64,000 nt of DNA, from the NCBI RefSeq assembly GCF_000504285.1, contig NZ_KI632511.1, forward strand, positions 7,422,154 through 7,486,153, in the 5' to 3' direction. The notes beneath the pieces were generated by a model that was given only the letters and a program-made list of their open reading frames with translations, was not told the DNA's origin and did not search any database. Both the position numbers and the translations under genes were made by a program. Below, piece by piece: positions 1 through 64,000 of this stretch (the stretch's first letter is position 1; each line of letters begins with the position of its first letter). This DNA is from Actinospica robiniae DSM 44927 (GTDB taxonomy: Bacteria; Actinomycetota; Actinomycetes; Streptomycetales; Catenulisporaceae).

Positions 1-447
1 CACTTCGCCCACCTCGTAGGTGGCATTCGTGTCGCCGTGGACCCCGTTGATGAACGCCGTGATGTCGATGTTCACGATGTCGCCCTCGGACAACCGCGTC
101 GTGTCCGGGATGCCGTGGCAGATGACTTCGTTGACGGAGGTGCAAAGCGACTTCGGGTAACCCCGGTACCCCAGCGTGGAGGGGTAGGCGTCGTGGTAGC
201 AGAGGAACTCGTGCCCGACCCGGTCCAGCTCATCCGTCGTCACGCCCGGCTTGACCGCGCGCCCGACCTCGACCAGCGCCTGCGCCGCGATCCGACCGGC
301 GATGCGCATCTTCTCGATCGTCTCCGCCGTCTGCACGTCCGAGCCGGTGTAGCGGCTCGGCTGCGGCTTGCCGACGTACTCCGGACGGGCGATGCGTGAG
401 GGTACGTGGCGGGTGGGGGAGATGGTGCCGGGAACCAAGGGAGCCAT
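1..447 (-). CDS. map: Type I methionine aminopeptidase, 3' end cut by window edge
   Basis: Removes the N-terminal methionine from new proteins in the cytoplasm. The visible 149 residues carry a short N-terminal extension and the first half of the pita-bread fold: the substrate His of VICHGIPD (residue 111) and two metal-ligand Asp residues in NIDIT and VHGDTNAT (128 and 139). The remaining metal ligands lie beyond position 1. The ATG at 447 begins [11 protein letters not shown], which is normal for actinobacterial MetAP with a tail before the catalytic domain. The gene diverges from a small SPOR-like gene. Two map paralogues are common in this group, so which one this is remains open. Identification is firm from the motifs. 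Confidence 0.95.
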
Positions 448-517
448 GCAGACGAGTCTAGACGCCCGTTCGCGGGCACGAGGTACCTGAATTACCGACG
501 AACGGACGGGAGGCGAC

Positions 518-697
518 ATGATCGACGAGGAAGCGCAGTGGTACTACTGCCTCAAGCACCACAAGGTCGAAGGACGTGTCGGTTGCAGGGCTAAGGACCG
601 TATCGGGCCGTTCGCGACTCAAGAAGAAGCAGAACATGCGCTCGAAAAGGTCCACGAGCGCAACGAGGCATGGAAAGAAAACGGCGACGACGCCTGA
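518..697 (+). CDS. Small conserved SPOR-like protein (59 aa)
   Basis: A 59-residue acidic cytoplasmic protein beginning [18 protein letters not shown]. The aromatic start, [22 protein letters not shown] and the following [10 protein letters not shown] helix match the short SPOR-like proteins found beside map in actinobacteria (recognised from memory of the family). A good ribosome binding site (GGGAGG, 508-513) lies five bases before the ATG. No function is known. It is divergent from map and stands alone. It has no signal peptide, so despite the SPOR resemblance it is not a secreted peptidoglycan binder. Confidence rests on the binding site, codon use and family likeness. Confidence 0.75.
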
Positions 698-885
698 GTG
701 AGCCGCGAGGCTCCGCATCGTCGCCTGCGCCGTCGCTACGCCACCTGCTTTCACCTGCTGCCGCCTGTCGCCGGGATGCGTGAAGGGCGGCGTCGCCGCT
801 GGGGTGGATCGCGCGGTCGTCGCCCGTTGTCACGGGTTGCGGCTCGCGCGGTCTCGCCGCCCGGGTCTGCTGCGGCTTGCGCCCT

Positions 886-1488
886 TCACCAGCGGTCTAC
901 CCGCGGCCCGTTGACAGCCTCGATCCACCGCCGAAGACGCAGGATGAGGCCGCGTTGGCGCCCATCCACCGCTGCCGCCGAGACCAGATGCTGCGCGCCG
1001 TCGAAAGACGGTAGGTCCATCACCTCAGAGGGCTGAGGGACCGCGAGTGCGTCATGAGCCAAATCCGCTGCCAGCGGCGCCACCTGACCGAGCGTCAAAA
1101 TGCGAGCGCCGTGCTTCTTCGCGTCGGCCACACGTTCCAGCACCGCTGATTCCGGATCGTCAGCGGCGACAAGCAGCACGGCATCGCTTCGCCCGGCCGA
1201 ACTGATTCGATCAAGACCGACACTGAGTTGGGTCGGCGCACCCGCCTCCGGAGCTGCCCGCACCAGTGTCGGAACCAACTGGTCCAGCCCGAGCAGCCGT
1301 GCATCCTCCGACAGGTGAGCCGTCATGTGCCACGGCTCCGCGTCGCCCGGCCCAACCAGAAGCAGGCCTCCGACCTGCCGCGGAGCCGCACGCAGCGCTG
1401 CCGCGAAGTCATCGGCCTCGTCCAGCCACGCACGGCCGCGTCCGGCCTCGAGCAACTCGCGCAGTATTCGCGCCTCGGACCGGTCCAT
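886..1488 (-). CDS. SIS-like protein of unknown function (200 aa)
   Basis: I do not recognise a named family. The protein begins MDRSEARILRELLEAG. Residues of the type GRSDAVLLVAADDPESAVLERVADAKKHGARILTLG look like the second half of a sugar-isomerase (SIS) alpha/beta fold, and the later LADLAHDALAVP fits the usual SIS ending, but the Ser-rich sugar-phosphate loop is not evident. It is probably a degenerate or specialised SIS protein. The ATG at 1488 is chosen because residues upstream of it in the open frame are low-complexity and out of family style. It lies downstream of panB in the same direction, separated by a strong hairpin, so it is probably transcribed separately. Confidence 0.6.
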   Translation of the reverse strand: MDRSEARILRELLEAGRGRAWLDEADDFAAALRAAPRQVGGLLLVGPGDAEPWHMTAHLSEDARLLGLDQLVPTLVRAAPEAGAPTQLSVGLDRISSAGRSDAVLLVAADDPESAVLERVADAKKHGARILTLGQVAPLAADLAHDALAVPQPSEVMDLPSFDGAQHLVSAAAVDGRQRGLILRLRRWIEAVNGPRVDRW

Positions 1489-1652
1489 GGTGCCTATCGT
1501 GCCGTACCTCGCGCGTGTACGGACACTGTCGGAACGAAGCCCGGAGCTGGAGTTGCGGCTTGGAAGCCGAGAAAGGCCGCCGCAATGCAACGGTCCTCTT
1601 GGTTGGTCCCGCTCACCGAGGATCACCGGATCCCCAGTCGAGACCGACTTGA

Positions 1653-1683
1653 ATCGCGGGTGGGCGTCGAACCCACCCGCGAT
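1653..1683. terminator. Perfect 12-bp hairpin between panB and the SIS-like gene
   Basis: ATCGCGGGTGGG pairs perfectly with its complement across a 7-base loop. There is no T-run, as usual for actinobacterial terminators. It lies just past the panB stop on the minus strand. The rest of 1489-1779 shows no gene. Confidence 0.6.
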
Positions 1684-1779
1684 CCTGTCGGCCGGTATCC
1701 GTCGCTGTCCGCCTTTAGCGGCAAGCCGCAGGCACGCGGAAGCGAGCGGCCCCGGGTGCTACCTGGAGCCCGCCAGAGC

Positions 1780-2667
1780 TCAGTGGAAGCTGTTCTCCGG
1801 CCCCGGGAACGCCCCCGCGACCACATCCGCGGCGAACGCCTGCGCAGCACCCGCCAACACGCCCCGCATATCCGCGTAGCGCTTCGCGTGCTTCGGCGCG
1901 TTCCCCGCCGTCATCCCCGCCATATCGGTCCAGACCTGGACCTGGGCGTCGCAACCGACGCCCGCGCCGATACCGACGGTCGGGACGTGCAGCAACTCCG
2001 TCACCCGCCCGGCCAGCTCCGCCGGCACGAGCTCCAGCACGACCGCGAACGCCCCCGCCGCCTCCAGCGCCTTGGCGTCGGCGAGCAGGCGCTCCGCCTC
2101 CTCCTCGCCCCGCCCCTGCACCCGGTAACCGCCCAGGACGTTCACCGACTGCGGAGTCAGGCCGATGTGCGCCATGACCGGTATCCCGGCCTGGACCAGC
2201 GCCTCGACCTGGTGCAGCACCCGGCGGCCGCCCTCGAGCTTGACCGCGCCGACGCCGGCTTCCTTCAGAAACCTCGTCCCGGTCTCCAGGGCCTGACGCG
2301 GAGAGGACTGGTATGAGCCGAACGGCAGGTCCGCGACGATCAGCGCGCGCTTCGTGCCGCGCACGACCGCCCCGGACAGCGTGATCAGCTCCTCGACCGT
2401 CACCGGAACGGTGTTGCTGTACCCGAGGTGGTTGTCGCCGGCCGAGTCGCCGACCAGCAGCACCGGGATCCCGGCCTCATCGAACACGCCCGCGGTCATG
2501 GCGTCGTAAGCGGTGAGCATCGGCCAGCGCTCGCCGCGCTGCTTCGCCAGCGCCAGATCGCGCACCGTCACCCGGCGGCCGGTACCGGTCGAGCCGTTGT
2601 ACAAGGTGAGCTTCGGTTCGCCGGAAGCCCCGGCGGAGGAGGAAACAGGCTCATTGGTTATAGACAT
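1780..2667 (-). CDS. panB: 3-methyl-2-oxobutanoate hydroxymethyltransferase
   Basis: First committed enzyme of pantothenate and CoA synthesis; moves a hydroxymethyl group from 5,10-methylene-THF to 2-ketoisovalerate. The 295-residue TIM barrel shows TAYDAMTA, the metal-binding VGDS (Asp about 74), VADLPFGSY (Asp about 113), VKLEGG (about 142-147) and MAHIGLTPQ. The ATG at 2667 has AAGGAG nine bases upstream; an in-frame TTG two codons earlier is less well placed. An N-terminal tail of about 30 residues rich in Ser, Gly and Thr precedes the barrel, as in streptomycete PanB. panB near map is also the streptomycete arrangement. It needs the same folate pool that glyA supplies further along the window. 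Confidence 0.95.
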
Positions 2668-2783
2668 GGCCAAGTGCTCCTTGAGAGATGATCTCGTGGC
2701 GCCATTCGGCGTCCCCGGACTGCTCGGATCGTCTCACTTCCGCCCCGCTGGCGCCAGACGGCCCAGCGGTCAATTCGAGATCA

Positions 2784-3620
2784 CTAGCTCCAGAACTTGA
2801 ACAGCGAAAGACCTTGGCCCGGGCCCGCGTCCGGCTGCTGCCCCCACTGCAGGATGTCCTCCACCAGCGTGGAGAAACCGTCCCGGACCGGCGGGAACGC
2901 GAACAGCAGCAGGAGTACCGCGAGGATCCCGTACGGGCGGATCGGGTCGAGCGCCCGCCGCGTCTCGTAGCGCAGATAAGGCTCGATGATGCCGTATCCG
3001 TCGAGGCCGGGCACCGGGATCAAGTTCAAGATCGCCACTGCCACCTGCAGATAAGCGAAGAATGAGAGTCCCGCCCAGAACGCCCAGTGCGGCGCGAACT
3101 CGTCGATCTGGCTGAAGCTCCCGAAGGAGACCGTCGGCGCGAACAGCGCGATCAGCGCCATCGAGATCCCCGCCGCGGCCACGTTCATCAGCGGCCCCGC
3201 CGCAGACACCAGCGCCGCCCCGCCACGCGTCCGGATCGCAGCCCGGTTCACCAGCACCGACCCGCCCGGAAGGGGGAGTCCTCCGATGATCAGATAAATC
3301 GCAGGGAGGAGCAGTGACAGCACCGGGTTCACGTACCGCAGAGGGTTGAGATCCAGGTAGCCGCGGGCCGCGATCGACGTGTCGCCCCCACGGTGCGCGG
3401 TGTAGGCGTGCGCGAACTCGTGCAGGCACAAGACGGTGAAGAACAGGCCGAAGACGAAGACGAACACCGCGAAGCGGGAGCCCGAGCCCAACCAGGAAGC
3501 CACGCCGCCGGTCACCGTGGCCGCGACCACCACCAGGAACACCGTGCTCACAGTGTTCCTGTGCGACCCGCGGGAGCTGAAGGCGCCCAGCCCCGCTCCA
3601 CGCTGCCCCGGAAAATTCAT
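2784..3620 (-). CDS. M50 family membrane zinc metalloprotease (site-2 protease-like)
   Basis: A 278-residue integral membrane protein with about six hydrophobic segments. HEFAH at residues 69-73 (numbered from an upstream GTG two codons earlier) is the HExxH zinc site, and NLIPVPGLDG near 200 is the second conserved NxxPxPxxDG motif, so both parts of the M50 active site are present. The family cuts substrates inside or beside the membrane; the substrate here is unknown. It lacks PDZ and CBS domains, so it is a minimal M50B-type protein. The ATG at 3620 is preferred over GTG at 3626 because GAGG sits five bases before it. It lies 116 bp after panB's start on the same strand. Confidence 0.85.
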   Translation of the reverse strand: MNFPGQRGAGLGAFSSRGSHRNTVSTVFLVVVAATVTGGVASWLGSGSRFAVFVFVFGLFFTVLCLHEFAHAYTAHRGGDTSIAARGYLDLNPLRYVNPVLSLLLPAIYLIIGGLPLPGGSVLVNRAAIRTRGGAALVSAAGPLMNVAAAGISMALIALFAPTVSFGSFSQIDEFAPHWAFWAGLSFFAYLQVAVAILNLIPVPGLDGYGIIEPYLRYETRRALDPIRPYGILAVLLLLFAFPPVRDGFSTLVEDILQWGQQPDAGPGQGLSLFKFWS

Positions 3621-3810
3621 GTCCACCTCGCCGCTACGACGGCCGCACGGCCGTTGCCTTCATCGTAGCGATCGTGCACTTCCCGAGTCGCGGGCGTGAA
3701 CAGATAGCTCCTATTCAGAGCCGAGCACACCGTTCCCGAAGCCGCCGAGGGTGCAGTACCGTTCGGCACAGCAAGCCCCACAGACTCACGCCAGGAGCGA
3801 GGGAGCCCCT

Positions 3811-4566
3811 ATGGCCGTCAACGGTGCCGCGGTATTCACAGAGATCCGCTCCTTACTCGAGCGCGTCGAGGCCACCCAGCAGGACGCGGTGGCACAAGCC
3901 GCCGACCTGATCGCCGACAGCCTCGCCGCCGAGGGCGTGCTCCACATCTTCGGGACCGGTCACTCCGAGGCCCTCGCCATGGAGCTCAGCGGCCGTGCGG
4001 GCGGCCTCATCCCCACCAACAAACTTGCACTACGCGACTCGGTGCTTCTCGGCGACCTGCCCACCGAGGCCCTTGCCGACCCGAAGGCCGAGCGTGATCC
4101 CGAACTTGCCCGCAAGGTGTGGGAACTCGCCCCCATCAAGGCCGACGACGTCGTGCTGATCGCGTCGCAGTCCGGCGGCAACGGCTCGACCGTCGAAATG
4201 GCGCTCATCGCGAAAGCGGCCGGTCACAAAGTGATCGCGCTGACATCGCTCGCACACTCCCGAGCCATCACCTCGCGCCATCCCTCTGGTAGCCGGCTCT
4301 TCGAGCTCGCGGACGTCGTCATCGACAACGGCGCTCCCCACGGTGACGCCATCCTGCCGATGCCCGACGGCAGCGCCGTCTGTGCTCTCTCGTCGATTGC
4401 CAACGCCGCGATCGCCCAGGCCATCGTCGCGGAAGTCACCGGCAGGCTGCTCGATCGCGGCGTGGAGCCGCCGATCTACCGTTCGGCCAATGTCGAGGGA
4501 GGCGACGTGCATAACGACTCCTGGGAAGCCCGCTATGCCGGACGTATCCGGCGTAGCGCGTACTGA
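3811..4566 (+). CDS. SIS-domain sugar isomerase-like protein, UPF0309 family
   Basis: A 251-residue cytoplasmic protein with a sugar isomerase (SIS) domain. Two phosphosugar-binding stretches are visible: IFGTGHSEALAMELSGRAGG near residue 46 and IASQSGGNGSTVEMALIAK near 115. The C-terminal ANVEGGDVHNDSW is typical of the UPF0309 group. Family members are linked by context to amino-sugar metabolism but no reaction is assigned. The ATG at 3811 follows GGGAG at 3801. The downstream gene on the opposite strand encodes a NagD-type phosphatase, which fits a role with phosphorylated amino sugars, although the two are convergent and not an operon. Confidence 0.85.
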   Translation: MAVNGAAVFTEIRSLLERVEATQQDAVAQAADLIADSLAAEGVLHIFGTGHSEALAMELSGRAGGLIPTNKLALRDSVLLGDLPTEALADPKAERDPELARKVWELAPIKADDVVLIASQSGGNGSTVEMALIAKAAGHKVIALTSLAHSRAITSRHPSGSRLFELADVVIDNGAPHGDAILPMPDGSAVCALSSIANAAIAQAIVAEVTGRLLDRGVEPPIYRSANVEGGDVHNDSWEARYAGRIRRSAY

Positions 4567-4632
4567 CCCTCGCTGTTGCAGCGATGTGGCGGCTGGGCGC
4601 GTTGAAGCGCGTCCCAGCCCCAATGCAGGCAC

Positions 4633-4878
4633 TCAGTACCGGAACTGGATGTCTCCCGGCGCGCCCCGGTGCCGGGAAGACGGGTTGTACGGATGCGGGA
4701 TCGAGCTGAAGCGAGGAATGAAGACGTCCTCGCCTGTACGGTCGCCGGGCAGCGAACGCAGCGCGAGCCGGTACTCGTCGACGAGGGCGTCATAAAGCGG
4801 GGTGTTGCGCAGAAAGACTCGATCAGAACCAGGTGGCACGGGTCGGGCTTGAGCGGCGGAGAGGCGCGAGGCTGTCAC
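4633..4878 (-). CDS. Possible small hypothetical protein (81 aa)
   Basis: This frame fills most of the otherwise empty 4567-4947 interval. The peptide (GTG start, then TASRLSAAQARPVPPG) has ordinary composition, a helix-like DRVFLRNTPLYDALVDEYR section and mostly G/C third positions, which suggests a real gene. Against it are the lack of a clear ribosome binding site before the GTG at 4878 and no family that I recognise. It would be transcribed on the minus strand, ending just beyond the SIS gene's stop. Treat as a candidate. Confidence 0.4.
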   Translation of the reverse strand: MTASRLSAAQARPVPPGSDRVFLRNTPLYDALVDEYRLALRSLPGDRTGEDVFIPRFSSIPHPYNPSSRHRGAPGDIQFRY

Positions 4879-4947
4879 GCCGTGACTAACGAACCGCCGA
4901 GTCCGACCGGTACTCGGCCGTTCGGGTGATCCTGCGCAACTCCCGGG

Positions 4948-5730
4948 TCAGCACACCTCGGGGATGAGGTCCGCGATCGACTTCACGACTCTGGACGGGC
5001 GATACGGGAACCGCTCGATGTCGCTCTGCTGCGTGATCCCGGTCATCACCAGGATGGTTTCCAGGCCCGCTTCGATGCCGCACTTGACGTCGGTGTCCAT
5101 ACGGTCGCCGATCATGGCCGTCGACTCCGAATGGGCCTTGATCTTGTTCAGTCCTTCGCGCATCATCACCGGATTCGGCTTGCCGACGAAGTACGGCTCA
5201 ACGCCGGTCGCCCGGGTGATCAGGGCCGCTACGGAACCGCACGCCGGCAGCGCGCCTTCCAGGGAGGGCCCGGTCGCGTCGGGGTTCGTCGCGATGAAGC
5301 GAGCTCCGCCGTCGATCAGGCGGATGGCCCGCGTGATGGCCTCGAAGCTGTAGGTCCGGGTCTCGCCCAGCACGACATAGTCCGGGTCGGACTCGGAGAG
5401 CGTGTACCCTGCCTCGTGCAGGGCCGTTGTCAGCCCGGCCTCGCCGACCACATAGGCCGAGCCGCCCGGGCGCTGCGAGTCGAGGAACTGCGCCGTGGCC
5501 AGCGCGGACGTCCAGATCGACTCTTCCGGCAGATCGATGCCGGTGGCCAGCAGCCGCGCCCGCAGATCCCGCGGCGTGTAGATCGAGTTGTTGGTCAGGA
5601 CGAGGAACGGCACGCCGCGATCTCTGAGCTTGCGGATGAACTCGTCGGCTCCCGGAATCATGCTGCCCTCGTGGATCAGCACGCCGTCCATGTCCGTCAG
5701 CCAGGTCGCCACCGGCTCGCGGTCCTTCAC
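4948..5730 (-). CDS. NagD-like HAD-IIA phosphatase
   Basis: A 260-residue HAD hydrolase. The nucleophile motif LTDMDGVL is at residues 11-18, LTNNS carries the second motif, GKPNP the Lys of motif III and GDRMDTDV the acidic pair of motif IV; a C2-type cap lies between. This is the NagD/AraL subgroup, which acts on small phosphorylated metabolites; the substrate here is unknown. The GTG at 5730 is chosen since AGGAG stands about seven bases before it, while upstream residues in the open frame are Arg/Pro-rich noise. The neighbouring SIS-domain gene suggests sugar-phosphate metabolism, which is inference. Confidence 0.88.
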   Translation of the reverse strand: MKDREPVATWLTDMDGVLIHEGSMIPGADEFIRKLRDRGVPFLVLTNNSIYTPRDLRARLLATGIDLPEESIWTSALATAQFLDSQRPGGSAYVVGEAGLTTALHEAGYTLSESDPDYVVLGETRTYSFEAITRAIRLIDGGARFIATNPDATGPSLEGALPACGSVAALITRATGVEPYFVGKPNPVMMREGLNKIKAHSESTAMIGDRMDTDVKCGIEAGLETILVMTGITQQSDIERFPYRPSRVVKSIADLIPEVC

Positions 5731-5877
5731 CCTGCTCTCCTCTCCGGCGGCGGACTCCGCCGGGTTCGATAATCGACGAAGAAGACGGCCTGGGCACCCC
5801 GGTCCGGCGGGCGAGACCACTTCTCGGTGCATTATTCCGCGCCCGGTAGCTCGCATGTTCACACGTACCAGGAAGCG

Positions 5878-5922
5878 GAACGCGCCGCCACCTTGACAAA
5901 ATCAAAGGTTGGCGGCGCGTTC
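5878..5922 (-). terminator. Long interrupted hairpin downstream of the mgtC-like gene
   Basis: A 13-bp perfect stem (GAACGCGCCGCCA and its complement) is extended by CCTTGA pairing with TCAAAGG through a one-base bulge, around a CAAAA loop. It lies in the 357-bp gap 5731-6087, in the direction expected for a terminator of the mgtC-like transcript. A short second hairpin, TCAGCGCA/TGCGCTGA with a CGG loop, lies at 6065-6083 right after that gene's stop. Nothing else was seen in this gap. Confidence 0.55.
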
Positions 5923-6087
5923 GAAGGATTAGCGCCGGTACGCGTGTCGCCTCTCGGCGAGTGGCTCGGCGCGGCTCCAGCCAAACGGTATTCCGCGCCG
6001 GCTATAGGTGAGGCCCGGGGACATCGTACGTACCGGCCTATCGAGGCTAACACAGGTGAGACGATCAGCGCACGGTGCGCTGAGCGG

Positions 6088-6798
6088 TCAGCGCCCGCCG
6101 CGCATCGCGCCCGAAGCGATGACCTGGCTCGCGAGGATGCTGGCGGCCTCGGCCTCTTCTATCAAGGTGTCGCCCTCCTCTATTGACGTGTCGTCAGTCG
6201 ACATCGAGGTGGTCTCCGCCGGGGCGGTGGACGTGTTCTGCGAGGGGATCGCATGCTCCTGCGGGGAAGCGAAGCTCGAGTGCTCCTGGTGCGGATGCGG
6301 GTGCAGCAGAGCATGCTCGAGATCGTGCAACCTGAAGTGGCGGTGGCCGTCGTCGTTGAACATGTGCGCCCAACGCCGCGCGTCGAGGTACCTCAGCAGC
6401 GGAATATGGCGGATCTCCAGCGAGAGCAGGATCCCCACCGTCGCCACAGACGCGACCATCAGATCGCCACAGCCTGCGATAGCGCCGATCGCCGCGGCCC
6501 CGAAGATCGATGCGGCCGTGGTCACGCCGTGGAGGATTTCCCGCTCCTGGTCCTGCTGCTTGACCGACTGCCGGAAGCAGAGCCCGCCACCGATGAACCC
6601 GATGCCGGTCACGGCACCGCCCAGGACCGCGGGGTAGTGCGGTGCGACAGTGCCTATCAGTGCGGCGCTAAGGCCGATCATGGAGAAGGTCCGGTCTCCT
6701 GCGGGCGCGCCGCGCACTTCGCGTTCGAAGCCGAGGACGAATGTCAGGGCCCAGCCGATGGCGATGTTGATGGCCGCAGCCCACTCTGGACTCTGCAT
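6088..6798 (-). CDS. MgtC/SapB/YhiD-family membrane protein with His-rich tail
   Basis: The first ~140 residues form the MgtC membrane domain: about five hydrophobic helices, LGFEREVRGAPAGDRTF in the first loop (the family's conserved acidic/Arg motif) and GIGFIGGG. MgtC proteins help bacteria live at low magnesium or in acid, and some inhibit the F-type ATP synthase; the direct role here is unknown. After the membrane part there is an unusual tail: a His-rich stretch (HRHFRLHDLEHALLHPHPHQ, about residues 158-180) then an acidic Ser/Thr/Glu-rich end. The ATG at 6798 follows GGGGAGG at good distance. Length 236 aa. The upstream gene, an acyltransferase, is divergent. Confidence 0.85.
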   Translation of the reverse strand: MQSPEWAAAINIAIGWALTFVLGFEREVRGAPAGDRTFSMIGLSAALIGTVAPHYPAVLGGAVTGIGFIGGGLCFRQSVKQQDQEREILHGVTTAASIFGAAAIGAIAGCGDLMVASVATVGILLSLEIRHIPLLRYLDARRWAHMFNDDGHRHFRLHDLEHALLHPHPHQEHSSFASPQEHAIPSQNTSTAPAETTSMSTDDTSIEEGDTLIEEAEAASILASQVIASGAMRGGR

Positions 6799-6973
6799 GT
6801 GCGCGCCTCCCCTTAAGGCCGGTCGTGTCGCGATCCGCGATCCACGGTGTGCCGCTGGCGCAGCATTGTAGAGCTCAACCTTACCCCGGTGGGGCACAAC
6901 CGTACCCTTGCAAGCCGAGGCGGGAACTGGCGTATGGGTATGGCTTTCGAAAAGATCGCCTAACGTGGACGCC

Positions 6974-9158
<2,185 letters not shown>

Positions 9159-9219
9159 CTTGAGTTCCCACGGCCTGGGATGTTGCAACGGGTGCGGGCC
9201 GTTCGCTGAGCTTGAAACT

Positions 9220-9257
9220 GAGTGCTGTGGTCGCCGCTAACGGCGACCACAGCACTC
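9220..9257. terminator. Perfect 17-bp terminator hairpin after guaB1
   Basis: A 17-bp perfect stem (left arm GAGTGCTGTGGTCGCCG) closes a CTAA loop and is followed by TTC. It is 61 bases past the guaB1 stop and can serve both strands. Confidence 0.85.
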
Positions 9258-9453
9258 TTCGGTGCGCCCGGTTTTTGGGCATGCCGAAGACGCGTCGGTC
9301 TCCCCATGGTCGGAGACCGACACGTGCACCGCGTGCATCAGCCGGAACGATCCGGAGTGCACAGGCCCGCTCGAGCGGGCCCGGCGTGCCGACGGGGCGC
9401 GTTCCCAGGTCGTGACCCGGGCAGCCGCCACCGCCGGCGGCCCCACGTGCGGA

Positions 9454-9473
9454 GCTGGAGCTTCGGCTCCAGC
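9454..9473. terminator. UUCG-tetraloop hairpin in the 9159-9727 gap
   Basis: GCTGGAGC pairs with GCTCCAGC around TTCG, an exceptionally stable loop. An alternative longer pairing uses GGAGCTGGAG (9451-9460) with CTCCAGCTCC about 25 bases later. It is downstream of the secreted Ig-like gene on the minus strand and could end its transcript. Apart from this hairpin and the guaB1 terminator, the 569-bp gap contains no gene that I can support. Confidence 0.5.
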
Positions 9474-9727
9474 CGGAACTCGGGCTCCAGCTCCGCGTGA
9501 ATCCCCCTCGCTGAGCGCCGCATGCGGCCCGGATGATCGGGCTGCGGGCTGCGGCGCCCTCGGGGGCCGGAGACCCGGAGGTCCCCGATTCCGGATCGCT
9601 CCGGCTGATGCGTCCAGCACCGCCACCGCACGCCGAGCGGCCGTCTCGCCGTTCGGTGGTGGGCTGGATACCCCCGGCGGGGCGCGGATGCGCCTAGCCG
9701 GAGGACGTTGGGTCGTGGGCGGGCCGC

Positions 9728-10369
9728 TTACTGCTGCGAACCGTCGCCCTGCTCGCTGCCGTCGGTCAGCGCGAAGGCGACCGTGGGCGAGTCGGCGCCC
9801 TCGAAGTGGTCGTCGCCGCTGTATTCGGCGGAGATCGTGTGCCGACCGAGCGGGACGCTGATCTGCTCGCTGGCCTGGTCGCGGGTCACCTCGACCGGGG
9901 GCTGGGCCTTGCCGTCCACGATGAAGGTGACCTCGCCGGTCAGCGCGGGCCGCCTGGTCTTGCCCTTGCCCTTGCGGCGCCCCGTGCCCTTGCGGTGGCC
10001 GGTGCCCTTGGACTTGCCCTTCCCCTTCACCGTGCCGGTCTGGCTCCCGTCCGCGCCGGTGCCGCTCCGGGTCTCGGGCGTGGCGCCCGGCTGCTCCGGG
10101 GTCGAATCCGGCGCGCCCGCCGAGTCGCCCGGGAAGTCCGGGTCCTGCGGGGAGCCGGGGGTGGCGACGCCGTCGCGCGGGGTGATCCGCGCGGTCACGG
10201 TGAACGGCTCGCCGGGCTGCGCGCTCTGCGGCAGGTGGACGACGACGCTGGTCGCCGTCTCGCCCGTGGTGCCGCCCCCGGTGTCCGCGGCCATGGCGGC
10301 CACCGGCGCGACCAGGGCGGCCGTGCCGATGACGGACACGGCGACCGCGCGATGGAACATACGGGACAT
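9728..10369 (-). CDS. Secreted single Ig-like-domain protein with basic Gly/Lys linker
   Basis: A 213-residue exported protein of unknown function. MSRMFHRAVAVSVIGTAALV...AMAADT is a standard signal peptide, cut near residue 28. A short beta-rich segment (SVVVHLPQSAQPGEPFTVTA) is followed by an acidic Pro/Ser/Gly stretch, then a strongly basic linker of Lys, Gly, Arg and Thr (about residues 105-135), and finally a bacterial Ig-like repeat (TGEVTFIVDGKAQPPVEV ... HTISAEYSGDDHFEGADSP). The Ig-like repeat resembles those of surface and envelope proteins. The start has a near-perfect AAGGAGG six bases before the ATG at 10369. It stands alone between two long gaps. Confidence 0.75.
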   Translation of the reverse strand: MSRMFHRAVAVSVIGTAALVAPVAAMAADTGGGTTGETATSVVVHLPQSAQPGEPFTVTARITPRDGVATPGSPQDPDFPGDSAGAPDSTPEQPGATPETRSGTGADGSQTGTVKGKGKSKGTGHRKGTGRRKGKGKTRRPALTGEVTFIVDGKAQPPVEVTRDQASEQISVPLGRHTISAEYSGDDHFEGADSPTVAFALTDGSEQGDGSQQ

Positions 10370-10576
10370 CTCGTACCTCCTTCGTTCCTCGCCGCCCCGC
10401 CGCGGGTATTCCGCGGGAAAACGGGGCGACAGGACCACGATCCCAGCGCTGACCTGCGGATACATCGAGCATCTGGCGTATTTTCAGTACGCGGTTCGGA
10501 TAGCTCCGAACGGGGCCGGGCTGACGGCGATGGACCGAGGGATTCACCCGGAGGGGTGTGCGTGAACGGAGGGGAG

Positions 10577-10592
10577 TCGAACTATAGTTCTA
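10577..10592. promoter_or_regulatory. LexA (SOS) box in the 590-bp region upstream of recA
   Basis: TCGAACTATAGTTCTA matches the actinobacterial SOS box TCGAAC-N4-GTTCGA in all but one base. The TATAGT inside it could be a -10 hexamer, so LexA would block the promoter. The box ends 368 bp before the recA start, implying a long untranslated leader. The rest of 10370-10959 shows a short GGACCTG repeat near 10686-10712 and no supportable gene. Confidence 0.6.
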
Positions 10593-10959
10593 TCCATGGT
10601 GCGGCGGACACCGTCCCCGGGCGCGGTTTGCTCGGACTTCTCCGGATTCGCCGTCCTGGTGGGCAAAGCTGTGGCACAGTGGGCTGGACCTGGTCCTGGA
10701 CCTGGACCTGCGCGACACAGGGCTCTGCCGACGGCGTCAGCCTGGCCGCGAGGCCCGGTTGCGCGGCGGCGGGACACGGCGCTCCGTCGTCTCGGCGACG
10801 GCCGGGTCGTATCGTCCTGGCGACGGCGGCCCGCCGGGCGGCGGATCGCGGAGGCGGGACGGTGCCCAGCGGGTCGGGCGGTCTTGTCGGTAGCGGCCGG
10901 TAGCCTCGGCACAGCGACCTTGAACCGGCGGTTTTCGATATCACGGAGGCAGAGGAACG

Positions 10960-12096
<1,137 letters not shown>

Positions 12097-12106
12097 CGGC
12101 TGAGTA

Positions 12107-12712
12107 GTGCCTAGGAAGTGGCCGGGGCGGATTCCGGAGCGCCGAGACGAGCAACCGGAATCCGCCCCGCAGGATCCTGACGCCCTGGCGCGGCGGCTGG
12201 TGCTGGACGCGTTGTCGCGTTCGGCCCGGACGCGAGGCCAGCTGTCCGAGCTGCTCGAGCGCAAGGGCGTGCCCGAAGAGGCCGGCGAGGCGGTGCTCGA
12301 TCGGTTCGCGGAACTGGGCCTCGTCGACGACGCGGCGTACGCGGAGGCGTTCACCCGCTCACGGCACGAGCACAGGGGTCTGGGCAGCAGGGCCATCGCC
12401 TTCGAACTCAGACGTCGGGCGGTGCCGGACGAACTGGTGCAGGAGGCCGTCTCCGTGCTCGACGCCGATCAGGAGCAGGAGACGGCGTCGCGCTTGGCGA
12501 AGGAGCGGCAGGCCCGGATGGCGTCGCTGCCGCGAGAGGTGCAGACGCGTCGGCTCGCCGGCTTCCTTGCGCGCAAGGGGTACGGCGGGCAGATCGTCGG
12601 TCGAGCGGTGCGCGAGGCCATGGCGGCGGCGGACGAGCGTGGCGACTACTCGTCCGGCGATGCCGAGGGGATGGGGGACTTCGACGTGGTGGACGACGGC
12701 CTGGAGGGCTGA
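12107..12712 (+). CDS. recX: RecA regulator RecX
   Basis: A 201-residue all-helical regulator that binds RecA filaments and limits their activity. The tandem three-helix repeats are visible: LSRSARTRGQLSELLERKGVPEE, ELGLVDDAAYAEAFTRSRHEHRGLGSRAIAFELRRRAVPD, and RRLAGFLARKGYGGQIVGRAVREAM. The GTG at 12107 lies 10 bp after the recA stop, so the two form an operon, the standard order in this phylum. An acidic tail (GDYSSGDAEGMGDFDVVDDG) ends the protein. There is little ribosome binding site, which fits low, coupled expression relative to recA. Confidence 0.92.
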   Translation: MPRKWPGRIPERRDEQPESAPQDPDALARRLVLDALSRSARTRGQLSELLERKGVPEEAGEAVLDRFAELGLVDDAAYAEAFTRSRHEHRGLGSRAIAFELRRRAVPDELVQEAVSVLDADQEQETASRLAKERQARMASLPREVQTRRLAGFLARKGYGGQIVGRAVREAMAAADERGDYSSGDAEGMGDFDVVDDGLEG

Positions 12713-12783
12713 GTTCAGCGACGAGTGAGAGTGGCGGCTCGGCGAGGCATGACGCGGCCGGGGCGGACGGGAGGCCGCAGCCG

Positions 12784-12912
12784 GGGCTTCGTCTGGCGGC
12801 CGGGGAGACGAGGCCAGGAGGATGCGGCCGGGGTCGCCGTGTCGGAGGTCGGAAGGCGCGGCGAGGGCTTCGTCTGGCGGCCGGGGAAGCGAGGCTAGGA
12901 GGATGCGGCCGG
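12784..12912. repeat. Two 48-bp imperfect direct repeats downstream of recX
   Basis: 12784-12831 and 12865-12912 are the same 48-bp sequence with three differences and an 81-bp offset (both begin GGGCTTCGTCTGGCGGCCGG). They lie in the 380-bp gap 12713-13092, which otherwise shows only GC-rich sequence and no supportable gene. Confidence 0.7.
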
Positions 12913-13092
12913 AGTCCTGCGTCAGGCGATCGAGGGGACGCGCGCTGGGCGCCGTCGGGCGGTGAGAAGGCCAGGAGGCCGCGTCAGCAGCCACCGCGTC
13001 AGCAGCCGCCAGAGCAAGCCCAGGGCGGGTCAGGAGACCCACGAGGACGGCCGGCAGGACCGTGCTCGGGACCGACCGGGACCGCAGCTGCG

Positions 13093-13992
13093 TCAGGAGG
13101 TCGCGGGGGCCGGCCACTTGCCGACGACCGGGAGCTGCGCCTTGACGCCTTCGGGGCCGAGGGTGGAGTTGAAGATGGCGCGCCAGGTGCCGTTGGCGAC
13201 GGCGGTGGTGAGGATCGTGTTGATCGCGTCGCGGAGGGCGTTGTCGCCGAGGGGGAGGCCGATGCCGTAGTACTGGATCGAGGCGTTGGTGTTGACGACG
13301 CGCAGCTTGGTCGGGTCCTGGTTGAGGTAGCCGAGGAGCAGGGCGTAGTCGCTGTAGACGACTTGCGCTTGGCCTGCCTTCACCGCGTCCACGCACTCGC
13401 TGTACGTGTTGCGCACGACCGGCTTGTTCAGGGTGACGCCGGCGACGGTGGTGGAGTTGCTGACCTCGCAGACGTCCGTGTCGCTGTTGATCGAGTCGAT
13501 GCCGGTGACCTGGGTGTTCGACTTCGCGACCAGGATCGCTTCCGGGGTGGTGAAGTACGGGCCCGCGAAATAGACCAGCTTGGCGCGCTCGGCGCTGTAG
13601 CTGTAGGAGGCGACGACGAGGTCGACCGTCTTGTTCTCCAGTTCCGTCTCACGGTTCTGTGACGCGACCGTGGTGAACTGGATCTGGTCCTGGGAGAAGC
13701 CGAGGCCGGCCGCGACGAGGCGGGCGATGAGGATGTCGAAGCCGCTGTAGGAGTTCGTGGCGGAGCTGAACGTGCCGAGGCCGGGCTGGTCGGCCTTGAC
13801 GCCGATGATGATCTGGCCCTTGTTGCCGTTGCGGGCCTTCATCGCGGTCCAGGTCGGCGAGTTCGGCAGGCTCGCCGCGGCGTCCACCGGGAAGTCGCCG
13901 GTGGTGGCGAGGGGGGAGATGGTGACGCAGCCCTCTGTCACCGCTGCGACACCCAGACCTACGGCCAGGCCGAGGAAACCCCGTCTGCGCAC
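13093..13992 (-). CDS. ABC transporter substrate-binding protein, glutamate/amino-acid type
   Basis: A 299-residue type 2 periplasmic-binding fold (SBP_bac_3). Typical landmarks are GQIIIGVKADQPGLG, SGFDILIARLVAAGLGF, ENKTVDLVVASYSYSAERAKLVYFAGPYF, and QAQVVYSDYALLLGYL. The N-terminus MRRRGFLGLAVGLGVAAV has an RRxFL twin-arginine-like signature followed by a cysteine in VTEGC; Glu at -2 and Thr at -3 make a poor lipobox. In Streptomyces a full gluABCD operon lies in this neighbourhood; here the ATPase and permeases are absent, so this is a solitary binding protein. The start is GTG at 13992 after AAGGGGTG. Ligand (glutamate or similar) is inferred. Confidence 0.85.
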   Translation of the reverse strand: MRRRGFLGLAVGLGVAAVTEGCVTISPLATTGDFPVDAAASLPNSPTWTAMKARNGNKGQIIIGVKADQPGLGTFSSATNSYSGFDILIARLVAAGLGFSQDQIQFTTVASQNRETELENKTVDLVVASYSYSAERAKLVYFAGPYFTTPEAILVAKSNTQVTGIDSINSDTDVCEVSNSTTVAGVTLNKPVVRNTYSECVDAVKAGQAQVVYSDYALLLGYLNQDPTKLRVVNTNASIQYYGIGLPLGDNALRDAINTILTTAVANGTWRAIFNSTLGPEGVKAQLPVVGKWPAPATS

Positions 13993-14139
13993 CGCTTTCC
14001 ACCCCTTACCGACACCGATTCGGCCGCCCCTTACGGTCTTGGTTCTGAAAGGTAGCGTGAATCAGTGCCGCGCGTCACCCTGGATTGTCACGGAATTATA
14101 ACGGACGAGGTCGGTCGCGCAAAGACCTATCCTGGAGGC

Positions 14140-15726
14140 ATGGCGCTGCAAGAAGACGTGAAGAGCTACGACATCCGCACCTACGGGTGCCAGATGAACG
14201 TGCACGACTCCGAGCGGCTGGCCGGACTCCTGGAGGCGGCCGGCTACGTGCGGTCGGACCCGGGTGCCGAGGCGGACGTGGTCGTCTTCAACACCTGCGC
14301 GGTCCGGGAGAACGCGGACAACCGGCTCTACGGCAACCTCGGGCACCTCGCCTCGGTCAAGGCGCGCAAGCCGGGGATGCAGATCGCCGTGGGCGGCTGC
14401 CTGGCCCAGAAGGACCGCGGCGAGGTGCAGCGCCGGGCGCCGTGGGTGGACGTGGTGTTCGGCACGCACAACATCGGCTCGCTGCCGGTCCTGCTCGAGC
14501 GTGCTCGGGTGCAGGAGGAGGCGCAGCTCGAGATCAAGGAGTCGCTCGAGGCGTTCCCGTCGACGCTGCCCACGCGGCGTGAGTCGGCCTACGCGGCGTG
14601 GGTCTCGATCTCCGTCGGATGCAACAACACCTGCACTTTCTGCATCGTGCCGTCGCTGCGTGGCACGGAGAAGGACCGGCGTCCCGGCGAGATCCTCCGG
14701 GAGATCGAGGCGCTGGTGGCGGAGGGTGTGGTCGAAGTCACGCTGCTCGGCCAGAACGTGAACTCCTACGGCGCTGAGTTCGGCGACCGCGAGGCCTTCT
14801 CCAAGCTGCTGCGCGCCTGCGGCGAGGTCGACGGGCTCGAGCGGGTTCGGTTCACCTCCCCGCACCCGCGCGACTTCACCGACGACGTCATCGAGGCGAT
14901 GGCGCAGACGCCGAACGTGATGCCGTCGCTGCACATGCCGCTGCAGTCCGGGTCCGACTCCGTGCTGCGGGCGATGCGCCGCTCGTACCGGCGCGACCGC
15001 TACCTGGGCATCATCGGGCGCGTGCGGGAGGCCATTCCGCACGCGGCGATCACCACCGACGTCATCGTCGGGTTCCCGGGCGAGACCGATGCGGACTTCG
15101 AGCACACGCTCGACGTGGTCCGGGAGGCTCGGTTCGCCTCGGCGTTCACCTTCCAGTACTCGAAGCGGCCGGGCACGCCTGCGGCCGACATGGACCAGCA
15201 GGTGCCCAAGGAGGTCGTGCAGGAGCGCTACGAGCGGCTGGTGGCCCTGCAGGAGGAGATCTCCTGGGCGGAGAACCGGGCGCTGGTGGGCACCGAGGTC
15301 GAGCTGCTCGTGGCGGAGGGCGAGGGGCGCAAGGACGGCGCTACGCGTCGGCTCTCAGGGCGTGCCCGCGACAACCGGCTGGTGCACTTCGGCGTGGGCG
15401 AGACGGCGCAGGCCGATCTGCCGCGGCCGGGCGACGCGGTGACAGTGGTCATCACGCAGGCCGCTCCGCATCACCTGATCGCGGACGGTGTGGCGGGCGA
15501 CGCGGCGGTCGCTGTGGCGAGCACGGCGGGTACGACGAGCGAGGCAGACGCGGCGGCCCACGGCTCGGTGTCGGCGATCCGGTCGCTGCGGCGGCTCCGG
15601 TCGGGCGACGCTTGGGAGCGGCGGCAGGCGGCGCCGGCCGAAGAGCCCCCGAAGCCTTCCGTCTCGCTGGGGATGCCGTCTGTCGGCGTGCCTGTGCCGC
15701 TTCCGGCGGCGCCGACCTGCGGCTGA
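14140..15726 (+). CDS. miaB: tRNA-2-methylthio-N6-dimethylallyladenosine synthase MiaB
   Basis: Radical-SAM enzyme that adds a methylthio group to i6A37 of tRNAs reading UNN codons; it follows the step catalysed by MiaA encoded downstream. N-terminal cluster cysteines are at 17, 53 and 87, and the radical-SAM CNNTCTFC gives 161, 165 and 168. A TRAM domain ends near residue 450. The C-terminus then runs on about 80 residues of Ala/Ser/Pro-rich sequence beyond the usual enzyme. The ATG at 14140 gives the family start. GGAGG is only one base before it, too close to act as a binding site, while TATCCT (14128-14133) suggests a leaderless mRNA. A GTG at 14065 would add 25 residues. Confidence 0.93.
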
Positions 15727-15750
15727 GCTGCTGCTACTCCGGCCCTGTAC

Positions 15751-15790
15751 GAACGGTGCTGCACCAACGGTGCTGCACGAACGGTGCCGC
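15751..15790. repeat. Three-copy 14-bp tandem repeat after miaB
   Basis: GAACGGTGCTGCAC, CAACGGTGCTGCAC and a third, diverged copy GAACGGTGCCGC follow head to tail, the last running into the terminator stem. Confidence 0.7.
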
Positions 15791-15815
15791 GTCGCGCGTG
15801 GCGCGACGCGGCACC
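15783..15815. terminator. Bidirectional 15-bp terminator between miaB and the antitoxin-like gene
   Basis: GGTGCCGCGTCGCGC pairs perfectly with its complement across a three-base GTG loop. The two flanking genes are convergent, so the hairpin serves both. Confidence 0.85.
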
Positions 15816-15834
15816 GCGGCAGGTGGTCAGCCGG

Positions 15835-16155
15835 TCAGCTGGAGGGCTGCTCGGGGCCGTTCTTCCCGGAGGAGTCTTCGGCCGCGCCGGGTGGCTTCGT
15901 GGGCGGGGACGGCCGGTCGGTGGCCTGTTGCTCGCCGTTCTGGCCGAGAAAGCCCTTGGCCTTGCCCACGCTCGAGTGGATCGTCGAGGCGTACTTGCCG
16001 CCGGTCTTCTCGTCGACGTACTTGCCGGCGCTGCCGAGGCCGCTCGCGACCGCGGACTTGGCGGAGTCCAGCTTCTCGTTGGCGGGCCCGGACAGGTCGT
16101 TGGCCCGGTCGGTCAGCTCCCGCATCTTTCCCTTGACCGAGTCGAGGACGTTCAT
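15835..16155 (-). CDS. MT0933/Rv0909-type antitoxin-like protein
   Basis: A 106-residue helical protein. The core MNVLDSVKGKMRELTDRAN, then KLDSAKSAV, VDEKTGGKYASTIHSSVGKAKGFLG, matches the short Lys/Asp-rich MT0933_antitox family, named after the antitoxin of the mycobacterial Rv0909-Rv0910 pair. No toxin gene (SRPBCC fold) lies next to it, so toxin neutralisation cannot be assumed; many actinobacteria carry solitary copies beside miaA. The C-terminal third is Pro/Ser/Gly-rich and probably disordered. The ATG at 16155 has GGGAGC upstream. It diverges from miaA. Confidence 0.75.
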   Translation of the reverse strand: MNVLDSVKGKMRELTDRANDLSGPANEKLDSAKSAVASGLGSAGKYVDEKTGGKYASTIHSSVGKAKGFLGQNGEQQATDRPSPPTKPPGAAEDSSGKNGPEQPSS

Positions 16156-16271
16156 CGGCGAGCTCCCTTCGGTGCCTGGACGGTCGGCACGACCATCGGT
16201 ATCAGGCCAGCGTATGTCCGATTCGCCGGGTTCGCGCTGCGGCTCGCGGCAGGGACCTCGCGGCAGGGACA

Positions 16272-17195
16272 ATGGATCGCGTGATACATCCCCTCGTGAT
16301 CGCCGTGGTCGGGCCGACCGCGGCCGGCAAGTCGGACCTGGGCATCGCGCTGGCGCGGGAGTTCGGCGGCGAGGTGGTGAACGCCGACTCGATGCAGCTC
16401 TACCGCGGGATGGACATCGGCACGGCGAAGCTCAGTGAGGCCGAGCGCGGCGGTGTCGCGCACCACCTCCTCGACATCTGGGACGTGACCGAGCGTGCCG
16501 CCGTCGCCGAGTACCAGCGGCTTGCCCGCGCCGAGGTGGACGCGCTGATCGGGGCCGGGATGGTGCCGGTGCTGGTCGGCGGGTCGGGGCTGTATGTGGA
16601 CGCGGTGCTGGGCGGGTTCGAGTTCCCGGGCACCGATCCGGTACTGCGCGCGGAGCTCGAGGCGCGGCTGGAGCAGGAGGGCTCGGCCGTTCTGCACGCC
16701 GAACTGGCCGCTGCGGACCCGCGGTCGGCCGAGGCGATCCTGCCGTCGAACGGGCGGCGTATCGTGCGTGCGCTCGAGGTCGTGCGGCTGACGGGCGAGC
16801 CGTTCCGCGCGTCGCTGCCGGAGGCCGGCGGGCATTACCCGGGGGCTGTGCGCGTCGGGCTCGGGGTGGAGAAGACCGAGCTGGACGACCGCATCACCCG
16901 GCGGGTCGAGGTCATGTGGGAGCTGGGACTGGTCGACGAGGTGGTGCGGCTGATCCCGGAGGGCCTGCGCGACGGCGAGACGGCGAGCCGGGCGCTCGGC
17001 TATCAGCAGGTGCTGGACTTCCTCGACGGGCACTGCACGGAGCAGGAGGCGCGGGATCAGACGGCGCTGCGCACCCGCCAGTTCGCGCGGCGGCAGGAGA
17101 AGTGGTTCCGACGTGCCAAGGAGACGGTCTGGCTGGCGCGGGATCGCAGCGACTTGGTGTCGGCGGCGGCACATGCTGTCGGTGCTGCCGCGTAG
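16272..17195 (+). CDS. miaA: tRNA dimethylallyltransferase
   Basis: Transfers dimethylallyl from DMAPP to A37 of tRNAs, producing the substrate of MiaB. The 307 residues begin with the P-loop GPTAAGKS (14-21), then NADSMQLYRGMDIGTAK (catalytic Asp and the tRNA-binding loop), HHLLDIWDV, VGGSGLYVDAVL, SNGRRIVRALEV and LRTRQFARRQEKWFRR. All family motifs are intact. ATG at 16272. The TAG stop at 17193-17195 also forms the first half of a probable -10 element for dapF. Confidence 0.97.
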   Translation: MDRVIHPLVIAVVGPTAAGKSDLGIALAREFGGEVVNADSMQLYRGMDIGTAKLSEAERGGVAHHLLDIWDVTERAAVAEYQRLARAEVDALIGAGMVPVLVGGSGLYVDAVLGGFEFPGTDPVLRAELEARLEQEGSAVLHAELAAADPRSAEAILPSNGRRIVRALEVVRLTGEPFRASLPEAGGHYPGAVRVGLGVEKTELDDRITRRVEVMWELGLVDEVVRLIPEGLRDGETASRALGYQQVLDFLDGHCTEQEARDQTALRTRQFARRQEKWFRRAKETVWLARDRSDLVSAAAHAVGAAA

Positions 17196-17198
17196 CAT
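17193..17198 (+). promoter_or_regulatory. Candidate -10 element of dapF, overlapping the miaA stop
   Basis: TAGCAT ends six bases before the dapF ATG. Its TAG is the stop codon of miaA. No ribosome binding site precedes dapF, so leaderless expression is likely. Confidence 0.45.
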
Positions 17199-17204
17199 GG
17201 CGCC

Positions 17205-18083
17205 ATGGATCGGTTCACCGCGGGTCAGAGCATCCGGTACACCAAGGGCCACGGCGCCGAGAACGACTTCGTCATCATCGAGGACGTCGACGCCGCCTTC
17301 GATCCCGACGCGGCGTGGGTCGCCGCGGTCTGCGATCGGCGGGCCGGGATCGGTGCCGATGGGCTGCTGCGCGTGGTGCCGACGAAGTCGATGCCGGGGT
17401 ACGAGGCGGATTCCGCGCAGGCGGACTGGTTCATGGACTACCGCAACGCGGACGGGTCGATCGCGCAGATGTGCGGCAACGGGGTGCGGGTGTTCGCGCG
17501 GTACCTGGTCGAGCAGGGGCTGGCCGAGCCGGGGCGGTTCGCCGTCGCGACGCGCGGTGGCGTGAAGCCCGTGGTGGTGCCGACGGATGGGGCCGGTGAC
17601 GTCACGGTGAGCATGGGGCGCGCGGTGTGGCCGGAGGGCAATGCCGAGGTGCTGGTGGAGGGGGCGTGGCTGCCGTCCGTGAACGTCGATATGGGCAACC
17701 CGCACGCGGTCGTGTTCGTCTCCGACGTGGCGCAGGCGGGTCCGCTGACGCAGCGGCCGCAGCTGCGTCCGGAAGAGGTGTATCCGGAGGACGTGAACGT
17801 CGAGTTCGTGGCGGCGATCGGGCCGCAGTGGATTGACATGCGCGTGTTCGAGCGCGGGGTCGGCGAGACGCGCGCGTGCGGCACGGGTGCGTGCGCGGCG
17901 ATGGTGGCCGCGGCACGGCGGGACGGGGCGGCGCCGGGGACGGCGTACGAAGTGCGGCTTCCGGGCGGCGTGCTGAGCATCGTCGAGCACGAAGACGGCG
18001 GGATCGAGATGACGGGGCCGGCGGTGCTGGTCGCGCGCGGGGAGCTGCTCGCGGGATTTCCCTTCGGCGGAAGCGGAAACTGA
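17205..18083 (+). CDS. dapF: Diaminopimelate epimerase
   Basis: Converts LL- to meso-diaminopimelate for lysine and for peptidoglycan, the amino acid that MurE (encoded later in the window) adds to the stem peptide. The two catalytic cysteines are both present: MCGNGVRVFARYL (Cys 90) and RACGTGACAAM (Cys 225). KGHGAENDFVI and MGNPHAVVFV are the usual substrate-binding stretches. 292 residues, full length. The ATG at 17205 lies nine bases after the miaA stop and probably uses its own leaderless promoter. In Streptomyces hflX follows dapF; here it does not. Confidence 0.96.
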   Translation: MDRFTAGQSIRYTKGHGAENDFVIIEDVDAAFDPDAAWVAAVCDRRAGIGADGLLRVVPTKSMPGYEADSAQADWFMDYRNADGSIAQMCGNGVRVFARYLVEQGLAEPGRFAVATRGGVKPVVVPTDGAGDVTVSMGRAVWPEGNAEVLVEGAWLPSVNVDMGNPHAVVFVSDVAQAGPLTQRPQLRPEEVYPEDVNVEFVAAIGPQWIDMRVFERGVGETRACGTGACAAMVAAARRDGAAPGTAYEVRLPGGVLSIVEHEDGGIEMTGPAVLVARGELLAGFPFGGSGN

Positions 18084-18392
18084 GCACGGGGTAAGGGTGG
18101 CGAGCCGGGTGGGGCGAGTGAGTGGTGAGGCCGGCGGAAGCCGACAGCCGGGCGGTCAGCGGGTGTCGGCGTGTCGGCGGCACTGGCAGCGTCAGCGGTG
18201 GAAGCGCGCCGCGGATACGGTGAAAGAACCCTGAATCAGTCTGCCGTTCGCTGAAAGTTCCGGCGGCGAAAGCGTGGACCGCCGAGAGTTTCGGCCGCGC
18301 GCGTCGTGCGCCCGGGTTTCCGAAGAGTTTCAGGGCTCGAGCACGGCGCCGAACGAACGGCTTCAGGGCTCGAACGCGGATCGCGAGCAGCC
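18084..18392. other. 309-bp gap between dapF and the lactone oxidase
   Basis: The two flanking genes are convergent. A 12-bp sequence, TTCAGGGCTCGA, occurs twice (18329-18340 and 18362-18373). I see no strong terminator hairpin and no gene. Confidence 0.5.
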
Positions 18393-19718
18393 TCAGGTCC
18401 CGAAAACCCGCCGGGTGTAGGCGTTGGCGAAGACGCGGTCCGGGTCGGTCTTCTCGCGGACCTCGAGGAAGTCGCCGAAGCGCGGGTAGTCGGCGGCGAA
18501 GTCGTCGCGGTCGCGGTTGTGCAGCTTGCCCCAGTGCGGGCGGCCGTCGTGCGCGATCATGATCTGCTCGGCCTGCTCGAAGTACGCGGTCTGATCCATG
18601 CCCTGGAACATGTGGAACGCCAGGTACACCGTGTCGCGGCCGTGGGCGGTGGAGAGCCACAGGTCGTCGGCGGGGGCGCAGCGGACCTCGATCGGGACGT
18701 TCACCTTCAGGTTCTGGTGCGCGATCATGCGTTCGACCTCGCGCAGCGCGGGCGCGGCGGCCTCGACCGGGAGGGCGTACTCCATCTCCACGAACTTGAA
18801 GGTGCGCGGGGAGGTGAACACCCGGTCCGAGCGGTCCACGAAGGTGCGGGCCGAGAGCACCTTCGCGGCCATCTTGTTGATGGCCGGTATCGCGCGGGGG
18901 GCGGCCCGGCCGACGCGGCAGACGCCGGCGAAGAAGGTGTTGGACAGGAACTCGTCCTCGAACCACTCCCGGCGGCGGGAGAGCGGGCGGGCGGGGCCCT
19001 CGCTGCGGTTGTTGCGCTTGACCGTCGTCATCGCGGTGTGCGGGAACCACCAGAACTCGAAGTGCTCGTTCCGCGTGCGCAGCTCCTCGAAGCGCTCGAG
19101 CACCTCGGCCAGCCGCATCGGCTCCTCGTGCGCCTCCAGCAGGAACGCCGGCTCCGTGCGGAAGGTCACCGCCGTGATCACGCCGATGGCGCCGAGCGAG
19201 ATCCGGGCCGCCTCGAACAGGTCGGGGTGCTCGTCGGCGGAGCAGGCGACCAGGCTGCCGTCGGCCAGCACCAGCTCGAGGCCGGCCACCTGGGCGGCGA
19301 TCGAGGCGCTGTCGCGGCCGGTGCCGTGGGTGCCGGTGCCGATCGCGCCGGAGACGGTCTGGGCCTGGATGTCGCCCATGTTCCGCAGCGCCCGGCCCTG
19401 CTCGGCCAGCAGCTCGTTGAGCCGCCACAGGCCCATCCCGGCCTCCACCGTGACCAGGCCGGTGGCCGGGTCGGCGCCGCGCAGCCGGGCCAGGTTGCCC
19501 ATCCGGATCTGCACGCCGTCGGTGACCGCGACCGGGGTGAACGAGTGGCCGGAGCCGACCGGCTTGACCGTCATCCCGCGCGCCGCGGCGTCCCGCACCG
19601 TCTCCGCGACCTCCTGCGGGCTGCTCGGAGCAGCCACGCGGCGCATCCGGGCCTGCTGGTTGCCGGCCCAGTTCGTCCAGGTCCGGGTCGCGGTGGCTTC
19701 GGTCGGGAGAGTGCTCAT
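18393..19718 (-). CDS. FAD-linked aldonolactone oxidase (L-gulono/D-arabinono-1,4-lactone type)
   Basis: A 441-residue VAO-family flavoenzyme: FAD-binding PCMH domain in the first ~190 residues and an ALO domain after it. VKPVGSGHSFTPVAVTDG holds the His (58) that binds FAD covalently in vertebrate gulonolactone oxidase. SGAIGTGTHGTG and GAIGVITAVTF are typical. The C-terminal HWGKLHNRD and RFGDFLEVREKTDPDRVFAN match the ALO catalytic region. Mycobacterial Rv1771 is an L-gulono-1,4-lactone dehydrogenase; the substrate here is not settled. The ATG at 19718 has AGG almost touching it, a weak site. Divergent from the ferrochelatase gene by 194 bp. Confidence 0.88.
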   Translation of the reverse strand: MSTLPTEATATRTWTNWAGNQQARMRRVAAPSSPQEVAETVRDAAARGMTVKPVGSGHSFTPVAVTDGVQIRMGNLARLRGADPATGLVTVEAGMGLWRLNELLAEQGRALRNMGDIQAQTVSGAIGTGTHGTGRDSASIAAQVAGLELVLADGSLVACSADEHPDLFEAARISLGAIGVITAVTFRTEPAFLLEAHEEPMRLAEVLERFEELRTRNEHFEFWWFPHTAMTTVKRNNRSEGPARPLSRRREWFEDEFLSNTFFAGVCRVGRAAPRAIPAINKMAAKVLSARTFVDRSDRVFTSPRTFKFVEMEYALPVEAAAPALREVERMIAHQNLKVNVPIEVRCAPADDLWLSTAHGRDTVYLAFHMFQGMDQTAYFEQAEQIMIAHDGRPHWGKLHNRDRDDFAADYPRFGDFLEVREKTDPDRVFANAYTRRVFGT

Positions 19719-19912
19719 CCTGGGCCAATCTTGCGGGCGTCTCGTGCGGCGATCGGGCGGGGCTGCTGCGGGTCGGGGCCGGGGCCGGGCGAGGGAAACG
19801 GGCGCGGTCAGAAGCGAAACCCGCGGGTTCGACGAGGTTTCGCAGGGAGTAAGCCAACTTGACCGTAGACCTCGCGTCAAGGGGCACTGCCTCAGCGTGC
19901 GAGGATTTGGGC

Positions 19913-21004
19913 ATGGTGGAGTCCGTGAGCGTCTCGGCCGAGCCGTACGACGCGCTGCTGTTGCTGTCCTTCGGCGGGCCGGAGGGTCCGGACGAGGTCT
20001 TGCCATTCCTGGAGAACGTGACCCGAGGCCGAGGCATCCCGCGCGAGCGGCTCGCGGCCGTGGGGGAGCACTACTTCCTCTTCGGAGGAGTCAGCCCGAT
20101 CAACGCGCAGTGCCGGGCGCTGCTGGCCGAGATCGAGAAGGATCTGGCCGGGCACGGCATCGACATCCCGGTGTATTGGGGCAACCGCAACTGGCACCCC
20201 TTCCTGGCGGACACGCTTCGCCGGATGGCCGCGGACGGGGTACGCCGACCGCTGGTGTTCGTGACCTCGGCGTACTCGTCGTATTCGGGTTGCCGGCAGT
20301 ATCGCGAGGACTTGGCGGCGGCCGCGGCCGAGGCCGGCGTGCTCGACGTGATGCGGGTCGACAAGATCCGCGCCTACTTCGACCACCCGGGATTCGTCGG
20401 CCCCTTCATCGGGTCGACGCTCGCCGCGCTCGAGGAGCTCGACCCGGAGCTGCGCGACGGCGCGGAGATCGCCTTCGTCACCCATTCGGTTCCGCTTTCC
20501 TATGCCCAGACCAGTGCGTACGTCCCGCAGCACGAGGCGGTCGCGGGTCTGGTGGCGGGCGCAGTGCGGGAGCGTACTGGGGTGGAGCGGCCGTGGAAGC
20601 TCGTCTACTGCAGCCGCAGCGGTCCGCCGACGCAGCCGTGGCTGGAGCCTGACATCGGCGTCCACTTGCGAGAGCGCGTCGAGGCCGGGGCTCGCGCGAT
20701 CGTGCTGGTGCCGATCGGTTTCGTCTCGGACCACATGGAAGTGATCTACGATCTGGACACGCAGGCCGCGCAGGTCGCGGCCGGGCTCGGGCTGCCGGTG
20801 GCCAGGGCCGCGACGCCGGGGACGCACCCGGACTTCGTGGCGCTGGTGCGGGACCTGCTCATCGAGCGGGCGGCCGCGGAGCGCGGCGTCGCGGTGGTGC
20901 GGGCCGGGCTGAGCGGGCTCGGGCCGATGCCGGACGTGTGCGCGGCCGGGTCCTGCCCGAACCCGCGGGGGCCGGGCAAGCCGGCGCTGTGCGGGCGGGA
21001 CTGA
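19913..21004 (+). CDS. cpfC: Coproporphyrin III ferrochelatase
   Basis: Inserts Fe2+ into coproporphyrin III in the coproporphyrin-dependent haem route of Gram-positive bacteria (older name hemH). 363 residues. VTHSVP holds the metal-binding His (191), and [15 protein letters not shown] and [16 protein letters not shown] complete the active site. Four cysteines (127 in YSGCRQY and 343, 348, 360 in the tail) sit where actinobacterial ferrochelatases bind a [2Fe-2S] cluster. The ATG at 19913 has GAGG eight bases upstream. Followed by an inositol-phosphatase-like gene and a CutRS pair, as in Streptomyces. Confidence 0.96.
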
Positions 21005-21064
21005 GAGCGGGCCGCGAACCGCGCGGGGCCGCCGAGACCAGACCAGAGGGCGAGAGGAAGCACG

Positions 21065-21883
21065 ATGGCTGCGGACATGGGTGGCGTCGATCCGGCGGAG
21101 CTGCTGGCCACGGCGCGGGTGGCGGCCCAGGAGGCCGCGGTGCTGCTGGTGCAGGGCCGGCCGGCCGATCTGGGCGTCGCCGAGACGAAGTCGAGCCCGA
21201 CCGACGTGGTCACCGAGATGGACACGGCCTCGGAGAAGGCCATCCGGGCGACGATCCGCCGCCATCGGCCGGATGACGGCTTCCTCGGCGAGGAGGGCGG
21301 CACCGAGGCCGGCCGGAGCGGCGTGCGCTGGATCATCGACCCGATCGACGGCACGGTGAACTACCTCTACGGGCTGCCGTCCTGGTCCGTCTCGATCGCC
21401 GCCGAGGTGGACGGGCGGATCGTGGCGGGCGTGGTGCTCGCGCCGCAGATGGGGGAGCTCTACACGGCGGTGCTGGGCGGCGGGGCGTGGCTCGGCGAGC
21501 GGCGGCTGGCGGCGACCGCTCCCTCGGGGCTGGACCGGGCCCTGGTGGCCACCGGGTTCGGCTACCGGGCCGAGCGGCGGGAGCGGCAGGGTCAGATCGT
21601 GGCCGGGCTGATCGGACGGGTGCGCGACATCCGCCGGGCCGGCAGCGCGGCGCTGGACCTGTGTGCGGTCGCGGCCGGGCGGGTGGACGGGTACTTCGAA
21701 CGGGGCACGCACCTGTGGGACCACGCGGCGGGGGCCCTGATCGCGACGGAGGCGGGGGCCCGCGTGGAGGGTTTCCACGGGACCCCCGCCTCGGAGTCGA
21801 TGGTGCTGGCGGCGGGGCCTGCGCTCTTTCCGGCTCTGCACGAGGCCCTGGTGGGCCTCGGTGCGGACGAGCCGGGCTACTGA
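21065..21883 (+). CDS. Inositol monophosphatase family protein
   Basis: A 272-residue Mg/Li-dependent phosphatase fold. EEGG (76-79), DPIDGTVNYL (92-101) and a later WDHAAG supply the metal-binding residues, and all are intact. The reaction may be dephosphorylation of inositol-1-phosphate, histidinol phosphate, or a related sugar phosphate; the sequence does not decide. The ATG at 21065 follows GAGAGGAAG. It is 60 bp after cpfC and probably in the same transcript. Confidence 0.9.
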   Translation: MAADMGGVDPAELLATARVAAQEAAVLLVQGRPADLGVAETKSSPTDVVTEMDTASEKAIRATIRRHRPDDGFLGEEGGTEAGRSGVRWIIDPIDGTVNYLYGLPSWSVSIAAEVDGRIVAGVVLAPQMGELYTAVLGGGAWLGERRLAATAPSGLDRALVATGFGYRAERRERQGQIVAGLIGRVRDIRRAGSAALDLCAVAAGRVDGYFERGTHLWDHAAGALIATEAGARVEGFHGTPASESMVLAAGPALFPALHEALVGLGADEPGY

Positions 21884-21958
21884 GGGCGCCCGGGGATCAC
21901 TCGGGCGCCGGGAAAGAGCCGGGCAAGCGCGGGGCGCCGGCGGCGGCGGGACGGCGGC

Positions 21959-22138
21959 TCAGGCCGCCATGGTACGGATCTGGGGGTCGACCCCGTGGTC
22001 GGCGGCGATGCGCAGCAGCGAATCGAGTTCGCCCTGCTCCACCTGTACCCCGTACACATCCTGGGCGGTCATGGCGCGGCGCAGGGCCGACTCGGTGTCT
22101 TCGATCCTCTGGCGCAGACGGGCGGCGAAGTCTCCCAT
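21959..22138 (-). CDS. Small conserved helical protein (59 aa)
   Basis: A short soluble protein, MGDFAARLRQRIEDTESA followed by LRRAMTAQDVYGVQVEQGELDSLLRIAADHGVD, all helical and acidic. AAGGAG lies four bases before the ATG at 22138, the best argument that it is real. Small proteins of this kind occur between the IMPase and cutR genes in streptomycetes. I can assign no function. It is convergent with the IMPase gene. Confidence 0.7.
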   Translation of the reverse strand: MGDFAARLRQRIEDTESALRRAMTAQDVYGVQVEQGELDSLLRIAADHGVDPQIRTMAA

Positions 22139-22483
22139 GGTGCTCCTTGTGCTCGTGGTACTGGAGGGGCTGACCCGGGACGGGAGGGGCGTGGTGGGCC
22201 CCGGGCTGATCGCCTGGCGGGCCGCGAACGGGGGAGAGCGCGGCGGGCGCCTAGCGGAACGGACGCGTCGGACGTACCCACACCCCGGCGATGCTGAAAT
22301 GGCCATGGGGCGCGAAGTTGGGCCGTGTGAATGACAGCTTCCCGAACCTGGAACTTTCAAACAGCCCGGCCCCGACTGTTCACCTCGTCCTTATCCGGCT
22401 GGAGGGATGATGGCGGGGCGCGCCCGGCCTGAGGGCGCGTTCCCGGGCCGCGGCCTGGGCTTTCCGGCTGACGATGCGGCGGT
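22139..22483. other. 345-bp gap before cutR
   Basis: Divergent promoter region for the small helical gene and the two-component pair. It is less GC-rich near 22320-22380 (GAATGACAGC, GGAACTTTCAAAC). No clear operator, hairpin or gene was found. Confidence 0.4.
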
Positions 22484-23149
22484 GTGGTGACGGTGCGGGT
22501 GCTGGTGGTGGAGGACGAGCAGCTGCTGGCGGACGCGATCGCGCGGGGGTTGCGCCGGGAGTCGATGGCGGTGGACGTGGCCTACGAAGGGGTCGAGGCG
22601 GGTGAGCGGATCGGGGTGAACGAGTACGACGTGATCGTGCTCGATCGCGATCTTCCCGGGGTGAGCGGCGACGAGCTCTGCCGGCAGGTGGTCGGCCAGG
22701 GCGGCGCCACGCGGGTGCTGATGCTCACGGCGGCGGCCGAGGTGGCCGACCGGGTCGCGGGCCTGAGCCTCGGCGCCGACGACTACCTGGGCAAGCCCTT
22801 CGCCTTCGCGGAGCTGGTCGCGCGGGTGCGGGCGCTGGCACGGCGGGCGGTGCCCGCCGTGCCGCCGGTGCTGGAGCGGGCCGGGATATGCCTGGACCCG
22901 GCCAGGCGTGAGGTGGCGCGGGACGGACGTCCAGTGGCCCTGTCGCCCAAGGAGTTCGCCGTTCTGGAGGTGCTGATGAGGGCCGGCGGTGCCGCGGTGA
23001 GCGCGGAGCAGTTGCTGGAGAAGGCGTGGGACGAGAACGCCGATCCGTTCACCAATGTGGTGCGTGTGACGGTGATGACGTTGCGGCGTCGGCTGGGCGA
23101 GCCGCCGGTGATCCTCACGGTGCCCGGCGCCGGCTACCGGATCGGCTGA
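22484..23149 (+). CDS. cutR: OmpR-family response regulator, CutR-like
   Basis: 221 residues: receiver domain (acidic pair at 10-11, phospho-acceptor Asp 54 in VIVLDRDLPG, Lys 104 in GKPF) and winged-helix DNA-binding domain from about 128 (LSPKEFAVLEVLMRAGG ... NVVRVTVMTLRRRLG). The sensor kinase gene follows after 4 bp. Position between the ferrochelatase/IMPase genes and dut is the locus of CutR in Streptomyces, so I assign it as CutR-like by context and domain type. Several in-frame GTG codons lie at 22484-22487; the exact start is uncertain. In Streptomyces the system links extracytoplasmic stress to secretion quality control. Confidence 0.85.
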   Translation: MVTVRVLVVEDEQLLADAIARGLRRESMAVDVAYEGVEAGERIGVNEYDVIVLDRDLPGVSGDELCRQVVGQGGATRVLMLTAAAEVADRVAGLSLGADDYLGKPFAFAELVARVRALARRAVPAVPPVLERAGICLDPARREVARDGRPVALSPKEFAVLEVLMRAGGAAVSAEQLLEKAWDENADPFTNVVRVTVMTLRRRLGEPPVILTVPGAGYRIG

Positions 23150-23153
23150 AGCG

Positions 23154-24431
23154 GTGGAACCTGATCCCCTGGCCCGCACGATCGTCCCGCTCAGCGCTTC
23201 GGGCCATTACCTGCAGCCAGCGGCCGCGGCGGTCCAGCCGCCGCGGCGGCGCGGGCTGCCGGTGCGCGGGAAGCTCGCGCTGATCTTCGTGGCCCTGTTC
23301 GTGGTCTTCGGCACGGTGCTGACCGCGGTGACGTACCTGCTGGTGCAGTGGCGGCTGAACCATCCGCGGGCGGATCTGCCGAGCTGGTGCCGGGTGACGG
23401 CGGCGGACCGGCTGGCCGGGCAGCGGCTCACGGTGGCGCAGGCGGCCGCGTGCACCCGGGCCGAGCACGTCGAGACGCTGCACCAGATCCTGCTGGCCGC
23501 GCTGCTCGGGCTGGCCGTGATCGGCGTCCTGGTGTTCGCGGTGGGCTACTGGGTGGCCGGGCAGGTGCTGCGGCCGCTGAGCCGGGTGACGGCGGCGGCG
23601 CGGGGGATCGCGCGGCGCGGCGAGAGCTCGCTCGACACCCGGGCGCGGCTGGCCCCGGACGGGCCGCGGGACGAGCTGTACGAGCTCGCCGAGACCTTCG
23701 ACGAGATGCTCGACCGGCTCGACGCGGCGTTCGAGAGCCAGCGGCGGTTCACCGGCAACGCCTCGCACGAGCTACGCACGCCGCTGGCGGTGAGCCGGAC
23801 CCTGCTTGAGGTGACGCTGGCGGACCCGGACACGCCGCCGGACACGGTCGTGCTGGCGCAGGGGCTGCTGGCCAACAACGAGCGCTCCGAACGGATGATC
23901 GAGGGCCTGCTGGCGCTCTCCAAGGCGGACCAGGCGGTGCTCGCGCCGGGGCCGGTGCGCTGGGAGGAGGTGGTCGGCGGGGTCGTGGCGATGAGCGGCG
24001 CCGAGGCGGCCGAGCGTGGGCTGCGGCTGCGGACGCAGCTGCACCCGGTGCTCGTGCGCGGGGACGCGGCGCTGCTCGAGCAGGTCGCGACGAACCTCGT
24101 GCACAACGCGATGCGGCACAACCTGCCGCCGTCCGAGGCCGGCTGGGTCGACGTGGTGACCTACGACCAGGGCGACTACGGGCTGCTCGTGGTGGCCAAC
24201 AGCGGGCCGGTGGTGCCGACCGACGCGGTGGAGTCGCTGTTCGAGCCGTTCCGCCGGCTGCGGGCCCCGGGGGCGCCGCGCCGGGCGGAGGACCGGGGAG
24301 CCGGGCTCGGGCTCTCGATCGTGCGGTCGGTGGTGCGGGCGCACGGCGGCCGGATCGGGATCCAGGGCGGAGCGGACGGGGGGCTGATCGTGCGGGTCTG
24401 GATACCGGCGGAGCGGACCGCGGGTGGTTGA
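23154..24431 (+). CDS. cutS: Sensor histidine kinase, CutS-like
   Basis: 425 residues: a cytoplasmic Arg/Pro-rich lead, TM helix at about 41-64, a short extracytoplasmic loop (65-110), TM helix 112-135, HAMP, HisKA with SHELRTPL (His 205), and a HATPase domain ending in DRGAGLGLSIV. The outer loop contains just two cysteines (79 and 100), the arrangement described for CutS as a thiol-based sensor. GTG start at 23154, 4 bp after cutR. The last codons (LIVRVWIPAERTAGG) are the seed of a 59-bp tandem repeat that begins at the stop codon and continues downstream, so repeat changes could alter the C-terminus. Confidence 0.87.
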   Translation: MEPDPLARTIVPLSASGHYLQPAAAAVQPPRRRGLPVRGKLALIFVALFVVFGTVLTAVTYLLVQWRLNHPRADLPSWCRVTAADRLAGQRLTVAQAAACTRAEHVETLHQILLAALLGLAVIGVLVFAVGYWVAGQVLRPLSRVTAAARGIARRGESSLDTRARLAPDGPRDELYELAETFDEMLDRLDAAFESQRRFTGNASHELRTPLAVSRTLLEVTLADPDTPPDTVVLAQGLLANNERSERMIEGLLALSKADQAVLAPGPVRWEEVVGGVVAMSGAEAAERGLRLRTQLHPVLVRGDAALLEQVATNLVHNAMRHNLPPSEAGWVDVVTYDQGDYGLLVVANSGPVVPTDAVESLFEPFRRLRAPGAPRRAEDRGAGLGLSIVRSVVRAHGGRIGIQGGADGGLIVRVWIPAERTAGG

Positions 24432-24675
24432 TCGTGCGGGTCTGGGCTGTATGGACTTCGCGGGCGGAGCGGACGGCGGGTGGTGGTTGATCGTGCGGGT
24501 CTGGGCTGTATGGACTTCTCGGGCGGAGCGGACGGCGGGTGGTGGTTGATCGTGCGGGTCTGGGCTGTATGGACTTCTCGGGCGGAGCGGACGGCGGGTG
24601 GTGGTTGATCGTGCGGGTCTGGGCTGTATGGACTTCTCGGGCGGAGCGGACGGCGGGTGGTGGTTGATCGTGCGG
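24428..24675. repeat. 59-bp tandem repeat, four full copies plus a partial one
   Basis: Units start at 24428, 24487, 24546 and 24605, with a 12-bp partial copy at 24664. Each begins TTGATCGTGCGGGTCTGG. Copy 1 differs from the others by one base. A shorter related copy (24384-24427) is the end of the cutS reading frame, so the array probably arose by copying the gene's 3' end. The unit is not a multiple of three. The array fills most of the 351-bp gap 24432-24782; the remainder shows no gene. Confidence 0.95.
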
Positions 24676-24782
24676 TTGATCGTGCGGATGTGGGCTCTGC
24701 GCGGGTGTGCGCTCCGCGGGTTCGGGCAGAGCGTACCGTGAGCAGTTCTCGACGCTGAGCGACGCGCGGCGGGGGGTGTGAT

Positions 24783-25301
24783 TCAGCCGATTCGGCGCAA
24801 CCCCCGGGCATACCGCTCTCCGTTGGCGACGTATCTCGACACGGCGTCGGTAAAACTGCCCGGAGCCACCGAGTCGGGGCGGATCTTCGCCGGGACGCCC
24901 AGCGCCATCGCCCGGGCCGGCACCTCGGTGCCGGGGGAGACCACCGCGCCCGCCGCCACGAGCGCGCCGGAGCGCACCACGACCCGGTGCAGGAGCACGC
25001 TGCCCGAGCCGATCAGGCAGTCGTCCTCGACCGTGCACCCTTCCAGGTGCGCGATGTGACCAACGACACACCGGCTGCCGATCTTCGTCTCGAGCTCCTC
25101 TGTGGCGTGGATCACGGTCCCGTCCTGGATCGAGGTGCCCGCGCCGACGGTGATCCTTCCGTAGTCCCCGCGGAGCACCGCGCCGGGCCACACGGTGCTG
25201 CCCGCACCCACGCTGACCTGCCCGATCACCGTGGCCTCTGGGTGGACGAAGGCCTGCGGATGGATCTCGGGAACAAGATCGCCGAGAGCGTAGACGGGCA
25301 T
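24783..25301 (-). CDS. Gamma-carbonic-anhydrase-like hexapeptide protein
   Basis: A 172-residue left-handed beta-helix protein (IGQVSVGAGSTVWPGAVLRGDYGRITVGAG ...). Gamma-CA members bind zinc through three His. His 65 (TVIHATEE) and His 82 (VVGH) are in place, but the usual third ligand in LHGC is Glu here, with a His three residues after His 82 instead (GHIAHLEGC). Many actinobacterial relatives share this pattern, and whether they hydrate CO2 is not known. ATG at 25301 has GGAAAGG upstream. The gene is convergent with the cutRS repeat. Confidence 0.82.
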   Translation of the reverse strand: MPVYALGDLVPEIHPQAFVHPEATVIGQVSVGAGSTVWPGAVLRGDYGRITVGAGTSIQDGTVIHATEELETKIGSRCVVGHIAHLEGCTVEDDCLIGSGSVLLHRVVVRSGALVAAGAVVSPGTEVPARAMALGVPAKIRPDSVAPGSFTDAVSRYVANGERYARGLRRIG

Positions 25302-25502
25302 GGCCGGGCCTTTCCGGACAGGGGTGGCGAGGTCGGGGGACATCCTCCCAGACCACCCGAACGGCTGATTCGGTCGGGTGTCGGTTGCATAACACCCCTT
25401 GAAGTAAGGCAAAATCTCCGCCTCGGATCGGGCACAACTTTGCCTTCCGATACGTTACGTGCCCTGAACGACCTGTGAACCGCCTGAAGGGGGAGAGGGA
25501 AA

Positions 25503-25796
25503 ATGGCTACCGACTACGACACGCCGCGCAAGACGGATGACGAACTCAACGAGGACTCGCTGGAGGAACTGAAGGCCCGACGCGTCGACAAGACCGCCGC
25601 CGTGGTGGACCTGGAGGAGGGCGACAACGAGTCGCTCGAGCTTCCGGGTGCCGACCTGTCCGGAGAGGAGCTGAGCGTCCGTGTCCTGCCCCGGCAGGCG
25701 GACGAGTTCACCTGCTCCCGTTGTTTCCTGGTGCACCACCAGTCGCAGCTCGCCTTCGAGCGCGACGGCCAGCCGGTGTGCCGGGACTGTGCGTGA
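25503..25796 (+). CDS. DUF4193 zinc-ribbon protein
   Basis: A 97-residue, very acidic actinobacterial protein. The first 65 residues are Asp/Glu/Lys-rich (MATDYDTPRKTDDELNED...). The C-terminal part has two CxxC pairs, CSRC and CRDC, that can hold one zinc ion. Function unknown. Highly conserved in Streptomyces and mycobacteria, next to DUF3093 and dut, as here. The start at 25503 has GGGGGAGAGG. The 200-bp upstream gap is unusually AT-rich for this genome around 25385-25460 and probably holds its promoter. Confidence 0.9.
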   Translation: MATDYDTPRKTDDELNEDSLEELKARRVDKTAAVVDLEEGDNESLELPGADLSGEELSVRVLPRQADEFTCSRCFLVHHQSQLAFERDGQPVCRDCA

Positions 25797-25818
25797 GCAC
25801 GCCGGGCGTGGCGCGGAC

Positions 25819-26301
25819 TTAGCCGGCCGCGGCGTTCGCTCCGGCACCGGCGCCGGCGATCGTCGCGGCCAGCCGCTCCGGGTGGCGCGACGAGAGGTAC
25901 AAGTACGGGTGCGGGTCACGGGGGTCGACGACCTCGACCCGCACCGCGGTCTTGACGTAGCTGCGCAGCAGCATGAAGGCGCGCGGATCGGCGTCCTGCG
26001 ACCGCAGTGCCCGGGCCTGCTCGGCATCGAGCGCGCGCGCCTCGCCGAGCGAGGCCAGCGGCAGCGCGGCCGGGCCGGCCTGCAGGTTCTTGCCGTCCAG
26101 CCGGATCGAGACCCGGCCGTAGGCGGCGACCACCCAGATCGCGACGGCCGAGCCGGCCACCAGCCCGGCCAGGGCCTGCCATGGGCCGACGACCAGGAAG
26201 ATGATCCCGAACGCGACCCCGAACAGGATGCCGATCAGGTACCAGGACAGGGGCGCGCTCAGTTGCTCGCGGTAGGAGCCGGGGTTCTCGGAGGCGGTCA
26301 T
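25819..26301 (-). CDS. DUF3093 membrane protein
   Basis: 160 residues: two transmembrane helices near residues 15-60 (SWYLIGILFGVAFGIIFLVV, then LAGLVAGSAVAIWVVAAY) and a soluble C-terminal domain with LGEARALDAEQARALRSQDADPRAFMLLRSYVKTAVRVEVVDPRDPHPYLYLSSRHPERLA. This matches DUF3093, an actinobacterial family of unknown function that sits beside DUF4193 and dut. ATG at 26301 with AGGA three bases before. Convergent with DUF4193, divergent from the thioesterase gene. Confidence 0.88.
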   Translation of the reverse strand: MTASENPGSYREQLSAPLSWYLIGILFGVAFGIIFLVVGPWQALAGLVAGSAVAIWVVAAYGRVSIRLDGKNLQAGPAALPLASLGEARALDAEQARALRSQDADPRAFMLLRSYVKTAVRVEVVDPRDPHPYLYLSSRHPERLAATIAGAGAGANAAAG

Positions 26302-26371
26302 GCGTCCTAGGGTCACACACCCCGGGAGCGGGCCGGAAAGGGACCGGTGGCTTTTCATAGTTACCGGCGAG

Positions 26372-26377
26372 TAATGT
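26372..26377 (+). promoter_or_regulatory. Candidate -10 element of the thioesterase gene
   Basis: TAATGT ends seven bases before the ATG at 26385, and no ribosome binding site is present, so the mRNA is probably leaderless. Confidence 0.45.
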
Positions 26378-26384
26378 TGTTGGC

Positions 26385-26993
26385 ATGAGCTCCCAGGACC
26401 CCTCCGGCACCGACGACCGCCGCGCCCCCACCGAACCGCCCGCGGACGTCGTGCTGCCCGAGCGCCATCCCGAGGCCCCGGAGCCCGGTGCCTGGCTCGG
26501 CACCCACTACGACCAGTGCTTCGGCTGCGGCGAGGCACGTCCCGAGGGCCTGCACCTGCGCATCCAGGCCGGTCCGGGCGTGTCGGTGGCGGCCGAGTTC
26601 GAGGTGGCCGAGGCGCACCAGGGCGCGCCGGGCCTGATCCACGGCGGGCTGCTGACGGCCGCCTTCGACGAGGTCATGGGCTCGGTCAGCTGGATGCTGC
26701 GGGTGCCCGCGGTCACCGGGCGGCTGGAGACCGACTTCCTCAAGCCGGTGCCGGTCGGCCGGATCGTGCACCTGCGGGCCTGGTGCGTGGGGCAGGCCGG
26801 GCGCAAGTTCTACTACCGGGCCGAGGCCCGGCTCGACGGCGCCGAGGGCCTGCTCGTGGCCCGGGCGGCGGCGCTGTTCGTCGCCGTGAAGCTCGAGCAC
26901 TTCGTCACCCACGGCCGCCCGGACGAGGTCCAGGCCGTGCTCGAGGACCCGCACCGCTACCGTTCGTTGCAGGCTTTCGAGCTCAACCCCTGA
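26385..26993 (+). CDS. PaaI-type hotdog thioesterase
   Basis: A 202-residue acyl-CoA thioesterase-like protein. The hotdog core spans about 60-170: LIHGGLLTAAFDEVMG has the HGG(x)xxxxxD/E motif, and GRLETDFLKPVPVG and KFYYRAEARL follow. CFGCGEARPEGLHL at the start of the domain is a family signature. Substrate unknown. Member of the conserved block leading to dut, transcribed in the same direction, 64 bp ahead of it. Confidence 0.88.
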   Translation: MSSQDPSGTDDRRAPTEPPADVVLPERHPEAPEPGAWLGTHYDQCFGCGEARPEGLHLRIQAGPGVSVAAEFEVAEAHQGAPGLIHGGLLTAAFDEVMGSVSWMLRVPAVTGRLETDFLKPVPVGRIVHLRAWCVGQAGRKFYYRAEARLDGAEGLLVARAAALFVAVKLEHFVTHGRPDEVQAVLEDPHRYRSLQAFELNP

Positions 26994-27045
26994 CCGTCTC
27001 GGCCGCCGCTCGCGCCGCCGCCCCGCCCCGAGCGCGCGGACGGAG

Positions 27046-27051
27046 TAGGGT
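27046..27051 (+). promoter_or_regulatory. Candidate -10 element of dut
   Basis: TAGGGT ends six bases before the GTG of dut. No ribosome binding site is seen; leaderless translation is likely. Confidence 0.4.
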
Positions 27052-27057
27052 GCGGGC

Positions 27058-27534
27058 GTGAATGCCGCACAGCCCTTGACGGTCCCGGACACGGCCGGCC
27101 GGGTCGAGATCCTCATCCACCGGCTCGATCCGGACCTCCCGGCACCCTCCTACGCGCTGCCCGGCGACGCCGGCGCCGACCTGCGCAGCGCGGTGGACGT
27201 CGAGCTGGCGCCGGGCGAGCGGGCCGTCGTGCCGACCGGCCTGGCCCTGGCCATACCCGAGGGCTTCGCCGCGTTCGTGCACCCCCGGTCCGGGCTGGCC
27301 GCCCGTTACGGGGTTTCCCTGGTCAACACCCCGGGCACCATCGACTCCGGCTATCGCGGCGAGATCAAGCTGATCATCGTGAACCTGGACCGGGCGCACC
27401 CGGTCAAGCTGCTCCGGGGCGACCGGGTGGCGCAGCTCGTGGTGCAGCGGGTGGAGCAGGCGCGTTTCGTGGAGGTGGCGCAGCTGCCGCCGAGCGAGCG
27501 CGGCCACGGCGGGCACGGGTCCACCGGCCGGTAG
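27058..27534 (+). CDS. dut: dUTP diphosphatase
   Basis: Hydrolyses dUTP to dUMP, keeping uracil out of DNA and feeding dTMP synthesis. The trimeric enzyme's five motifs are visible: [46 protein letters not shown] with the catalytic Asp, and a Gly-rich C-terminal arm ending GGHGSTGR. 158 residues, slightly longer at the N-terminus than usual. GTG at 27058. Confidence 0.96.
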
Positions 27535-27666
27535 GGCGCGGGCCGTCCGCAGCGGGTAAAGCACCGCCGCGGGTTATAGTCCGGCTGTAGTGAAACGATC
27601 GGCGCGATGACTGTGCGGGACGCAGGCCGGCACACGAGATTCGAAACTGATGGGGAGATGTGACCG

Positions 27667-28425
27667 ATGTTCCGACGTCGAGGCCGTGACGCGGCGGACG
27701 AGGCTGGGCTCGAGCCCGAGGACGAGGGCGAGGAGGCGCAGCAGGAGCAGGAGGCGCCGCGCCGCACGGCCGAGCCTCCCGCCGACCGGGCCGAGGGTCC
27801 CTGGGACGCCGCGGAACTGGACAACCCCATGGAGGGCCGGGTCGACCTCGGCGGCCTGCTCGTCCCGGCGGTGCCCGGGATGGAGGTGCGGCTCGAGGTC
27901 TCCGAGAAGCAGGAGGTGATGGCCATCACCGTGGTGCTCGGGCAGAGCGCCATCCAGCTGCAGGCCTTCGCCGCCCCCCGTACCGAGGGCATCTGGACCG
28001 ACGTGCGCGACGAGATCGCGGTGGAGGTCACCAAGCAGGGCGGGGTCATCGACAAGGGCGTGGGCTCCTTCGGCCCGGAGCTGCGCGCGCGGGTCCCGGT
28101 CCGTCTGCCGGACGGCAACCAGGGCGTGCAGGTGGTGCGCTTCCTCGGCGCCGACGGCCCGCGCTGGTTCCTGCGCGCGGTGATCTCCGGCCAGGCCGCG
28201 GTGCAGGCCGAGGCGGCCGCGATGGTCGAGCAGGTGTTCCGCAACGTCGTGGTGGTGCGCGGCACCCAGGCCATGGCCCCGCGGGAGCCGATCCAGCTGC
28301 GCCTGCCCCCGCAGGCCCGCCCGACCGAGGACGCGGACCAGCCCGGCGCCGAGGCCGGCTCCCCGTACACCAGCAGCGACCTCAACCCGTTCCAGCGCGG
28401 CCCCGAGATCACCGAGATCCGTTGA
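27667..28425 (+). CDS. DUF3710 protein
   Basis: 252 residues. A charged Glu/Gln/Arg lead of about 50 residues is followed by the conserved core: PWDAAELDNPMEGRVDLGGLLVP, QAFAAPRTEGIWTDVRDEIA, GVIDKGVGSFGPELRARVPV and DGPRWFLRAVISG. DUF3710 is actinobacterial, of unknown function, always near dut (Rv2696c in M. tuberculosis). The ATG at 27667 has GGGGAG nine bases upstream. A -10-like TATAGT at 27575-27580 would give a leader of about 80 bases. Confidence 0.9.
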   Translation: MFRRRGRDAADEAGLEPEDEGEEAQQEQEAPRRTAEPPADRAEGPWDAAELDNPMEGRVDLGGLLVPAVPGMEVRLEVSEKQEVMAITVVLGQSAIQLQAFAAPRTEGIWTDVRDEIAVEVTKQGGVIDKGVGSFGPELRARVPVRLPDGNQGVQVVRFLGADGPRWFLRAVISGQAAVQAEAAAMVEQVFRNVVVVRGTQAMAPREPIQLRLPPQARPTEDADQPGAEAGSPYTSSDLNPFQRGPEITEIR

Positions 28426-28517
28426 CCGCGCCGCGCCGCCGCGGGCCGGAGCACGGCCAGCGGCGCGGCGGCGGCCCCGCCCGCGTTCTTCCGCCGGGCG
28501 GGGGTGCGGAAGGTACG

Positions 28518-29288
28518 ATGCCAGACATGTCAGCCGAAGCCGCCGCCGCGGCGCCGCAGCCCTCGACGCACGCGTCCGCCGACGCGGTCGCCTCCCCCTC
28601 GCCCGAGGCCGGGGAGGCGTCGCACGAGGAGCGCCTGGCCGCGTACCAGGCCTCCGTGTTCAAGGCCTTCGGCGGCCGCCGCGGCCTGGCCGAGGTCGGC
28701 CTGCCCAGCATCCTGTTCGTCGTGGTCTACGGCCTCTCGCGCAACCTGGGCGCGGCGATCTGGACCGCGGTGGCGGTGGCGGCCGTGCTCAGCGCGGTGC
28801 GCCTGGCCAAGCGCGACACCCTGCAGCACTCGCTCGGCGGCCTGGCCGGCGTGCTGGTGTGCGCCGCGGTCGCGCACTTCTCCGGTCAGGCCAAGGGCTT
28901 CTACCTGCCGGGCGTGCTGCTCAACATCGGCTACGCGATCGTGTTCTCGGTCAGCGCCCTGGTGCGCTGGCCGGCGGTCGGGGTGGTGCTCGGCCCGATC
29001 ACCGGCGAGATGATGGCCTGGCGCGAGCAGCCGGCCAGGCTGCGCGCGTTCACCCTGGCCACCTGGCTGCTCGCGGCCATGTTCACGCTGCGGGTGTGCG
29101 TCGAGGTGCCGCTGTACCTGTCCAATCAGATCGACGCGCTGGGTGTGGCCAAGATCATCATGAGCTACCCGCTCTACCTCGCCGTCGTCTACGCCTGCTG
29201 GCAGATCATCCGGCGCGCCCCGCTGCCCGCCGTCAAGGCGGCCCACGCGGCCGGCCAGGGCGCCGCGGAGGACGCCGAGGGGTCGTAA
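28518..29288 (+). CDS. DUF3159 membrane protein
   Basis: About 256 residues. After a 50-residue Ala/Pro/Glu lead, six hydrophobic segments follow (for example GLPSILFVVVYGLSRNLGAA, SLGGLAGVLVCAAVAHFSG, IVFSVSALVRWPAVGVVLG). The family is of unknown function and lies near dut and TrkA genes in mycobacteria (Rv2693c). Two starts compete: ATG at 28518 with GGAAGG four bases before, and ATG at 28527 with TACGAT seven bases before it (leaderless). The OB-fold gene that mycobacteria have between DUF3710 and DUF3159 is missing. Confidence 0.87.
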   Translation: MPDMSAEAAAAAPQPSTHASADAVASPSPEAGEASHEERLAAYQASVFKAFGGRRGLAEVGLPSILFVVVYGLSRNLGAAIWTAVAVAAVLSAVRLAKRDTLQHSLGGLAGVLVCAAVAHFSGQAKGFYLPGVLLNIGYAIVFSVSALVRWPAVGVVLGPITGEMMAWREQPARLRAFTLATWLLAAMFTLRVCVEVPLYLSNQIDALGVAKIIMSYPLYLAVVYACWQIIRRAPLPAVKAAHAAGQGAAEDAEGS

Positions 29289-29342
29289 GGCCCGGATCCG
29301 CCGCCGAGGCCGCCAGCGGCCGTCACAGAGCTCTGACAAACG

Positions 29343-29386
29343 ACCGGCCCCGCCGCCCCCCGATCGAAGGGGGCGGCGGGGCCGGT
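29343..29386. terminator. 18-bp bidirectional terminator
   Basis: ACCGGCCCCGCCGCCCCC pairs perfectly with its complement around an eight-base loop, between the convergent DUF3159 and TrkA genes. One of the strongest stems in the window. Confidence 0.9.
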
Positions 29387-29418
29387 CCGGCTCCGCGGCG
29401 CGGGCGCGGAGCCGTGCG

Positions 29419-30087
29419 TCAGTGCGTGGCCTCGGCGTTGAGCAGGTCCTCGAGCTGCTGCTCCCGGTCCGGCGCGGCCACGAACAGCAGCTCGTCGCCG
29501 CCCTCCAGCGGGTCGTCCGGGGTCGGCACGACCACCCGGCCGCCGCGCAGCACCGCCACCAGCGCCGTGTCGTCGGGCCAGTCCACCGCCCCGATGACGG
29601 TGCCGACCAGCGGCGCGTCGGCCGGCAGGGTCAGCTCCACCAGGTTCGCCTCGCCCTGGCTGAAGCGCAGCACCCGAACCAGGTCGCCGACCGAGACGGC
29701 CTCCTCGACCAGGGCCGACATCAGGCGCGGGGTGGAGACGGCCACGTCCACGCCCCAGGCCTCGTTGAACAGCCACTCGTTCTTCGGGTGGTTGACCCGC
29801 GACACCACCCGGGGCACGCCGTACTCGGTCTTCGCGAGCAGCGAGACGACCAGGTTGGCCTTGTCGTCCCCGGTGGCCGCGATGGCCACGTTGCACCGCT
29901 GCAGGCCGGCCTCGTCCAGCGAGGCGATCTCGCAGGCGTCGGCCAGCAGCCACTCCGCCCGGGGCAGCTCGTCCACCGCGATGCGGTGCGGCTCCTTGTC
30001 GATCAGGAGCACTTCGTGGCCGTTCTCCAGCAGCTCCACGGCGATGGAGCGGCCGACGTTGCCGGCTCCGGCGATCGCGACGCGCAT
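29419..30087 (-). CDS. trkA: TrkA-family potassium uptake regulator (second of pair)
   Basis: 222 residues: an NAD-binding RCK_N domain (MRVAIAGAGNVGRSIAVELL, then LLIDKE as the ribose-binding acidic end) and a C-terminal TrkA_C domain (SQGEANLVELTLPADAPLVG ... GDELLFVAAPDREQQ). Gates K+ channels or transporters in response to nucleotides. Its ATG overlaps the stop of the preceding trkA by one base (TGATG), so the two are translationally coupled. The arrangement equals mycobacterial ceoB-ceoC. No membrane K+ transporter gene lies here. Confidence 0.92.
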   Translation of the reverse strand: MRVAIAGAGNVGRSIAVELLENGHEVLLIDKEPHRIAVDELPRAEWLLADACEIASLDEAGLQRCNVAIAATGDDKANLVVSLLAKTEYGVPRVVSRVNHPKNEWLFNEAWGVDVAVSTPRLMSALVEEAVSVGDLVRVLRFSQGEANLVELTLPADAPLVGTVIGAVDWPDDTALVAVLRGGRVVVPTPDDPLEGGDELLFVAAPDREQQLEDLLNAEATH

Positions 30088-30746
30088 CAGTGCTCGGGTC
30101 CCTTCGCGAAGATCTGCTCCACCTGCGACTGCTCGGCGGTGTTCAGCGCCACGTGCACCAGGTCGCCTTCCTGCAGCACGGTGTCGTTCTCGGGCAGTAT
30201 GCCCTTGCCCAGCCGGGTGATCAGCGCCACCCGGGTGCCGGAGACCGACTCGAGCCGGGCCACCCGGTGGCCCACCCACGCCGGGCTCACGTGCACCTCG
30301 ACCACCGCGACGGTGCCGGACGGGTCGCGCCAGTGCTCCTCGCCGCCGCCCGGGATCAGCCGGCGCAGCATCTGGTCCGCGGTCCAGCGCACAGTGGCCA
30401 CCGTCGGGATGCCGAGCCGCTCGTAGATCTCGGCCCGGCGCGGGTCGTAGATGCGCGCGCAGACGTTCTCCACGCCGAAGGTCTCCCGGGCCACCCGGGC
30501 CGCGATGATGTTCGAGTTGTCGCCGGAGGAGACCGCGGCGAACGCGCCGGCGCCCTCGATCCCGGCCGCGATCAGAGTGTCCCGGTCGAAGCCGGTGCCG
30601 GTCACGCGACGACCGCGGAAGATTCCCCCGAGCCGGCGGAAGGCCTGCGGATCCTGGTCGATCACGGCGGCGCTGTGCCCCAGTTCCTCCATGCTCAGGG
30701 CCAGCGTGGAACCCACGCGGCCGCAGCCCATGATCACGATATGCAC
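30087..30746 (-). CDS. trkA: TrkA-family potassium uptake regulator (first of pair)
   Basis: 219 residues: RCK_N with IVIMGCGRVGSTLALSMEELGH and AVIDQD, followed by TrkA_C (TVAVVEVHVSPAWVGHRVARLE ... GDLVHVALNTAEQ). Paralogue of the following gene, to which it is coupled by a one-base overlap. The start is GTG at 30746 with GGAGA further upstream than usual. In mycobacteria and Streptomyces an APC-type permease gene lies between this pair and the TRAM methyltransferase; here only 184 bp separate them and the permease is absent. Confidence 0.92.
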   Translation of the reverse strand: MHIVIMGCGRVGSTLALSMEELGHSAAVIDQDPQAFRRLGGIFRGRRVTGTGFDRDTLIAAGIEGAGAFAAVSSGDNSNIIAARVARETFGVENVCARIYDPRRAEIYERLGIPTVATVRWTADQMLRRLIPGGGEEHWRDPSGTVAVVEVHVSPAWVGHRVARLESVSGTRVALITRLGKGILPENDTVLQEGDLVHVALNTAEQSQVEQIFAKGPEH

Positions 30747-30930
30747 AGTGCCCGGTCTCCTCGAAGCTCGTCGATGGTGGCGAGGGCCGCGGCGCGTCCT
30801 CACGGTGACGTGTCTATCATCCGTCCGTCTTCAGGAACAGCGGCGGGTGCGGCCGCTCCCGCCGCGCACGCCCTACCCTTGAGTGTCACCCGCCGGAGCC
30901 CCGGCCATCCACGCGAGACAAGGAAACACC

Positions 30931-32274
30931 GTGCCGCGCAGCGCCTCCTCCCGCCCCTCCACCCGCGCCCACGCGCCCGCCGAGCGCCCCGACGCCGGGC
31001 CCTCGCTGGTCGGCGAGCGCTTCGAGGTGCGGGTCGGGCCGGTGGCGCACGGCGGCTTCTGCGTGGCCCGGCACGAGGGGCGCGCGGTGTTCGTGCGGCA
31101 CGCGCTGCCGGGCGAGCACGTGGTGGTGGAGGTGACCGAGGGGCACGGGAACGACCGCTACCTGCGAGCGGACGCGGTCGAGGTGCTCGAGGCCTCCGCC
31201 GACCGGGTGCCCGCGCCGTGCCCGTACGCCGGGCCGGGCAAGTGCGGGGGCTGCGATTGGCAGCACGCGGCGCCCGAGGCGCAGCGGGCGCTGAAGGCGG
31301 CGGTGATCCGGGAGCAGTTGCAGCGGCTGGCCGGGATCGAGCGCAACGTCGTGGTCGAGCCCGCGCCGGGCGACGCGGACGGCCTCGGCTGGCGCACCCG
31401 GGTGCAGTTCGCCGTGGACGGGCAGGGCCGTGCCGGACTGCGCAAGAGCCGCTCGCACGACGTGGTGCCGGTCGAGCAGTGCCTGATCGCCGCGGACGGC
31501 GTCGAAGAAGTGGGGATCGAGCAGCGCGACTGGTCCGGGGTGGCCGGCGTCGAGGTGATCGCCTCCACCGGGTCCTCGGACCGGGCCGTGGTGGTCACAC
31601 CGCTGCCCAAGCCGCTCGGCCGCATGCCCATCGTCGAGCTCGACGTGCCGGTCTCGGTGCTGCGCGGGGACGGCGAGGGCGGAGCCGCCCGGGTGCACGG
31701 CCGGGCCCAGGTGCGGGAGGTGGCCGCCGGGCGCACCTTCAAGATCAGCGGATCAGGGTTCTGGCAGGTGCACCCGGCCGCCGCGGACGTGCTGAGCCAG
31801 GCCGTGCTCGAGTACGTCGACGCCCGGCCCGGCGAGACCGCGATGGACCTGTACAGCGGCGTGGGCCTGTTCGCGGCCGGTCTGGCCGCGGCGGTCGGCC
31901 CGGACGGCGAGGTGGTCGCGGTGGAGTCCGACCGCGGCGCGGTGGCCGACGCGCGGACCAACCTGGCCGAGTTCGAGCACGTCGTGCTGGTCGAGGACCG
32001 GGTGGACAAGGCCATCTCCCAGGCGCCGGCCGGGTTCGAGGCCGAGGTCGTGGTGCTCGACCCGCCGCGGGCCGGCGCCGGGCGCAACGTGGTGGCCGGG
32101 ATCGCCGGCCTGCGCCCGCGCGTGATCGCCTACGTGGCCTGCGACCCGGCCGCCCTGGCCCGGGATCTGGGCTACTTCGCCGAGCGCGGATACCGGCTGA
32201 CCGGCCTGCGCGCCTTCGACCTGTTCCCGATGACCCACCACGTCGAGTGCGTGGCCAAGCTGGAACGGGCGTAA
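30931..32274 (+). CDS. TRAM-domain class I RNA methyltransferase (RlmD/TrmA-like)
   Basis: 447 residues. An N-terminal TRAM domain (about 25-88), a cysteine set for an iron-sulphur cluster (97, 105, 108 and 184), a central RNA-binding part and a C-terminal Rossmann methyltransferase: MDLYSGVGLFAAGLA, VLDPPRAGAGRNVV and YVACDPAALARDLGYF with the catalytic Cys. This is the 5-methyluridine methyltransferase group; the RNA target (23S rRNA or tRNA) cannot be told. The GTG at 30931 has AAGGA six bases before it and is preferred to the earlier GTG at 30883. TACCCT at 30874-30879 is a likely -10. Corresponds to Rv2689c in position. Confidence 0.9.
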   Translation: MPRSASSRPSTRAHAPAERPDAGPSLVGERFEVRVGPVAHGGFCVARHEGRAVFVRHALPGEHVVVEVTEGHGNDRYLRADAVEVLEASADRVPAPCPYAGPGKCGGCDWQHAAPEAQRALKAAVIREQLQRLAGIERNVVVEPAPGDADGLGWRTRVQFAVDGQGRAGLRKSRSHDVVPVEQCLIAADGVEEVGIEQRDWSGVAGVEVIASTGSSDRAVVVTPLPKPLGRMPIVELDVPVSVLRGDGEGGAARVHGRAQVREVAAGRTFKISGSGFWQVHPAAADVLSQAVLEYVDARPGETAMDLYSGVGLFAAGLAAAVGPDGEVVAVESDRGAVADARTNLAEFEHVVLVEDRVDKAISQAPAGFEAEVVVLDPPRAGAGRNVVAGIAGLRPRVIAYVACDPAALARDLGYFAERGYRLTGLRAFDLFPMTHHVECVAKLERA

Positions 32275-32293
32275 AGCGCTCGCCCGGTCCCGG

Positions 32294-32299
32294 TAGGAT
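32294..32299 (+). promoter_or_regulatory. Candidate -10 element of glyA
   Basis: TAGGAT lies 15 bases before the conserved core of the riboswitch, placing the transcription start near 32306, right at its 5' end. Confidence 0.5.
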
Positions 32300-32307
32300 C
32301 CGTGGTG

Positions 32308-32395
32308 GAGGGCCGCGACTGGCGCCAACGAGGTGGAACCGACCACCGTGGAGCGGCCCGGATCATCAGCAGTGGGCACCGTGCGCCTGGGTGAC
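32308..32395 (+). ncRNA. ZTP (pfl) riboswitch upstream of glyA
   Basis: The leader fits the ZTP/ZMP riboswitch. P1 is GGGCCGC (32310-32316) with GCGGCCC (32353-32359). The conserved CGCGACTGGCG follows, then P2 GGTGG (32332-32336) with CCACC (32343-32347), and GTGGAGC. The second domain has a short stem (CACC with GGTG) presenting GCGCCTGG, which can form the class's pseudoknot with ACTGGCG. ZTP signals low 10-formyl-THF; binding turns on one-carbon genes, and glyA is a known target. The ligand is inferred from the motif. Confidence 0.85.
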
Positions 32396-32427
32396 CGCCG
32401 ACGAGTCGACCCTGACCTGGAGGCACC

Positions 32428-33711
<1,284 letters not shown>

Positions 33712-33790
33712 CGCGCTGACGGGCGGCGGCAGGGTACCCGTCGGCTGCCCGCCGCCCCGTGATGGTGAGTCCGCACGAGGCGAAAGCACC

Positions 33791-33827
33791 GAAAGCCCCC
33801 TCCGCGCTCTGAGCGGAGGGGGCTTTC
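33791..33827. terminator. 15-bp bidirectional terminator between glyA and pruA
   Basis: GAAAGCCCCCTCCGC pairs perfectly with GCGGAGGGGGCTTTC across a seven-base loop. The flanking genes are convergent. Confidence 0.93.
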
Positions 33828-33845
33828 GCGGTGCGTGGGCGGGGG

Positions 33846-35471
33846 TCAGCCCATGTGCGGGTACCGGTAGTCCGTCGGCGGGACGAACGTCTCCTTGATC
33901 GAGCGCGGGCTGGTCCAGCGCAGCAGGTTCTGCGCCGAGCCGGCCTTGTCGTTGGTGCCCGAGGACCGGCCGCCGCCGAAGGGCTGCTGGCCGACGACTG
34001 CGCCGGTCGGCTTGTCGTTGAGGTAGAAGTTGCCGGCGGCGAAGCGCAGGCCCTTGGCCGCGTGGGCCAGCACGGCGCGGTCCTGCGCCAGGATCGAGCC
34101 GGTCAGCGCGTAGGACGAGGTCCGGTCGAGCCGCTCGATCACGGCGTCGTAGTCGGACTCCTCGTACACGTGCACGGACAGGATCGGGCCGAAGTACTCG
34201 GTGTTGAAGATCTCGTCGTCAGGGTTCGAACCGACCAGGACGGTCGGGCGGACGAAGAAGCCCTCGGCGTCGTCGTATGTCCCGCCGGCGAGCACGTCGA
34301 TGTCCGCGGCGGCGTGCGCCCGGTCGATCGCCGCCTTGTGCTTGGCGAAGGCCCGCTCGTCGATCACGGCGCCCATGAAGTTCGCCAGGTCGGTGACGTC
34401 ACCCGCGGTCAGGCCCTCGACCTCGGCCGCGAGGTCGTCCTTGATCTGCTCCCACAGCGCCCTCGGCACGTAGGCGCGGGAGGCTGCGGAGCACTTCTGG
34501 CCCTGGTACTCGAAGGCGCCGCGGGTGAGCGCGGTCTTGAGCACGGCCGGGTCGGCGCTCGCATGCGCCAGCACGAAGTCCTTGCCGCCGGTCTCGCCGA
34601 CCAAGCGCGGGTAGGCGCGGTAGCCCTCGATGTTCTCGCCGACGGTCCGCCACAGGTGCTGGAAGGTGCGGGTGGAGCCGGTGAAGTGGATGCCGGCCAG
34701 GTCCGGGTGGCCCAACGCGACCTCGGACACCGGGACGCCGCTTCCGGTCAGCATGTTGATGACGCCGGCGGGCAGGCCGGCCTCCTCGAGCAGCCGCATC
34801 ACCAGGTGCGCGGAGAACTGCTGGGTCACCGAGGGCTTCCACAGCACGGTGTTGCCCATCAGCGCCGGCGCCGTGGGCAGGTTGCCCGCGATGGCGGTGA
34901 AGTTGAACGGCGTGATCGCGTAGACGAAGCCCTCGAGCGGCCGGTAGTCGGTGCGGTTCCACACCCCGGCGCTGGAGGTCGGCTGCTCGGCCAGCACCTG
35001 CCGGGCGAAGGCCACGTTGAACCGCCAGAAGTCGGCGAGCTCGCAGGCGGAGTCGATCTCGGCCTGCTGCGCGGTCTTGGACTGGCCCAGCATGGTGGCC
35101 GCGTTCACCTTGGCCCGCCACGGGCCGGTGAGCAGGTCGGCGGCCTTGAGGAAGACCGCGGCGCGGTCGTCGAAGGACAGCTCGCGCCAGTCCCTGGCCG
35201 CCGCGGCGGCCGCGTCGATCGCGTCCTGGGCGTCCTGCCGGGTCGCCTCGGCCAGGGTGCCGAGCACGTGCGCGCGGCGGTGCGGCTGGACCACGTCGAA
35301 CCGGCCCCCGCCGCCCATCCGCTGCTTGCCGCCGATCGTCATGGTCAGGTCGATCGGCTGGGACTGGAGCTCGGCCAGCGCCTCGGTCAGGCGGGCGCGC
35401 TCCGGACTGTTCGGGCCGTAGCCCAGGACCGGCTCGTTGACCGGCTGCGGGACTCGGGTGACGGCGTCCAC
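33846..35471 (-). CDS. pruA: L-glutamate gamma-semialdehyde (P5C) dehydrogenase
   Basis: Second step of proline breakdown: oxidises glutamate semialdehyde to glutamate with NAD+. 541 residues, the monofunctional PruA/RocA form. ITPFNFTAIAGNLPTAPALMGN is the NAD-binding start; VGETGGKDFV (Glu 293) and GQKCSAASR (nucleophile Cys 327) form the active site; FGGGRSSGTNDKAG lies near the end. GTG at 35471 with AAGGG nine bases upstream. It is 70 bp after the proline dehydrogenase gene and shares its transcript. Confidence 0.96.
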   Translation of the reverse strand: MDAVTRVPQPVNEPVLGYGPNSPERARLTEALAELQSQPIDLTMTIGGKQRMGGGGRFDVVQPHRRAHVLGTLAEATRQDAQDAIDAAAAAARDWRELSFDDRAAVFLKAADLLTGPWRAKVNAATMLGQSKTAQQAEIDSACELADFWRFNVAFARQVLAEQPTSSAGVWNRTDYRPLEGFVYAITPFNFTAIAGNLPTAPALMGNTVLWKPSVTQQFSAHLVMRLLEEAGLPAGVINMLTGSGVPVSEVALGHPDLAGIHFTGSTRTFQHLWRTVGENIEGYRAYPRLVGETGGKDFVLAHASADPAVLKTALTRGAFEYQGQKCSAASRAYVPRALWEQIKDDLAAEVEGLTAGDVTDLANFMGAVIDERAFAKHKAAIDRAHAAADIDVLAGGTYDDAEGFFVRPTVLVGSNPDDEIFNTEYFGPILSVHVYEESDYDAVIERLDRTSSYALTGSILAQDRAVLAHAAKGLRFAAGNFYLNDKPTGAVVGQQPFGGGRSSGTNDKAGSAQNLLRWTSPRSIKETFVPPTDYRYPHMG

Positions 35472-35541
35472 GGTGTGGTTCCCTTTCGGACGGATCGGGT
35501 GGGGCTGAGCACGGGGGCGTGCGGCGGGCGCGAGGCGGGGT

Positions 35542-36474
35542 TCAGCGCCCGACGACCGCGCGGAGGAAGAAGGCGACGTTGGCCGGACGCTCGGCCAGCC
35601 GGCGCATGAAGTAGCCGTACCAGTCGGTGCCGAAGGGCACGTAGACGCGCATGCGCTCGCCTGCGGCCGCGGCCTTGAGCTGCTCGTCCTGGCGGATGCC
35701 GAAGAGCATCTGGAACTCATGGTCGCCCGCGGAACGGCCGTGCGCACGCGCGGCGGCCCGCCCGGCGCGGATCATCCGGGAGTCGTGGCTGGCCACCATC
35801 GGGTAGCCGTCGCCGGCCATCAGGATCTCCAGGCAGCGCTCGTAGGCGGCGTCGACCTCGGCCTTGTCCTGGTGCGCGACCGAGGCGGGCTCGGCGTAGG
35901 CGCCCTTGACCAGGCGGATGCGCGAGCCGCGGTAGGCCAGGTCGCGGCAGTCCTGCTCGGTGCGGTGCAGCATGCTCTGGAGCACGGCGCCGACCCAGGG
36001 GAACTCCTCGCGCAGCACCTTGAGCACGCGCAGGGTGGAGTCGATGGTGGTGTGGTCCTCCATGTCGAGGGTCACCGTGGTCCCGGCGGCGGCCGCGGCC
36101 TCGCAGACGGCGCGGGCGTTGTCCAGGGCGAGCTGCTCGCCGCCGGGCAGCGCCTGCCCGAGCGCGGAGAGCTTGACCGAGACCTCGGCGGCGTCGGCGA
36201 GGCCCTCGGCGCGCAGCCGGCCGAGCAGGGAGACGTAGGAGTCGCGGATCCCGGCGGCCTGGGCGGCGTCCGTGGTGTCCTCGCCGAGGTGGTCGAGGGT
36301 GGCGAACAGGCCCTGGGCCTTGAGCGCGCGCACCGCGGCGATCGCGGCGGCCTGGTCCTCGCCGGCCACGAAGCGGTCGACGACCTTGCGGGTGACGGGG
36401 ATCGCGGTCACGGCCCGGCGCGCGACGGGGCTGCGCGAGGCCTTGAGCAACACGGACGAGAGCACTGCGGCCAC
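35542..36474 (-). CDS. Proline dehydrogenase
   Basis: FAD enzyme that oxidises proline to P5C, first step of the pathway completed by PruA. 310 residues, a single-domain ProDH (TIM barrel) with no PutA fusion. LSALGQALPGG, TVTLDMEDHTTID, RIRLVKGAYAEP, VASHDSRMI, and the C-terminal WYGYFMRRLAERPANV that closes over the substrate are characteristic. GTG at 36474 has GGAGG six bases before it. The divergent gene encodes a PucR-type activator, the usual regulator of this operon in actinobacteria. Confidence 0.95.
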   Translation of the reverse strand: MAAVLSSVLLKASRSPVARRAVTAIPVTRKVVDRFVAGEDQAAAIAAVRALKAQGLFATLDHLGEDTTDAAQAAGIRDSYVSLLGRLRAEGLADAAEVSVKLSALGQALPGGEQLALDNARAVCEAAAAAGTTVTLDMEDHTTIDSTLRVLKVLREEFPWVGAVLQSMLHRTEQDCRDLAYRGSRIRLVKGAYAEPASVAHQDKAEVDAAYERCLEILMAGDGYPMVASHDSRMIRAGRAAARAHGRSAGDHEFQMLFGIRQDEQLKAAAAGERMRVYVPFGTDWYGYFMRRLAERPANVAFFLRAVVGR

Positions 36475-36583
36475 TGACTGCCTCCGGGGCGGGTACGGGT
36501 CGTTCGCGCTTACCGTAAGGAGCCCGCGCGCCCCCCAGCGAGAGACAGTCGTCGCCGTCACCGGACTTTTTCTCAGACAATCG

Positions 36584-36589
36584 TATGAT
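36584..36589 (+). promoter_or_regulatory. Candidate -10 element of the PucR-type gene
   Basis: TATGAT, close to the consensus TATAAT. It would start transcription near 36596, which excludes the ATG at 36585 and supports the start at 36648. Confidence 0.5.
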
Positions 36590-36647
36590 GAGCGCGCACG
36601 GCCGCCACGGCGCGGCCGCGGCGCGGGCGGCGGGAGGAGGCGGCGCG

Positions 36648-37784
36648 ATGGGACCGGACCTGCAGGACCTGGTGGACGAGGCGGCCAGGATCACCGAGAT
36701 GGCGGTCACCCTGGAGGACCGCGAGTTCAACCTGGTGGCCTTCGGCGCGCACCGGACCGCGGGCGACGCGGTGCGCCAGGAGTCGATCCTCAGCCGGCGC
36801 TCGACCGACGAGGTCCGACGCTACTACGAGTCCTTCGGCATCGCCCGGGCCGCCGGGCCGGTGCACATCCCGGCCGACCCCGAGCGCCGGCTGCTCGGCC
36901 GCGTCTGCGTGCCGGTGCGCTGGCAGTCCGTCACCTACGGCTACCTGTGGCTGCTCGAGGACCGCGCGGTCGACCCGGCGCTGCTGCCGGAGCTGCTGAA
37001 CCTGGCCGGGCGGGCCGGCGCGGAGCTGGCCCGGCACTCCCGCTGGCGCGACGACCTCGGCTGGAAGGTGGGCGAGTTGCTCTCCACCTTCCCGGAGACG
37101 CGCTCGAAGGCGGCCGGGGAGATCGCCGAGTCCTGGTCGCGGGACGAGGCCACACCCGTCGCCGCGGTGGTGCTGCGGGCCCTGCCGGACGACGCGCTCG
37201 CGCCGGTCAACGCCTGGCGGCTGCCGCGCACGGTGCTGGTGGGCACCGGGGAGCACGCCTCGACCTTCATCGTCCCGCTCGGCGCGCCCGGCGATCTGAC
37301 GGCCGCCCGGGCGGTCGCGCGCGCGGCGCTCTCGGCGCTCGGGCCGGAGCACCGCGCCGTCGCCGGGATCGGCGGGCCGGCGGACACACTGGTGCGGGCG
37401 CGGGCGTCCTGGCTGCAGGCGCGGATCGCGGCCAGGGTCGCCGCGTTCCGCCAGGGTGAGCCGGCCGGGCAGCTGGAATGGCCCGAGCTCGGGGTGCACC
37501 GATTGCTCGGTGCCGCCCCCGACGCGCAGCTGCGCGAGGCCCTGGCCCAGCCCGGCATCGACCGGCTGCTGGACGAGGGCGGCACCGAGCTGGTGCGCAC
37601 CGCACGGGCCTACCTGGACGAGGCCGGCAGCGCCCAGCGCACCGCGAACGCCCTCGGCATCCACCGGCAGACGCTCTACCACCGGCTCGAGCGGATCGAG
37701 CGGCTCACCGGCTTCGACCTCGACTCCGGCCGGGACCGGCTCGGCCTGCACCTCGCGCTGGTGCTCCTGCCGCACCTGGACTGA
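36648..37784 (+). CDS. PucR/CdaR-type helix-turn-helix activator of proline use
   Basis: 378 residues. The N-terminus (MGPDLQDLVDEAARITEMAVTLEDREFNLVAFGAHR) is a GAF-like sensor half; the C-terminus has the PucR HTH: TARAYLDEAGSAQRTANALG, then IHRQTLYHRLERIERLTG, about residues 325-362. Related proteins (PutR) switch on proline dehydrogenase and PruA in response to proline, and this gene is divergent from those two, so that role is likely. ATG at 36648 follows GGGAGGAGG. An earlier in-frame ATG at 36585 overlaps the -10 box. Confidence 0.85.
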   Translation: MGPDLQDLVDEAARITEMAVTLEDREFNLVAFGAHRTAGDAVRQESILSRRSTDEVRRYYESFGIARAAGPVHIPADPERRLLGRVCVPVRWQSVTYGYLWLLEDRAVDPALLPELLNLAGRAGAELARHSRWRDDLGWKVGELLSTFPETRSKAAGEIAESWSRDEATPVAAVVLRALPDDALAPVNAWRLPRTVLVGTGEHASTFIVPLGAPGDLTAARAVARAALSALGPEHRAVAGIGGPADTLVRARASWLQARIAARVAAFRQGEPAGQLEWPELGVHRLLGAAPDAQLREALAQPGIDRLLDEGGTELVRTARAYLDEAGSAQRTANALGIHRQTLYHRLERIERLTGFDLDSGRDRLGLHLALVLLPHLD

Positions 37785-37822
37785 CCGCCGCCGTTGTCAG
37801 TGGGTTGGTGGACGATGGAGCC

Positions 37823-39259
37823 ATGCGAACCGTCCCGTCGATCCTGCACATCGACATGGACGCCTTCTTCGCGGCGGTGGAGCAGCGGCACAAGCCGAGC
37901 CTGCGCGGCAAACCCGTCGTGGTCGGCGGCGTCGGCCTGCGCGGCGTGGTCTCCACCGCCAGCTACGAGGCCCGCGCTTTCGGCGTCGGCTCGGCCATGC
38001 CGACCGCGCTGGCCCGGCGCCGCTGCCCGAACGCGGCCTACCTCTTCCCCCGGTTCGGCGCGTACCACGAGATCAGCCAGGTCGTGATGGGCGTGCTGCG
38101 GGAGTTCTCGGCGCTGGTGGAGCCGGTGAGCATGGACGAGGCCTTCATCGACCTCGACGCGATGGAGCAGGGCCCGCCGCGCGGCGAGGACGAGGTCCGG
38201 GCGCACGCGCGCCGGCTGAGCGAACTCGTGCGCGAGCGCACCGGTCTGACGGCGTCGGTCGGCGCGGGCACCTCGAAGCTGGTGGCGAAGGTCGCCTCGG
38301 ACGCGGAGAAGCCGCACGGCTGCGTCGTCGTGCCCGCGGGCAACGAGCAGCAGTGGCTCGACCCGCTGCCGGTGCGCAAGCTGTGGGGCGTGGGCCCGGC
38401 CACCGCCGACCGGCTGCACACCATGGGCGCCGCCACCGTCGGCGAGCTGCGGGCGCTGAGCGAGCAGGAGCTGGTGAGCCTGCTCGGGCACGCGTGGGGC
38501 GGGCAGCTCTACCGGCTGTCCCGCGGGCTGGACGAGCGCACGGTGAGCGCGGACCGGGAGACGAAGTCGGTCAGCGTCGAGGACACCTACCCGCACGACC
38601 TGATGGATCTCTACTCCATTCGAGGGGCCGTCACCGAGTTGGCCGAGCGGGTGGTGCGCCGGCTGCGTGAGGGAGGCCACACCGGACGGACCGTCACAGT
38701 CAAGGCCAGGGGCCACGATTTCACCACCGTCACCCGGTCCGAGACCCTGGCCGGCCCCACCGACGATGTCAGGCTGCTGCTGCCGGCCGCGCTGCGCCTG
38801 GTCGACGGCGCGGCAGCCGCGGCCACCGGCCAGATGCGCGGGATCCGGTTGCTCGGCGTAGGCATCTCCGGGCTCGCCGAATACGCGCAGGGCGACCTGA
38901 TCGCAGAGCTCGAAGGCCTGGCGGAGCAGGCTGACGCGGCGTCGGACGAGGACGATGCGGAGGCGGCGGAGGCGGCCGAGGTGCCGGCGGTCACGCTCTA
39001 CGGCCCGGTGCCCGAGGCGCCCGAAGCCCGGCGCTGGCTGGCCGGCCAGGACGTGCGCCACGCCCAGTGGGGCCCCGGCTGGGTGCAGGGCGCCGGACTG
39101 GGGCGGGTGACCATCCGGCTGGAGGGGCCGGACACCGCGCCGGGCCGGGTCAAGACCCTCGACGTGGCCGATCCCGAGCTCGAGCCGGTCGACTCGGCCG
39201 AAGTCGCCCGGGCCGCGCTGCCGGGCGGCCCGTGGGAGTCCGGGCCCGCCGACGGCTAG
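37823..39259 (+). CDS. dinB: DNA polymerase IV (Y family)
   Basis: Error-prone translesion polymerase. 478 residues. Catalytic acids are in LHIDMDAFFAAVEQ (Asp 11) and PVSMDEAFID (Asp 105, Glu 106); KLWGVGPATADRLHTMG is the helix-hairpin-helix; RETKSVSVEDTY begins the little-finger domain. Beyond about 395 the protein has an acidic Ala/Glu linker and a small extra domain, VRHAQWGPGWVQGAGLGRVTI..., that resembles the Tudor-like C-terminus of UvrD/PcrA. No beta-clamp motif could be singled out. No LexA box is apparent upstream. ATG at 37823; GGAG is only two bases before it. Confidence 0.93.
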   Translation: MRTVPSILHIDMDAFFAAVEQRHKPSLRGKPVVVGGVGLRGVVSTASYEARAFGVGSAMPTALARRRCPNAAYLFPRFGAYHEISQVVMGVLREFSALVEPVSMDEAFIDLDAMEQGPPRGEDEVRAHARRLSELVRERTGLTASVGAGTSKLVAKVASDAEKPHGCVVVPAGNEQQWLDPLPVRKLWGVGPATADRLHTMGAATVGELRALSEQELVSLLGHAWGGQLYRLSRGLDERTVSADRETKSVSVEDTYPHDLMDLYSIRGAVTELAERVVRRLREGGHTGRTVTVKARGHDFTTVTRSETLAGPTDDVRLLLPAALRLVDGAAAAATGQMRGIRLLGVGISGLAEYAQGDLIAELEGLAEQADAASDEDDAEAAEAAEVPAVTLYGPVPEAPEARRWLAGQDVRHAQWGPGWVQGAGLGRVTIRLEGPDTAPGRVKTLDVADPELEPVDSAEVARAALPGGPWESGPADG

Positions 39260-39293
39260 GCTGTGGCGCGGGCAGAGCGAAAGGACATCAGCG

Positions 39294-40013
39294 GTGGCTC
39301 TAGAGCGCACGCATCCGGGTACGTCGGCGCGTACCGGAGTGGTGTGGGAGGTGCTTTCCGCGGGCTTGGCCGAACGGTCCACGCGGACCGGGACGGGCGA
39401 ACTCGCGGTGGTGGACCTGGGCGGCGGCACCGGCGGGTTCGCCGTTCCGCTGGCCCGCCTCGGCCACCGCGTCACCGTGGTGGACCCGAGCCCGGACGCG
39501 CTGGCCGCCCTGGAGCGGCGAGCGGCCGAGGCCGGGGTCAGCGACCGGGTGCGCGCGGTCCAGGGCGACCTGGGCAGCGTCTTCGAGGTGGTCGAGCCTG
39601 AAAGCGCCGACGCGGTGCTCTGCCACGGCGTGCTCGAGTTGGCCGACGACCCGGCCGAGGGCATGCGCGCCGCGGCGCAGGTGCTGCGCGAAGGCGGGAT
39701 CGCGAGCGTGCTCGCCGCCAACCGGGACGCCCTCGTGGTGGCCCGCGCGCTCGGCGGCAACGTGGCCGGTGCGCTGGCGGCGCTGCGTGAGCCGGTGCGC
39801 CGCCGGTTCACCGAGGACGACTTGGTCGAGCTGGTCCGGCAGGCCGGCCTGGAGGTCGGCGCGCGTCACGGCGTGCGGCTGTTCGCGGACCTGGTGCCCA
39901 GCGCCGAGCCGGACGATCCGGACCTGCTCGCGCTCGAGGCGCTGACCGCCGGGCGCCCGGAGTTCCGGGCGCTGGCCACCCAGGTGCACGTGCTGGCCGC
40001 CCGGCCGCAGTAG
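39294..40013 (+). CDS. SAM-dependent methyltransferase (class I)
   Basis: 239 residues with a Rossmann fold: VVDLGGGTGGFAVPLARLGH (motif I), VTVVDPSPDAL (acidic end of beta 2), VQGDLG, and ADAVLCHGVLELADDPAEGMR (post-motif). Substrate unknown. GTG at 39294 with AAAGGA at good distance. A -10-like TAGGCT at 39257-39262 includes the dinB stop codon, so the gene may have its own promoter just behind dinB. Confidence 0.85.
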   Translation: MALERTHPGTSARTGVVWEVLSAGLAERSTRTGTGELAVVDLGGGTGGFAVPLARLGHRVTVVDPSPDALAALERRAAEAGVSDRVRAVQGDLGSVFEVVEPESADAVLCHGVLELADDPAEGMRAAAQVLREGGIASVLAANRDALVVARALGGNVAGALAALREPVRRRFTEDDLVELVRQAGLEVGARHGVRLFADLVPSAEPDDPDLLALEALTAGRPEFRALATQVHVLAARPQ

Positions 40014-40251
40014 CGGTGGCGGGTAGGGCCGAGCGGGTGAGCGGCCGTGCGGGGCGATCCGCGCGGTTCGCGGCGGATTCCCGCCGCGTCGGATCGCGCT
40101 CGAGCCCGCGTGAGCAGGGCACGTCCGGGGGAAATACCCGGTATCCCGTTCCTTAGTGGAGCGGGCCTGCTTATTCTTGAAGGGGGAGAGGGGCGTGTCG
40201 GTTCTCCCGGCGGCCCGCTCGCCCGCGTTGGTACGCCTTGAGGAGGAACCC

Positions 40252-40659
40252 GTGCCCCTGTCCGAGCACGAGCAGCGGCTGCTCGAGCAGCTCGAGCGGG
40301 CCCTGCAGGACGAGGACCCGAAGTTCGCCTCCGCGCTGCAGGGTTCGCGGTTGCGCGGACGGCTGCGGTTGCGGCTGGTGACGGCCGTGATCGGCCTGCT
40401 GCTGGGGCTCGCGGCGCTGGGCTACGGGGTTTACGCGCACCGCGTGGCCCTCGAGGTGGCCGGCGCCGTGGTCGCGGCCGGCAGCCTGTACCTGGCCTGG
40501 AGCTCGTGGCGCCGGATGCCGGCGCCGGGCGAGATCGTCCCGGCCACCAAGCTGCGCAAGCTGCGGCGGGCCCGGACCCGGGCCGCGAAGCGCCAGGGCA
40601 CCTTCATGCAGCGGATGGAGCTGCGCTGGCAGCACCGCCGCGAGCGGGACCAGTTCTGA
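40252..40659 (+). CDS. DUF3040 membrane protein
   Basis: 135 residues: an N-terminal PLSEHEQRLLEQLERALQDEDPKFASAL signature of DUF3040, two TM helices (about 45-90) and a strongly basic C-terminal tail (KLRKLRRARTRAAKRQG...). Small actinobacterial protein of unknown role, often near dcw and cell-envelope genes. GTG at 40252 has GAGGAGG seven bases before. TATTCT at 40172-40177 is a possible -10. The 238-bp gap ahead shows no gene. Confidence 0.88.
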   Translation: MPLSEHEQRLLEQLERALQDEDPKFASALQGSRLRGRLRLRLVTAVIGLLLGLAALGYGVYAHRVALEVAGAVVAAGSLYLAWSSWRRMPAPGEIVPATKLRKLRRARTRAAKRQGTFMQRMELRWQHRRERDQF

Positions 40660-40722
40660 GCCTTCTCCGGCCCGGGTGAACTGGAGTTCTGCCCGGCGCC
40701 GGCCGGCCGCTGAGACGCGAGC

Positions 40723-40750
40723 GCCCGCGTGCCGTCTCCGGCACGCGGGC
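40723..40750. terminator. 12-bp bidirectional terminator
   Basis: GCCCGCGTGCCG and its complement around TCTC, between the convergent DUF3040 and transglutaminase genes; followed by TTCGTCGTC. Confidence 0.85.
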
Positions 40751-40767
40751 TTCGTCGTCCCTCCTGG

Positions 40768-43305
40768 TCAGGAGCGGCGGCCCCGCCGCAGCAGGTAGTC
40801 CAGCGAGGAGCTCGGCAGGATCGCCGCGCGCAGCCGGGCTCCGCGGCCGGCCGAGGTGCCCAGCGCGGCGCGCACCGCGTGGACGTCCTTCGGCAGCGCG
40901 CTCGCCTCCTCCGGTGCGATGTCCGGGTCGGGCGAGTAGACCGCGCGCTCGACCAGCGTGGTGACGCGCCCGACGGCGGCCTCGCTCTCCTCGTCGAACC
41001 GCGCCTCGGCGGACAGCCGGCCGGCGAGCTGGCGCGGGGTGTCCGACTCCGGCCAGCCGAAGCCGAGGTCGGTCGCGTACTCCCGCAGCTCGTCCCAGGC
41101 GGTGAAGGCGGCCGCCCGCCGGGCGACTCCCGGCCCGAACCGGGAGCCGAACGCGTCGGCCCCCTGCTCGCCGTTCTCGTCCGACCCGCCGCGCGGCCTC
41201 GGCACGGCCGCGCCGCTGGTGGCCGCGTCGCGCATCACCTTGCGCCGCCGGCGTCGCCGCAGCAGCCGGGCCAGGCCGGGCACGACGGTCAGCAGCACCA
41301 GCGCGAGTAAGAGCAGTTTCACCGCGATCTGGGCTGGATTGCCGGTGAGGAACACGCGCTCGAAGGTGCGTGGCACCACGCCCAACGGCCCCCAGGACGC
41401 GAACGGGGCCCGCGCCGAGAAGTTCAGGCCGGAGCTCTTGCTGCCGCAGCCGCTGGCCTCCTGGTCCTGCTCGCCCATGTTGTGCGGAAGGCTGACCGGC
41501 GTGGTGCCGCTCGCGCACTTGCTCGCGGTCGGGGCCGGCGTCGGACCGGTGGTCGCCTTCGCGGTGCTGCCGTCGGACGCGCCGCCGGTAGCCTTCACCG
41601 GGGCCAGGGTCCACGGCGGAGTGGTGGCGCGGCCGGTGGAGACCACGGTGGGAGTCGGCTCGAAGCGGATCCAGCCCACGTTGTCGAAGTAAAGCAGCGG
41701 CCAGGCGTGCGCGTCGTGCGTGGTGACCTCGTAGCTGCCGTCGGGCTGCGCCTCTCCCGGGGTGAAGCCCTCGGCCACCACGGCGGGGATGCCCAGCGCG
41801 CGGGCCATCGCCGCCATCGTCGCGGCGAACTGCTCGCAGAACCCTACTTTGTTCTGCAGGAAGCTCTCGATCGCCGGGACCCCGTCCTCGGCCTTGACGT
41901 TGAGGGAGTACTTGAAGGTGCCGTTCAGGAAGTAGTTCTGCAGCGCGACAGCCTTCTCATACGGGGTGGCCCCCGACGCGGTGATCTGCTGCGCGTCCTT
42001 GGTGATCAGCGACGCGATGCCGGCGGGCAGCGACAGGTACTTCTGCCCGATCTCGTCGTGGCCCACCGTCGCGTCCTGCAGCTGGGCGGACGTCGGGATC
42101 GGCACCTTGCTCACCGCGGTGTAGCGGTCGTTCTCCCGGGACTGGTTGAGGTTGTCGTTGACGAACACCGTGGCGGTGTTCGTGTCGACCTGGATGTTGG
42201 TCAGGCCGGAATCGTCGCTGATGCCGCTCAGCGCGTACGGCGCGGGCACGGTGCTGAAGCCCATGTTGCCGATCACGGTCACGGCGGTGCGCACGGTGGC
42301 GACGTGGATCGGCGAGTCCTTGGCCAGCCCGGGAATGGACACGTCGCCGGGCGGGGCGGTGCTGGTGTTGGTCGGCGGGTCCCAGCCGTCGCCGTCGAAA
42401 TCGGTCAGCACCGTCATCTGCAGGTAGTCGTCGGTGACCTCGCCGCTCGGCGCGTCGGTGCGGTAGTCCAGCAGCGGCACCGCGGTGGTGCTGGCCAGAT
42501 CCCGGCTGATGTCCACGGACTGGTCGAGGTAGATCGTGGAGTTCGCGCCCGCACCGCCCCCGCCGCCGAGGGTGATCAGCCGGGGGAGGGTGGGCACGAG
42601 CATCGGGACCACCAGCGCGACGCCGATCGCCCAGGTGGCGATCTGCCGGGTCAGCCCGGTGTTGGTGGAGCCCTCCAGCGGCCGCCCGGTGCGCCGGTGG
42701 ACGCTGCGGCCCCACTGGCTGAGCCGGTCCTGCCCGTCCGTGCCGAGCAGGACCAGGTAGCCGAGCGCGCTCAGCGCGAAGGCCAGCCAGCTCATGCCGC
42801 CGGGCTGCCGGGTGGCCGGGATCAGGTAGACCGCGAGGATCGGCAGCCCGGTGAGCACCGGCCGCCGCAGGGTGACCGCGAACAGGTCGATCACCAGCGC
42901 GAATCCGGCCCCTGCGACGGCCATCAGGGCCGTGATGCCGGGCGTGGACGGGGCCGGCGGGGTGTACTGCTCGAGGTCGAGGCCGCCCTGGTTGACCAGG
43001 TGGACCAGCGCCCGCAGCGCGTGCGGGCCGGGCAGGAACCCGAACGTGGCCGAGTGCGGCACGAGCATCAGCACCAGGGCGATCAGCACCGCCACGGCCT
43101 GCCCGGGCACGATCAGCAGCCGCGGCGTGTTGATCCGGCGCAGACCGGCCCCCACGGCGGCGACGAGGATCGCGGCGGCCACGACCTCGGTCATCCACGG
43201 GCCGACGCTGATCAGCCGGTCCAGCCCGAGCGTGGACAGGAAGGTGGCCAGTGCGGCCGCGGCCGGCAGCCGCAGCGAGCGGGTGGAGTCGAGCGCCGTC
43301 GCCAT
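40768..43305 (-). CDS. TgpA-type membrane transglutaminase
   Basis: 845 residues: six or so TM helices in the first 245, a DUF3488/TgpA region, an extracytoplasmic transglutaminase-like domain (about 440-555), a linker rich in Ala/Thr/Pro, a further TM helix near 655 and a DUF4129 cytoplasmic end. The catalytic set is VGFCEQFAATM (Cys 490), THDAHAWPLLYF (His 533) and WIRFEPTP (Glu 549 in the acid position). It works on an envelope protein, but the substrate is unknown. Its ATG shares a base with the stop of the DUF58 gene (TGATG), so translation is coupled. Part of the MoxR-DUF58-TgpA operon. Confidence 0.92.
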   Translation of the reverse strand: MATALDSTRSLRLPAAAALATFLSTLGLDRLISVGPWMTEVVAAAILVAAVGAGLRRINTPRLLIVPGQAVAVLIALVLMLVPHSATFGFLPGPHALRALVHLVNQGGLDLEQYTPPAPSTPGITALMAVAGAGFALVIDLFAVTLRRPVLTGLPILAVYLIPATRQPGGMSWLAFALSALGYLVLLGTDGQDRLSQWGRSVHRRTGRPLEGSTNTGLTRQIATWAIGVALVVPMLVPTLPRLITLGGGGGAGANSTIYLDQSVDISRDLASTTAVPLLDYRTDAPSGEVTDDYLQMTVLTDFDGDGWDPPTNTSTAPPGDVSIPGLAKDSPIHVATVRTAVTVIGNMGFSTVPAPYALSGISDDSGLTNIQVDTNTATVFVNDNLNQSRENDRYTAVSKVPIPTSAQLQDATVGHDEIGQKYLSLPAGIASLITKDAQQITASGATPYEKAVALQNYFLNGTFKYSLNVKAEDGVPAIESFLQNKVGFCEQFAATMAAMARALGIPAVVAEGFTPGEAQPDGSYEVTTHDAHAWPLLYFDNVGWIRFEPTPTVVSTGRATTPPWTLAPVKATGGASDGSTAKATTGPTPAPTASKCASGTTPVSLPHNMGEQDQEASGCGSKSSGLNFSARAPFASWGPLGVVPRTFERVFLTGNPAQIAVKLLLLALVLLTVVPGLARLLRRRRRRKVMRDAATSGAAVPRPRGGSDENGEQGADAFGSRFGPGVARRAAAFTAWDELREYATDLGFGWPESDTPRQLAGRLSAEARFDEESEAAVGRVTTLVERAVYSPDPDIAPEEASALPKDVHAVRAALGTSAGRGARLRAAILPSSSLDYLLRRGRRS

Positions 43306-44669
43306 CAGGCCGGCCCTCCGTCTCGTGTGGAGGGGCCGGTGGCGGTCGCGGCGGGCAGCGGCTCCGGACGGACCGGCCGCGCCGCCGCGGCGGCTTCGGC
43401 GACCTCGTCGTGCCGTCCGCCGACCTGCTGCCAGAGCTCGGCGAAGTCGTCCTTGGCACTGGCCGGGACCACGTGCCAGCCCGCGGCCCGCAGGATGCGC
43501 GCGGACTCCCGGTAGGCGTGCCGGTCCGCGGCCAGCGCGGCGGGCCCGGCCCAGGTGGCCGTCTCGAGCAGGAACGCCACTCCGCCGGTGGCGCCGGGCC
43601 GGGCCCGGGCCAGCTCCGCGGCGTCGCCGGGGCCGAGTTCGCCGAGGAACGCGATCACCAGGTGGTCGCCGCCGGCGAGCCCGGTCGCGCCGCCGCCGGA
43701 CCACTCCTCCAGGCTCAGCGCGGCCCGGTGCACCGGCTTGACCACGGCCAGCGCGTCGAGCACGGTGTCCTGGTTCTCCGCCGGGATCAGCCCCGTGCCC
43801 GTCCCGGTGGACAGCCGCACCTGGTAGCCCAGGTTGAGCAGGTGCACCGCCGTGCTCGCCGTCGCCGAGACCGCCCACTCGTAGGACGCGGCCGGGCCGC
43901 TGCCGCGGTGCGCCGCCGTGCGGCTGTCGAGCAGCACCGTGCACTGGCTGTGCCAGGTGCGCTCCTCCCGGCGGACCATCAGCTCGCCGTGGTGGGCGGT
44001 GGCCCGCCAGTGGATCCGGCGCAGGTCGTCGCCGTGCCGGTACTCGCGCACGCCGATGTCCTCCTCGCCGGCCGCCGCCGCGTACGCCGCGTGCCCCTCG
44101 CCCCGGCCGGCCCACAGCGCGCCGAGCCGGCCGGCCGGGAGCTGCTGCACCCGCGGGACCACGGTCAGCGTGTGCCGGGCGCTGAACGAGCGGCTGAGCT
44201 CGAACAGGCCCAGCGGGTCCGCGCTGCGCAGGGTGAGCGGGCCGATCTCGAACCGGCCGCGGTGCTCGGACCGGATCCGGTAGGCCACCCGCCGGTGCCC
44301 GCTGGGCTCGATCCGGCGCAGGATGAAGCGCGGCCGGCTGCCGAGCGTGTACGGCAGCCGGTCCTCGACCAGGAGCGCGCTGCTGGGCAGCCGCGCCGCG
44401 TTCTGCAGTCGCAGGTGCACCTGGGCCGGGGTGCCCACCGGCACCCGGCCCGGCTGCAGCACCCTGCGGCAGGAGATCCGGTAGCGGGAGGATCCGGTGA
44501 TCACCGCGGCGGCCACCGGCATCGCGATCAGCAGCACGCCGATCCGCAGCAGCGGCGGGTAGCCGGCCGCCAGCGCGGCGACGACGGCCGCGAGTCCCGC
44601 GAACAGGAAGGCGCGCCCGCGGACGGTCAGCCCGGTGGAGAAGGTGCGCAGGATTCCGCGGGTGCTCAC
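43305..44669 (-). CDS. DUF58 protein (VWA-like partner of MoxR)
   Basis: 454 residues: two hydrophobic helices at about 17-50, then a beta-rich region and the DUF58 signature REYRHGDDLRRIHWRATAHHGELMVRREE. DUF58 proteins are paired with MoxR ATPases and probably receive their chaperone action. Start GTG at 44669 overlaps the moxR stop by four bases (GTGA), and its own stop overlaps the transglutaminase start by one base. Three genes thus form a tightly coupled operon diverging from mraZ, as in Streptomyces. Confidence 0.9.
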   Translation of the reverse strand: MSTRGILRTFSTGLTVRGRAFLFAGLAAVVAALAAGYPPLLRIGVLLIAMPVAAAVITGSSRYRISCRRVLQPGRVPVGTPAQVHLRLQNAARLPSSALLVEDRLPYTLGSRPRFILRRIEPSGHRRVAYRIRSEHRGRFEIGPLTLRSADPLGLFELSRSFSARHTLTVVPRVQQLPAGRLGALWAGRGEGHAAYAAAAGEEDIGVREYRHGDDLRRIHWRATAHHGELMVRREERTWHSQCTVLLDSRTAAHRGSGPAASYEWAVSATASTAVHLLNLGYQVRLSTGTGTGLIPAENQDTVLDALAVVKPVHRAALSLEEWSGGGATGLAGGDHLVIAFLGELGPGDAAELARARPGATGGVAFLLETATWAGPAALAADRHAYRESARILRAAGWHVVPASAKDDFAELWQQVGGRHDEVAEAAAAARPVRPEPLPAATATGPSTRDGGPA

Positions 44670-45676
44670 GACCGGCGCTGCCCCCCGGACGAGACCGCGA
44701 CCGGCACCCGGTCGAGCAGGTCGGTCACGATCTGGGCCGCGTCCCGGCGCCCGATCCTGGCCTCCGCGGTCGGGATCAGGCGGTGCGCGAGCACCGCCAC
44801 GGCGAGGTTCTTGATGTCGTCCGGGAGCACGTAGCCGCGCCCGCCGAGCACCGCGTGCGCCCGGGCCGCCCGGATCAGGTGCAGCGAGGCCCGCGGCGAG
44901 GCGCCGAGGCGCAGGTCCGGGTGCTCCCGGGTGGCGCTGACCAGGTTGATCACGTACTGCTTGACCTCGTCCGAGACGTGCACGGCGCGCACCGTCTCGA
45001 TCAGCTTGACCACGTCCGCCGTGCCCGCGGCCGACTGCAGGTCGTCGAGCGGGTTGGCCGCGGCGTGGCCCTCGAGCATCCGCAGCTCGGCCGCCGGCGC
45101 CGGGTAGCCCATGGCCACCCGGGCCATGAACCGGTCGCGCTGCGCCTCGGGCAGCGGATACGTGCCCTCCATCTCCACCGGGTTCTGGGTGGCGATCACC
45201 ATGAAGGGCGCCTCCAGCTGGTAGGTGGTGCCGTCCACGGTCACCTGGTGCTCGCCCATGCACTCGAGCAGCGCCGACTGGGTCTTGGGCGAGGCGCGGT
45301 TGATCTCGTCGCCCAGCACCAGGTTCGCGAACACCGCGCCCGGCTTGAACTCGAACTCGCCGCGGTGCTGGTCGTAGATGGTGACGCCGGTGACGTCGGA
45401 GGGGAGCAGGTCCGGGGTGAACTGGATCCGGCGCACGGTGCAGTCCAGCGCGCGGGCGAGGGCCTTGGCGAGCAGGGTCTTGCCCACGCCGGGCACGTCC
45501 TCGATCAGCAGGTGGCCCTCGGCCAGCAGCACGGTGAGCGTCAGGCGCACCACCTCGCTCTTGCCCTCGAGCACCGTCTCGATCCGGTCCTGGATCCGTT
45601 GCGCGGTGGCCGCCAGCCAGTCCACCTGCGTACGGTCCAGACCCTGCGGTCCCTGCTGCCCCACGATGCTCGGCAA
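44666..45676 (-). CDS. MoxR-family AAA+ ATPase
   Basis: 336 residues. Walker A EDVPGVGKTLLAKALA (about 59-74), Walker B LVLGDEINRASPKTQSALLE (Asp 123, Glu 124), sensor 1 VIATQNPVEMEGTYPLPEAQRDRF, and a helical lid (SPRASLHLIRAARAHAVLGGRGYVLPDDI). Chaperone-like ATPase acting with DUF58 partners on assembly of membrane or envelope complexes. The likely start is a rare TTG at 45676, with GGGGAGG five bases upstream; GTG at 45664 is the alternative. Confidence 0.92.
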   Translation of the reverse strand: MPSIVGQQGPQGLDRTQVDWLAATAQRIQDRIETVLEGKSEVVRLTLTVLLAEGHLLIEDVPGVGKTLLAKALARALDCTVRRIQFTPDLLPSDVTGVTIYDQHRGEFEFKPGAVFANLVLGDEINRASPKTQSALLECMGEHQVTVDGTTYQLEAPFMVIATQNPVEMEGTYPLPEAQRDRFMARVAMGYPAPAAELRMLEGHAAANPLDDLQSAAGTADVVKLIETVRAVHVSDEVKQYVINLVSATREHPDLRLGASPRASLHLIRAARAHAVLGGRGYVLPDDIKNLAVAVLAHRLIPTAEARIGRRDAAQIVTDLLDRVPVAVSSGGQRRS

Positions 45677-45974
45677 CGGACCCTCCCCTCGCCATTACTC
45701 CGCGATTGATAGCGAATCTGCTCATTCGGCCGCTCAGTGAACGGCCGCCACCGCACATAGTGCACGACTTGGACCGACTGTGCGCAAGAGCCGGAGACCT
45801 CGATTCGGGCACGGGACCGGCACATGCGGGCCACGTCTCGGCCACGGCGCGGTCGCCGCGGGCTGCGCCGGAGGCGGCGGCGGGCGGCTCCGCGGTGCCC
45901 CGTGCGCCCCGGTAACCCCTCTCATCCCTCGTCATATGGTCTGTCACATCCGCCATCCGGCCCAGCGGGTGCGT

Positions 45975-46010
45975 AGTGGAGTAGAGTGGGGGAAAGTGGG
46001 GCCTGTCGGG
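45975..46010 (+). promoter_or_regulatory. MraZ operator array in the moxR-mraZ divergent region
   Basis: AGTGGA, AGTGGG, AGTGGG and GTCGGG recur at exact 10-bp intervals (45975, 45985, 45995, 46005), ending 40 bp before mraZ. This is the layout of known MraZ sites: TGGG-type repeats on one face of the helix. TAGAGT at 45982-45987 within the array fits a -10 element, so MraZ would block its own promoter. The rest of the 373-bp region 45677-46049 presumably holds the moxR promoter; I found no further motif. Confidence 0.8.
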
Positions 46011-46049
46011 ATCCCCGGGTTCCCGCGGGCGGCGGACGGGAGGTGGCCG

Positions 46050-46526
46050 GTGTTCCTCGGCACCTTCCAGCCGCGACTGGACGAGAAGGCACGGCTGATC
46101 CTGCCCGCGCGGCTGCGCGAGGAGGCGGCGCGAGTGGACGGAACGGAGCGGCTGGTGATCACCAAGGGGCAGGAACGCTGTCTCACCGTGTGGCCGGCCG
46201 TGCGCTTCGCCGAACTCGCCGAGCGCATCAGGGCCCTGCCGGCCGCGAACGGCCTCACTTCCCCGAAGGCCGTACGCGACCATCTGCGGGTGCTGTACGC
46301 GAGCGCGAGCGAGCAGGGCGTGGACAAGCAGGGCCGGGTCACGCTCCCGGCCCATCTGCGCGACTACGCCGGGCTGGAGCGCGAGGTGACCGTGATCGGA
46401 GCGGACACCCACTTCGAGATCTGGGACGCCGAGCGCTGGCGGGAGTACCTCGCCGCCCGCGAGCCGGCCTTCGCGGACCTGGCCGAGGAGGTGGCCGCCC
46501 AGCTCGCCGGCGAGTGGCCGGAGTGA
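46050..46526 (+). CDS. mraZ: Transcriptional regulator MraZ
   Basis: 158 residues with two SpoVT-AbrB domains: [23 protein letters not shown] and [23 protein letters not shown]. Conserved first gene of the dcw cluster, it represses its own promoter. GTG at 46050 with GGGAGG six bases before. Its operator is directly upstream. Unusually, the next dcw gene, rsmH, is not adjacent but 10.3 kb away. Confidence 0.96.
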
Positions 46527-46770
46527 GCGCGAGGACGAGCGCAGCGAGCACGGCAGGCTGAACGACGGCGGGCCCCACGCCTCGCCGGATGCAGGTCAGT
46601 GCACGTATTCCCAGCACCGCCGTGGTCGGCGGCCTCCACCCGCTCCCGCGACCGACGCCCCTTCCCCGGCGGCGGGCGCTTGCGAGTCTCCCCCCTGCGC
46701 GGCCGGCAGCAGCGCGCAGGCTGTGAGCGGGCGGGGCCCGGCGCCCGCGGCGGTGCCGCTTTCCGGCTGC

Positions 46771-47073
46771 TCAGCCGGCCCGCGGGCGCGGCGAGGAGAG
46801 CGCCCGGGGGAAGCCCGGCATGACGGACCAGCCGCCCTGCACCCGGATCGCCGCCTCGACCAGGACGCGGTCTCCGCAGTTCTCGTACTGATCGACCGTG
46901 AACGCGGCCCGGTCGATCGCCTCGTTCTCGTTCGAGGTGTGCAGATAGGTATAGGTCGGCCGGTCGTCGGACGTCAGCACCGCCCACGTGAACCGGATCG
47001 TCCAGAGCGGATATGTGTCCGGATAAGGGCCCGGTACGCCGCTGTGCATGGCAGAAAGCTGACGATCATTCAT
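46771..47073 (-). CDS. Hypothetical protein (100 aa)
   Basis: I do not recognise the family. It starts MNDRQLSAMHSGVPGPYPD, has a compact middle (LWTIRFTWAVLTSDDRPTYTYLHTSNENEAIDRAAFTVDQYE) suggesting a small alpha/beta domain, and a Pro/Arg-rich end. No signal peptide, TM helix or cysteine pair. ATG at 47073 has GAGG seven bases upstream, supporting a real gene. It is divergent from a Scr1-type XRE regulator, 116 bp away, and might share its promoter region or be its target. Confidence 0.6.
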   Translation of the reverse strand: MNDRQLSAMHSGVPGPYPDTYPLWTIRFTWAVLTSDDRPTYTYLHTSNENEAIDRAAFTVDQYENCGDRVLVEAAIRVQGGWSVMPGFPRALSSPRPRAG

Positions 47074-47189
47074 TCGGGTACCTCGAACGGGTGGAGGGCT
47101 GATCGTTATGCCTCCATCGTGCCCGCTGCTCGGTACTCTCAGTGGCGGAAACGACCCCACAATCCGACTGTGTGGACAGGACGCGGCGA

Positions 47190-48014
47190 ATGGTCACCAC
47201 CCCTCCCGCTCCGGCGGAGTCCCCGCTCGGGGTATTCGGCAACGAGGTCCGCCACCACCGCGAGCAGATCGCCCGGCTGAGCCAGCGCAAGCTCGGCGAG
47301 CGGATCGGGTATTCGGAACAGGCCGTGGGCATGATCGAGACCGGCCGGCGCAAGCCGACGCTCGAGTTCGCCCGGCTCTGCGACGACGCGCTGGAGACCG
47401 GCGGCCTGTTCGCCCGGCTGTGGCCGATGCTGCGCCACGCCAGCTCCGTGTCCTGGTTCGACGAGTACAACGAGGTCGAACAGCGGGCGATAGCCATCGA
47501 CGGCTGGAACCCCGAGTGGATACCCGGGCTGTTCCAGACGGAGCAGTACGCGCGGGAGCTGTTCGTCTCCTGGCGGGCCCACCCGCCCGAGGAGATCGAC
47601 GCCCTCGTCGACGCGCGGATGAAGCGGCAACGCACGGCTCTGGTTCCCGGCGGCCCCGATATCTGGATGCTGGTGGGCGAGGGCGCACTTCTGCGACGGG
47701 TAGGTGGTCCGGAGGTGTGGCGCGCGCAATTGGAGCGCATGGTGGCGTTGGTGCGAGATTGCCACAGATGGGTTGTGCAAGTGCTACCGTTCGTTGCAGG
47801 TGCACATGCACTTTCCGATGGTGCGATCAATCTGCTCAGTTTCTCGGACGGCGCCGACATGGTGTTCACCGAAGGCCCGGGAGTGGGCCGACTGATCGAT
47901 CGCGCCGAGGATGTGCGGCCCTTCCGGTTCCGTTTCGAGCATGACCGGGCCAAGGCCCTCTCGCCGGAGGAGTCGCTCACCTTCATCCATAACCTGATCC
48001 GGGAGATCCAGTGA
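47190..48014 (+). CDS. XRE-family regulator with DUF5753 (Scr1 type)
   Basis: 274 residues. HTH at about 28-50 (ARLSQRKLGERIGYSEQAVGMIETGRRKPT), followed by the DUF5753 domain (LFARLWPMLRHASSVSWFDEYNEVEQRA, GLFQTEQYARELF, GEGALLRRVGG, HRWVVQVLPFVAGAH...). Such regulators are very numerous in filamentous actinobacteria and are paired with small DUF397 proteins; some pairs affect sporulation and antibiotic production. Start ATG at 47190 (AGGA about nine bases before); a GTG at 47142 with TACTCT just ahead is possible. The stop overlaps the DUF397 start by four bases. Confidence 0.87.
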   Translation: MVTTPPAPAESPLGVFGNEVRHHREQIARLSQRKLGERIGYSEQAVGMIETGRRKPTLEFARLCDDALETGGLFARLWPMLRHASSVSWFDEYNEVEQRAIAIDGWNPEWIPGLFQTEQYARELFVSWRAHPPEEIDALVDARMKRQRTALVPGGPDIWMLVGEGALLRRVGGPEVWRAQLERMVALVRDCHRWVVQVLPFVAGAHALSDGAINLLSFSDGADMVFTEGPGVGRLIDRAEDVRPFRFRFEHDRAKALSPEESLTFIHNLIREIQ

Positions 48015-48241
48015 CCACCCTGAATGATCTCAAAGCCCTGTCGTTCCGAAAGGCGGCGGCGAGCAGCAACGGCGGCAACTGCGTCGAGGTCGCGCTGCTG
48101 CCGGACGGCGGGCGGGCCGTGCGCGACTCCAAGGACCAGGGGGGACCGGTGCTGCGCTTCACCCAAGCGGAGTGGTCGGCCTTCCTCGACGGCGCCAAGG
48201 GCGGCGAGTTCGACGACGAATTCGCCGCCGTGGGCAGCTGA
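48011..48241 (+). CDS. DUF397 protein, partner of the XRE regulator
   Basis: 76 residues: MTTLNDLKALSFRKAAASSNG, then GNCVEVALLPDGGRAVRDSKDQGGPVLRFTQAEWSAFLDGAK, the whole DUF397 domain. GTG at 48011 overlaps the regulator's stop (GTGA), so the two are co-translated. These pairs behave like toxin-antitoxin-type or signalling modules; which protein is active is not known for this copy. Confidence 0.92.
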   Translation: MTTLNDLKALSFRKAAASSNGGNCVEVALLPDGGRAVRDSKDQGGPVLRFTQAEWSAFLDGAKGGEFDDEFAAVGS

Positions 48242-48267
48242 CTGACGACCCGTCGGTCCCGCTGTCC

Positions 48268-48299
48268 GAAGGGCGCTCCCCGTGCGGGGGGCGCCCTTC
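48268..48299. terminator. Terminator after the XRE-DUF397 pair
   Basis: GAAGGGCGCTCCCC and GGGGGGCGCCCTTC pair over 14 bp (one G-T) around GTGC. It separates the regulator pair from the galactan genes. Confidence 0.85.
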
Positions 48300-48391
48300 A
48301 GCGTTCCGGGGCCGGCCGGGGAGAAGGGCGAGCCCGGAGCATCAGACGTCGACAACCCGCCGCGCGCGTGCGACAACGTTCCTGCCCATGA

Positions 48392-48405
48392 TGTGAGCGC
48401 TCCCA
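48392..48405. promoter_or_regulatory. LacI-type operator upstream of the galactanase gene
   Basis: TGTGAGCGCTCCCA, a palindrome centred on AGCGCT, 78 bp before the galactanase start; same type as four other sites in the cluster. Confidence 0.75.
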
Positions 48406-48482
48406 ACAACGGAACGCGTTGGAACTGCCTCACCGTGTCCCGTCGAGCGCCCACGCTAGTCCCCACCATGCCAGGAGCCGCA

Positions 48483-50162
48483 ATGACGCGTCATCCGCAT
48501 CCGCCGTCCCCGTCGATATCCCCTGAAAACACTGGGAGCGCTCCCCACCGCGCCCTCCGGGCTGCCACCCGTTCGGTCTCCGGGCCGGCCCGCCGCGCCG
48601 CGAACCGGCCGCTGCGCGTGCTGGCCGCGTTCCTGCTCGCCTCGGCCACCGCCGTCGGCGCGGCCACGCCGGCCTTCGCCACCACCACGACGCCGACGGT
48701 GACCAACCCCGGGTTCGAGTCCAACGGGGCGGGCACCGCCACGCCGACCGGCTGGACCGCCTCCGGGACGACCGCGGCCTCCTACACCGAGTCGGGCGGG
48801 CGGTCCGGGTCCTACCGGCTCTCGCACTACTCGGCCTCCGCCTACACGGTCGACACGTATCAGACCATTTCGAACATCACCCCCGGCTACTACACCTTCG
48901 GGGTCTGGGTCCGCACCGACGACGTCGGCGGCAGCAACTGGATCACCATGTCCAGCTGCGGCAGCACCGCGCCGAAGACCTACGTGCCGGTCGACACCGA
49001 CGGCAGCTGGCTGCGGATCGTCGACTACGTCTACGTCACCGGCAATACCTGCACGATCGACTTCCACTCCGCCTCGGCGGCCGGCGCCTGGACGAACTAT
49101 GACGACGTCACCTTCGTCTACGGCTCGGCCCCGCTGGCGATCCGCGGCGCCGACGTCTCCAGCCTCTACCGCGGCGAGCAGGACGGCGGCGTCTACTACA
49201 CCAGCTCCGGCACCAAGGAGAACGCGCTGCAGATCATGGCGGGCGCTGGTATGAACTACGTCCGGCTGCGCGTGTGGGTCAACCCCGCGGACGGGTTCGA
49301 CAATGAGACCCAGCTGCTCGCCATGGCCAAACAGGCCTACAGCACCTACGGACAGCAGATCCTGCTCGACTTCCACTACTCCGACACCTGGGCCGACCCG
49401 GGCCACCAGACCGTCCCCGCGGCCTGGGCCTCGGACAGCCTGAGCGCCCTCGAGACGCAGGTCTACAACTACTCCAAGCAGGACGTCGCAGACCTCGTGG
49501 CCCAGGGCACGCCGCCCGCGATGGTCCAGGTGGGCAACGAGATCAACGCCGGCATGCTGTGGAGCGACGGCTCGACCTCGAACTGGTCGCAGCTGGCCGC
49601 GCTGCTCAAGCAGGGCATCGCCGGCGTCAAGGCGGCCGACTCGTCCACCAAGATCATGCTGCACCTCGCGTCCTCGGACAGCCTCTCGACTCTCGAGACC
49701 TGGTACACCAACGCGATCAACTACGGCGTCTCGTTCGACGTCATCGGACTGTCCTACTACGACTACTGGCACGGCCGGCTCGACGTCCTGCAGACCGACC
49801 TCGACGGCCTGGCCGCCAAGTACGGCAAGCAGGTGGCCATCGCCGAGACCGCGTACCCGTGGACGATGACCTCGGGCGACTCGCTGACCCCGTCGTTCGA
49901 CACCTCCAGCGAGCTCGACTCCGGATACGCCGCGAGCGCCTACGGCCAGATGTCGAACTTCCGCGACGTGCTCTCGATCGTGCAGGCCGTGCCGAACGGC
50001 CTCGGGCTCGGCGCGTTCTACTGGGAGCCGACCTGGACCGTGGTCTCCGGCAACGGCTGGGACCCGACCAGTTCCTCCTCGCTCGACGCGTGGGAGAACC
50101 AGGCGATGTTCAACTACTCGGACACCGCGCTCTCGGCGATCAACGACTTCGCCGCCCGCTGA
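48483..50162 (+). CDS. ganB: Secreted arabinogalactan endo-beta-1,4-galactanase (GH53)
   Basis: 559 residues. A long export signal ends near 66 (RPLRVLAAFLLASATAVGAATPAFA). Residues ~70-215 form a beta-sandwich carbohydrate-binding domain (TNPGFESNGAG ... NYDDVTFVYG), similar to the CBM61-type domains often linked to GH53. The GH53 barrel follows from about 219 (IRGADVSSLYRGE): acid/base Glu 353 in QVGNEINAGMLW and nucleophile Glu 455 in AIAETAYPW. It cuts beta-1,4-galactan of plant pectin outside the cell. ATG at 48483 has CAGGAG upstream; one operator lies in front and a second inside codons 17-22. Convergent with the GH42 gene. Confidence 0.92.
   Translation: MTRHPHPPSPSISPENTGSAPHRALRAATRSVSGPARRAANRPLRVLAAFLLASATAVGAATPAFATTTTPTVTNPGFESNGAGTATPTGWTASGTTAASYTESGGRSGSYRLSHYSASAYTVDTYQTISNITPGYYTFGVWVRTDDVGGSNWITMSSCGSTAPKTYVPVDTDGSWLRIVDYVYVTGNTCTIDFHSASAAGAWTNYDDVTFVYGSAPLAIRGADVSSLYRGEQDGGVYYTSSGTKENALQIMAGAGMNYVRLRVWVNPADGFDNETQLLAMAKQAYSTYGQQILLDFHYSDTWADPGHQTVPAAWASDSLSALETQVYNYSKQDVADLVAQGTPPAMVQVGNEINAGMLWSDGSTSNWSQLAALLKQGIAGVKAADSSTKIMLHLASSDSLSTLETWYTNAINYGVSFDVIGLSYYDYWHGRLDVLQTDLDGLAAKYGKQVAIAETAYPWTMTSGDSLTPSFDTSSELDSGYAASAYGQMSNFRDVLSIVQAVPNGLGLGAFYWEPTWTVVSGNGWDPTSSSSLDAWENQAMFNYSDTALSAINDFAAR
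48533..48547. promoter_or_regulatory. LacI-type operator inside the galactanase signal-peptide codons
   Basis: TGGGAGCGCTCCCCA contains the perfect 12-bp palindrome GGGAGCGCTCCC. It is 141 bp from the upstream operator, a distance that would allow looping or a roadblock. Confidence 0.65.
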
Positions 50163-50176
50163 TCCGGCATGGTGAA

Positions 50177-50209
50177 GGCCCTGCGGGATCGTCGTGATCC
50201 CGCAGGGCC
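50177..50209. terminator. 14-bp bidirectional terminator between GH53 and GH42
   Basis: GGCCCTGCGGGATC pairs with GATCCCGCAGGGCC around GTCGT; flanking GAA/TTC adds pairs. The genes are convergent. Confidence 0.9.
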
Positions 50210-50234
50210 CTTCGCCACGTTGTCAGCCCTGTCG

Positions 50235-52265
50235 TCAGCCCTGGAGCTTGATGACGCGCACGGCGCCGCCAGACACCGACGCGGTGCCGGCGAAGGCTTC
50301 GCCGGTGAGCAGATCGGTGCCCGCCGCCGCCACCTCGACCGGCTCGTCCGCGTGGTTGATCGCGAACAGGTAGCGGTCGCCGCCGGCGGACGCCCGCTCC
50401 ACCAGCTCCAGCGTGTCAGGCGTCTGCGTGTCGAACGCGACGCCCGCGTCATGGGCGGCCGCGCGCAGGATCTCGCGCAGGGTGGCCGGATCCGGCGTCG
50501 TCCCCACATACCACGCCGTTCCCGCCTCGACGCGGTGCCGGGTCACCGCCGGGCCGCCCGCCGCGGGGCCCTCGGTAAAGCGGTACTTCGCCTCGGCGCC
50601 GTGCAGCGCTATCTCCTCGGCCCAGATCCGTCCGGTGCCGCCGCCGTCGAACGCGAGCTCGCGATCCCGGTGCAGCGGCAGGAATTCTTCGACGGTCAGG
50701 CCGAGCAGGTCGCGCAGGACGCCCGGGTACCCGCCGAGGTAGACCGCGTCGTCCTCGTCCACGATGCCGGAGAAGTAGGACACGACCAGGGTGCCGCCGC
50801 CCGCCACGTAGTCGCGCAGGTTCTTGGCCCACTGCTCGCGGCACAGGTACATCTGCGGGACCACCACGAGGCGGTAGCCGGACAGATCCGCGCCGGGATG
50901 GGCGAAGTCGACCTGCACGTGCGCGCGGTAGAGCTGCTCGTAGAACTCCAGCTGCCGCGGCTTGAACGCCAGGTCGACGGACGGGCGGAAGACCTGCTCG
51001 AGCGACCACCAGGATTCCCAGTCCCACAGCACGGCGGTGTCCGCCCCGGCCACCCGCGAACCGGCGATCTCGGCCAGCGCGTCGAGGTTCGCGCCGAGGG
51101 CGACCGCCTCGCGCCAGATCCGGGTCTCGGTGCCGCCGTGCGGCAGCATCGCGGAGTGGAACTTCTCGCCGCCGCCGCGCGAGGCCCGCCACTGGAAGAA
51201 CAGCGCGCCGTCCGCGCCCCGGGCCACGTGCGACAGGGTATTGCGGCGCATCTCGCCCGGGCGCTTGGCCAGGTTGCGCGGCTGCCAGCTGACCGCGCCG
51301 GTGGAGTGCTCCATCACCATCCAGGGCTGCCCGCCGCGGATGGAGCGGGTGAAGTCCGCGCACAGCGCCAGCTCGATCTGGTTGTCCGCGGCCTCGGCGG
51401 TCAGGTAGTGGTTGTTCGCGGCGATGTCGACCTCGCGCGCCCAGCTCCAGAAGTCCAGCGCCTTGCAGTTGATCAGCTGGAAGTTGGTCGTCACCGGGGT
51501 CTCGGACCGTCCGGCCTCGGCGAGGCGGGCCTTGATGACGTCGCGCTGGCCGGTGTAGAGCTCGAGCGTGGTGTCCGAGGTGAAGCGGGAGAAGTCCAGG
51601 CGGTGCGCCGGGTTCACGTCCGCCATGGGCGTGCGCTTCGGGGTGTCGATCTGGTCCCACGCCGTGTAGACCTGGCCCCAGAACGTGGCCGTCCACGCGG
51701 TGTTGAGCGCCTCGAGCGTCTGGTACTTCGCCTGGAGCCAGTCCCGGAATGCCGCTGCGGACACGGCGCAGTAGCACGCGCCGGTCGGGGAGCCGTACTC
51801 GTTGTGCACGTGCCACATGGTCACGGCCGGGTGTGCGGCGTACCGCTCGGCGAGCTTGTCCGCGATGCGCAGGCAGGCCTCGCGGTACTCGGGGGAGTGC
51901 GGGCAGTAGGTCTGGCGCGACGAGCCGGCCAGCACGACGCCGTCGTCGGTCACCGGACGCACATGCGGGTACTGCGTCAGGAACCAGTTGGGCGCGGCCG
52001 CGGTGGGGGTGGCCAGGTCCACGTCCACGCCGGCCTCGGCGAGGTGCCCGATCACCTTGTCCAGCAACGAGAAGTCGAACACGCCCGGTTCCGGCTCGAG
52101 CAGCGCCCAGGCGAAGATGCCCAGGTTGACCAGGTTCACCCCGGCTTCGCGCATCAGCCGCGCGTCCTCGGCCCACACCTCCTCGGGCCACTGCTCCGGG
52201 TTGTAGTCCGCGCCGTAGGCGAGCCGGGCGAAGGGGGCGGCCGGCGGGCTGGCCGTGGTGTTCAT
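50235..52265 (-). CDS. Beta-galactosidase, GH42 family
   Basis: 676 residues, three domains: TIM barrel (about 1-390), trimerisation domain (YRLVVVPQMYLCREQWAKNLR onward) and a small beta-sandwich end. Acid/base Glu 156 in HVHNEYGSP, nucleophile Glu 319 in MVMEHSTG; NPEQWPEEVW and TPTAAAPNWF are typical. No signal peptide, so it works in the cytoplasm on imported galacto-oligosaccharides. ATG at 52265 has AAGGAAA. It is divergent from the ABC importer genes, and three LacI-type operators lie in the shared 238-bp promoter region. Confidence 0.94.
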   Translation of the reverse strand: MNTTASPPAAPFARLAYGADYNPEQWPEEVWAEDARLMREAGVNLVNLGIFAWALLEPEPGVFDFSLLDKVIGHLAEAGVDVDLATPTAAAPNWFLTQYPHVRPVTDDGVVLAGSSRQTYCPHSPEYREACLRIADKLAERYAAHPAVTMWHVHNEYGSPTGACYCAVSAAAFRDWLQAKYQTLEALNTAWTATFWGQVYTAWDQIDTPKRTPMADVNPAHRLDFSRFTSDTTLELYTGQRDVIKARLAEAGRSETPVTTNFQLINCKALDFWSWAREVDIAANNHYLTAEAADNQIELALCADFTRSIRGGQPWMVMEHSTGAVSWQPRNLAKRPGEMRRNTLSHVARGADGALFFQWRASRGGGEKFHSAMLPHGGTETRIWREAVALGANLDALAEIAGSRVAGADTAVLWDWESWWSLEQVFRPSVDLAFKPRQLEFYEQLYRAHVQVDFAHPGADLSGYRLVVVPQMYLCREQWAKNLRDYVAGGGTLVVSYFSGIVDEDDAVYLGGYPGVLRDLLGLTVEEFLPLHRDRELAFDGGGTGRIWAEEIALHGAEAKYRFTEGPAAGGPAVTRHRVEAGTAWYVGTTPDPATLREILRAAAHDAGVAFDTQTPDTLELVERASAGGDRYLFAINHADEPVEVAAAGTDLLTGEAFAGTASVSGGAVRVIKLQG

Positions 52266-52316
52266 GGGCGTTTCCTTGCTGCACCGGGGACACGGAAGCG
52301 GACACGGGCTGGTCCC

Positions 52317-52354
52317 GTGAGCGCTCTCATGAAAAGAACAATGGGAGCGCTCAC
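52317..52354. promoter_or_regulatory. Two LacI-type operators in front of the GH42 gene
   Basis: GTGAGCGCTCTCAT (52317-52330) and TGGGAGCGCTCAC (52342-52354), centres about 25 bp apart. Both share the AGCGCT core and probably control GH42. Confidence 0.75.
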
Positions 52355-52402
52355 GGAACGATAACGAAGTAGTAGCACGCCGATGCGGCGGCACACCACC
52401 AC

Positions 52403-52444
52403 TTGACAGTCCGGGATTCTGTCACGAGTCTGGGAGCGTTCACA
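52403..52444 (+). promoter_or_regulatory. Promoter and LacI-type operator of the importer genes
   Basis: TTGACA at 52403-52408 is a perfect -35; a weak -10, GAGTCT, lies 17 bp on (52426-52431). TGGGAGCGTTCACA (52431-52444) overlaps the presumed start site, so repressor binding would block transcription. Confidence 0.65.
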
Positions 52445-52503
52445 ACCGCTGCACCACTGTGAGACTCCTCTAACCCTCTGCTTCACACCGACAGGAGTGG
52501 ACG

Positions 52504-53814
52504 ATGAAGTTCCCTCGCTCTGCGAAGGCCGCCGCGTGCGCCGTCGCCGCGACCGCGCTCGTCGCCGGCTGTTCCTCTTCCTCCAGCCCCAGCGCAGGCA
52601 GCACTGCGGCCTCGAACGAGAAGGTGACACTGACCTTCTGGTCCTGGGTTCCCAACATGGACAAGGTCGTGGCCGTCTGGAACCAGTCGCACCCGAACAT
52701 ACAGATCAAGTTCACCGAGGCCGCTGGCGGCGACGCGGAGCTGGCCAAGCTGCTGACGGCCGGCAAGGCCGGCGACATGCCGGACATGGCGCAGATCGAG
52801 TACCAGTCCCTGCCGACCATGGTGACCAACAACTACCTGGCCGACATCTCGTCGTACGACAACAAGATCAAGTCGGACTTCCCGGCCGGCCTGTGGAACC
52901 AGGTCACCCTCGGCCAGGGCCAGCTCTACGGCGTGCCGCAGGACGCCGCGCCGCTCGCGTTCTTCTACCGCACGGACATCTTCAAGAAGTACAACCTGGC
53001 CGTGCCCACCACCTGGGACCAGTACGCCCAGGAGGCCGTGCAGCTGCACAAGGACGACCCGAGCATCTACATGGGCGACACCGTCACCACCGACCCGGGC
53101 CTGTTCTCCGGGCTGAGCCAGCAGGCCGGCGCGCAGTGGTGGTCGGCCTCCGGCAGCAGCTGGTCGGTGGGCATCAACTCGAGCGCCTCGCAGAAGGTCG
53201 CCTCGTTCTGGGGCAACCTGGTCGAGCAGGGCGCGCTCGACTCGCAGACCGCGTGGACCGCGAGCTGGGACAAGTCCTTCTCCTCCGGCCAGTACGCGTC
53301 CTGGGTCTCCGCCGTGTGGGCGCCCGGTGACCTCGCCTCGCAGGCCGCCAACACCTCAGGCAAGTGGGCCATGGCCGCGCTGCCGCAGTGGGCCGCGGGC
53401 CAGAGCGTCGACGGCGCCTGGGGCGGCTCGGCCACCTCGGTGACCTCGAACTCGAAGCACCCGGAGCAGGCCGCCGAGTTCATCGCCTGGCTCAACGACT
53501 CCGCCCAGGGCACCGACCTGCTGGTCAAGGACGGCAGCATCTACCCGGCCGCGCTCTCGGCCGAGTCCAGCTCCTCGCTGCCGGCCCAGACCTTCATGAA
53601 CCAGCCGGACTTCTACACCCTGGCCAAGCAGTTCTCCGCCAGCACCGCGGCCGCCACCTGGGGCCCGGACGTGAACGTGGCCTACAGCGACTTCAGCGAC
53701 GACTTCGCCGCGACGGTCAAGACCCAGTCCGGCTACCTCGGCGCGCTGGACAAGCTCCAGTCCTCGGTGCTCTCGGACATGAAGTCGGCCGGCTTCACCG
53801 TCGCCGGGTCCTGA
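52504..53814 (+). CDS. ABC sugar-binding lipoprotein (galacto-oligosaccharide import)
   Basis: 436 residues. Signal peptide with lipobox LVAGC (Cys 23) and a Ser-rich linker, then a family-1 solute-binding fold (VTLTFWSWVPNMDKVVAVWNQSHPNIQIKFTE, PDMAQIEYQSLPTMVTN, WGGSATSVTSNSKHPEQAAEFIAWL). Binds an oligosaccharide outside the membrane for the two permeases that follow; galacto-oligosaccharide is inferred from GH53/GH42. ATG at 52504 with CAGGAG. Confidence 0.92.
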   Translation: MKFPRSAKAAACAVAATALVAGCSSSSSPSAGSTAASNEKVTLTFWSWVPNMDKVVAVWNQSHPNIQIKFTEAAGGDAELAKLLTAGKAGDMPDMAQIEYQSLPTMVTNNYLADISSYDNKIKSDFPAGLWNQVTLGQGQLYGVPQDAAPLAFFYRTDIFKKYNLAVPTTWDQYAQEAVQLHKDDPSIYMGDTVTTDPGLFSGLSQQAGAQWWSASGSSWSVGINSSASQKVASFWGNLVEQGALDSQTAWTASWDKSFSSGQYASWVSAVWAPGDLASQAANTSGKWAMAALPQWAAGQSVDGAWGGSATSVTSNSKHPEQAAEFIAWLNDSAQGTDLLVKDGSIYPAALSAESSSSLPAQTFMNQPDFYTLAKQFSASTAAATWGPDVNVAYSDFSDDFAATVKTQSGYLGALDKLQSSVLSDMKSAGFTVAGS

Positions 53815-53833
53815 CCCCGGCCAGGTCTGACTG

Positions 53834-54823
53834 ATGAGTACCGTCATCTCCCTGCACGACGAGCAGCCCGCCGCGTCCGCGTCCCGGACGCGGCGGGTCC
53901 GCCCGGGCAGACGGCACAGCCCCGCGCCGCGCCGTTCGCCCTACCTCTTCGTCGCCCCCGCCGTCCTGCTGTTCGTCGCCGTCTTCCTGCTGCCGCTCGG
54001 CTACACCGTCTACCTCAGCACGCAGAAGACCCAGGTCTCCGGCCTGGGCCTCGGGGCCAGCCAGCGCAAGCAGGTCTCCGCCGGATTCGCCAACTACACC
54101 ACCGTCTTCCACGACGGCGAGTTCTGGCAGAGCGCGGTGCGGGCCCTGATCTACGGCTGCATCCTGATCCCGATCATGCTCGGCCTGGCCGTCGTGTTCG
54201 CGCTCATCCTGGACGCGCAGCGGGTGCGCCTGCAGCGCTTCGGCCGGATCGCCATCTTCCTGCCCTACACCGTGCCCACCCTGATCGGCTCGATCATCTG
54301 GGGCATGATGTACCTGCCCGCGTTCTCGCCGATCAACTCGACCCTGCAGGTGTTCGGCATCCCCGGGATCGACTTCTTCGGCCAGCACATCGTGTTCCTG
54401 TCCGTCGCCAACATCGGCGTGTGGGGCGGCACCGGATTCAACATGATGGTGCTCTACACCTCGCTGCGCTCACTGCCGCAGGAGGCGTACGAGGCCGCCC
54501 GGCTGGACGGCGCGAACGAGCGGCAGATCGCGCTGCGGATCAAGCTCCCGATGATCCGGCCGGCCGTGATCATGACCGCGATCTTCTCCACCATCGCCAC
54601 GCTGCAGGTGTTCAACGAGCCCTACGCCATGCACCAGATCGCCTACGGCGGCGTCTCGACCACCTGGACCCCGCTGATGACGATCTACCGCGACACCTTC
54701 ACCGCCCACGACATCTACCTCGGCTCGGCCGAGTCGATCGTGATCGCGGTGCTGATGTTCGCGCTCTCGGTCGCCGTGCTGCGGCTGACCAACCGGCAGA
54801 TCTTCGGAGGGGAGGCGAAGTGA
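53834..54823 (+). CDS. ABC sugar permease (MalF/UgpA type)
   Basis: 329 residues with six TM helices after a basic N-terminus. The EAA loop EAARLDGANERQIALRIKLP, which contacts the ATPase, lies near residue 220. 19 bp after the binding-protein gene, same operon. An ATPase gene is absent from the cluster, so it probably uses a shared MsiK-like ATPase encoded elsewhere. Confidence 0.92.
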   Translation: MSTVISLHDEQPAASASRTRRVRPGRRHSPAPRRSPYLFVAPAVLLFVAVFLLPLGYTVYLSTQKTQVSGLGLGASQRKQVSAGFANYTTVFHDGEFWQSAVRALIYGCILIPIMLGLAVVFALILDAQRVRLQRFGRIAIFLPYTVPTLIGSIIWGMMYLPAFSPINSTLQVFGIPGIDFFGQHIVFLSVANIGVWGGTGFNMMVLYTSLRSLPQEAYEAARLDGANERQIALRIKLPMIRPAVIMTAIFSTIATLQVFNEPYAMHQIAYGGVSTTWTPLMTIYRDTFTAHDIYLGSAESIVIAVLMFALSVAVLRLTNRQIFGGEAK

Positions 54824-54893
54824 GCGAGCTTGCGAGCGAACCATTCAGCACAGTGCGCTCATGCACGCGCCAGCACATCGTCGAGGTGACCGC

Positions 54894-55766
54894 ATGAGCT
54901 TTTTGACCACTGCTTCGCAAGGTGTCGCGCCGCGCCAGGGCCGGCGCACCTCCATCGTGCCGACCGCGGTGTTGCTGCTCGGCGCGCTCTACACGCTGCT
55001 GCCGATCGTCTGGCTCCTGGTCGCCACGACCAAGACCAACACCCAGTTGGACAGCATGGCGCCGTTCCGCCCGGCCGGCTCGTTCGTGAGCAACTTCGAC
55101 GGGCTCACCTCGTACGACGGCGGCGTGTTCTGGACCTGGCTGGCCAACACCGCGCTGTACGCGGGCGGCGGAGCGATCCTGTCCGCCATCGTGTCCGCGA
55201 TGGCCGGGTACGGCTTCGCCAAGTACCGCTTCCGCGGCAAGGGCTTCCTGTTCACCATGATCCTGGTCGGGATGCTCGTGCCGGCCGTGGTGCTCGCAGT
55301 GCCGCAGTACCTGCTGGTGGCCAAGATCGGGCTCGCGAACACCTACTGGGCGGTGCTGATCCCCTCGATCATCTCGCCCTACGGCATCTACCTGGCCCGG
55401 ATCTACGCCGGCGCCTCGGTGCCGGACGAGGTGCTCGAGGCCGCGCGGATGGACGGCTCGCCGGAGTGGCGCACATTCCTGCGGGTGAGCCTGCCGATGA
55501 TGACGCCCGGTCTGGTGACCATCTTCCTGTTCCAGTTCGTGGCGGTGTGGAACAACTTCCTGCTGCCCTGGCTGATGCTCAGCAGCGAGAACAAGTACCC
55601 GTTGACGGTGGGCCTGTTCACCCTCCTCGACGCGGGCACCTCGCAGCCCTCGCTCTACAGCCTGGTCATCACCGGTGCGCTGCTCTCCATCCTGCCGCTG
55701 ATCCTGCTCTTCTTCCTGCTCCAGCGTTTCTGGCGGGTCGACCTGACGGCGGGGTCGGTAAAGTGA
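54894..55766 (+). CDS. ABC sugar permease (MalG/UgpE type)
   Basis: 290 residues, six TM helices. EAA loop EAARMDGSPEWRTFLRVSLP near residue 190; GMLVPAVVLAVPQYLLVAKIGL precedes it. ATG at 54894 with GAGGTGA upstream; an earlier ATG at 54861 lacks a binding site. 70 bp after the first permease. Confidence 0.92.
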   Translation: MSFLTTASQGVAPRQGRRTSIVPTAVLLLGALYTLLPIVWLLVATTKTNTQLDSMAPFRPAGSFVSNFDGLTSYDGGVFWTWLANTALYAGGGAILSAIVSAMAGYGFAKYRFRGKGFLFTMILVGMLVPAVVLAVPQYLLVAKIGLANTYWAVLIPSIISPYGIYLARIYAGASVPDEVLEAARMDGSPEWRTFLRVSLPMMTPGLVTIFLFQFVAVWNNFLLPWLMLSSENKYPLTVGLFTLLDAGTSQPSLYSLVITGALLSILPLILLFFLLQRFWRVDLTAGSVK

Positions 55767-55825
55767 GCCGCGCGTGGCCGAGGCACCGGCGCGGTGCGGG
55801 CCTGAACATCGTGATGGGGGCATAA

Positions 55826-56848
55826 GTGGTCGTCGACAGCGGGCGGAGGCGCCCGACGATCGAGGACGTGGCGGCGGCCGCGGGCGTGTCCCGCGGCACC
55901 GTCTCCCGCGTGCTCAACGGCGGGATCAACGTCTCGCCGTCGGCGCTCGCCGCCGTGAACAAGGCGATAAAGCAGACCGGGTACGTGGTCAACACGCACG
56001 CCCGTTCGCTGGTGACGCAGCGTTCGGGCTCGGTGGCCTTCATCCTGTCCGAACCGCAGGAGAAGTTCTTCGAGGACCCCAACTTCCAGGTGCTGCTGCG
56101 CGGATGCACCCAGGCCCTGGCCGCCCACGACATCCCGCTGCTGCTGTCCATCGCGGACAGCGAGCCGGACCTGGAACGGGTGGTGCGCTTCATCTCCGGC
56201 GGCCACATCGACGGCGCGCTGCTGGTCTCCACGCACGCGGGCAACCCGGTGATAGGCCGGCTGGCCTCGCTCGGCATCCCGACCGTGGCCTGCGGCCTGC
56301 CGATCGGGCACGAGCAGGAGCTGGCGTACGTCGCGGTGAACGAGGCCGAGGGCGGCCGGCTGGCCACGGCGCACCTGGCGAGCCTGGGCCGGCGCCGGAT
56401 CGCCACCGTCACCGGTCCGCTGGACACGCCCGGCGGCCGGGACCGGCTGGCCGGCTACCGGGAGGCGCTGGGGCAGGCCGGGATCGGGTTCGACCAGAGC
56501 CTGATCGCGCACGGCGACTACACCCGGCTGTCCGGCCAGGCCGCCATGGAGGACCTGCTGCGCCGCACGCCCGACCTCGACGCCGTGTTCGTCGCCTCGG
56601 ACCTGATGGCCCGCGGCGCGCTGGACGCGCTCGAGCGGGCCGGGCGCTCGGTGCCGGGCGACGTGGCCGTGGTCGGGTTCGACGACTCGCTGGCCGCCTC
56701 GGCCGGCCGGCCCGGGCTGACCACGGTGCGCCAGCCGTACAAGCGGGTGTGCGAGGAGATGGTGCGGCTGCTGCTCGCGCTGCTCGACGGGCAGGAGCCG
56801 GCCGCCGTCATACTGCCGGTGGAGCTGGTGCGCCGGGAGACCGCCTGA
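55826..56848 (+). CDS. LacI-family repressor of the galactan genes
   Basis: 340 residues. HTH and hinge in TIEDVAAAAGVSRGTVSRVLNG (11-32), then a sugar-binding domain (SVAFILSEPQEKFFEDPNF ... VFVASDLMARGALDALERAGRSVPGDVAVVGFDDS). It most likely binds the five AGCGCT-centred palindromes at 48392, 48533, 52317, 52342 and 52431, and is released by a galactose or galactobiose signal. GTG at 55826. 59 bp after the second permease and probably in its operon, giving feedback control. Its stop is 22 bp before rsmH. Confidence 0.9.
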   Translation: MVVDSGRRRPTIEDVAAAAGVSRGTVSRVLNGGINVSPSALAAVNKAIKQTGYVVNTHARSLVTQRSGSVAFILSEPQEKFFEDPNFQVLLRGCTQALAAHDIPLLLSIADSEPDLERVVRFISGGHIDGALLVSTHAGNPVIGRLASLGIPTVACGLPIGHEQELAYVAVNEAEGGRLATAHLASLGRRRIATVTGPLDTPGGRDRLAGYREALGQAGIGFDQSLIAHGDYTRLSGQAAMEDLLRRTPDLDAVFVASDLMARGALDALERAGRSVPGDVAVVGFDDSLAASAGRPGLTTVRQPYKRVCEEMVRLLLALLDGQEPAAVILPVELVRRETA

Positions 56849-56855
56849 TCACTTG

Positions 56856-56861
56856 TAGAGT
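56856..56861 (+). promoter_or_regulatory. Candidate -10 element of rsmH
   Basis: TAGAGT, the same hexamer as in the mraZ promoter, ends eight bases before the rsmH ATG. No ribosome binding site precedes rsmH. It lies directly after the LacI gene. Confidence 0.5.
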
Positions 56862-56869
56862 GCTCCGGG

Positions 56870-57925
56870 ATGGACGGCGCCGGAGCACGGCGCGGGCGAG
56901 AACGAAGGCGGCCGCTGGTGGACGGGCTGGATTCGGCCGAGGCAGCGGAGGCCCCGAAGGCTCCGCACGTCCCGGTCATGCTGACCGAGTGCGTCGAAGC
57001 GCTCGACGTCGCGGACGCGGCTCCGCGTGCCGTGCTGGTGGACTGCACCCTCGGCCTCGGCGGGCACAGCGAGGCGCTGCTCGAGCGCTACCCGGGCGCG
57101 CGGCTGTTCGGACTCGACCGCGACCCGGAGGCGCTCGCCCGCTCCCGGGCCCGGCTGGCCCGCTTCGGCGACCGCTTCGAGGCGGTGCACGCGGTCTACG
57201 ACGAGCTGCCGGACGTGCTCGCCGAACGGGGCGTCAAACGCGTCCACGGCGTGCTGTTCGACCTCGGGGTCTCCTCCATGCAGCTCGACATGCGCGAGCG
57301 CGGCTTCGCCTACGCGTATGACGCCCCGTTGGACATGCGGATGGACCAGACCGCGTCCCTGACCGCGTACGAGGTCGTCAACGGCTACGGGGTGAACGAG
57401 CTGACCCGGATCCTGCGCGACTACGGCGAGGAGCGCTTCGCCCGGCGGGTGGCGCAGGCGATCGTGGCCGAGCGGCAGCGCGCGCCGATCGAGCGCACCG
57501 GGGTGCTGGCCGAGCTGGTGCGCACCGCGATCCCGGCGGCGACCCGGCGTACCGGCGGGCATCCGGCCAAGCGGACGTTCCAGGCCCTGCGGATCGAGGT
57601 GAACGGGGAGCTCGAGGTGCTCGGCCGGGCGATCCCGCGCGCGGTGGACCTGCTCGCCGTCGGCGGTCGCGTGGCAGTGCTCTCCTACCACTCGCTCGAG
57701 GACCGCTGGGTCAAGCGCGTGTTCGCGGCCGGCGCGCAGTCCACGGCGCCGCGCGGGCTGCCGGTCGCGCCGCCCGGGACCGAGCCGGTGCTCCAGCTGC
57801 TCACCCGGGGAGCGCAGGAGCCGACGACCGAGGAGATCGAGGCCAATCCCCGGGCTGCCTCGGCGAAGTTCCGGGTGGCCGAGCGGGTCCGGCCGGGGTC
57901 GGTGCAGGCCCGGCTCGAGGTGTAG
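56870..57925 (+). CDS. rsmH: 16S rRNA m4C1402 methyltransferase RsmH
   Basis: 351 residues (older name MraW). [13 protein letters not shown] begins the core after a 30-residue extension; [15 protein letters not shown] is the SAM loop; [39 protein letters not shown] and [15 protein letters not shown] are the remaining family motifs. Methylates the ribosomal P site. The ATG at 56870 has no Shine-Dalgarno; TAGAGT directly upstream suggests a leaderless mRNA, so the downstream dcw genes need not depend on mraZ transcription. Confidence 0.95.
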
Positions 57926-58031
57926 AGCGGCGGATGACGCCGCGTCAAGCGATGTCAGAGGCCGGATGTCGCAGCACGCCGCACGCCGCTGCTGACGCAT
58001 AGTCCGCGCTTGGTAGGCGATACTGGCCCTC

Positions 58032-58640
58032 GTGGCTGAGCGACCGTCGAGACAGGGGCAGGGGCCGCGGCTCGCCGTGATCGAGGGCTGGGCCGGGCGG
58101 CGGTCGGCGATCCCGTTCGCCCTGCTGGTGCTCGGCGTGCTGCTGGCCGGGCTGATCGGGCTGCTGTCGCTGAACACGGCGATGGACGAGAACTCGATCC
58201 GGACGCAGCAGGCCGAACAACGCCAGGCGCAGTTGAACGACCGGGCGCAGCAGCTCTCCCAGCAGCTGTCCGGACTCTCCGGACCGGCCGCGCTGGCCTC
58301 GGCCGCGGCCGCGCAGGGGCTCGTGCCGAACCCGCAGCCGGCGTTCCTGAACCCGACCACCGGCGCCGTGCTGGGCTCGCCGCGCCCCGCGCCGACCCCG
58401 TCGCCCCCGCCGAAGCCGAGCCTCAAGCCCAGCGCGACCGCGTCCGGCTCCGCATCGGCCGGTACGACCGCCACGGCGAGCGCGACGGCGGGCACCACGG
58501 CCACGGCGAGCACGACAGCGTCCGCCGGCACGGCCACGACGGCGACGGTGAAGACGACGGTGAAGTCGCTGACGTCTCCGAGCCCGGCCCCGCACGCGAA
58601 ACCGACGCCGAGTCACTCAGCATCCGGGAGCCCGCGATGA
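58032..58640 (+). CDS. ftsL: FtsL-like septum protein
   Basis: 202 residues: a short cytoplasmic end, one TM helix (about 27-47, AIPFALLVLGVLLAGLIGLLSL), a coiled coil (NSIRTQQAEQRQAQLNDRAQQLSQQLS) and a long low-complexity tail rich in Ala, Thr, Ser and Pro. Topology and place between rsmH and ftsI identify the divisome protein FtsL, which recruits FtsI and FtsW. The tail is longer than usual. GTG at 58032, with GATACT eight bases upstream as possible -10. Its stop overlaps ftsI (ATGA). Confidence 0.82.
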   Translation: MAERPSRQGQGPRLAVIEGWAGRRSAIPFALLVLGVLLAGLIGLLSLNTAMDENSIRTQQAEQRQAQLNDRAQQLSQQLSGLSGPAALASAAAAQGLVPNPQPAFLNPTTGAVLGSPRPAPTPSPPPKPSLKPSATASGSASAGTTATASATAGTTATASTTASAGTATTATVKTTVKSLTSPSPAPHAKPTPSHSASGSPR

Positions 58641-60490
58641 GCCAGACCCCGAACCGGCCGCGCTCCGGCGGCGCCCGTCCCGCCGACGCGGCCAAGGCCG
58701 CCCCGGCCAAGCCCGCCGCACCGCTGCGGCTCGGCCGCCCGCGCCGCCGGCTGCGCGTCGGCCTGGTCGCGCTCGCCTTCGTCTTCTCGCTCTACGGCGG
58801 CCGGCTGATCCAGCTTCAGGTCACCGACAGCGCCGGGTTCGCCGCGAAGGCGGCCGCCGACCGGACCGCCGACGTCACCCTCTACGCCACCCGCGGCTCG
58901 ATCCTGGACGCCTCGGGCAAGCCGCTGGCCGAGTCGGTGGACGCCGTCGACGTCATCGCCGACCCGCTGGTGATCGCCCAGGCCAAGCAGAACCCGTCGG
59001 TCTACGCCTCGAAGCTGGCCGCCTACCTCGGCAACCCGCCCGGCAGCTTCGACGTGGCGGCGCTGCGGACCAAGCTGGCGAACTCGACCTCGCAGTACGC
59101 GGTGCTGGCCCGCCAGGTCAGCCCGGACGTGTGGAAGCGGATCAAGGCGCTGGGGCTGGCCGGGATCACCGGCAACTCCGACCCCAAGGTGGTCTACCCG
59201 CAGGGCGCGCTCGCGGCCAACGCCGTCGGCTTCATCAACTCCGAGGGCGTGGGCGCGGCCGGGCTCGAGCAGGAGTACCAGAGCATGCTCGCCGGCAGCG
59301 ACGGCAAGATCTCGTATCAGGCCGCTTACGGCTACGAGATCCCCACCACCGGCATCAACGAGAAGGCCGCGGTCGACGGCACCTCGGTGCAGACGACCAT
59401 AGACAGCAACATCCAGTGGGCCGCCCAGCAGGCCCTCGACGCCGAGGTGAGGTCCACCGACGCCGCGCTCGGCACGGTCGTGGTGATGGACCCGCGCACC
59501 GGGGCGGTCCTGGCCCTGGCCTCCTCGCCCTCCTATGATCCGACCAATCTCGCCGCGGCCACCTCCGAGCAGCTCGGCGATCCCGCCGTCTCCGACGTCT
59601 TCGAGCCGGGCTCGGTGGCCAAGGTCGTCACCATGTCGGCCGAACTGCAGCAGGGCGTGACCAACCCGGGGACGAAGGTGGTCGTGCCCCCGACCTTGAA
59701 CACCGGCGACGGATACACCGTGCACGACGACGACCCGCACGGCACCGAGCACCTGACGCTCAACGGGATCCTGGCCGAGTCGAGCAACATCGGCACCGAC
59801 CTGACCTCGCTGCAGCTCTCGCCGAACAACATGGCCGAGCGCAACGCCATACTGTACGACTACTTCTCCGCTTTCGGCCTCGGCCGCGCCTCCGGCCTCG
59901 GGCTGCCCGGCGAGTCGCCCGGCATCCTCGCCCCGGCCGCCGACTGGAACCACTCGCAGCAGTACACCGTCGCCTTCGGCCAGGGCCTGTCCGTCAACGC
60001 CATCCAGGCCACCAGCGTCTACGCCACCATCGCGAACAACGGCGTGCGGGTGACCCCGAACCTGGTCAAGGGCTTCGTCGGCCCCGACGGCAGTTTCACC
60101 GCGGCACCCGCGCCGATGCGCGCCCAGGTGGTCTCCCCGCAGGTCGCGAAGCAGGTCTCGGAGATGATGGAGTCGGTGGTCTCCGACGCGGGAACCGCGG
60201 CCACGGCCGAGATCCCCGGCTACCGCGTGGCCGGCAAGACCGGTACCGCCAACCGCTTCGTCGCCTCCTGCCGCGGCTACTGCGGGTACACCGCCTCGTT
60301 CATCGGCTACGCGCCCGCGGACAGCCCGCAGCTGGTCATCGGGGTCTACGTGGAGGGTCCGCAGGGCGCCAACCACTTCGGCGGCAGCGTGGCGGCGCCG
60401 GTGTTCCAGAAGCTCATGTCCTACGCCCTGCAGGAGCGGGGCGTCGCGCCGACCGGAGCCAAGTCGCCCGACCTGCCCATCACCTGGTAG
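58637..60490 (+). CDS. ftsI: Septal penicillin-binding protein FtsI (PBP3)
   Basis: 617 residues: TM helix about 40-56, pedestal with RGSILDASGKPLAES, and transpeptidase with SVAK (Ser 326, Lys 329), SSN (382-384) and KTGT (534). Cross-links septal peptidoglycan. Two cysteines (545 and 549, SCRGYC) lie after KTGT, as in streptomycete relatives. ATG at 58637 overlaps the ftsL stop by four bases. Confidence 0.95.
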   Translation: MSQTPNRPRSGGARPADAAKAAPAKPAAPLRLGRPRRRLRVGLVALAFVFSLYGGRLIQLQVTDSAGFAAKAAADRTADVTLYATRGSILDASGKPLAESVDAVDVIADPLVIAQAKQNPSVYASKLAAYLGNPPGSFDVAALRTKLANSTSQYAVLARQVSPDVWKRIKALGLAGITGNSDPKVVYPQGALAANAVGFINSEGVGAAGLEQEYQSMLAGSDGKISYQAAYGYEIPTTGINEKAAVDGTSVQTTIDSNIQWAAQQALDAEVRSTDAALGTVVVMDPRTGAVLALASSPSYDPTNLAAATSEQLGDPAVSDVFEPGSVAKVVTMSAELQQGVTNPGTKVVVPPTLNTGDGYTVHDDDPHGTEHLTLNGILAESSNIGTDLTSLQLSPNNMAERNAILYDYFSAFGLGRASGLGLPGESPGILAPAADWNHSQQYTVAFGQGLSVNAIQATSVYATIANNGVRVTPNLVKGFVGPDGSFTAAPAPMRAQVVSPQVAKQVSEMMESVVSDAGTAATAEIPGYRVAGKTGTANRFVASCRGYCGYTASFIGYAPADSPQLVIGVYVEGPQGANHFGGSVAAPVFQKLMSYALQERGVAPTGAKSPDLPITW

Positions 60491-60562
60491 CCGGGCCGTC
60501 ACGCGGCGCAGCGGCGCGCGGGCCGGTCGCGGGGCGTGGCACGCGCGGGGGCGAGAACGCGG

Positions 60563-60568
60563 TAGCCT
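60563..60568 (+). promoter_or_regulatory. Candidate -10 element of murE
   Basis: TAGCCT ends seven bases before the murE GTG in the 85-bp gap after ftsI; no ribosome binding site, so leaderless expression is likely. Confidence 0.45.
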
Positions 60569-60575
60569 GCCGAAC

Positions 60576-62177
60576 GTGCCCTCCCCGTCCCACCCTCAAA
60601 CCTCCGCTTCCACTCCGGCCCCCGATCCCCGGCCGCAGGCCGATCCGGGCCGGACGCTCAAGGAGCTCGCCGCGGCGCTTGCGCAGGCCAGGATCGTCGG
60701 CACGCACGACGCGCTGGATCTGGAAGTGCGCGGCTTCACCCTCGACTCCCGCGCGGTGCGGCCGGGCGACCTGTACGCCGCGCTGCCCGGGGCCCTGGCC
60801 CACGGCGCCCAGTTCGCCGACGACGCGGCCGCCCGCGGCGCGGTGGCCGTGCTGACCGACGAGGAGGGCGCCAAGCTCTCCGCCGAGGCCGGTCTGCCCA
60901 CCGTGCTCGTGCCCGAGGTGCGCCCGGCGCTCGGCCCGGTCGGCGCGGCCCTCTACGGCCACCCGGCCGAGGCCATGACGATGCTCGGGATCACCGGGAC
61001 CAACGGCAAGACGACCACCAGCTTCCTGATGGACGGCGGCCTGCGCGCGGCGGGCGTGCGCACCGGCGTCATCGGCACCACCGGCACCTGGATCGGCGAC
61101 ACCGCCGTCAAGACCCTGCGCACCACCCCGGAGGCGCCGGATCTGCAGGCGCTGCTCGCCGCCATGCGCGGGCACGAGGTGCAGGCGGTCTCGATGGAGG
61201 TCTCCAGCCACGCGCTGGCGTACGGACGCACCGCCGGGATCCGTTACCGGGTGGCCGCCTTCACCAACCTGACGCAGGACCACCTCGACTTCCACGCCGA
61301 CTTCGAGGACTACTTCGAGGCCAAGGCGAAGCTGTTCACGCCCGGCTACACGCAGCTGGCCGTGGTCAACATCGACGACCCGTACGGCCGCCGCATCGCC
61401 GAGCGGGCGCGCGGGTTCGGCATCGAGACCTGGACCATCTCGCCCACCGGCCAGCCGGCCGACTGGCGCGCGGTGGACATCGACTCGAGCATCAACGGCT
61501 CGGCCTTCACCGTGGTCGGCCCGGACGGCGCCCGCCGCGGTGCCTCGGTCCGGCTGGCCGGCCAGTTCAACGTGGCCAACGCGCTGACCGCGATCGTCTC
61601 GCTGATCGCCGCCGGGATCGAGCCGACCTCGGCGATCGCCGGCGTGGGCGCGGTGCCCGGGGTGCCGGGCCGGGTCCAGCGGATCGAGGCCGGCCAGGAG
61701 TACCTGGCCGTGGTCGACTACTCGCACACCCCCGACTCGATCAGCAACGTGCTGGCCGCGCTGCGCCCGGTCACCGCCGGGCGGCTGCGCATCGTCGTGG
61801 GCTGCGGCGGGGACCGGGACCGGGCCAAGCGGCCGCTGATGGGCGCGGCCGCGGCCGAGGGCGCCGACGAGGTCATCCTCACCAACGACAACCCGCGCTC
61901 CGAGGACCCGCTGGCCATCCTGGCCGCGGCCGAGGTCGGCGCGCGGTCCGCGGCGGCGGCCGGGGCGCGGGCCGAGATCGAGGTCTGCCCCGACCGGGCC
62001 GAGGCGATCGCCCGCGCGGTCGCCCGCAGCGAGGCCGGCGACACCGTGGTGGTGGCCGGCAAGGGACACGAACAAGGTCAGGAGATCGCCGGAGTGATCC
62101 ACCCCTTCGACGACGCGGCGGTCCTGCGCGCCGCGATCCAGCACGCCGCGGCCGGGCGAGAGGCGGCGCACGGGTGA
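60576..62177 (+). CDS. murE: UDP-MurNAc-L-Ala-D-Glu:meso-DAP ligase
   Basis: 533 residues. ATP loop GITGTNGKTTT near 138-148; NLTQDHLDFH; HTPDSISNVL; and TNDNPRSEDP, whose DNPR sequence selects meso-diaminopimelate over lysine. Cytoplasmic peptidoglycan step that uses the product of DapF. A 25-residue Pro/Ser lead precedes the fold. GTG at 60576; its stop overlaps murF by four bases. Confidence 0.96.
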   Translation: MPSPSHPQTSASTPAPDPRPQADPGRTLKELAAALAQARIVGTHDALDLEVRGFTLDSRAVRPGDLYAALPGALAHGAQFADDAAARGAVAVLTDEEGAKLSAEAGLPTVLVPEVRPALGPVGAALYGHPAEAMTMLGITGTNGKTTTSFLMDGGLRAAGVRTGVIGTTGTWIGDTAVKTLRTTPEAPDLQALLAAMRGHEVQAVSMEVSSHALAYGRTAGIRYRVAAFTNLTQDHLDFHADFEDYFEAKAKLFTPGYTQLAVVNIDDPYGRRIAERARGFGIETWTISPTGQPADWRAVDIDSSINGSAFTVVGPDGARRGASVRLAGQFNVANALTAIVSLIAAGIEPTSAIAGVGAVPGVPGRVQRIEAGQEYLAVVDYSHTPDSISNVLAALRPVTAGRLRIVVGCGGDRDRAKRPLMGAAAAEGADEVILTNDNPRSEDPLAILAAAEVGARSAAAAGARAEIEVCPDRAEAIARAVARSEAGDTVVVAGKGHEQGQEIAGVIHPFDDAAVLRAAIQHAAAGREAAHG

Positions 62178-63613
62178 TCGCACTCACGCTCGGCGAACTC
62201 GCCCGGATCGTGGACGGCGAGCTCGCCCCCGGAACCGACCCCGCGATCACCGTCACCGGCCCCGCCTTCCTCGACTCGCGCGAGATCGTGCCGGGCGGCC
62301 TGTTCGCCGCCTTCGACGGCGAGCAGGCCGACGGACACGACTACGCCTCCTCGGCGATCGAGGCGGGCGCCGCGGCGATGCTCGGCAGCCGGGACGCGGG
62401 CGTGCCCGGGGTCCTGGTGCCCGACGTGGAGGCGGCCCTCGGCCGGCTGGCCCGGGAGGTGCTGCTGCGGCTGACCGGCACCACGGTGATCGCGCTCACC
62501 GGCTCCTCCGGCAAGACCTCGACCAAGGACATGCTCGGCCAGGTGCTCTCCGGCCACGGCCCGACCGTGTTCACCGAGGGTTCCTTCAACAACGAGAAGG
62601 GCCTTCCGCTCACCGTCCTGCGGGCCGATCAGGACACGAAGTTCCTGGTGCTGGAGATGGGCGCCCGCGGCATCGGTCATATCAAATACCTGTGTGAACT
62701 GGCCCCGCCCCGCGTCGGCCTGGTGCTCAACATCGGCAGCGCCCACGCAGGCGAGTTCGGCTCGAAGGAGCAGACCGCGCTGGCCAAGGGCGAGCTGATC
62801 GAGGCGCTGCCGCCGGAGGGTCTGGCCGTGCTCAACGCCGACGACCCCTACGTGGCCGAGATGGAGGTGCGCACCGTGGCGGAGACGATCACCTTCGGCG
62901 AGCACCCCTCCGCCCGGGTGCGCGCCGAGGACGTCGAGCTCGACCAGAACGGCTGCCCGTCGTTCACCCTCGTGCTCAGTGCCGCCGACGCTTCGTTGAG
63001 CCGAGCCGAGCCGGACCTTGCCGACGCCGCGTCGGCGCGCGTGGCCCTCCAGGTCGTCGGGGAGCACCACGTCTCCAACGCCCTGGCCGTGGCCGCCGTC
63101 TGTCTCGGCGTGGGCATGTCCGTACCCGAAGTCGCCGCCGGCCTGGCCGCGGCGCGGGCGCTGAGCGGCGGCCGGATGGCCGTGACCGCCCGGCCCGACG
63201 GCGTCGTCGTGATCGACGACGCCTACAACGCCAACCCGGAGTCGGTGCGAGCCGGTCTCAAAGCCCTGGTCACCCTGGCGCGCTCGCGCCCGGGCGCGCG
63301 GTCGTGGGCGGTGCTCGGCCACATGGCAGAGCTCGGCGACCGCTCGGTGGAGGAGCATGACGCGATCGGCCGTTTGGCCGTACGCTTGCGCATCGACCGG
63401 CTGGTGGCCGTCGGCGCCGAAGCCGCGATGATCCACGCCGGTGCCGGCCACGAGGGCTCCGGCGGCCAGGAGACCACACTGGTGGCCGATTCGGACGAGG
63501 CGATCGCGCTGCTGCGCGAGCAGCTGCGTCCGGGGGACGTCGTGCTGGTGAAGGCGTCCCATTCCGTCGGCCTGCGCCGGGTGGCCCGAGCCCTGCTGGA
63601 GGATCCACAGTGA
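62174..63613 (+). CDS. murF: UDP-MurNAc-pentapeptide synthetase (D-Ala-D-Ala adding)
   Basis: 479 residues. ATP loop ALTGSSGKTSTKDML (about 107-121), NNEKGLPLTVL, VVLEMGARGIGHIKYL-type stretch, GEHHVSNALAVAAV and VVIDDAYNANPESV. Final cytoplasmic amino-acid addition before MraY. GTG at 62174 overlaps murE's stop (GTGA); its own stop shares one base with mraY (TGATG). Full length. Confidence 0.96.
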   Translation: MIALTLGELARIVDGELAPGTDPAITVTGPAFLDSREIVPGGLFAAFDGEQADGHDYASSAIEAGAAAMLGSRDAGVPGVLVPDVEAALGRLAREVLLRLTGTTVIALTGSSGKTSTKDMLGQVLSGHGPTVFTEGSFNNEKGLPLTVLRADQDTKFLVLEMGARGIGHIKYLCELAPPRVGLVLNIGSAHAGEFGSKEQTALAKGELIEALPPEGLAVLNADDPYVAEMEVRTVAETITFGEHPSARVRAEDVELDQNGCPSFTLVLSAADASLSRAEPDLADAASARVALQVVGEHHVSNALAVAAVCLGVGMSVPEVAAGLAAARALSGGRMAVTARPDGVVVIDDAYNANPESVRAGLKALVTLARSRPGARSWAVLGHMAELGDRSVEEHDAIGRLAVRLRIDRLVAVGAEAAMIHAGAGHEGSGGQETTLVADSDEAIALLREQLRPGDVVLVKASHSVGLRRVARALLEDPQ

Positions 63614-64000
63614 TGAGAGCGGTCCTGTACGCGAGCGTGATCGCGCTGGTGTGCTCGTTGATCGGCACACCGGTGGCGGTCAAGCTCTTCGCCCGTCGCG
63701 GTTACGGACAGGAGATCCGCGAGGACGGCCCGCAGTCGCACCAGGTCAAGCGCGGCACGCCGACCATGGGCGGCACCGTGATCGTCCTGTCCACCCTCAT
63801 CGCCTACTTCGTCACCAAGGGCCTGACCGGCAAGTGGCCGACCAGTTCGGCGCTGCTGGTGCTGTTCCTGATGACCGGTCTGGGCATGGTCGGCTTCCTG
63901 GACGACTTCATCAAGATCTACAAGCAGCGCTCGCTCGGCCTGCGGACCAAGGCGAAGCTGATCGGCCAGTCGGTGGTCGCGATCGCGTTCGCCATCCTGG
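63613..64000 (+). CDS. mraY: Phospho-MurNAc-pentapeptide translocase, 3' end cut by window edge
   Basis: The first 129 residues of the membrane enzyme that makes lipid I. MRAVLYASVIALVCSLIGTPVAVKLFARRGYGQ, then DGPQSHQVKRGTPTMGG (the diagnostic MraY stretch) and GFLDDFIKIYKQRSLGLRTKAKL with the catalytic Asp pair. ATG at 63613 shares its A with the murF stop. The gene continues past position 64000, presumably to murD and ftsW. Confidence 0.95.
   Translation, partial: MRAVLYASVIALVCSLIGTPVAVKLFARRGYGQEIREDGPQSHQVKRGTPTMGGTVIVLSTLIAYFVTKGLTGKWPTSSALLVLFLMTGLGMVGFLDDFIKIYKQRSLGLRTKAKLIGQSVVAIAFAIL

Follow-up and report, generated by a model that had tools for sequence, protein, structure and literature searches.

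The dcw cluster of Actinospica robiniae raises the question of how mraZ and rsmH (mraW), a very stable gene neighbourhood lying within 0.5 kb in 62 named actinomycete loci, came to be separated by a galactan-use module, and whether the septum genes behind rsmH have come under sugar control as a result. Our study analysed a window of 64 kb (the whole stretch of DNA considered here) from the A. robiniae genome (G000), which is a single contig of 9,918,887 bp. The explanation that we favour, with fair confidence, is that the family's galactan module moved in the genus ancestor into the gap between mraZ with its RNA element and rsmH, so that the MraZ link was cut and the septum genes did not pass under sugar control. 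The genus, a small group of soil actinobacteria related to Catenulispora, was represented by three species (A. robiniae, G001 and G002), and the family outside it by 11 genomes, ten of a genus taken as Catenulispora (including G003) and one of a third, sister genus (G004). A wider survey of the gap covered the 62 actinomycete loci showing both mraZ and rsmH, and an order-level survey of mraZ covered 294 sampled genomes.

In A. robiniae, approximately 10.3 kb lie between the end of mraZ at 46526 and the start of rsmH at 56870 or 56918, of which GTG 56918 is the better supported by alignment. Both genes occur once in the whole genome, and there is therefore no second intact mraZ–rsmH locus. The same gap measures 84–498 bp in the 62 actinomycete loci and 238–376 bp in the 11 genomes of the family that belong to other genera, so that relatives have about 0.3 kb at the place where A. 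robiniae has a metabolic module. In G002 the gap is 9.66 kb and holds the same galactan module, and the gene order from GH53 to rsmH is identical to that of A. robiniae and lies on one contig, which argues that the A. robiniae arrangement is neither chance nor misassembly. In G001 the gap is split over contigs, with mraZ and rsmH on different ones; GH42, the sugar-binding protein (SBP) gene, the two permease genes, lacI and rsmH share a contig, and GH53 is on another. The order lacI–rsmH is common to all three species. The mraZ–rsmH split is a genus-level trait, derived within the family and not recent, which is complete in two species and contig-split in the third.

Apart from the insert, the dcw order mraZ-rsmH-ftsL-ftsI-murE-murF-mraY is met in A. 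robiniae, with ftsI, murE, murF and the start of mraY in order downstream of rsmH. The ORF at 58032–58640 has no Pfam match and is assigned as ftsL only by its homologues at the same place in relatives. Upstream, genes for MoxR, DUF58 and a TgpA-type transglutaminase lie on the minus strand, divergent from mraZ. The first-pass annotation of this DNA had described the cluster as split by about 10.3 kb with its flanks in the usual order, and the coordinates, the single copies and the distances in relatives bear this out. It had also reasoned that a second intact locus would change the meaning of the split, and that the same genes in a large clade would make it an old lineage trait; no second locus exists, and the trait is indeed old, but it is confined to a single genus, and no outgroup shows the split.

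Table 1. Features at the mraZ–rsmH locus of A. robiniae (positions in the 64-kb window)
Feature	Position	Strand	Evidence or remark
MraZ box upstream of mraZ (AGTGG, three direct repeats, period 10 bp)	45975..45999	+	0 mismatches
mraZ	46050..46526	+	PF02381 3.3e-34; TIGR00242 over cut-off; single copy
mraW RNA element (RF01746-like), extra internal hairpin	46601..46767	+	covariance model R1
small hypothetical ORF	46771..47073	-	no family match
XRE / DUF5753 regulator (Scr1-type)	47142..48014, start may be 47190	+	PF19054, HTH_31
DUF397 partner	48011..48241	+	PF04149 8e-21
terminator-like hairpin after DUF397	48267..48300	+	folding z -3.2
LacI-type operator upstream of GH53	48392..48405	+	same sequence in G001 and G002
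GH53 endo-beta-1,4-galactanase, probably secreted	48483..50162, start may be downstream	+	PF07745 2e-110
second LacI-type operator of GH53	48533..48546	+	near-palindrome match
strong hairpin between convergent GH53 and GH42, bidirectional terminator-like	50168..50230		folding z -5.1
GH42 beta-galactosidase	50235..52265	-	PF02449 1.5e-137; translation
divergent GH42/SBP control region	52316..52444		operators 52316, 52342, 52431; TTGACA -35 at 52403
sugar-binding lipoprotein (SBP) of ABC importer	52504..53814	+	PF01547; GanS-like
ABC permease 1	53834..54823	+	PF00528
ABC permease 2	54861..55766	+	PF00528
LacI-family regulator of galactan module	55826..56848	+	PF00356, PF13377
TAGAGT, -10-like	56856..56861	+	8 nt before possible leaderless ATG 56870; weak, inferred from sequence only
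terminator-like hairpin between lacI and rsmH	56860..56888	+	9-bp stem
rsmH (mraW)	56870..57925, alternative start GTG 56918	+	PF01795 5e-114; TIGR00006 over cut-off; single copy

The galactan module, putatively LacI-controlled, is complete in A. robiniae, comprising GH53, GH42, SBP, two permeases and LacI (Table 1). The genes of the insert are those that the first-pass annotation had named, but GH42 is not co-oriented with the others; it lies on the minus strand, and a plus-strand ORF over it (50169–52364) was rejected as a shadow frame without a family. With this orientation the module is not a single long operon: GH42 and SBP diverge from a promoter region, and GH53 and GH42 converge on a terminator. 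Rfam gives a chance miRNA match on the hairpin between these two convergent genes. The module resembles ganSPQAB-type galactan/galactooligosaccharide systems with LacI-family regulators in its GH53, GH42, SBP, two permeases, LacI and palindromic operators; it differs in its position inside the dcw cluster and in its SBP, which scores far below the NCBIfam GanS equivalog cut-off.

The left part of the insert is not constant across the genus. An orthologue of the XRE–DUF397 pair was found at the mraZ–rsmH spot only in A. robiniae; G001 is without one, and the nearest in G002 lies elsewhere with 53 % identity. At the place of the pair G002 has a MerR-family regulator on the minus strand (L117 3250–4083), which shows this part of the insert to be variable. 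As judged from this distribution, the XRE–DUF397 pair is a separate, later insert in A. robiniae. G001 harbours a transposase, read by eye from the sequence as IS30-like, in the GH53/GH42 convergent terminator (L132 1872–3148 and L119 8260–8513). The gap could accordingly be viewed as a hotspot for unrelated arriving genes, with the galactan module as one passenger of several and without regulatory meaning, as the hypothetical gene and XRE–DUF397 pair of A. robiniae and the MerR gene of G002, all between the RNA element and GH53, and the IS30-like element between GH53 and GH42 in G001 would suggest. We regard this as unlikely, since the block GH42-SBP-permease-permease-lacI-rsmH is intact through the genus and its operators are conserved; the hotspot reading is compatible with relocation of a family-owned module for the left part of the insert only. 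The first-pass annotation had proposed a search for insertion boundaries; target-site repeats of at least 9 bp were not found at the boundaries of the A. robiniae insert. Insertion by a mobile element was rejected on this result, on the lack of a transposase in the A. robiniae insert and on the position of the IS30-like element of G001, which is inside the module and not at its ends.

The consequences for MraZ were examined through its binding site. The MraZ box is the only triple AGTGG match in the 64-kb window at up to two mismatches, a tolerance at which 14 of 100 shuffles also give a match. It is identical in the three species of the genus and near-identical in G003 and G004. As the only triple box is before mraZ, no MraZ site remains close to rsmH and its downstream genes, and the earlier claim that the insertion uncouples mraZ from its downstream genes is upheld to this extent. 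Since 10 kb, including minus-strand genes and the terminator-like hairpins at 48267–48300 and 50168–50230, separate rsmH from mraZ, control of rsmH by MraZ in cis is unlikely.

The insertion also parted rsmH from a structured RNA, a point that had been missed in the first-pass annotation. The mraW RNA element adjoins mraZ and is 10.1 kb from rsmH in A. robiniae and 9.4 kb in G002, so that the insertion lies between the element and rsmH. Rfam RF01746 matches in the mraZ–rsmH gap of relatives, with scores of 32–54 for the sister-genus elements, but gives no match up to E 1 in positions 46400–57100 of the window, where the element is below the Rfam gathering cut-off (50 bits). Our own covariance model (R1), built from 26 relatives with the genus left out, found it in A. 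robiniae with 28.0 bits and E 8e-4 (346-kb search), in G002 at 3080–3228 with 28.8 bits and in G001 at 5886–5999 with 32.3 bits, always next to mraZ. A second model (R2), built without any family member, matched only the core in the window (46638–46687, 21.3 bits, E 0.011). The R2 scores were 40–62 bits in the sisters, 29 in G001, 26 in G002, 21 in the window and 17–51 in Streptomyces, as though selection were relaxed wherever one of the two partners has been lost. For the conserved helix and CUUCCCC core of the motif, CTTCCCCGG is kept in all three species. Pairing across the aligned set, which includes two minus-strand palindromic matches and consists mostly of members that trained the model, was 96.5 % with 33 double-sided changes, a level reached in 0 of 500 shuffles. 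On these models, the mraW RNA element is present in the genus in a weakened, but apparently still folded, form.

The mraW RNA motif was listed by its discoverers as a candidate only, and its function was left open (PMC2864571). As in the published motif, the element of this genus is an actinomycete structure beside mraZ, recognized here by covariance model and pairing, and the published motif lies between mraZ and mraW/rsmH; the genus differs in that its element is next to mraZ only, 10 kb from rsmH, is below the Rfam threshold and has an extra internal hairpin. The UpsM leader of the Rhodobacter sphaeroides dcw cluster is likewise a structured RNA tied to mraZ transcription (PMC5089854), although UpsM is the 5′ leader of mraZ and the element described here is 3′ of it. 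It is possible, though we put it forward only tentatively and short of even confidence, that the mraW RNA element is not an rsmH leader and works on the mraZ transcript or at the mraZ–rsmH junction; in this genus it would have remained joined to mraZ throughout the history of the genus.

Control of the module itself can be read from its operators. Two near-palindromes of the form TGGGAGCGCTCCCA precede GH53 (48392 and 48533) and two lie between GH42 and SBP (52342 and 52431), giving four matches in the 64-kb window against 0.7 expected, and a further variant lies at 52316. G002 has five such palindromes against 0.15 expected, they recur in G001, and the SBP site is also present in G004. The operator at 52431 stands behind a TTGACA with a 17-bp spacer, an arrangement shared by A. 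robiniae, G001, G002 and G004. These sites suggest that GH53 and GH42/SBP are repressed by the module's own LacI. A scan of the window placed LacI-type operators upstream of GH53 and GH42/SBP only, and none between lacI and rsmH.

Between lacI and rsmH there is instead a hairpin, the stem of which measures 9 bp in A. robiniae and G001; in G002 the stem is 16 bp long and unrelated in sequence. Stems of at least 9 bp occur in 1.7 % of 70-nt windows of the 64-kb window, and stems of at least 14 bp in 1 % of those of the G002 contig. The folding z-scores are -1.7 for A. robiniae (only moderately strong), -3.2 and -5.4. The stem-loop is not followed by a U-tract, which keeps its reading as a terminator inferential. 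Intrinsic terminators of high-GC actinobacteria often have no U-tract. The hairpin looks like a probable terminator, the structure of which was kept while its sequence changed. As for a promoter, the -10-like TAGAGT of A. robiniae (Table 1) has a similar counterpart in G002, TAGACT, 7 nt before the rsmH GTG; a clear -35 for an rsmH promoter was not found in A. robiniae, and a scan for sigma-70-type promoters gave nothing in the region. The mraW gene has its own transcription start site (TSS) downstream of the RNA motif in Corynebacterium diphtheriae (PMC5784534) and inside the 3′ end of the motif in Corynebacterium glutamicum (PMC3890552). By analogy with these two species, independent transcription of rsmH is plausible in A. 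robiniae.

These observations bear on the earlier claim that septum genes stand right behind a sugar-induced operon, which is weakened by the opposite direction of GH42, the restriction of operators to GH53 and GH42/SBP, and the hairpin. Sugar-driven septum genes are not borne out by the anatomy of the locus. In its full form, the claim would have the septum genes co-transcribed with the galactan operon (SBP-permease-permease-lacI-rsmH-ftsL-ftsI), with galactan raising RsmH, FtsI and MurE and the hairpin only tuning read-through. lacI and rsmH are on the same strand, 21–69 nt apart in A. robiniae, their order is kept in all three species, and no strong separate rsmH promoter was found. Co-transcription nevertheless seems quite improbable in view of the structure-conserved hairpin at the junction, the TAGAGT/TAGACT sites near the rsmH start and the separate mraW TSS of C. 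diphtheriae. Furthermore, a repressible sugar promoter alone would be lethal for essential genes without the sugar, so that some other promoter must exist.

The origin of the module was traced through its gene trees and through a second locus. The trees of SBP and LacI have the same branching as that of rsmH, ((G000,G001),G002),G004. LacI of A. robiniae is 96 % identical to that of G001, 86 % to that of G002 and 79 % to that of G004, and the identities to G004 of LacI and SBP (68 %) are in the same range as that of rsmH (71 %). Horizontal transfer of the module directly into dcw in the ancestor of the genus, to which the patchy occurrence of such modules in the family (several Catenulispora are without a close SBP homologue) and their frequency in Streptomyces might point, is very improbable, being disfavoured by these identities and by gene trees that agree with the organism tree and place G004 as sister. 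In G004 the module's neighbours are galK-galE-galT and the gene for a DeoR regulator; recD2 lies further along, and galK is identified by operon position and homology rather than by a family match. The galactan module next to these genes in G004 has a tandem duplicate of GH42 (L158 5800–10089). The interval between DeoR-galT-galK and recD2 (82 % identical) in A. robiniae spans 8.4 kb and does not contain the module. The gal locus thus carries the module in the sister genus but not in A. robiniae, which is best fitted by relocation within the lineage. There is no outgroup at the gal locus to polarise a move from gal to dcw, and other modules in the family and order sit elsewhere. Descent of the galactan module with the family, and its movement within the lineage into the dcw cluster, is the simplest reading of these sequences and the one that fits best.

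Several findings together lead to relocation as the explanation: the order of the genes and their single copies, the presence of the arrangement throughout the genus, the agreement of the gene trees, and a gal locus that lacks the module in A. robiniae but has it in the sister genus. In the ancestor of the genus, a family-owned module of GH53, GH42, ABC importer and LacI repressor would have moved into the gap that has mraZ and its mraW RNA element on one side and rsmH on the other. With galactan or galactooligosaccharide present, LacI would come off its GH53 and GH42/SBP operators, allowing expression of the module. The mraZ transcript may end within the RNA element at its 3′ side or beyond it, short of the minus-strand genes, and transcription from lacI would mostly stop at the lacI–rsmH hairpin. 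Expression of rsmH-ftsL-ftsI-murE-murF-mraY would depend on a promoter situated at the end of lacI or slightly within it. Under this model, autoregulation would remain as the main role of MraZ, and its cis action on the division genes would be lost. The likely outcome of the insertion is a severed MraZ link, with the septum genes still free of sugar control.

Other lineages have disrupted this cluster in different ways. The split dcw cluster of Neisseriaceae is similarly fragmented, with an intact mraW-ftsL-ftsI-murE-murF sub-cluster and altered mraZ regulation; however, mraZ was lost in the longitudinally dividing species (PMC9395523), whereas the genus studied here keeps mraZ and its operator and gains a sugar module. 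Within the same order, mraZ was found in 17 of the 294 sampled genomes, of which 14 are family members and three are others. Streptomyces and near genera are without mraZ, but in many of them a mraW-RNA-like element is retained immediately upstream of rsmH (L012–L035, L039–L048, L057, L072, L073). That Streptomyces might lack the RNA element as well as mraZ was suggested by empty Rfam searches of two Streptomyces loci, and was rejected on the element-like R1 matches before rsmH in many. The MraZ–rsmH link is broken in Streptomyces as in A. robiniae, but there mraZ is absent (as in 277 of the 294 genomes) and the element stays with rsmH.

In summary, the arrangement in this genus suggests that essential septum genes can sit 21–69 nt behind a sugar regulator gene if insulated. 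With the RNA element parted from rsmH, the genus allows one to ask which gene, mraZ or rsmH, the element serves, and, if the tentative reading of the element given above holds, it would represent a natural separation experiment for this RNA. A genus living with a broken mraZ–rsmH junction also suggests that MraZ need not be linked to the genes that it normally controls.
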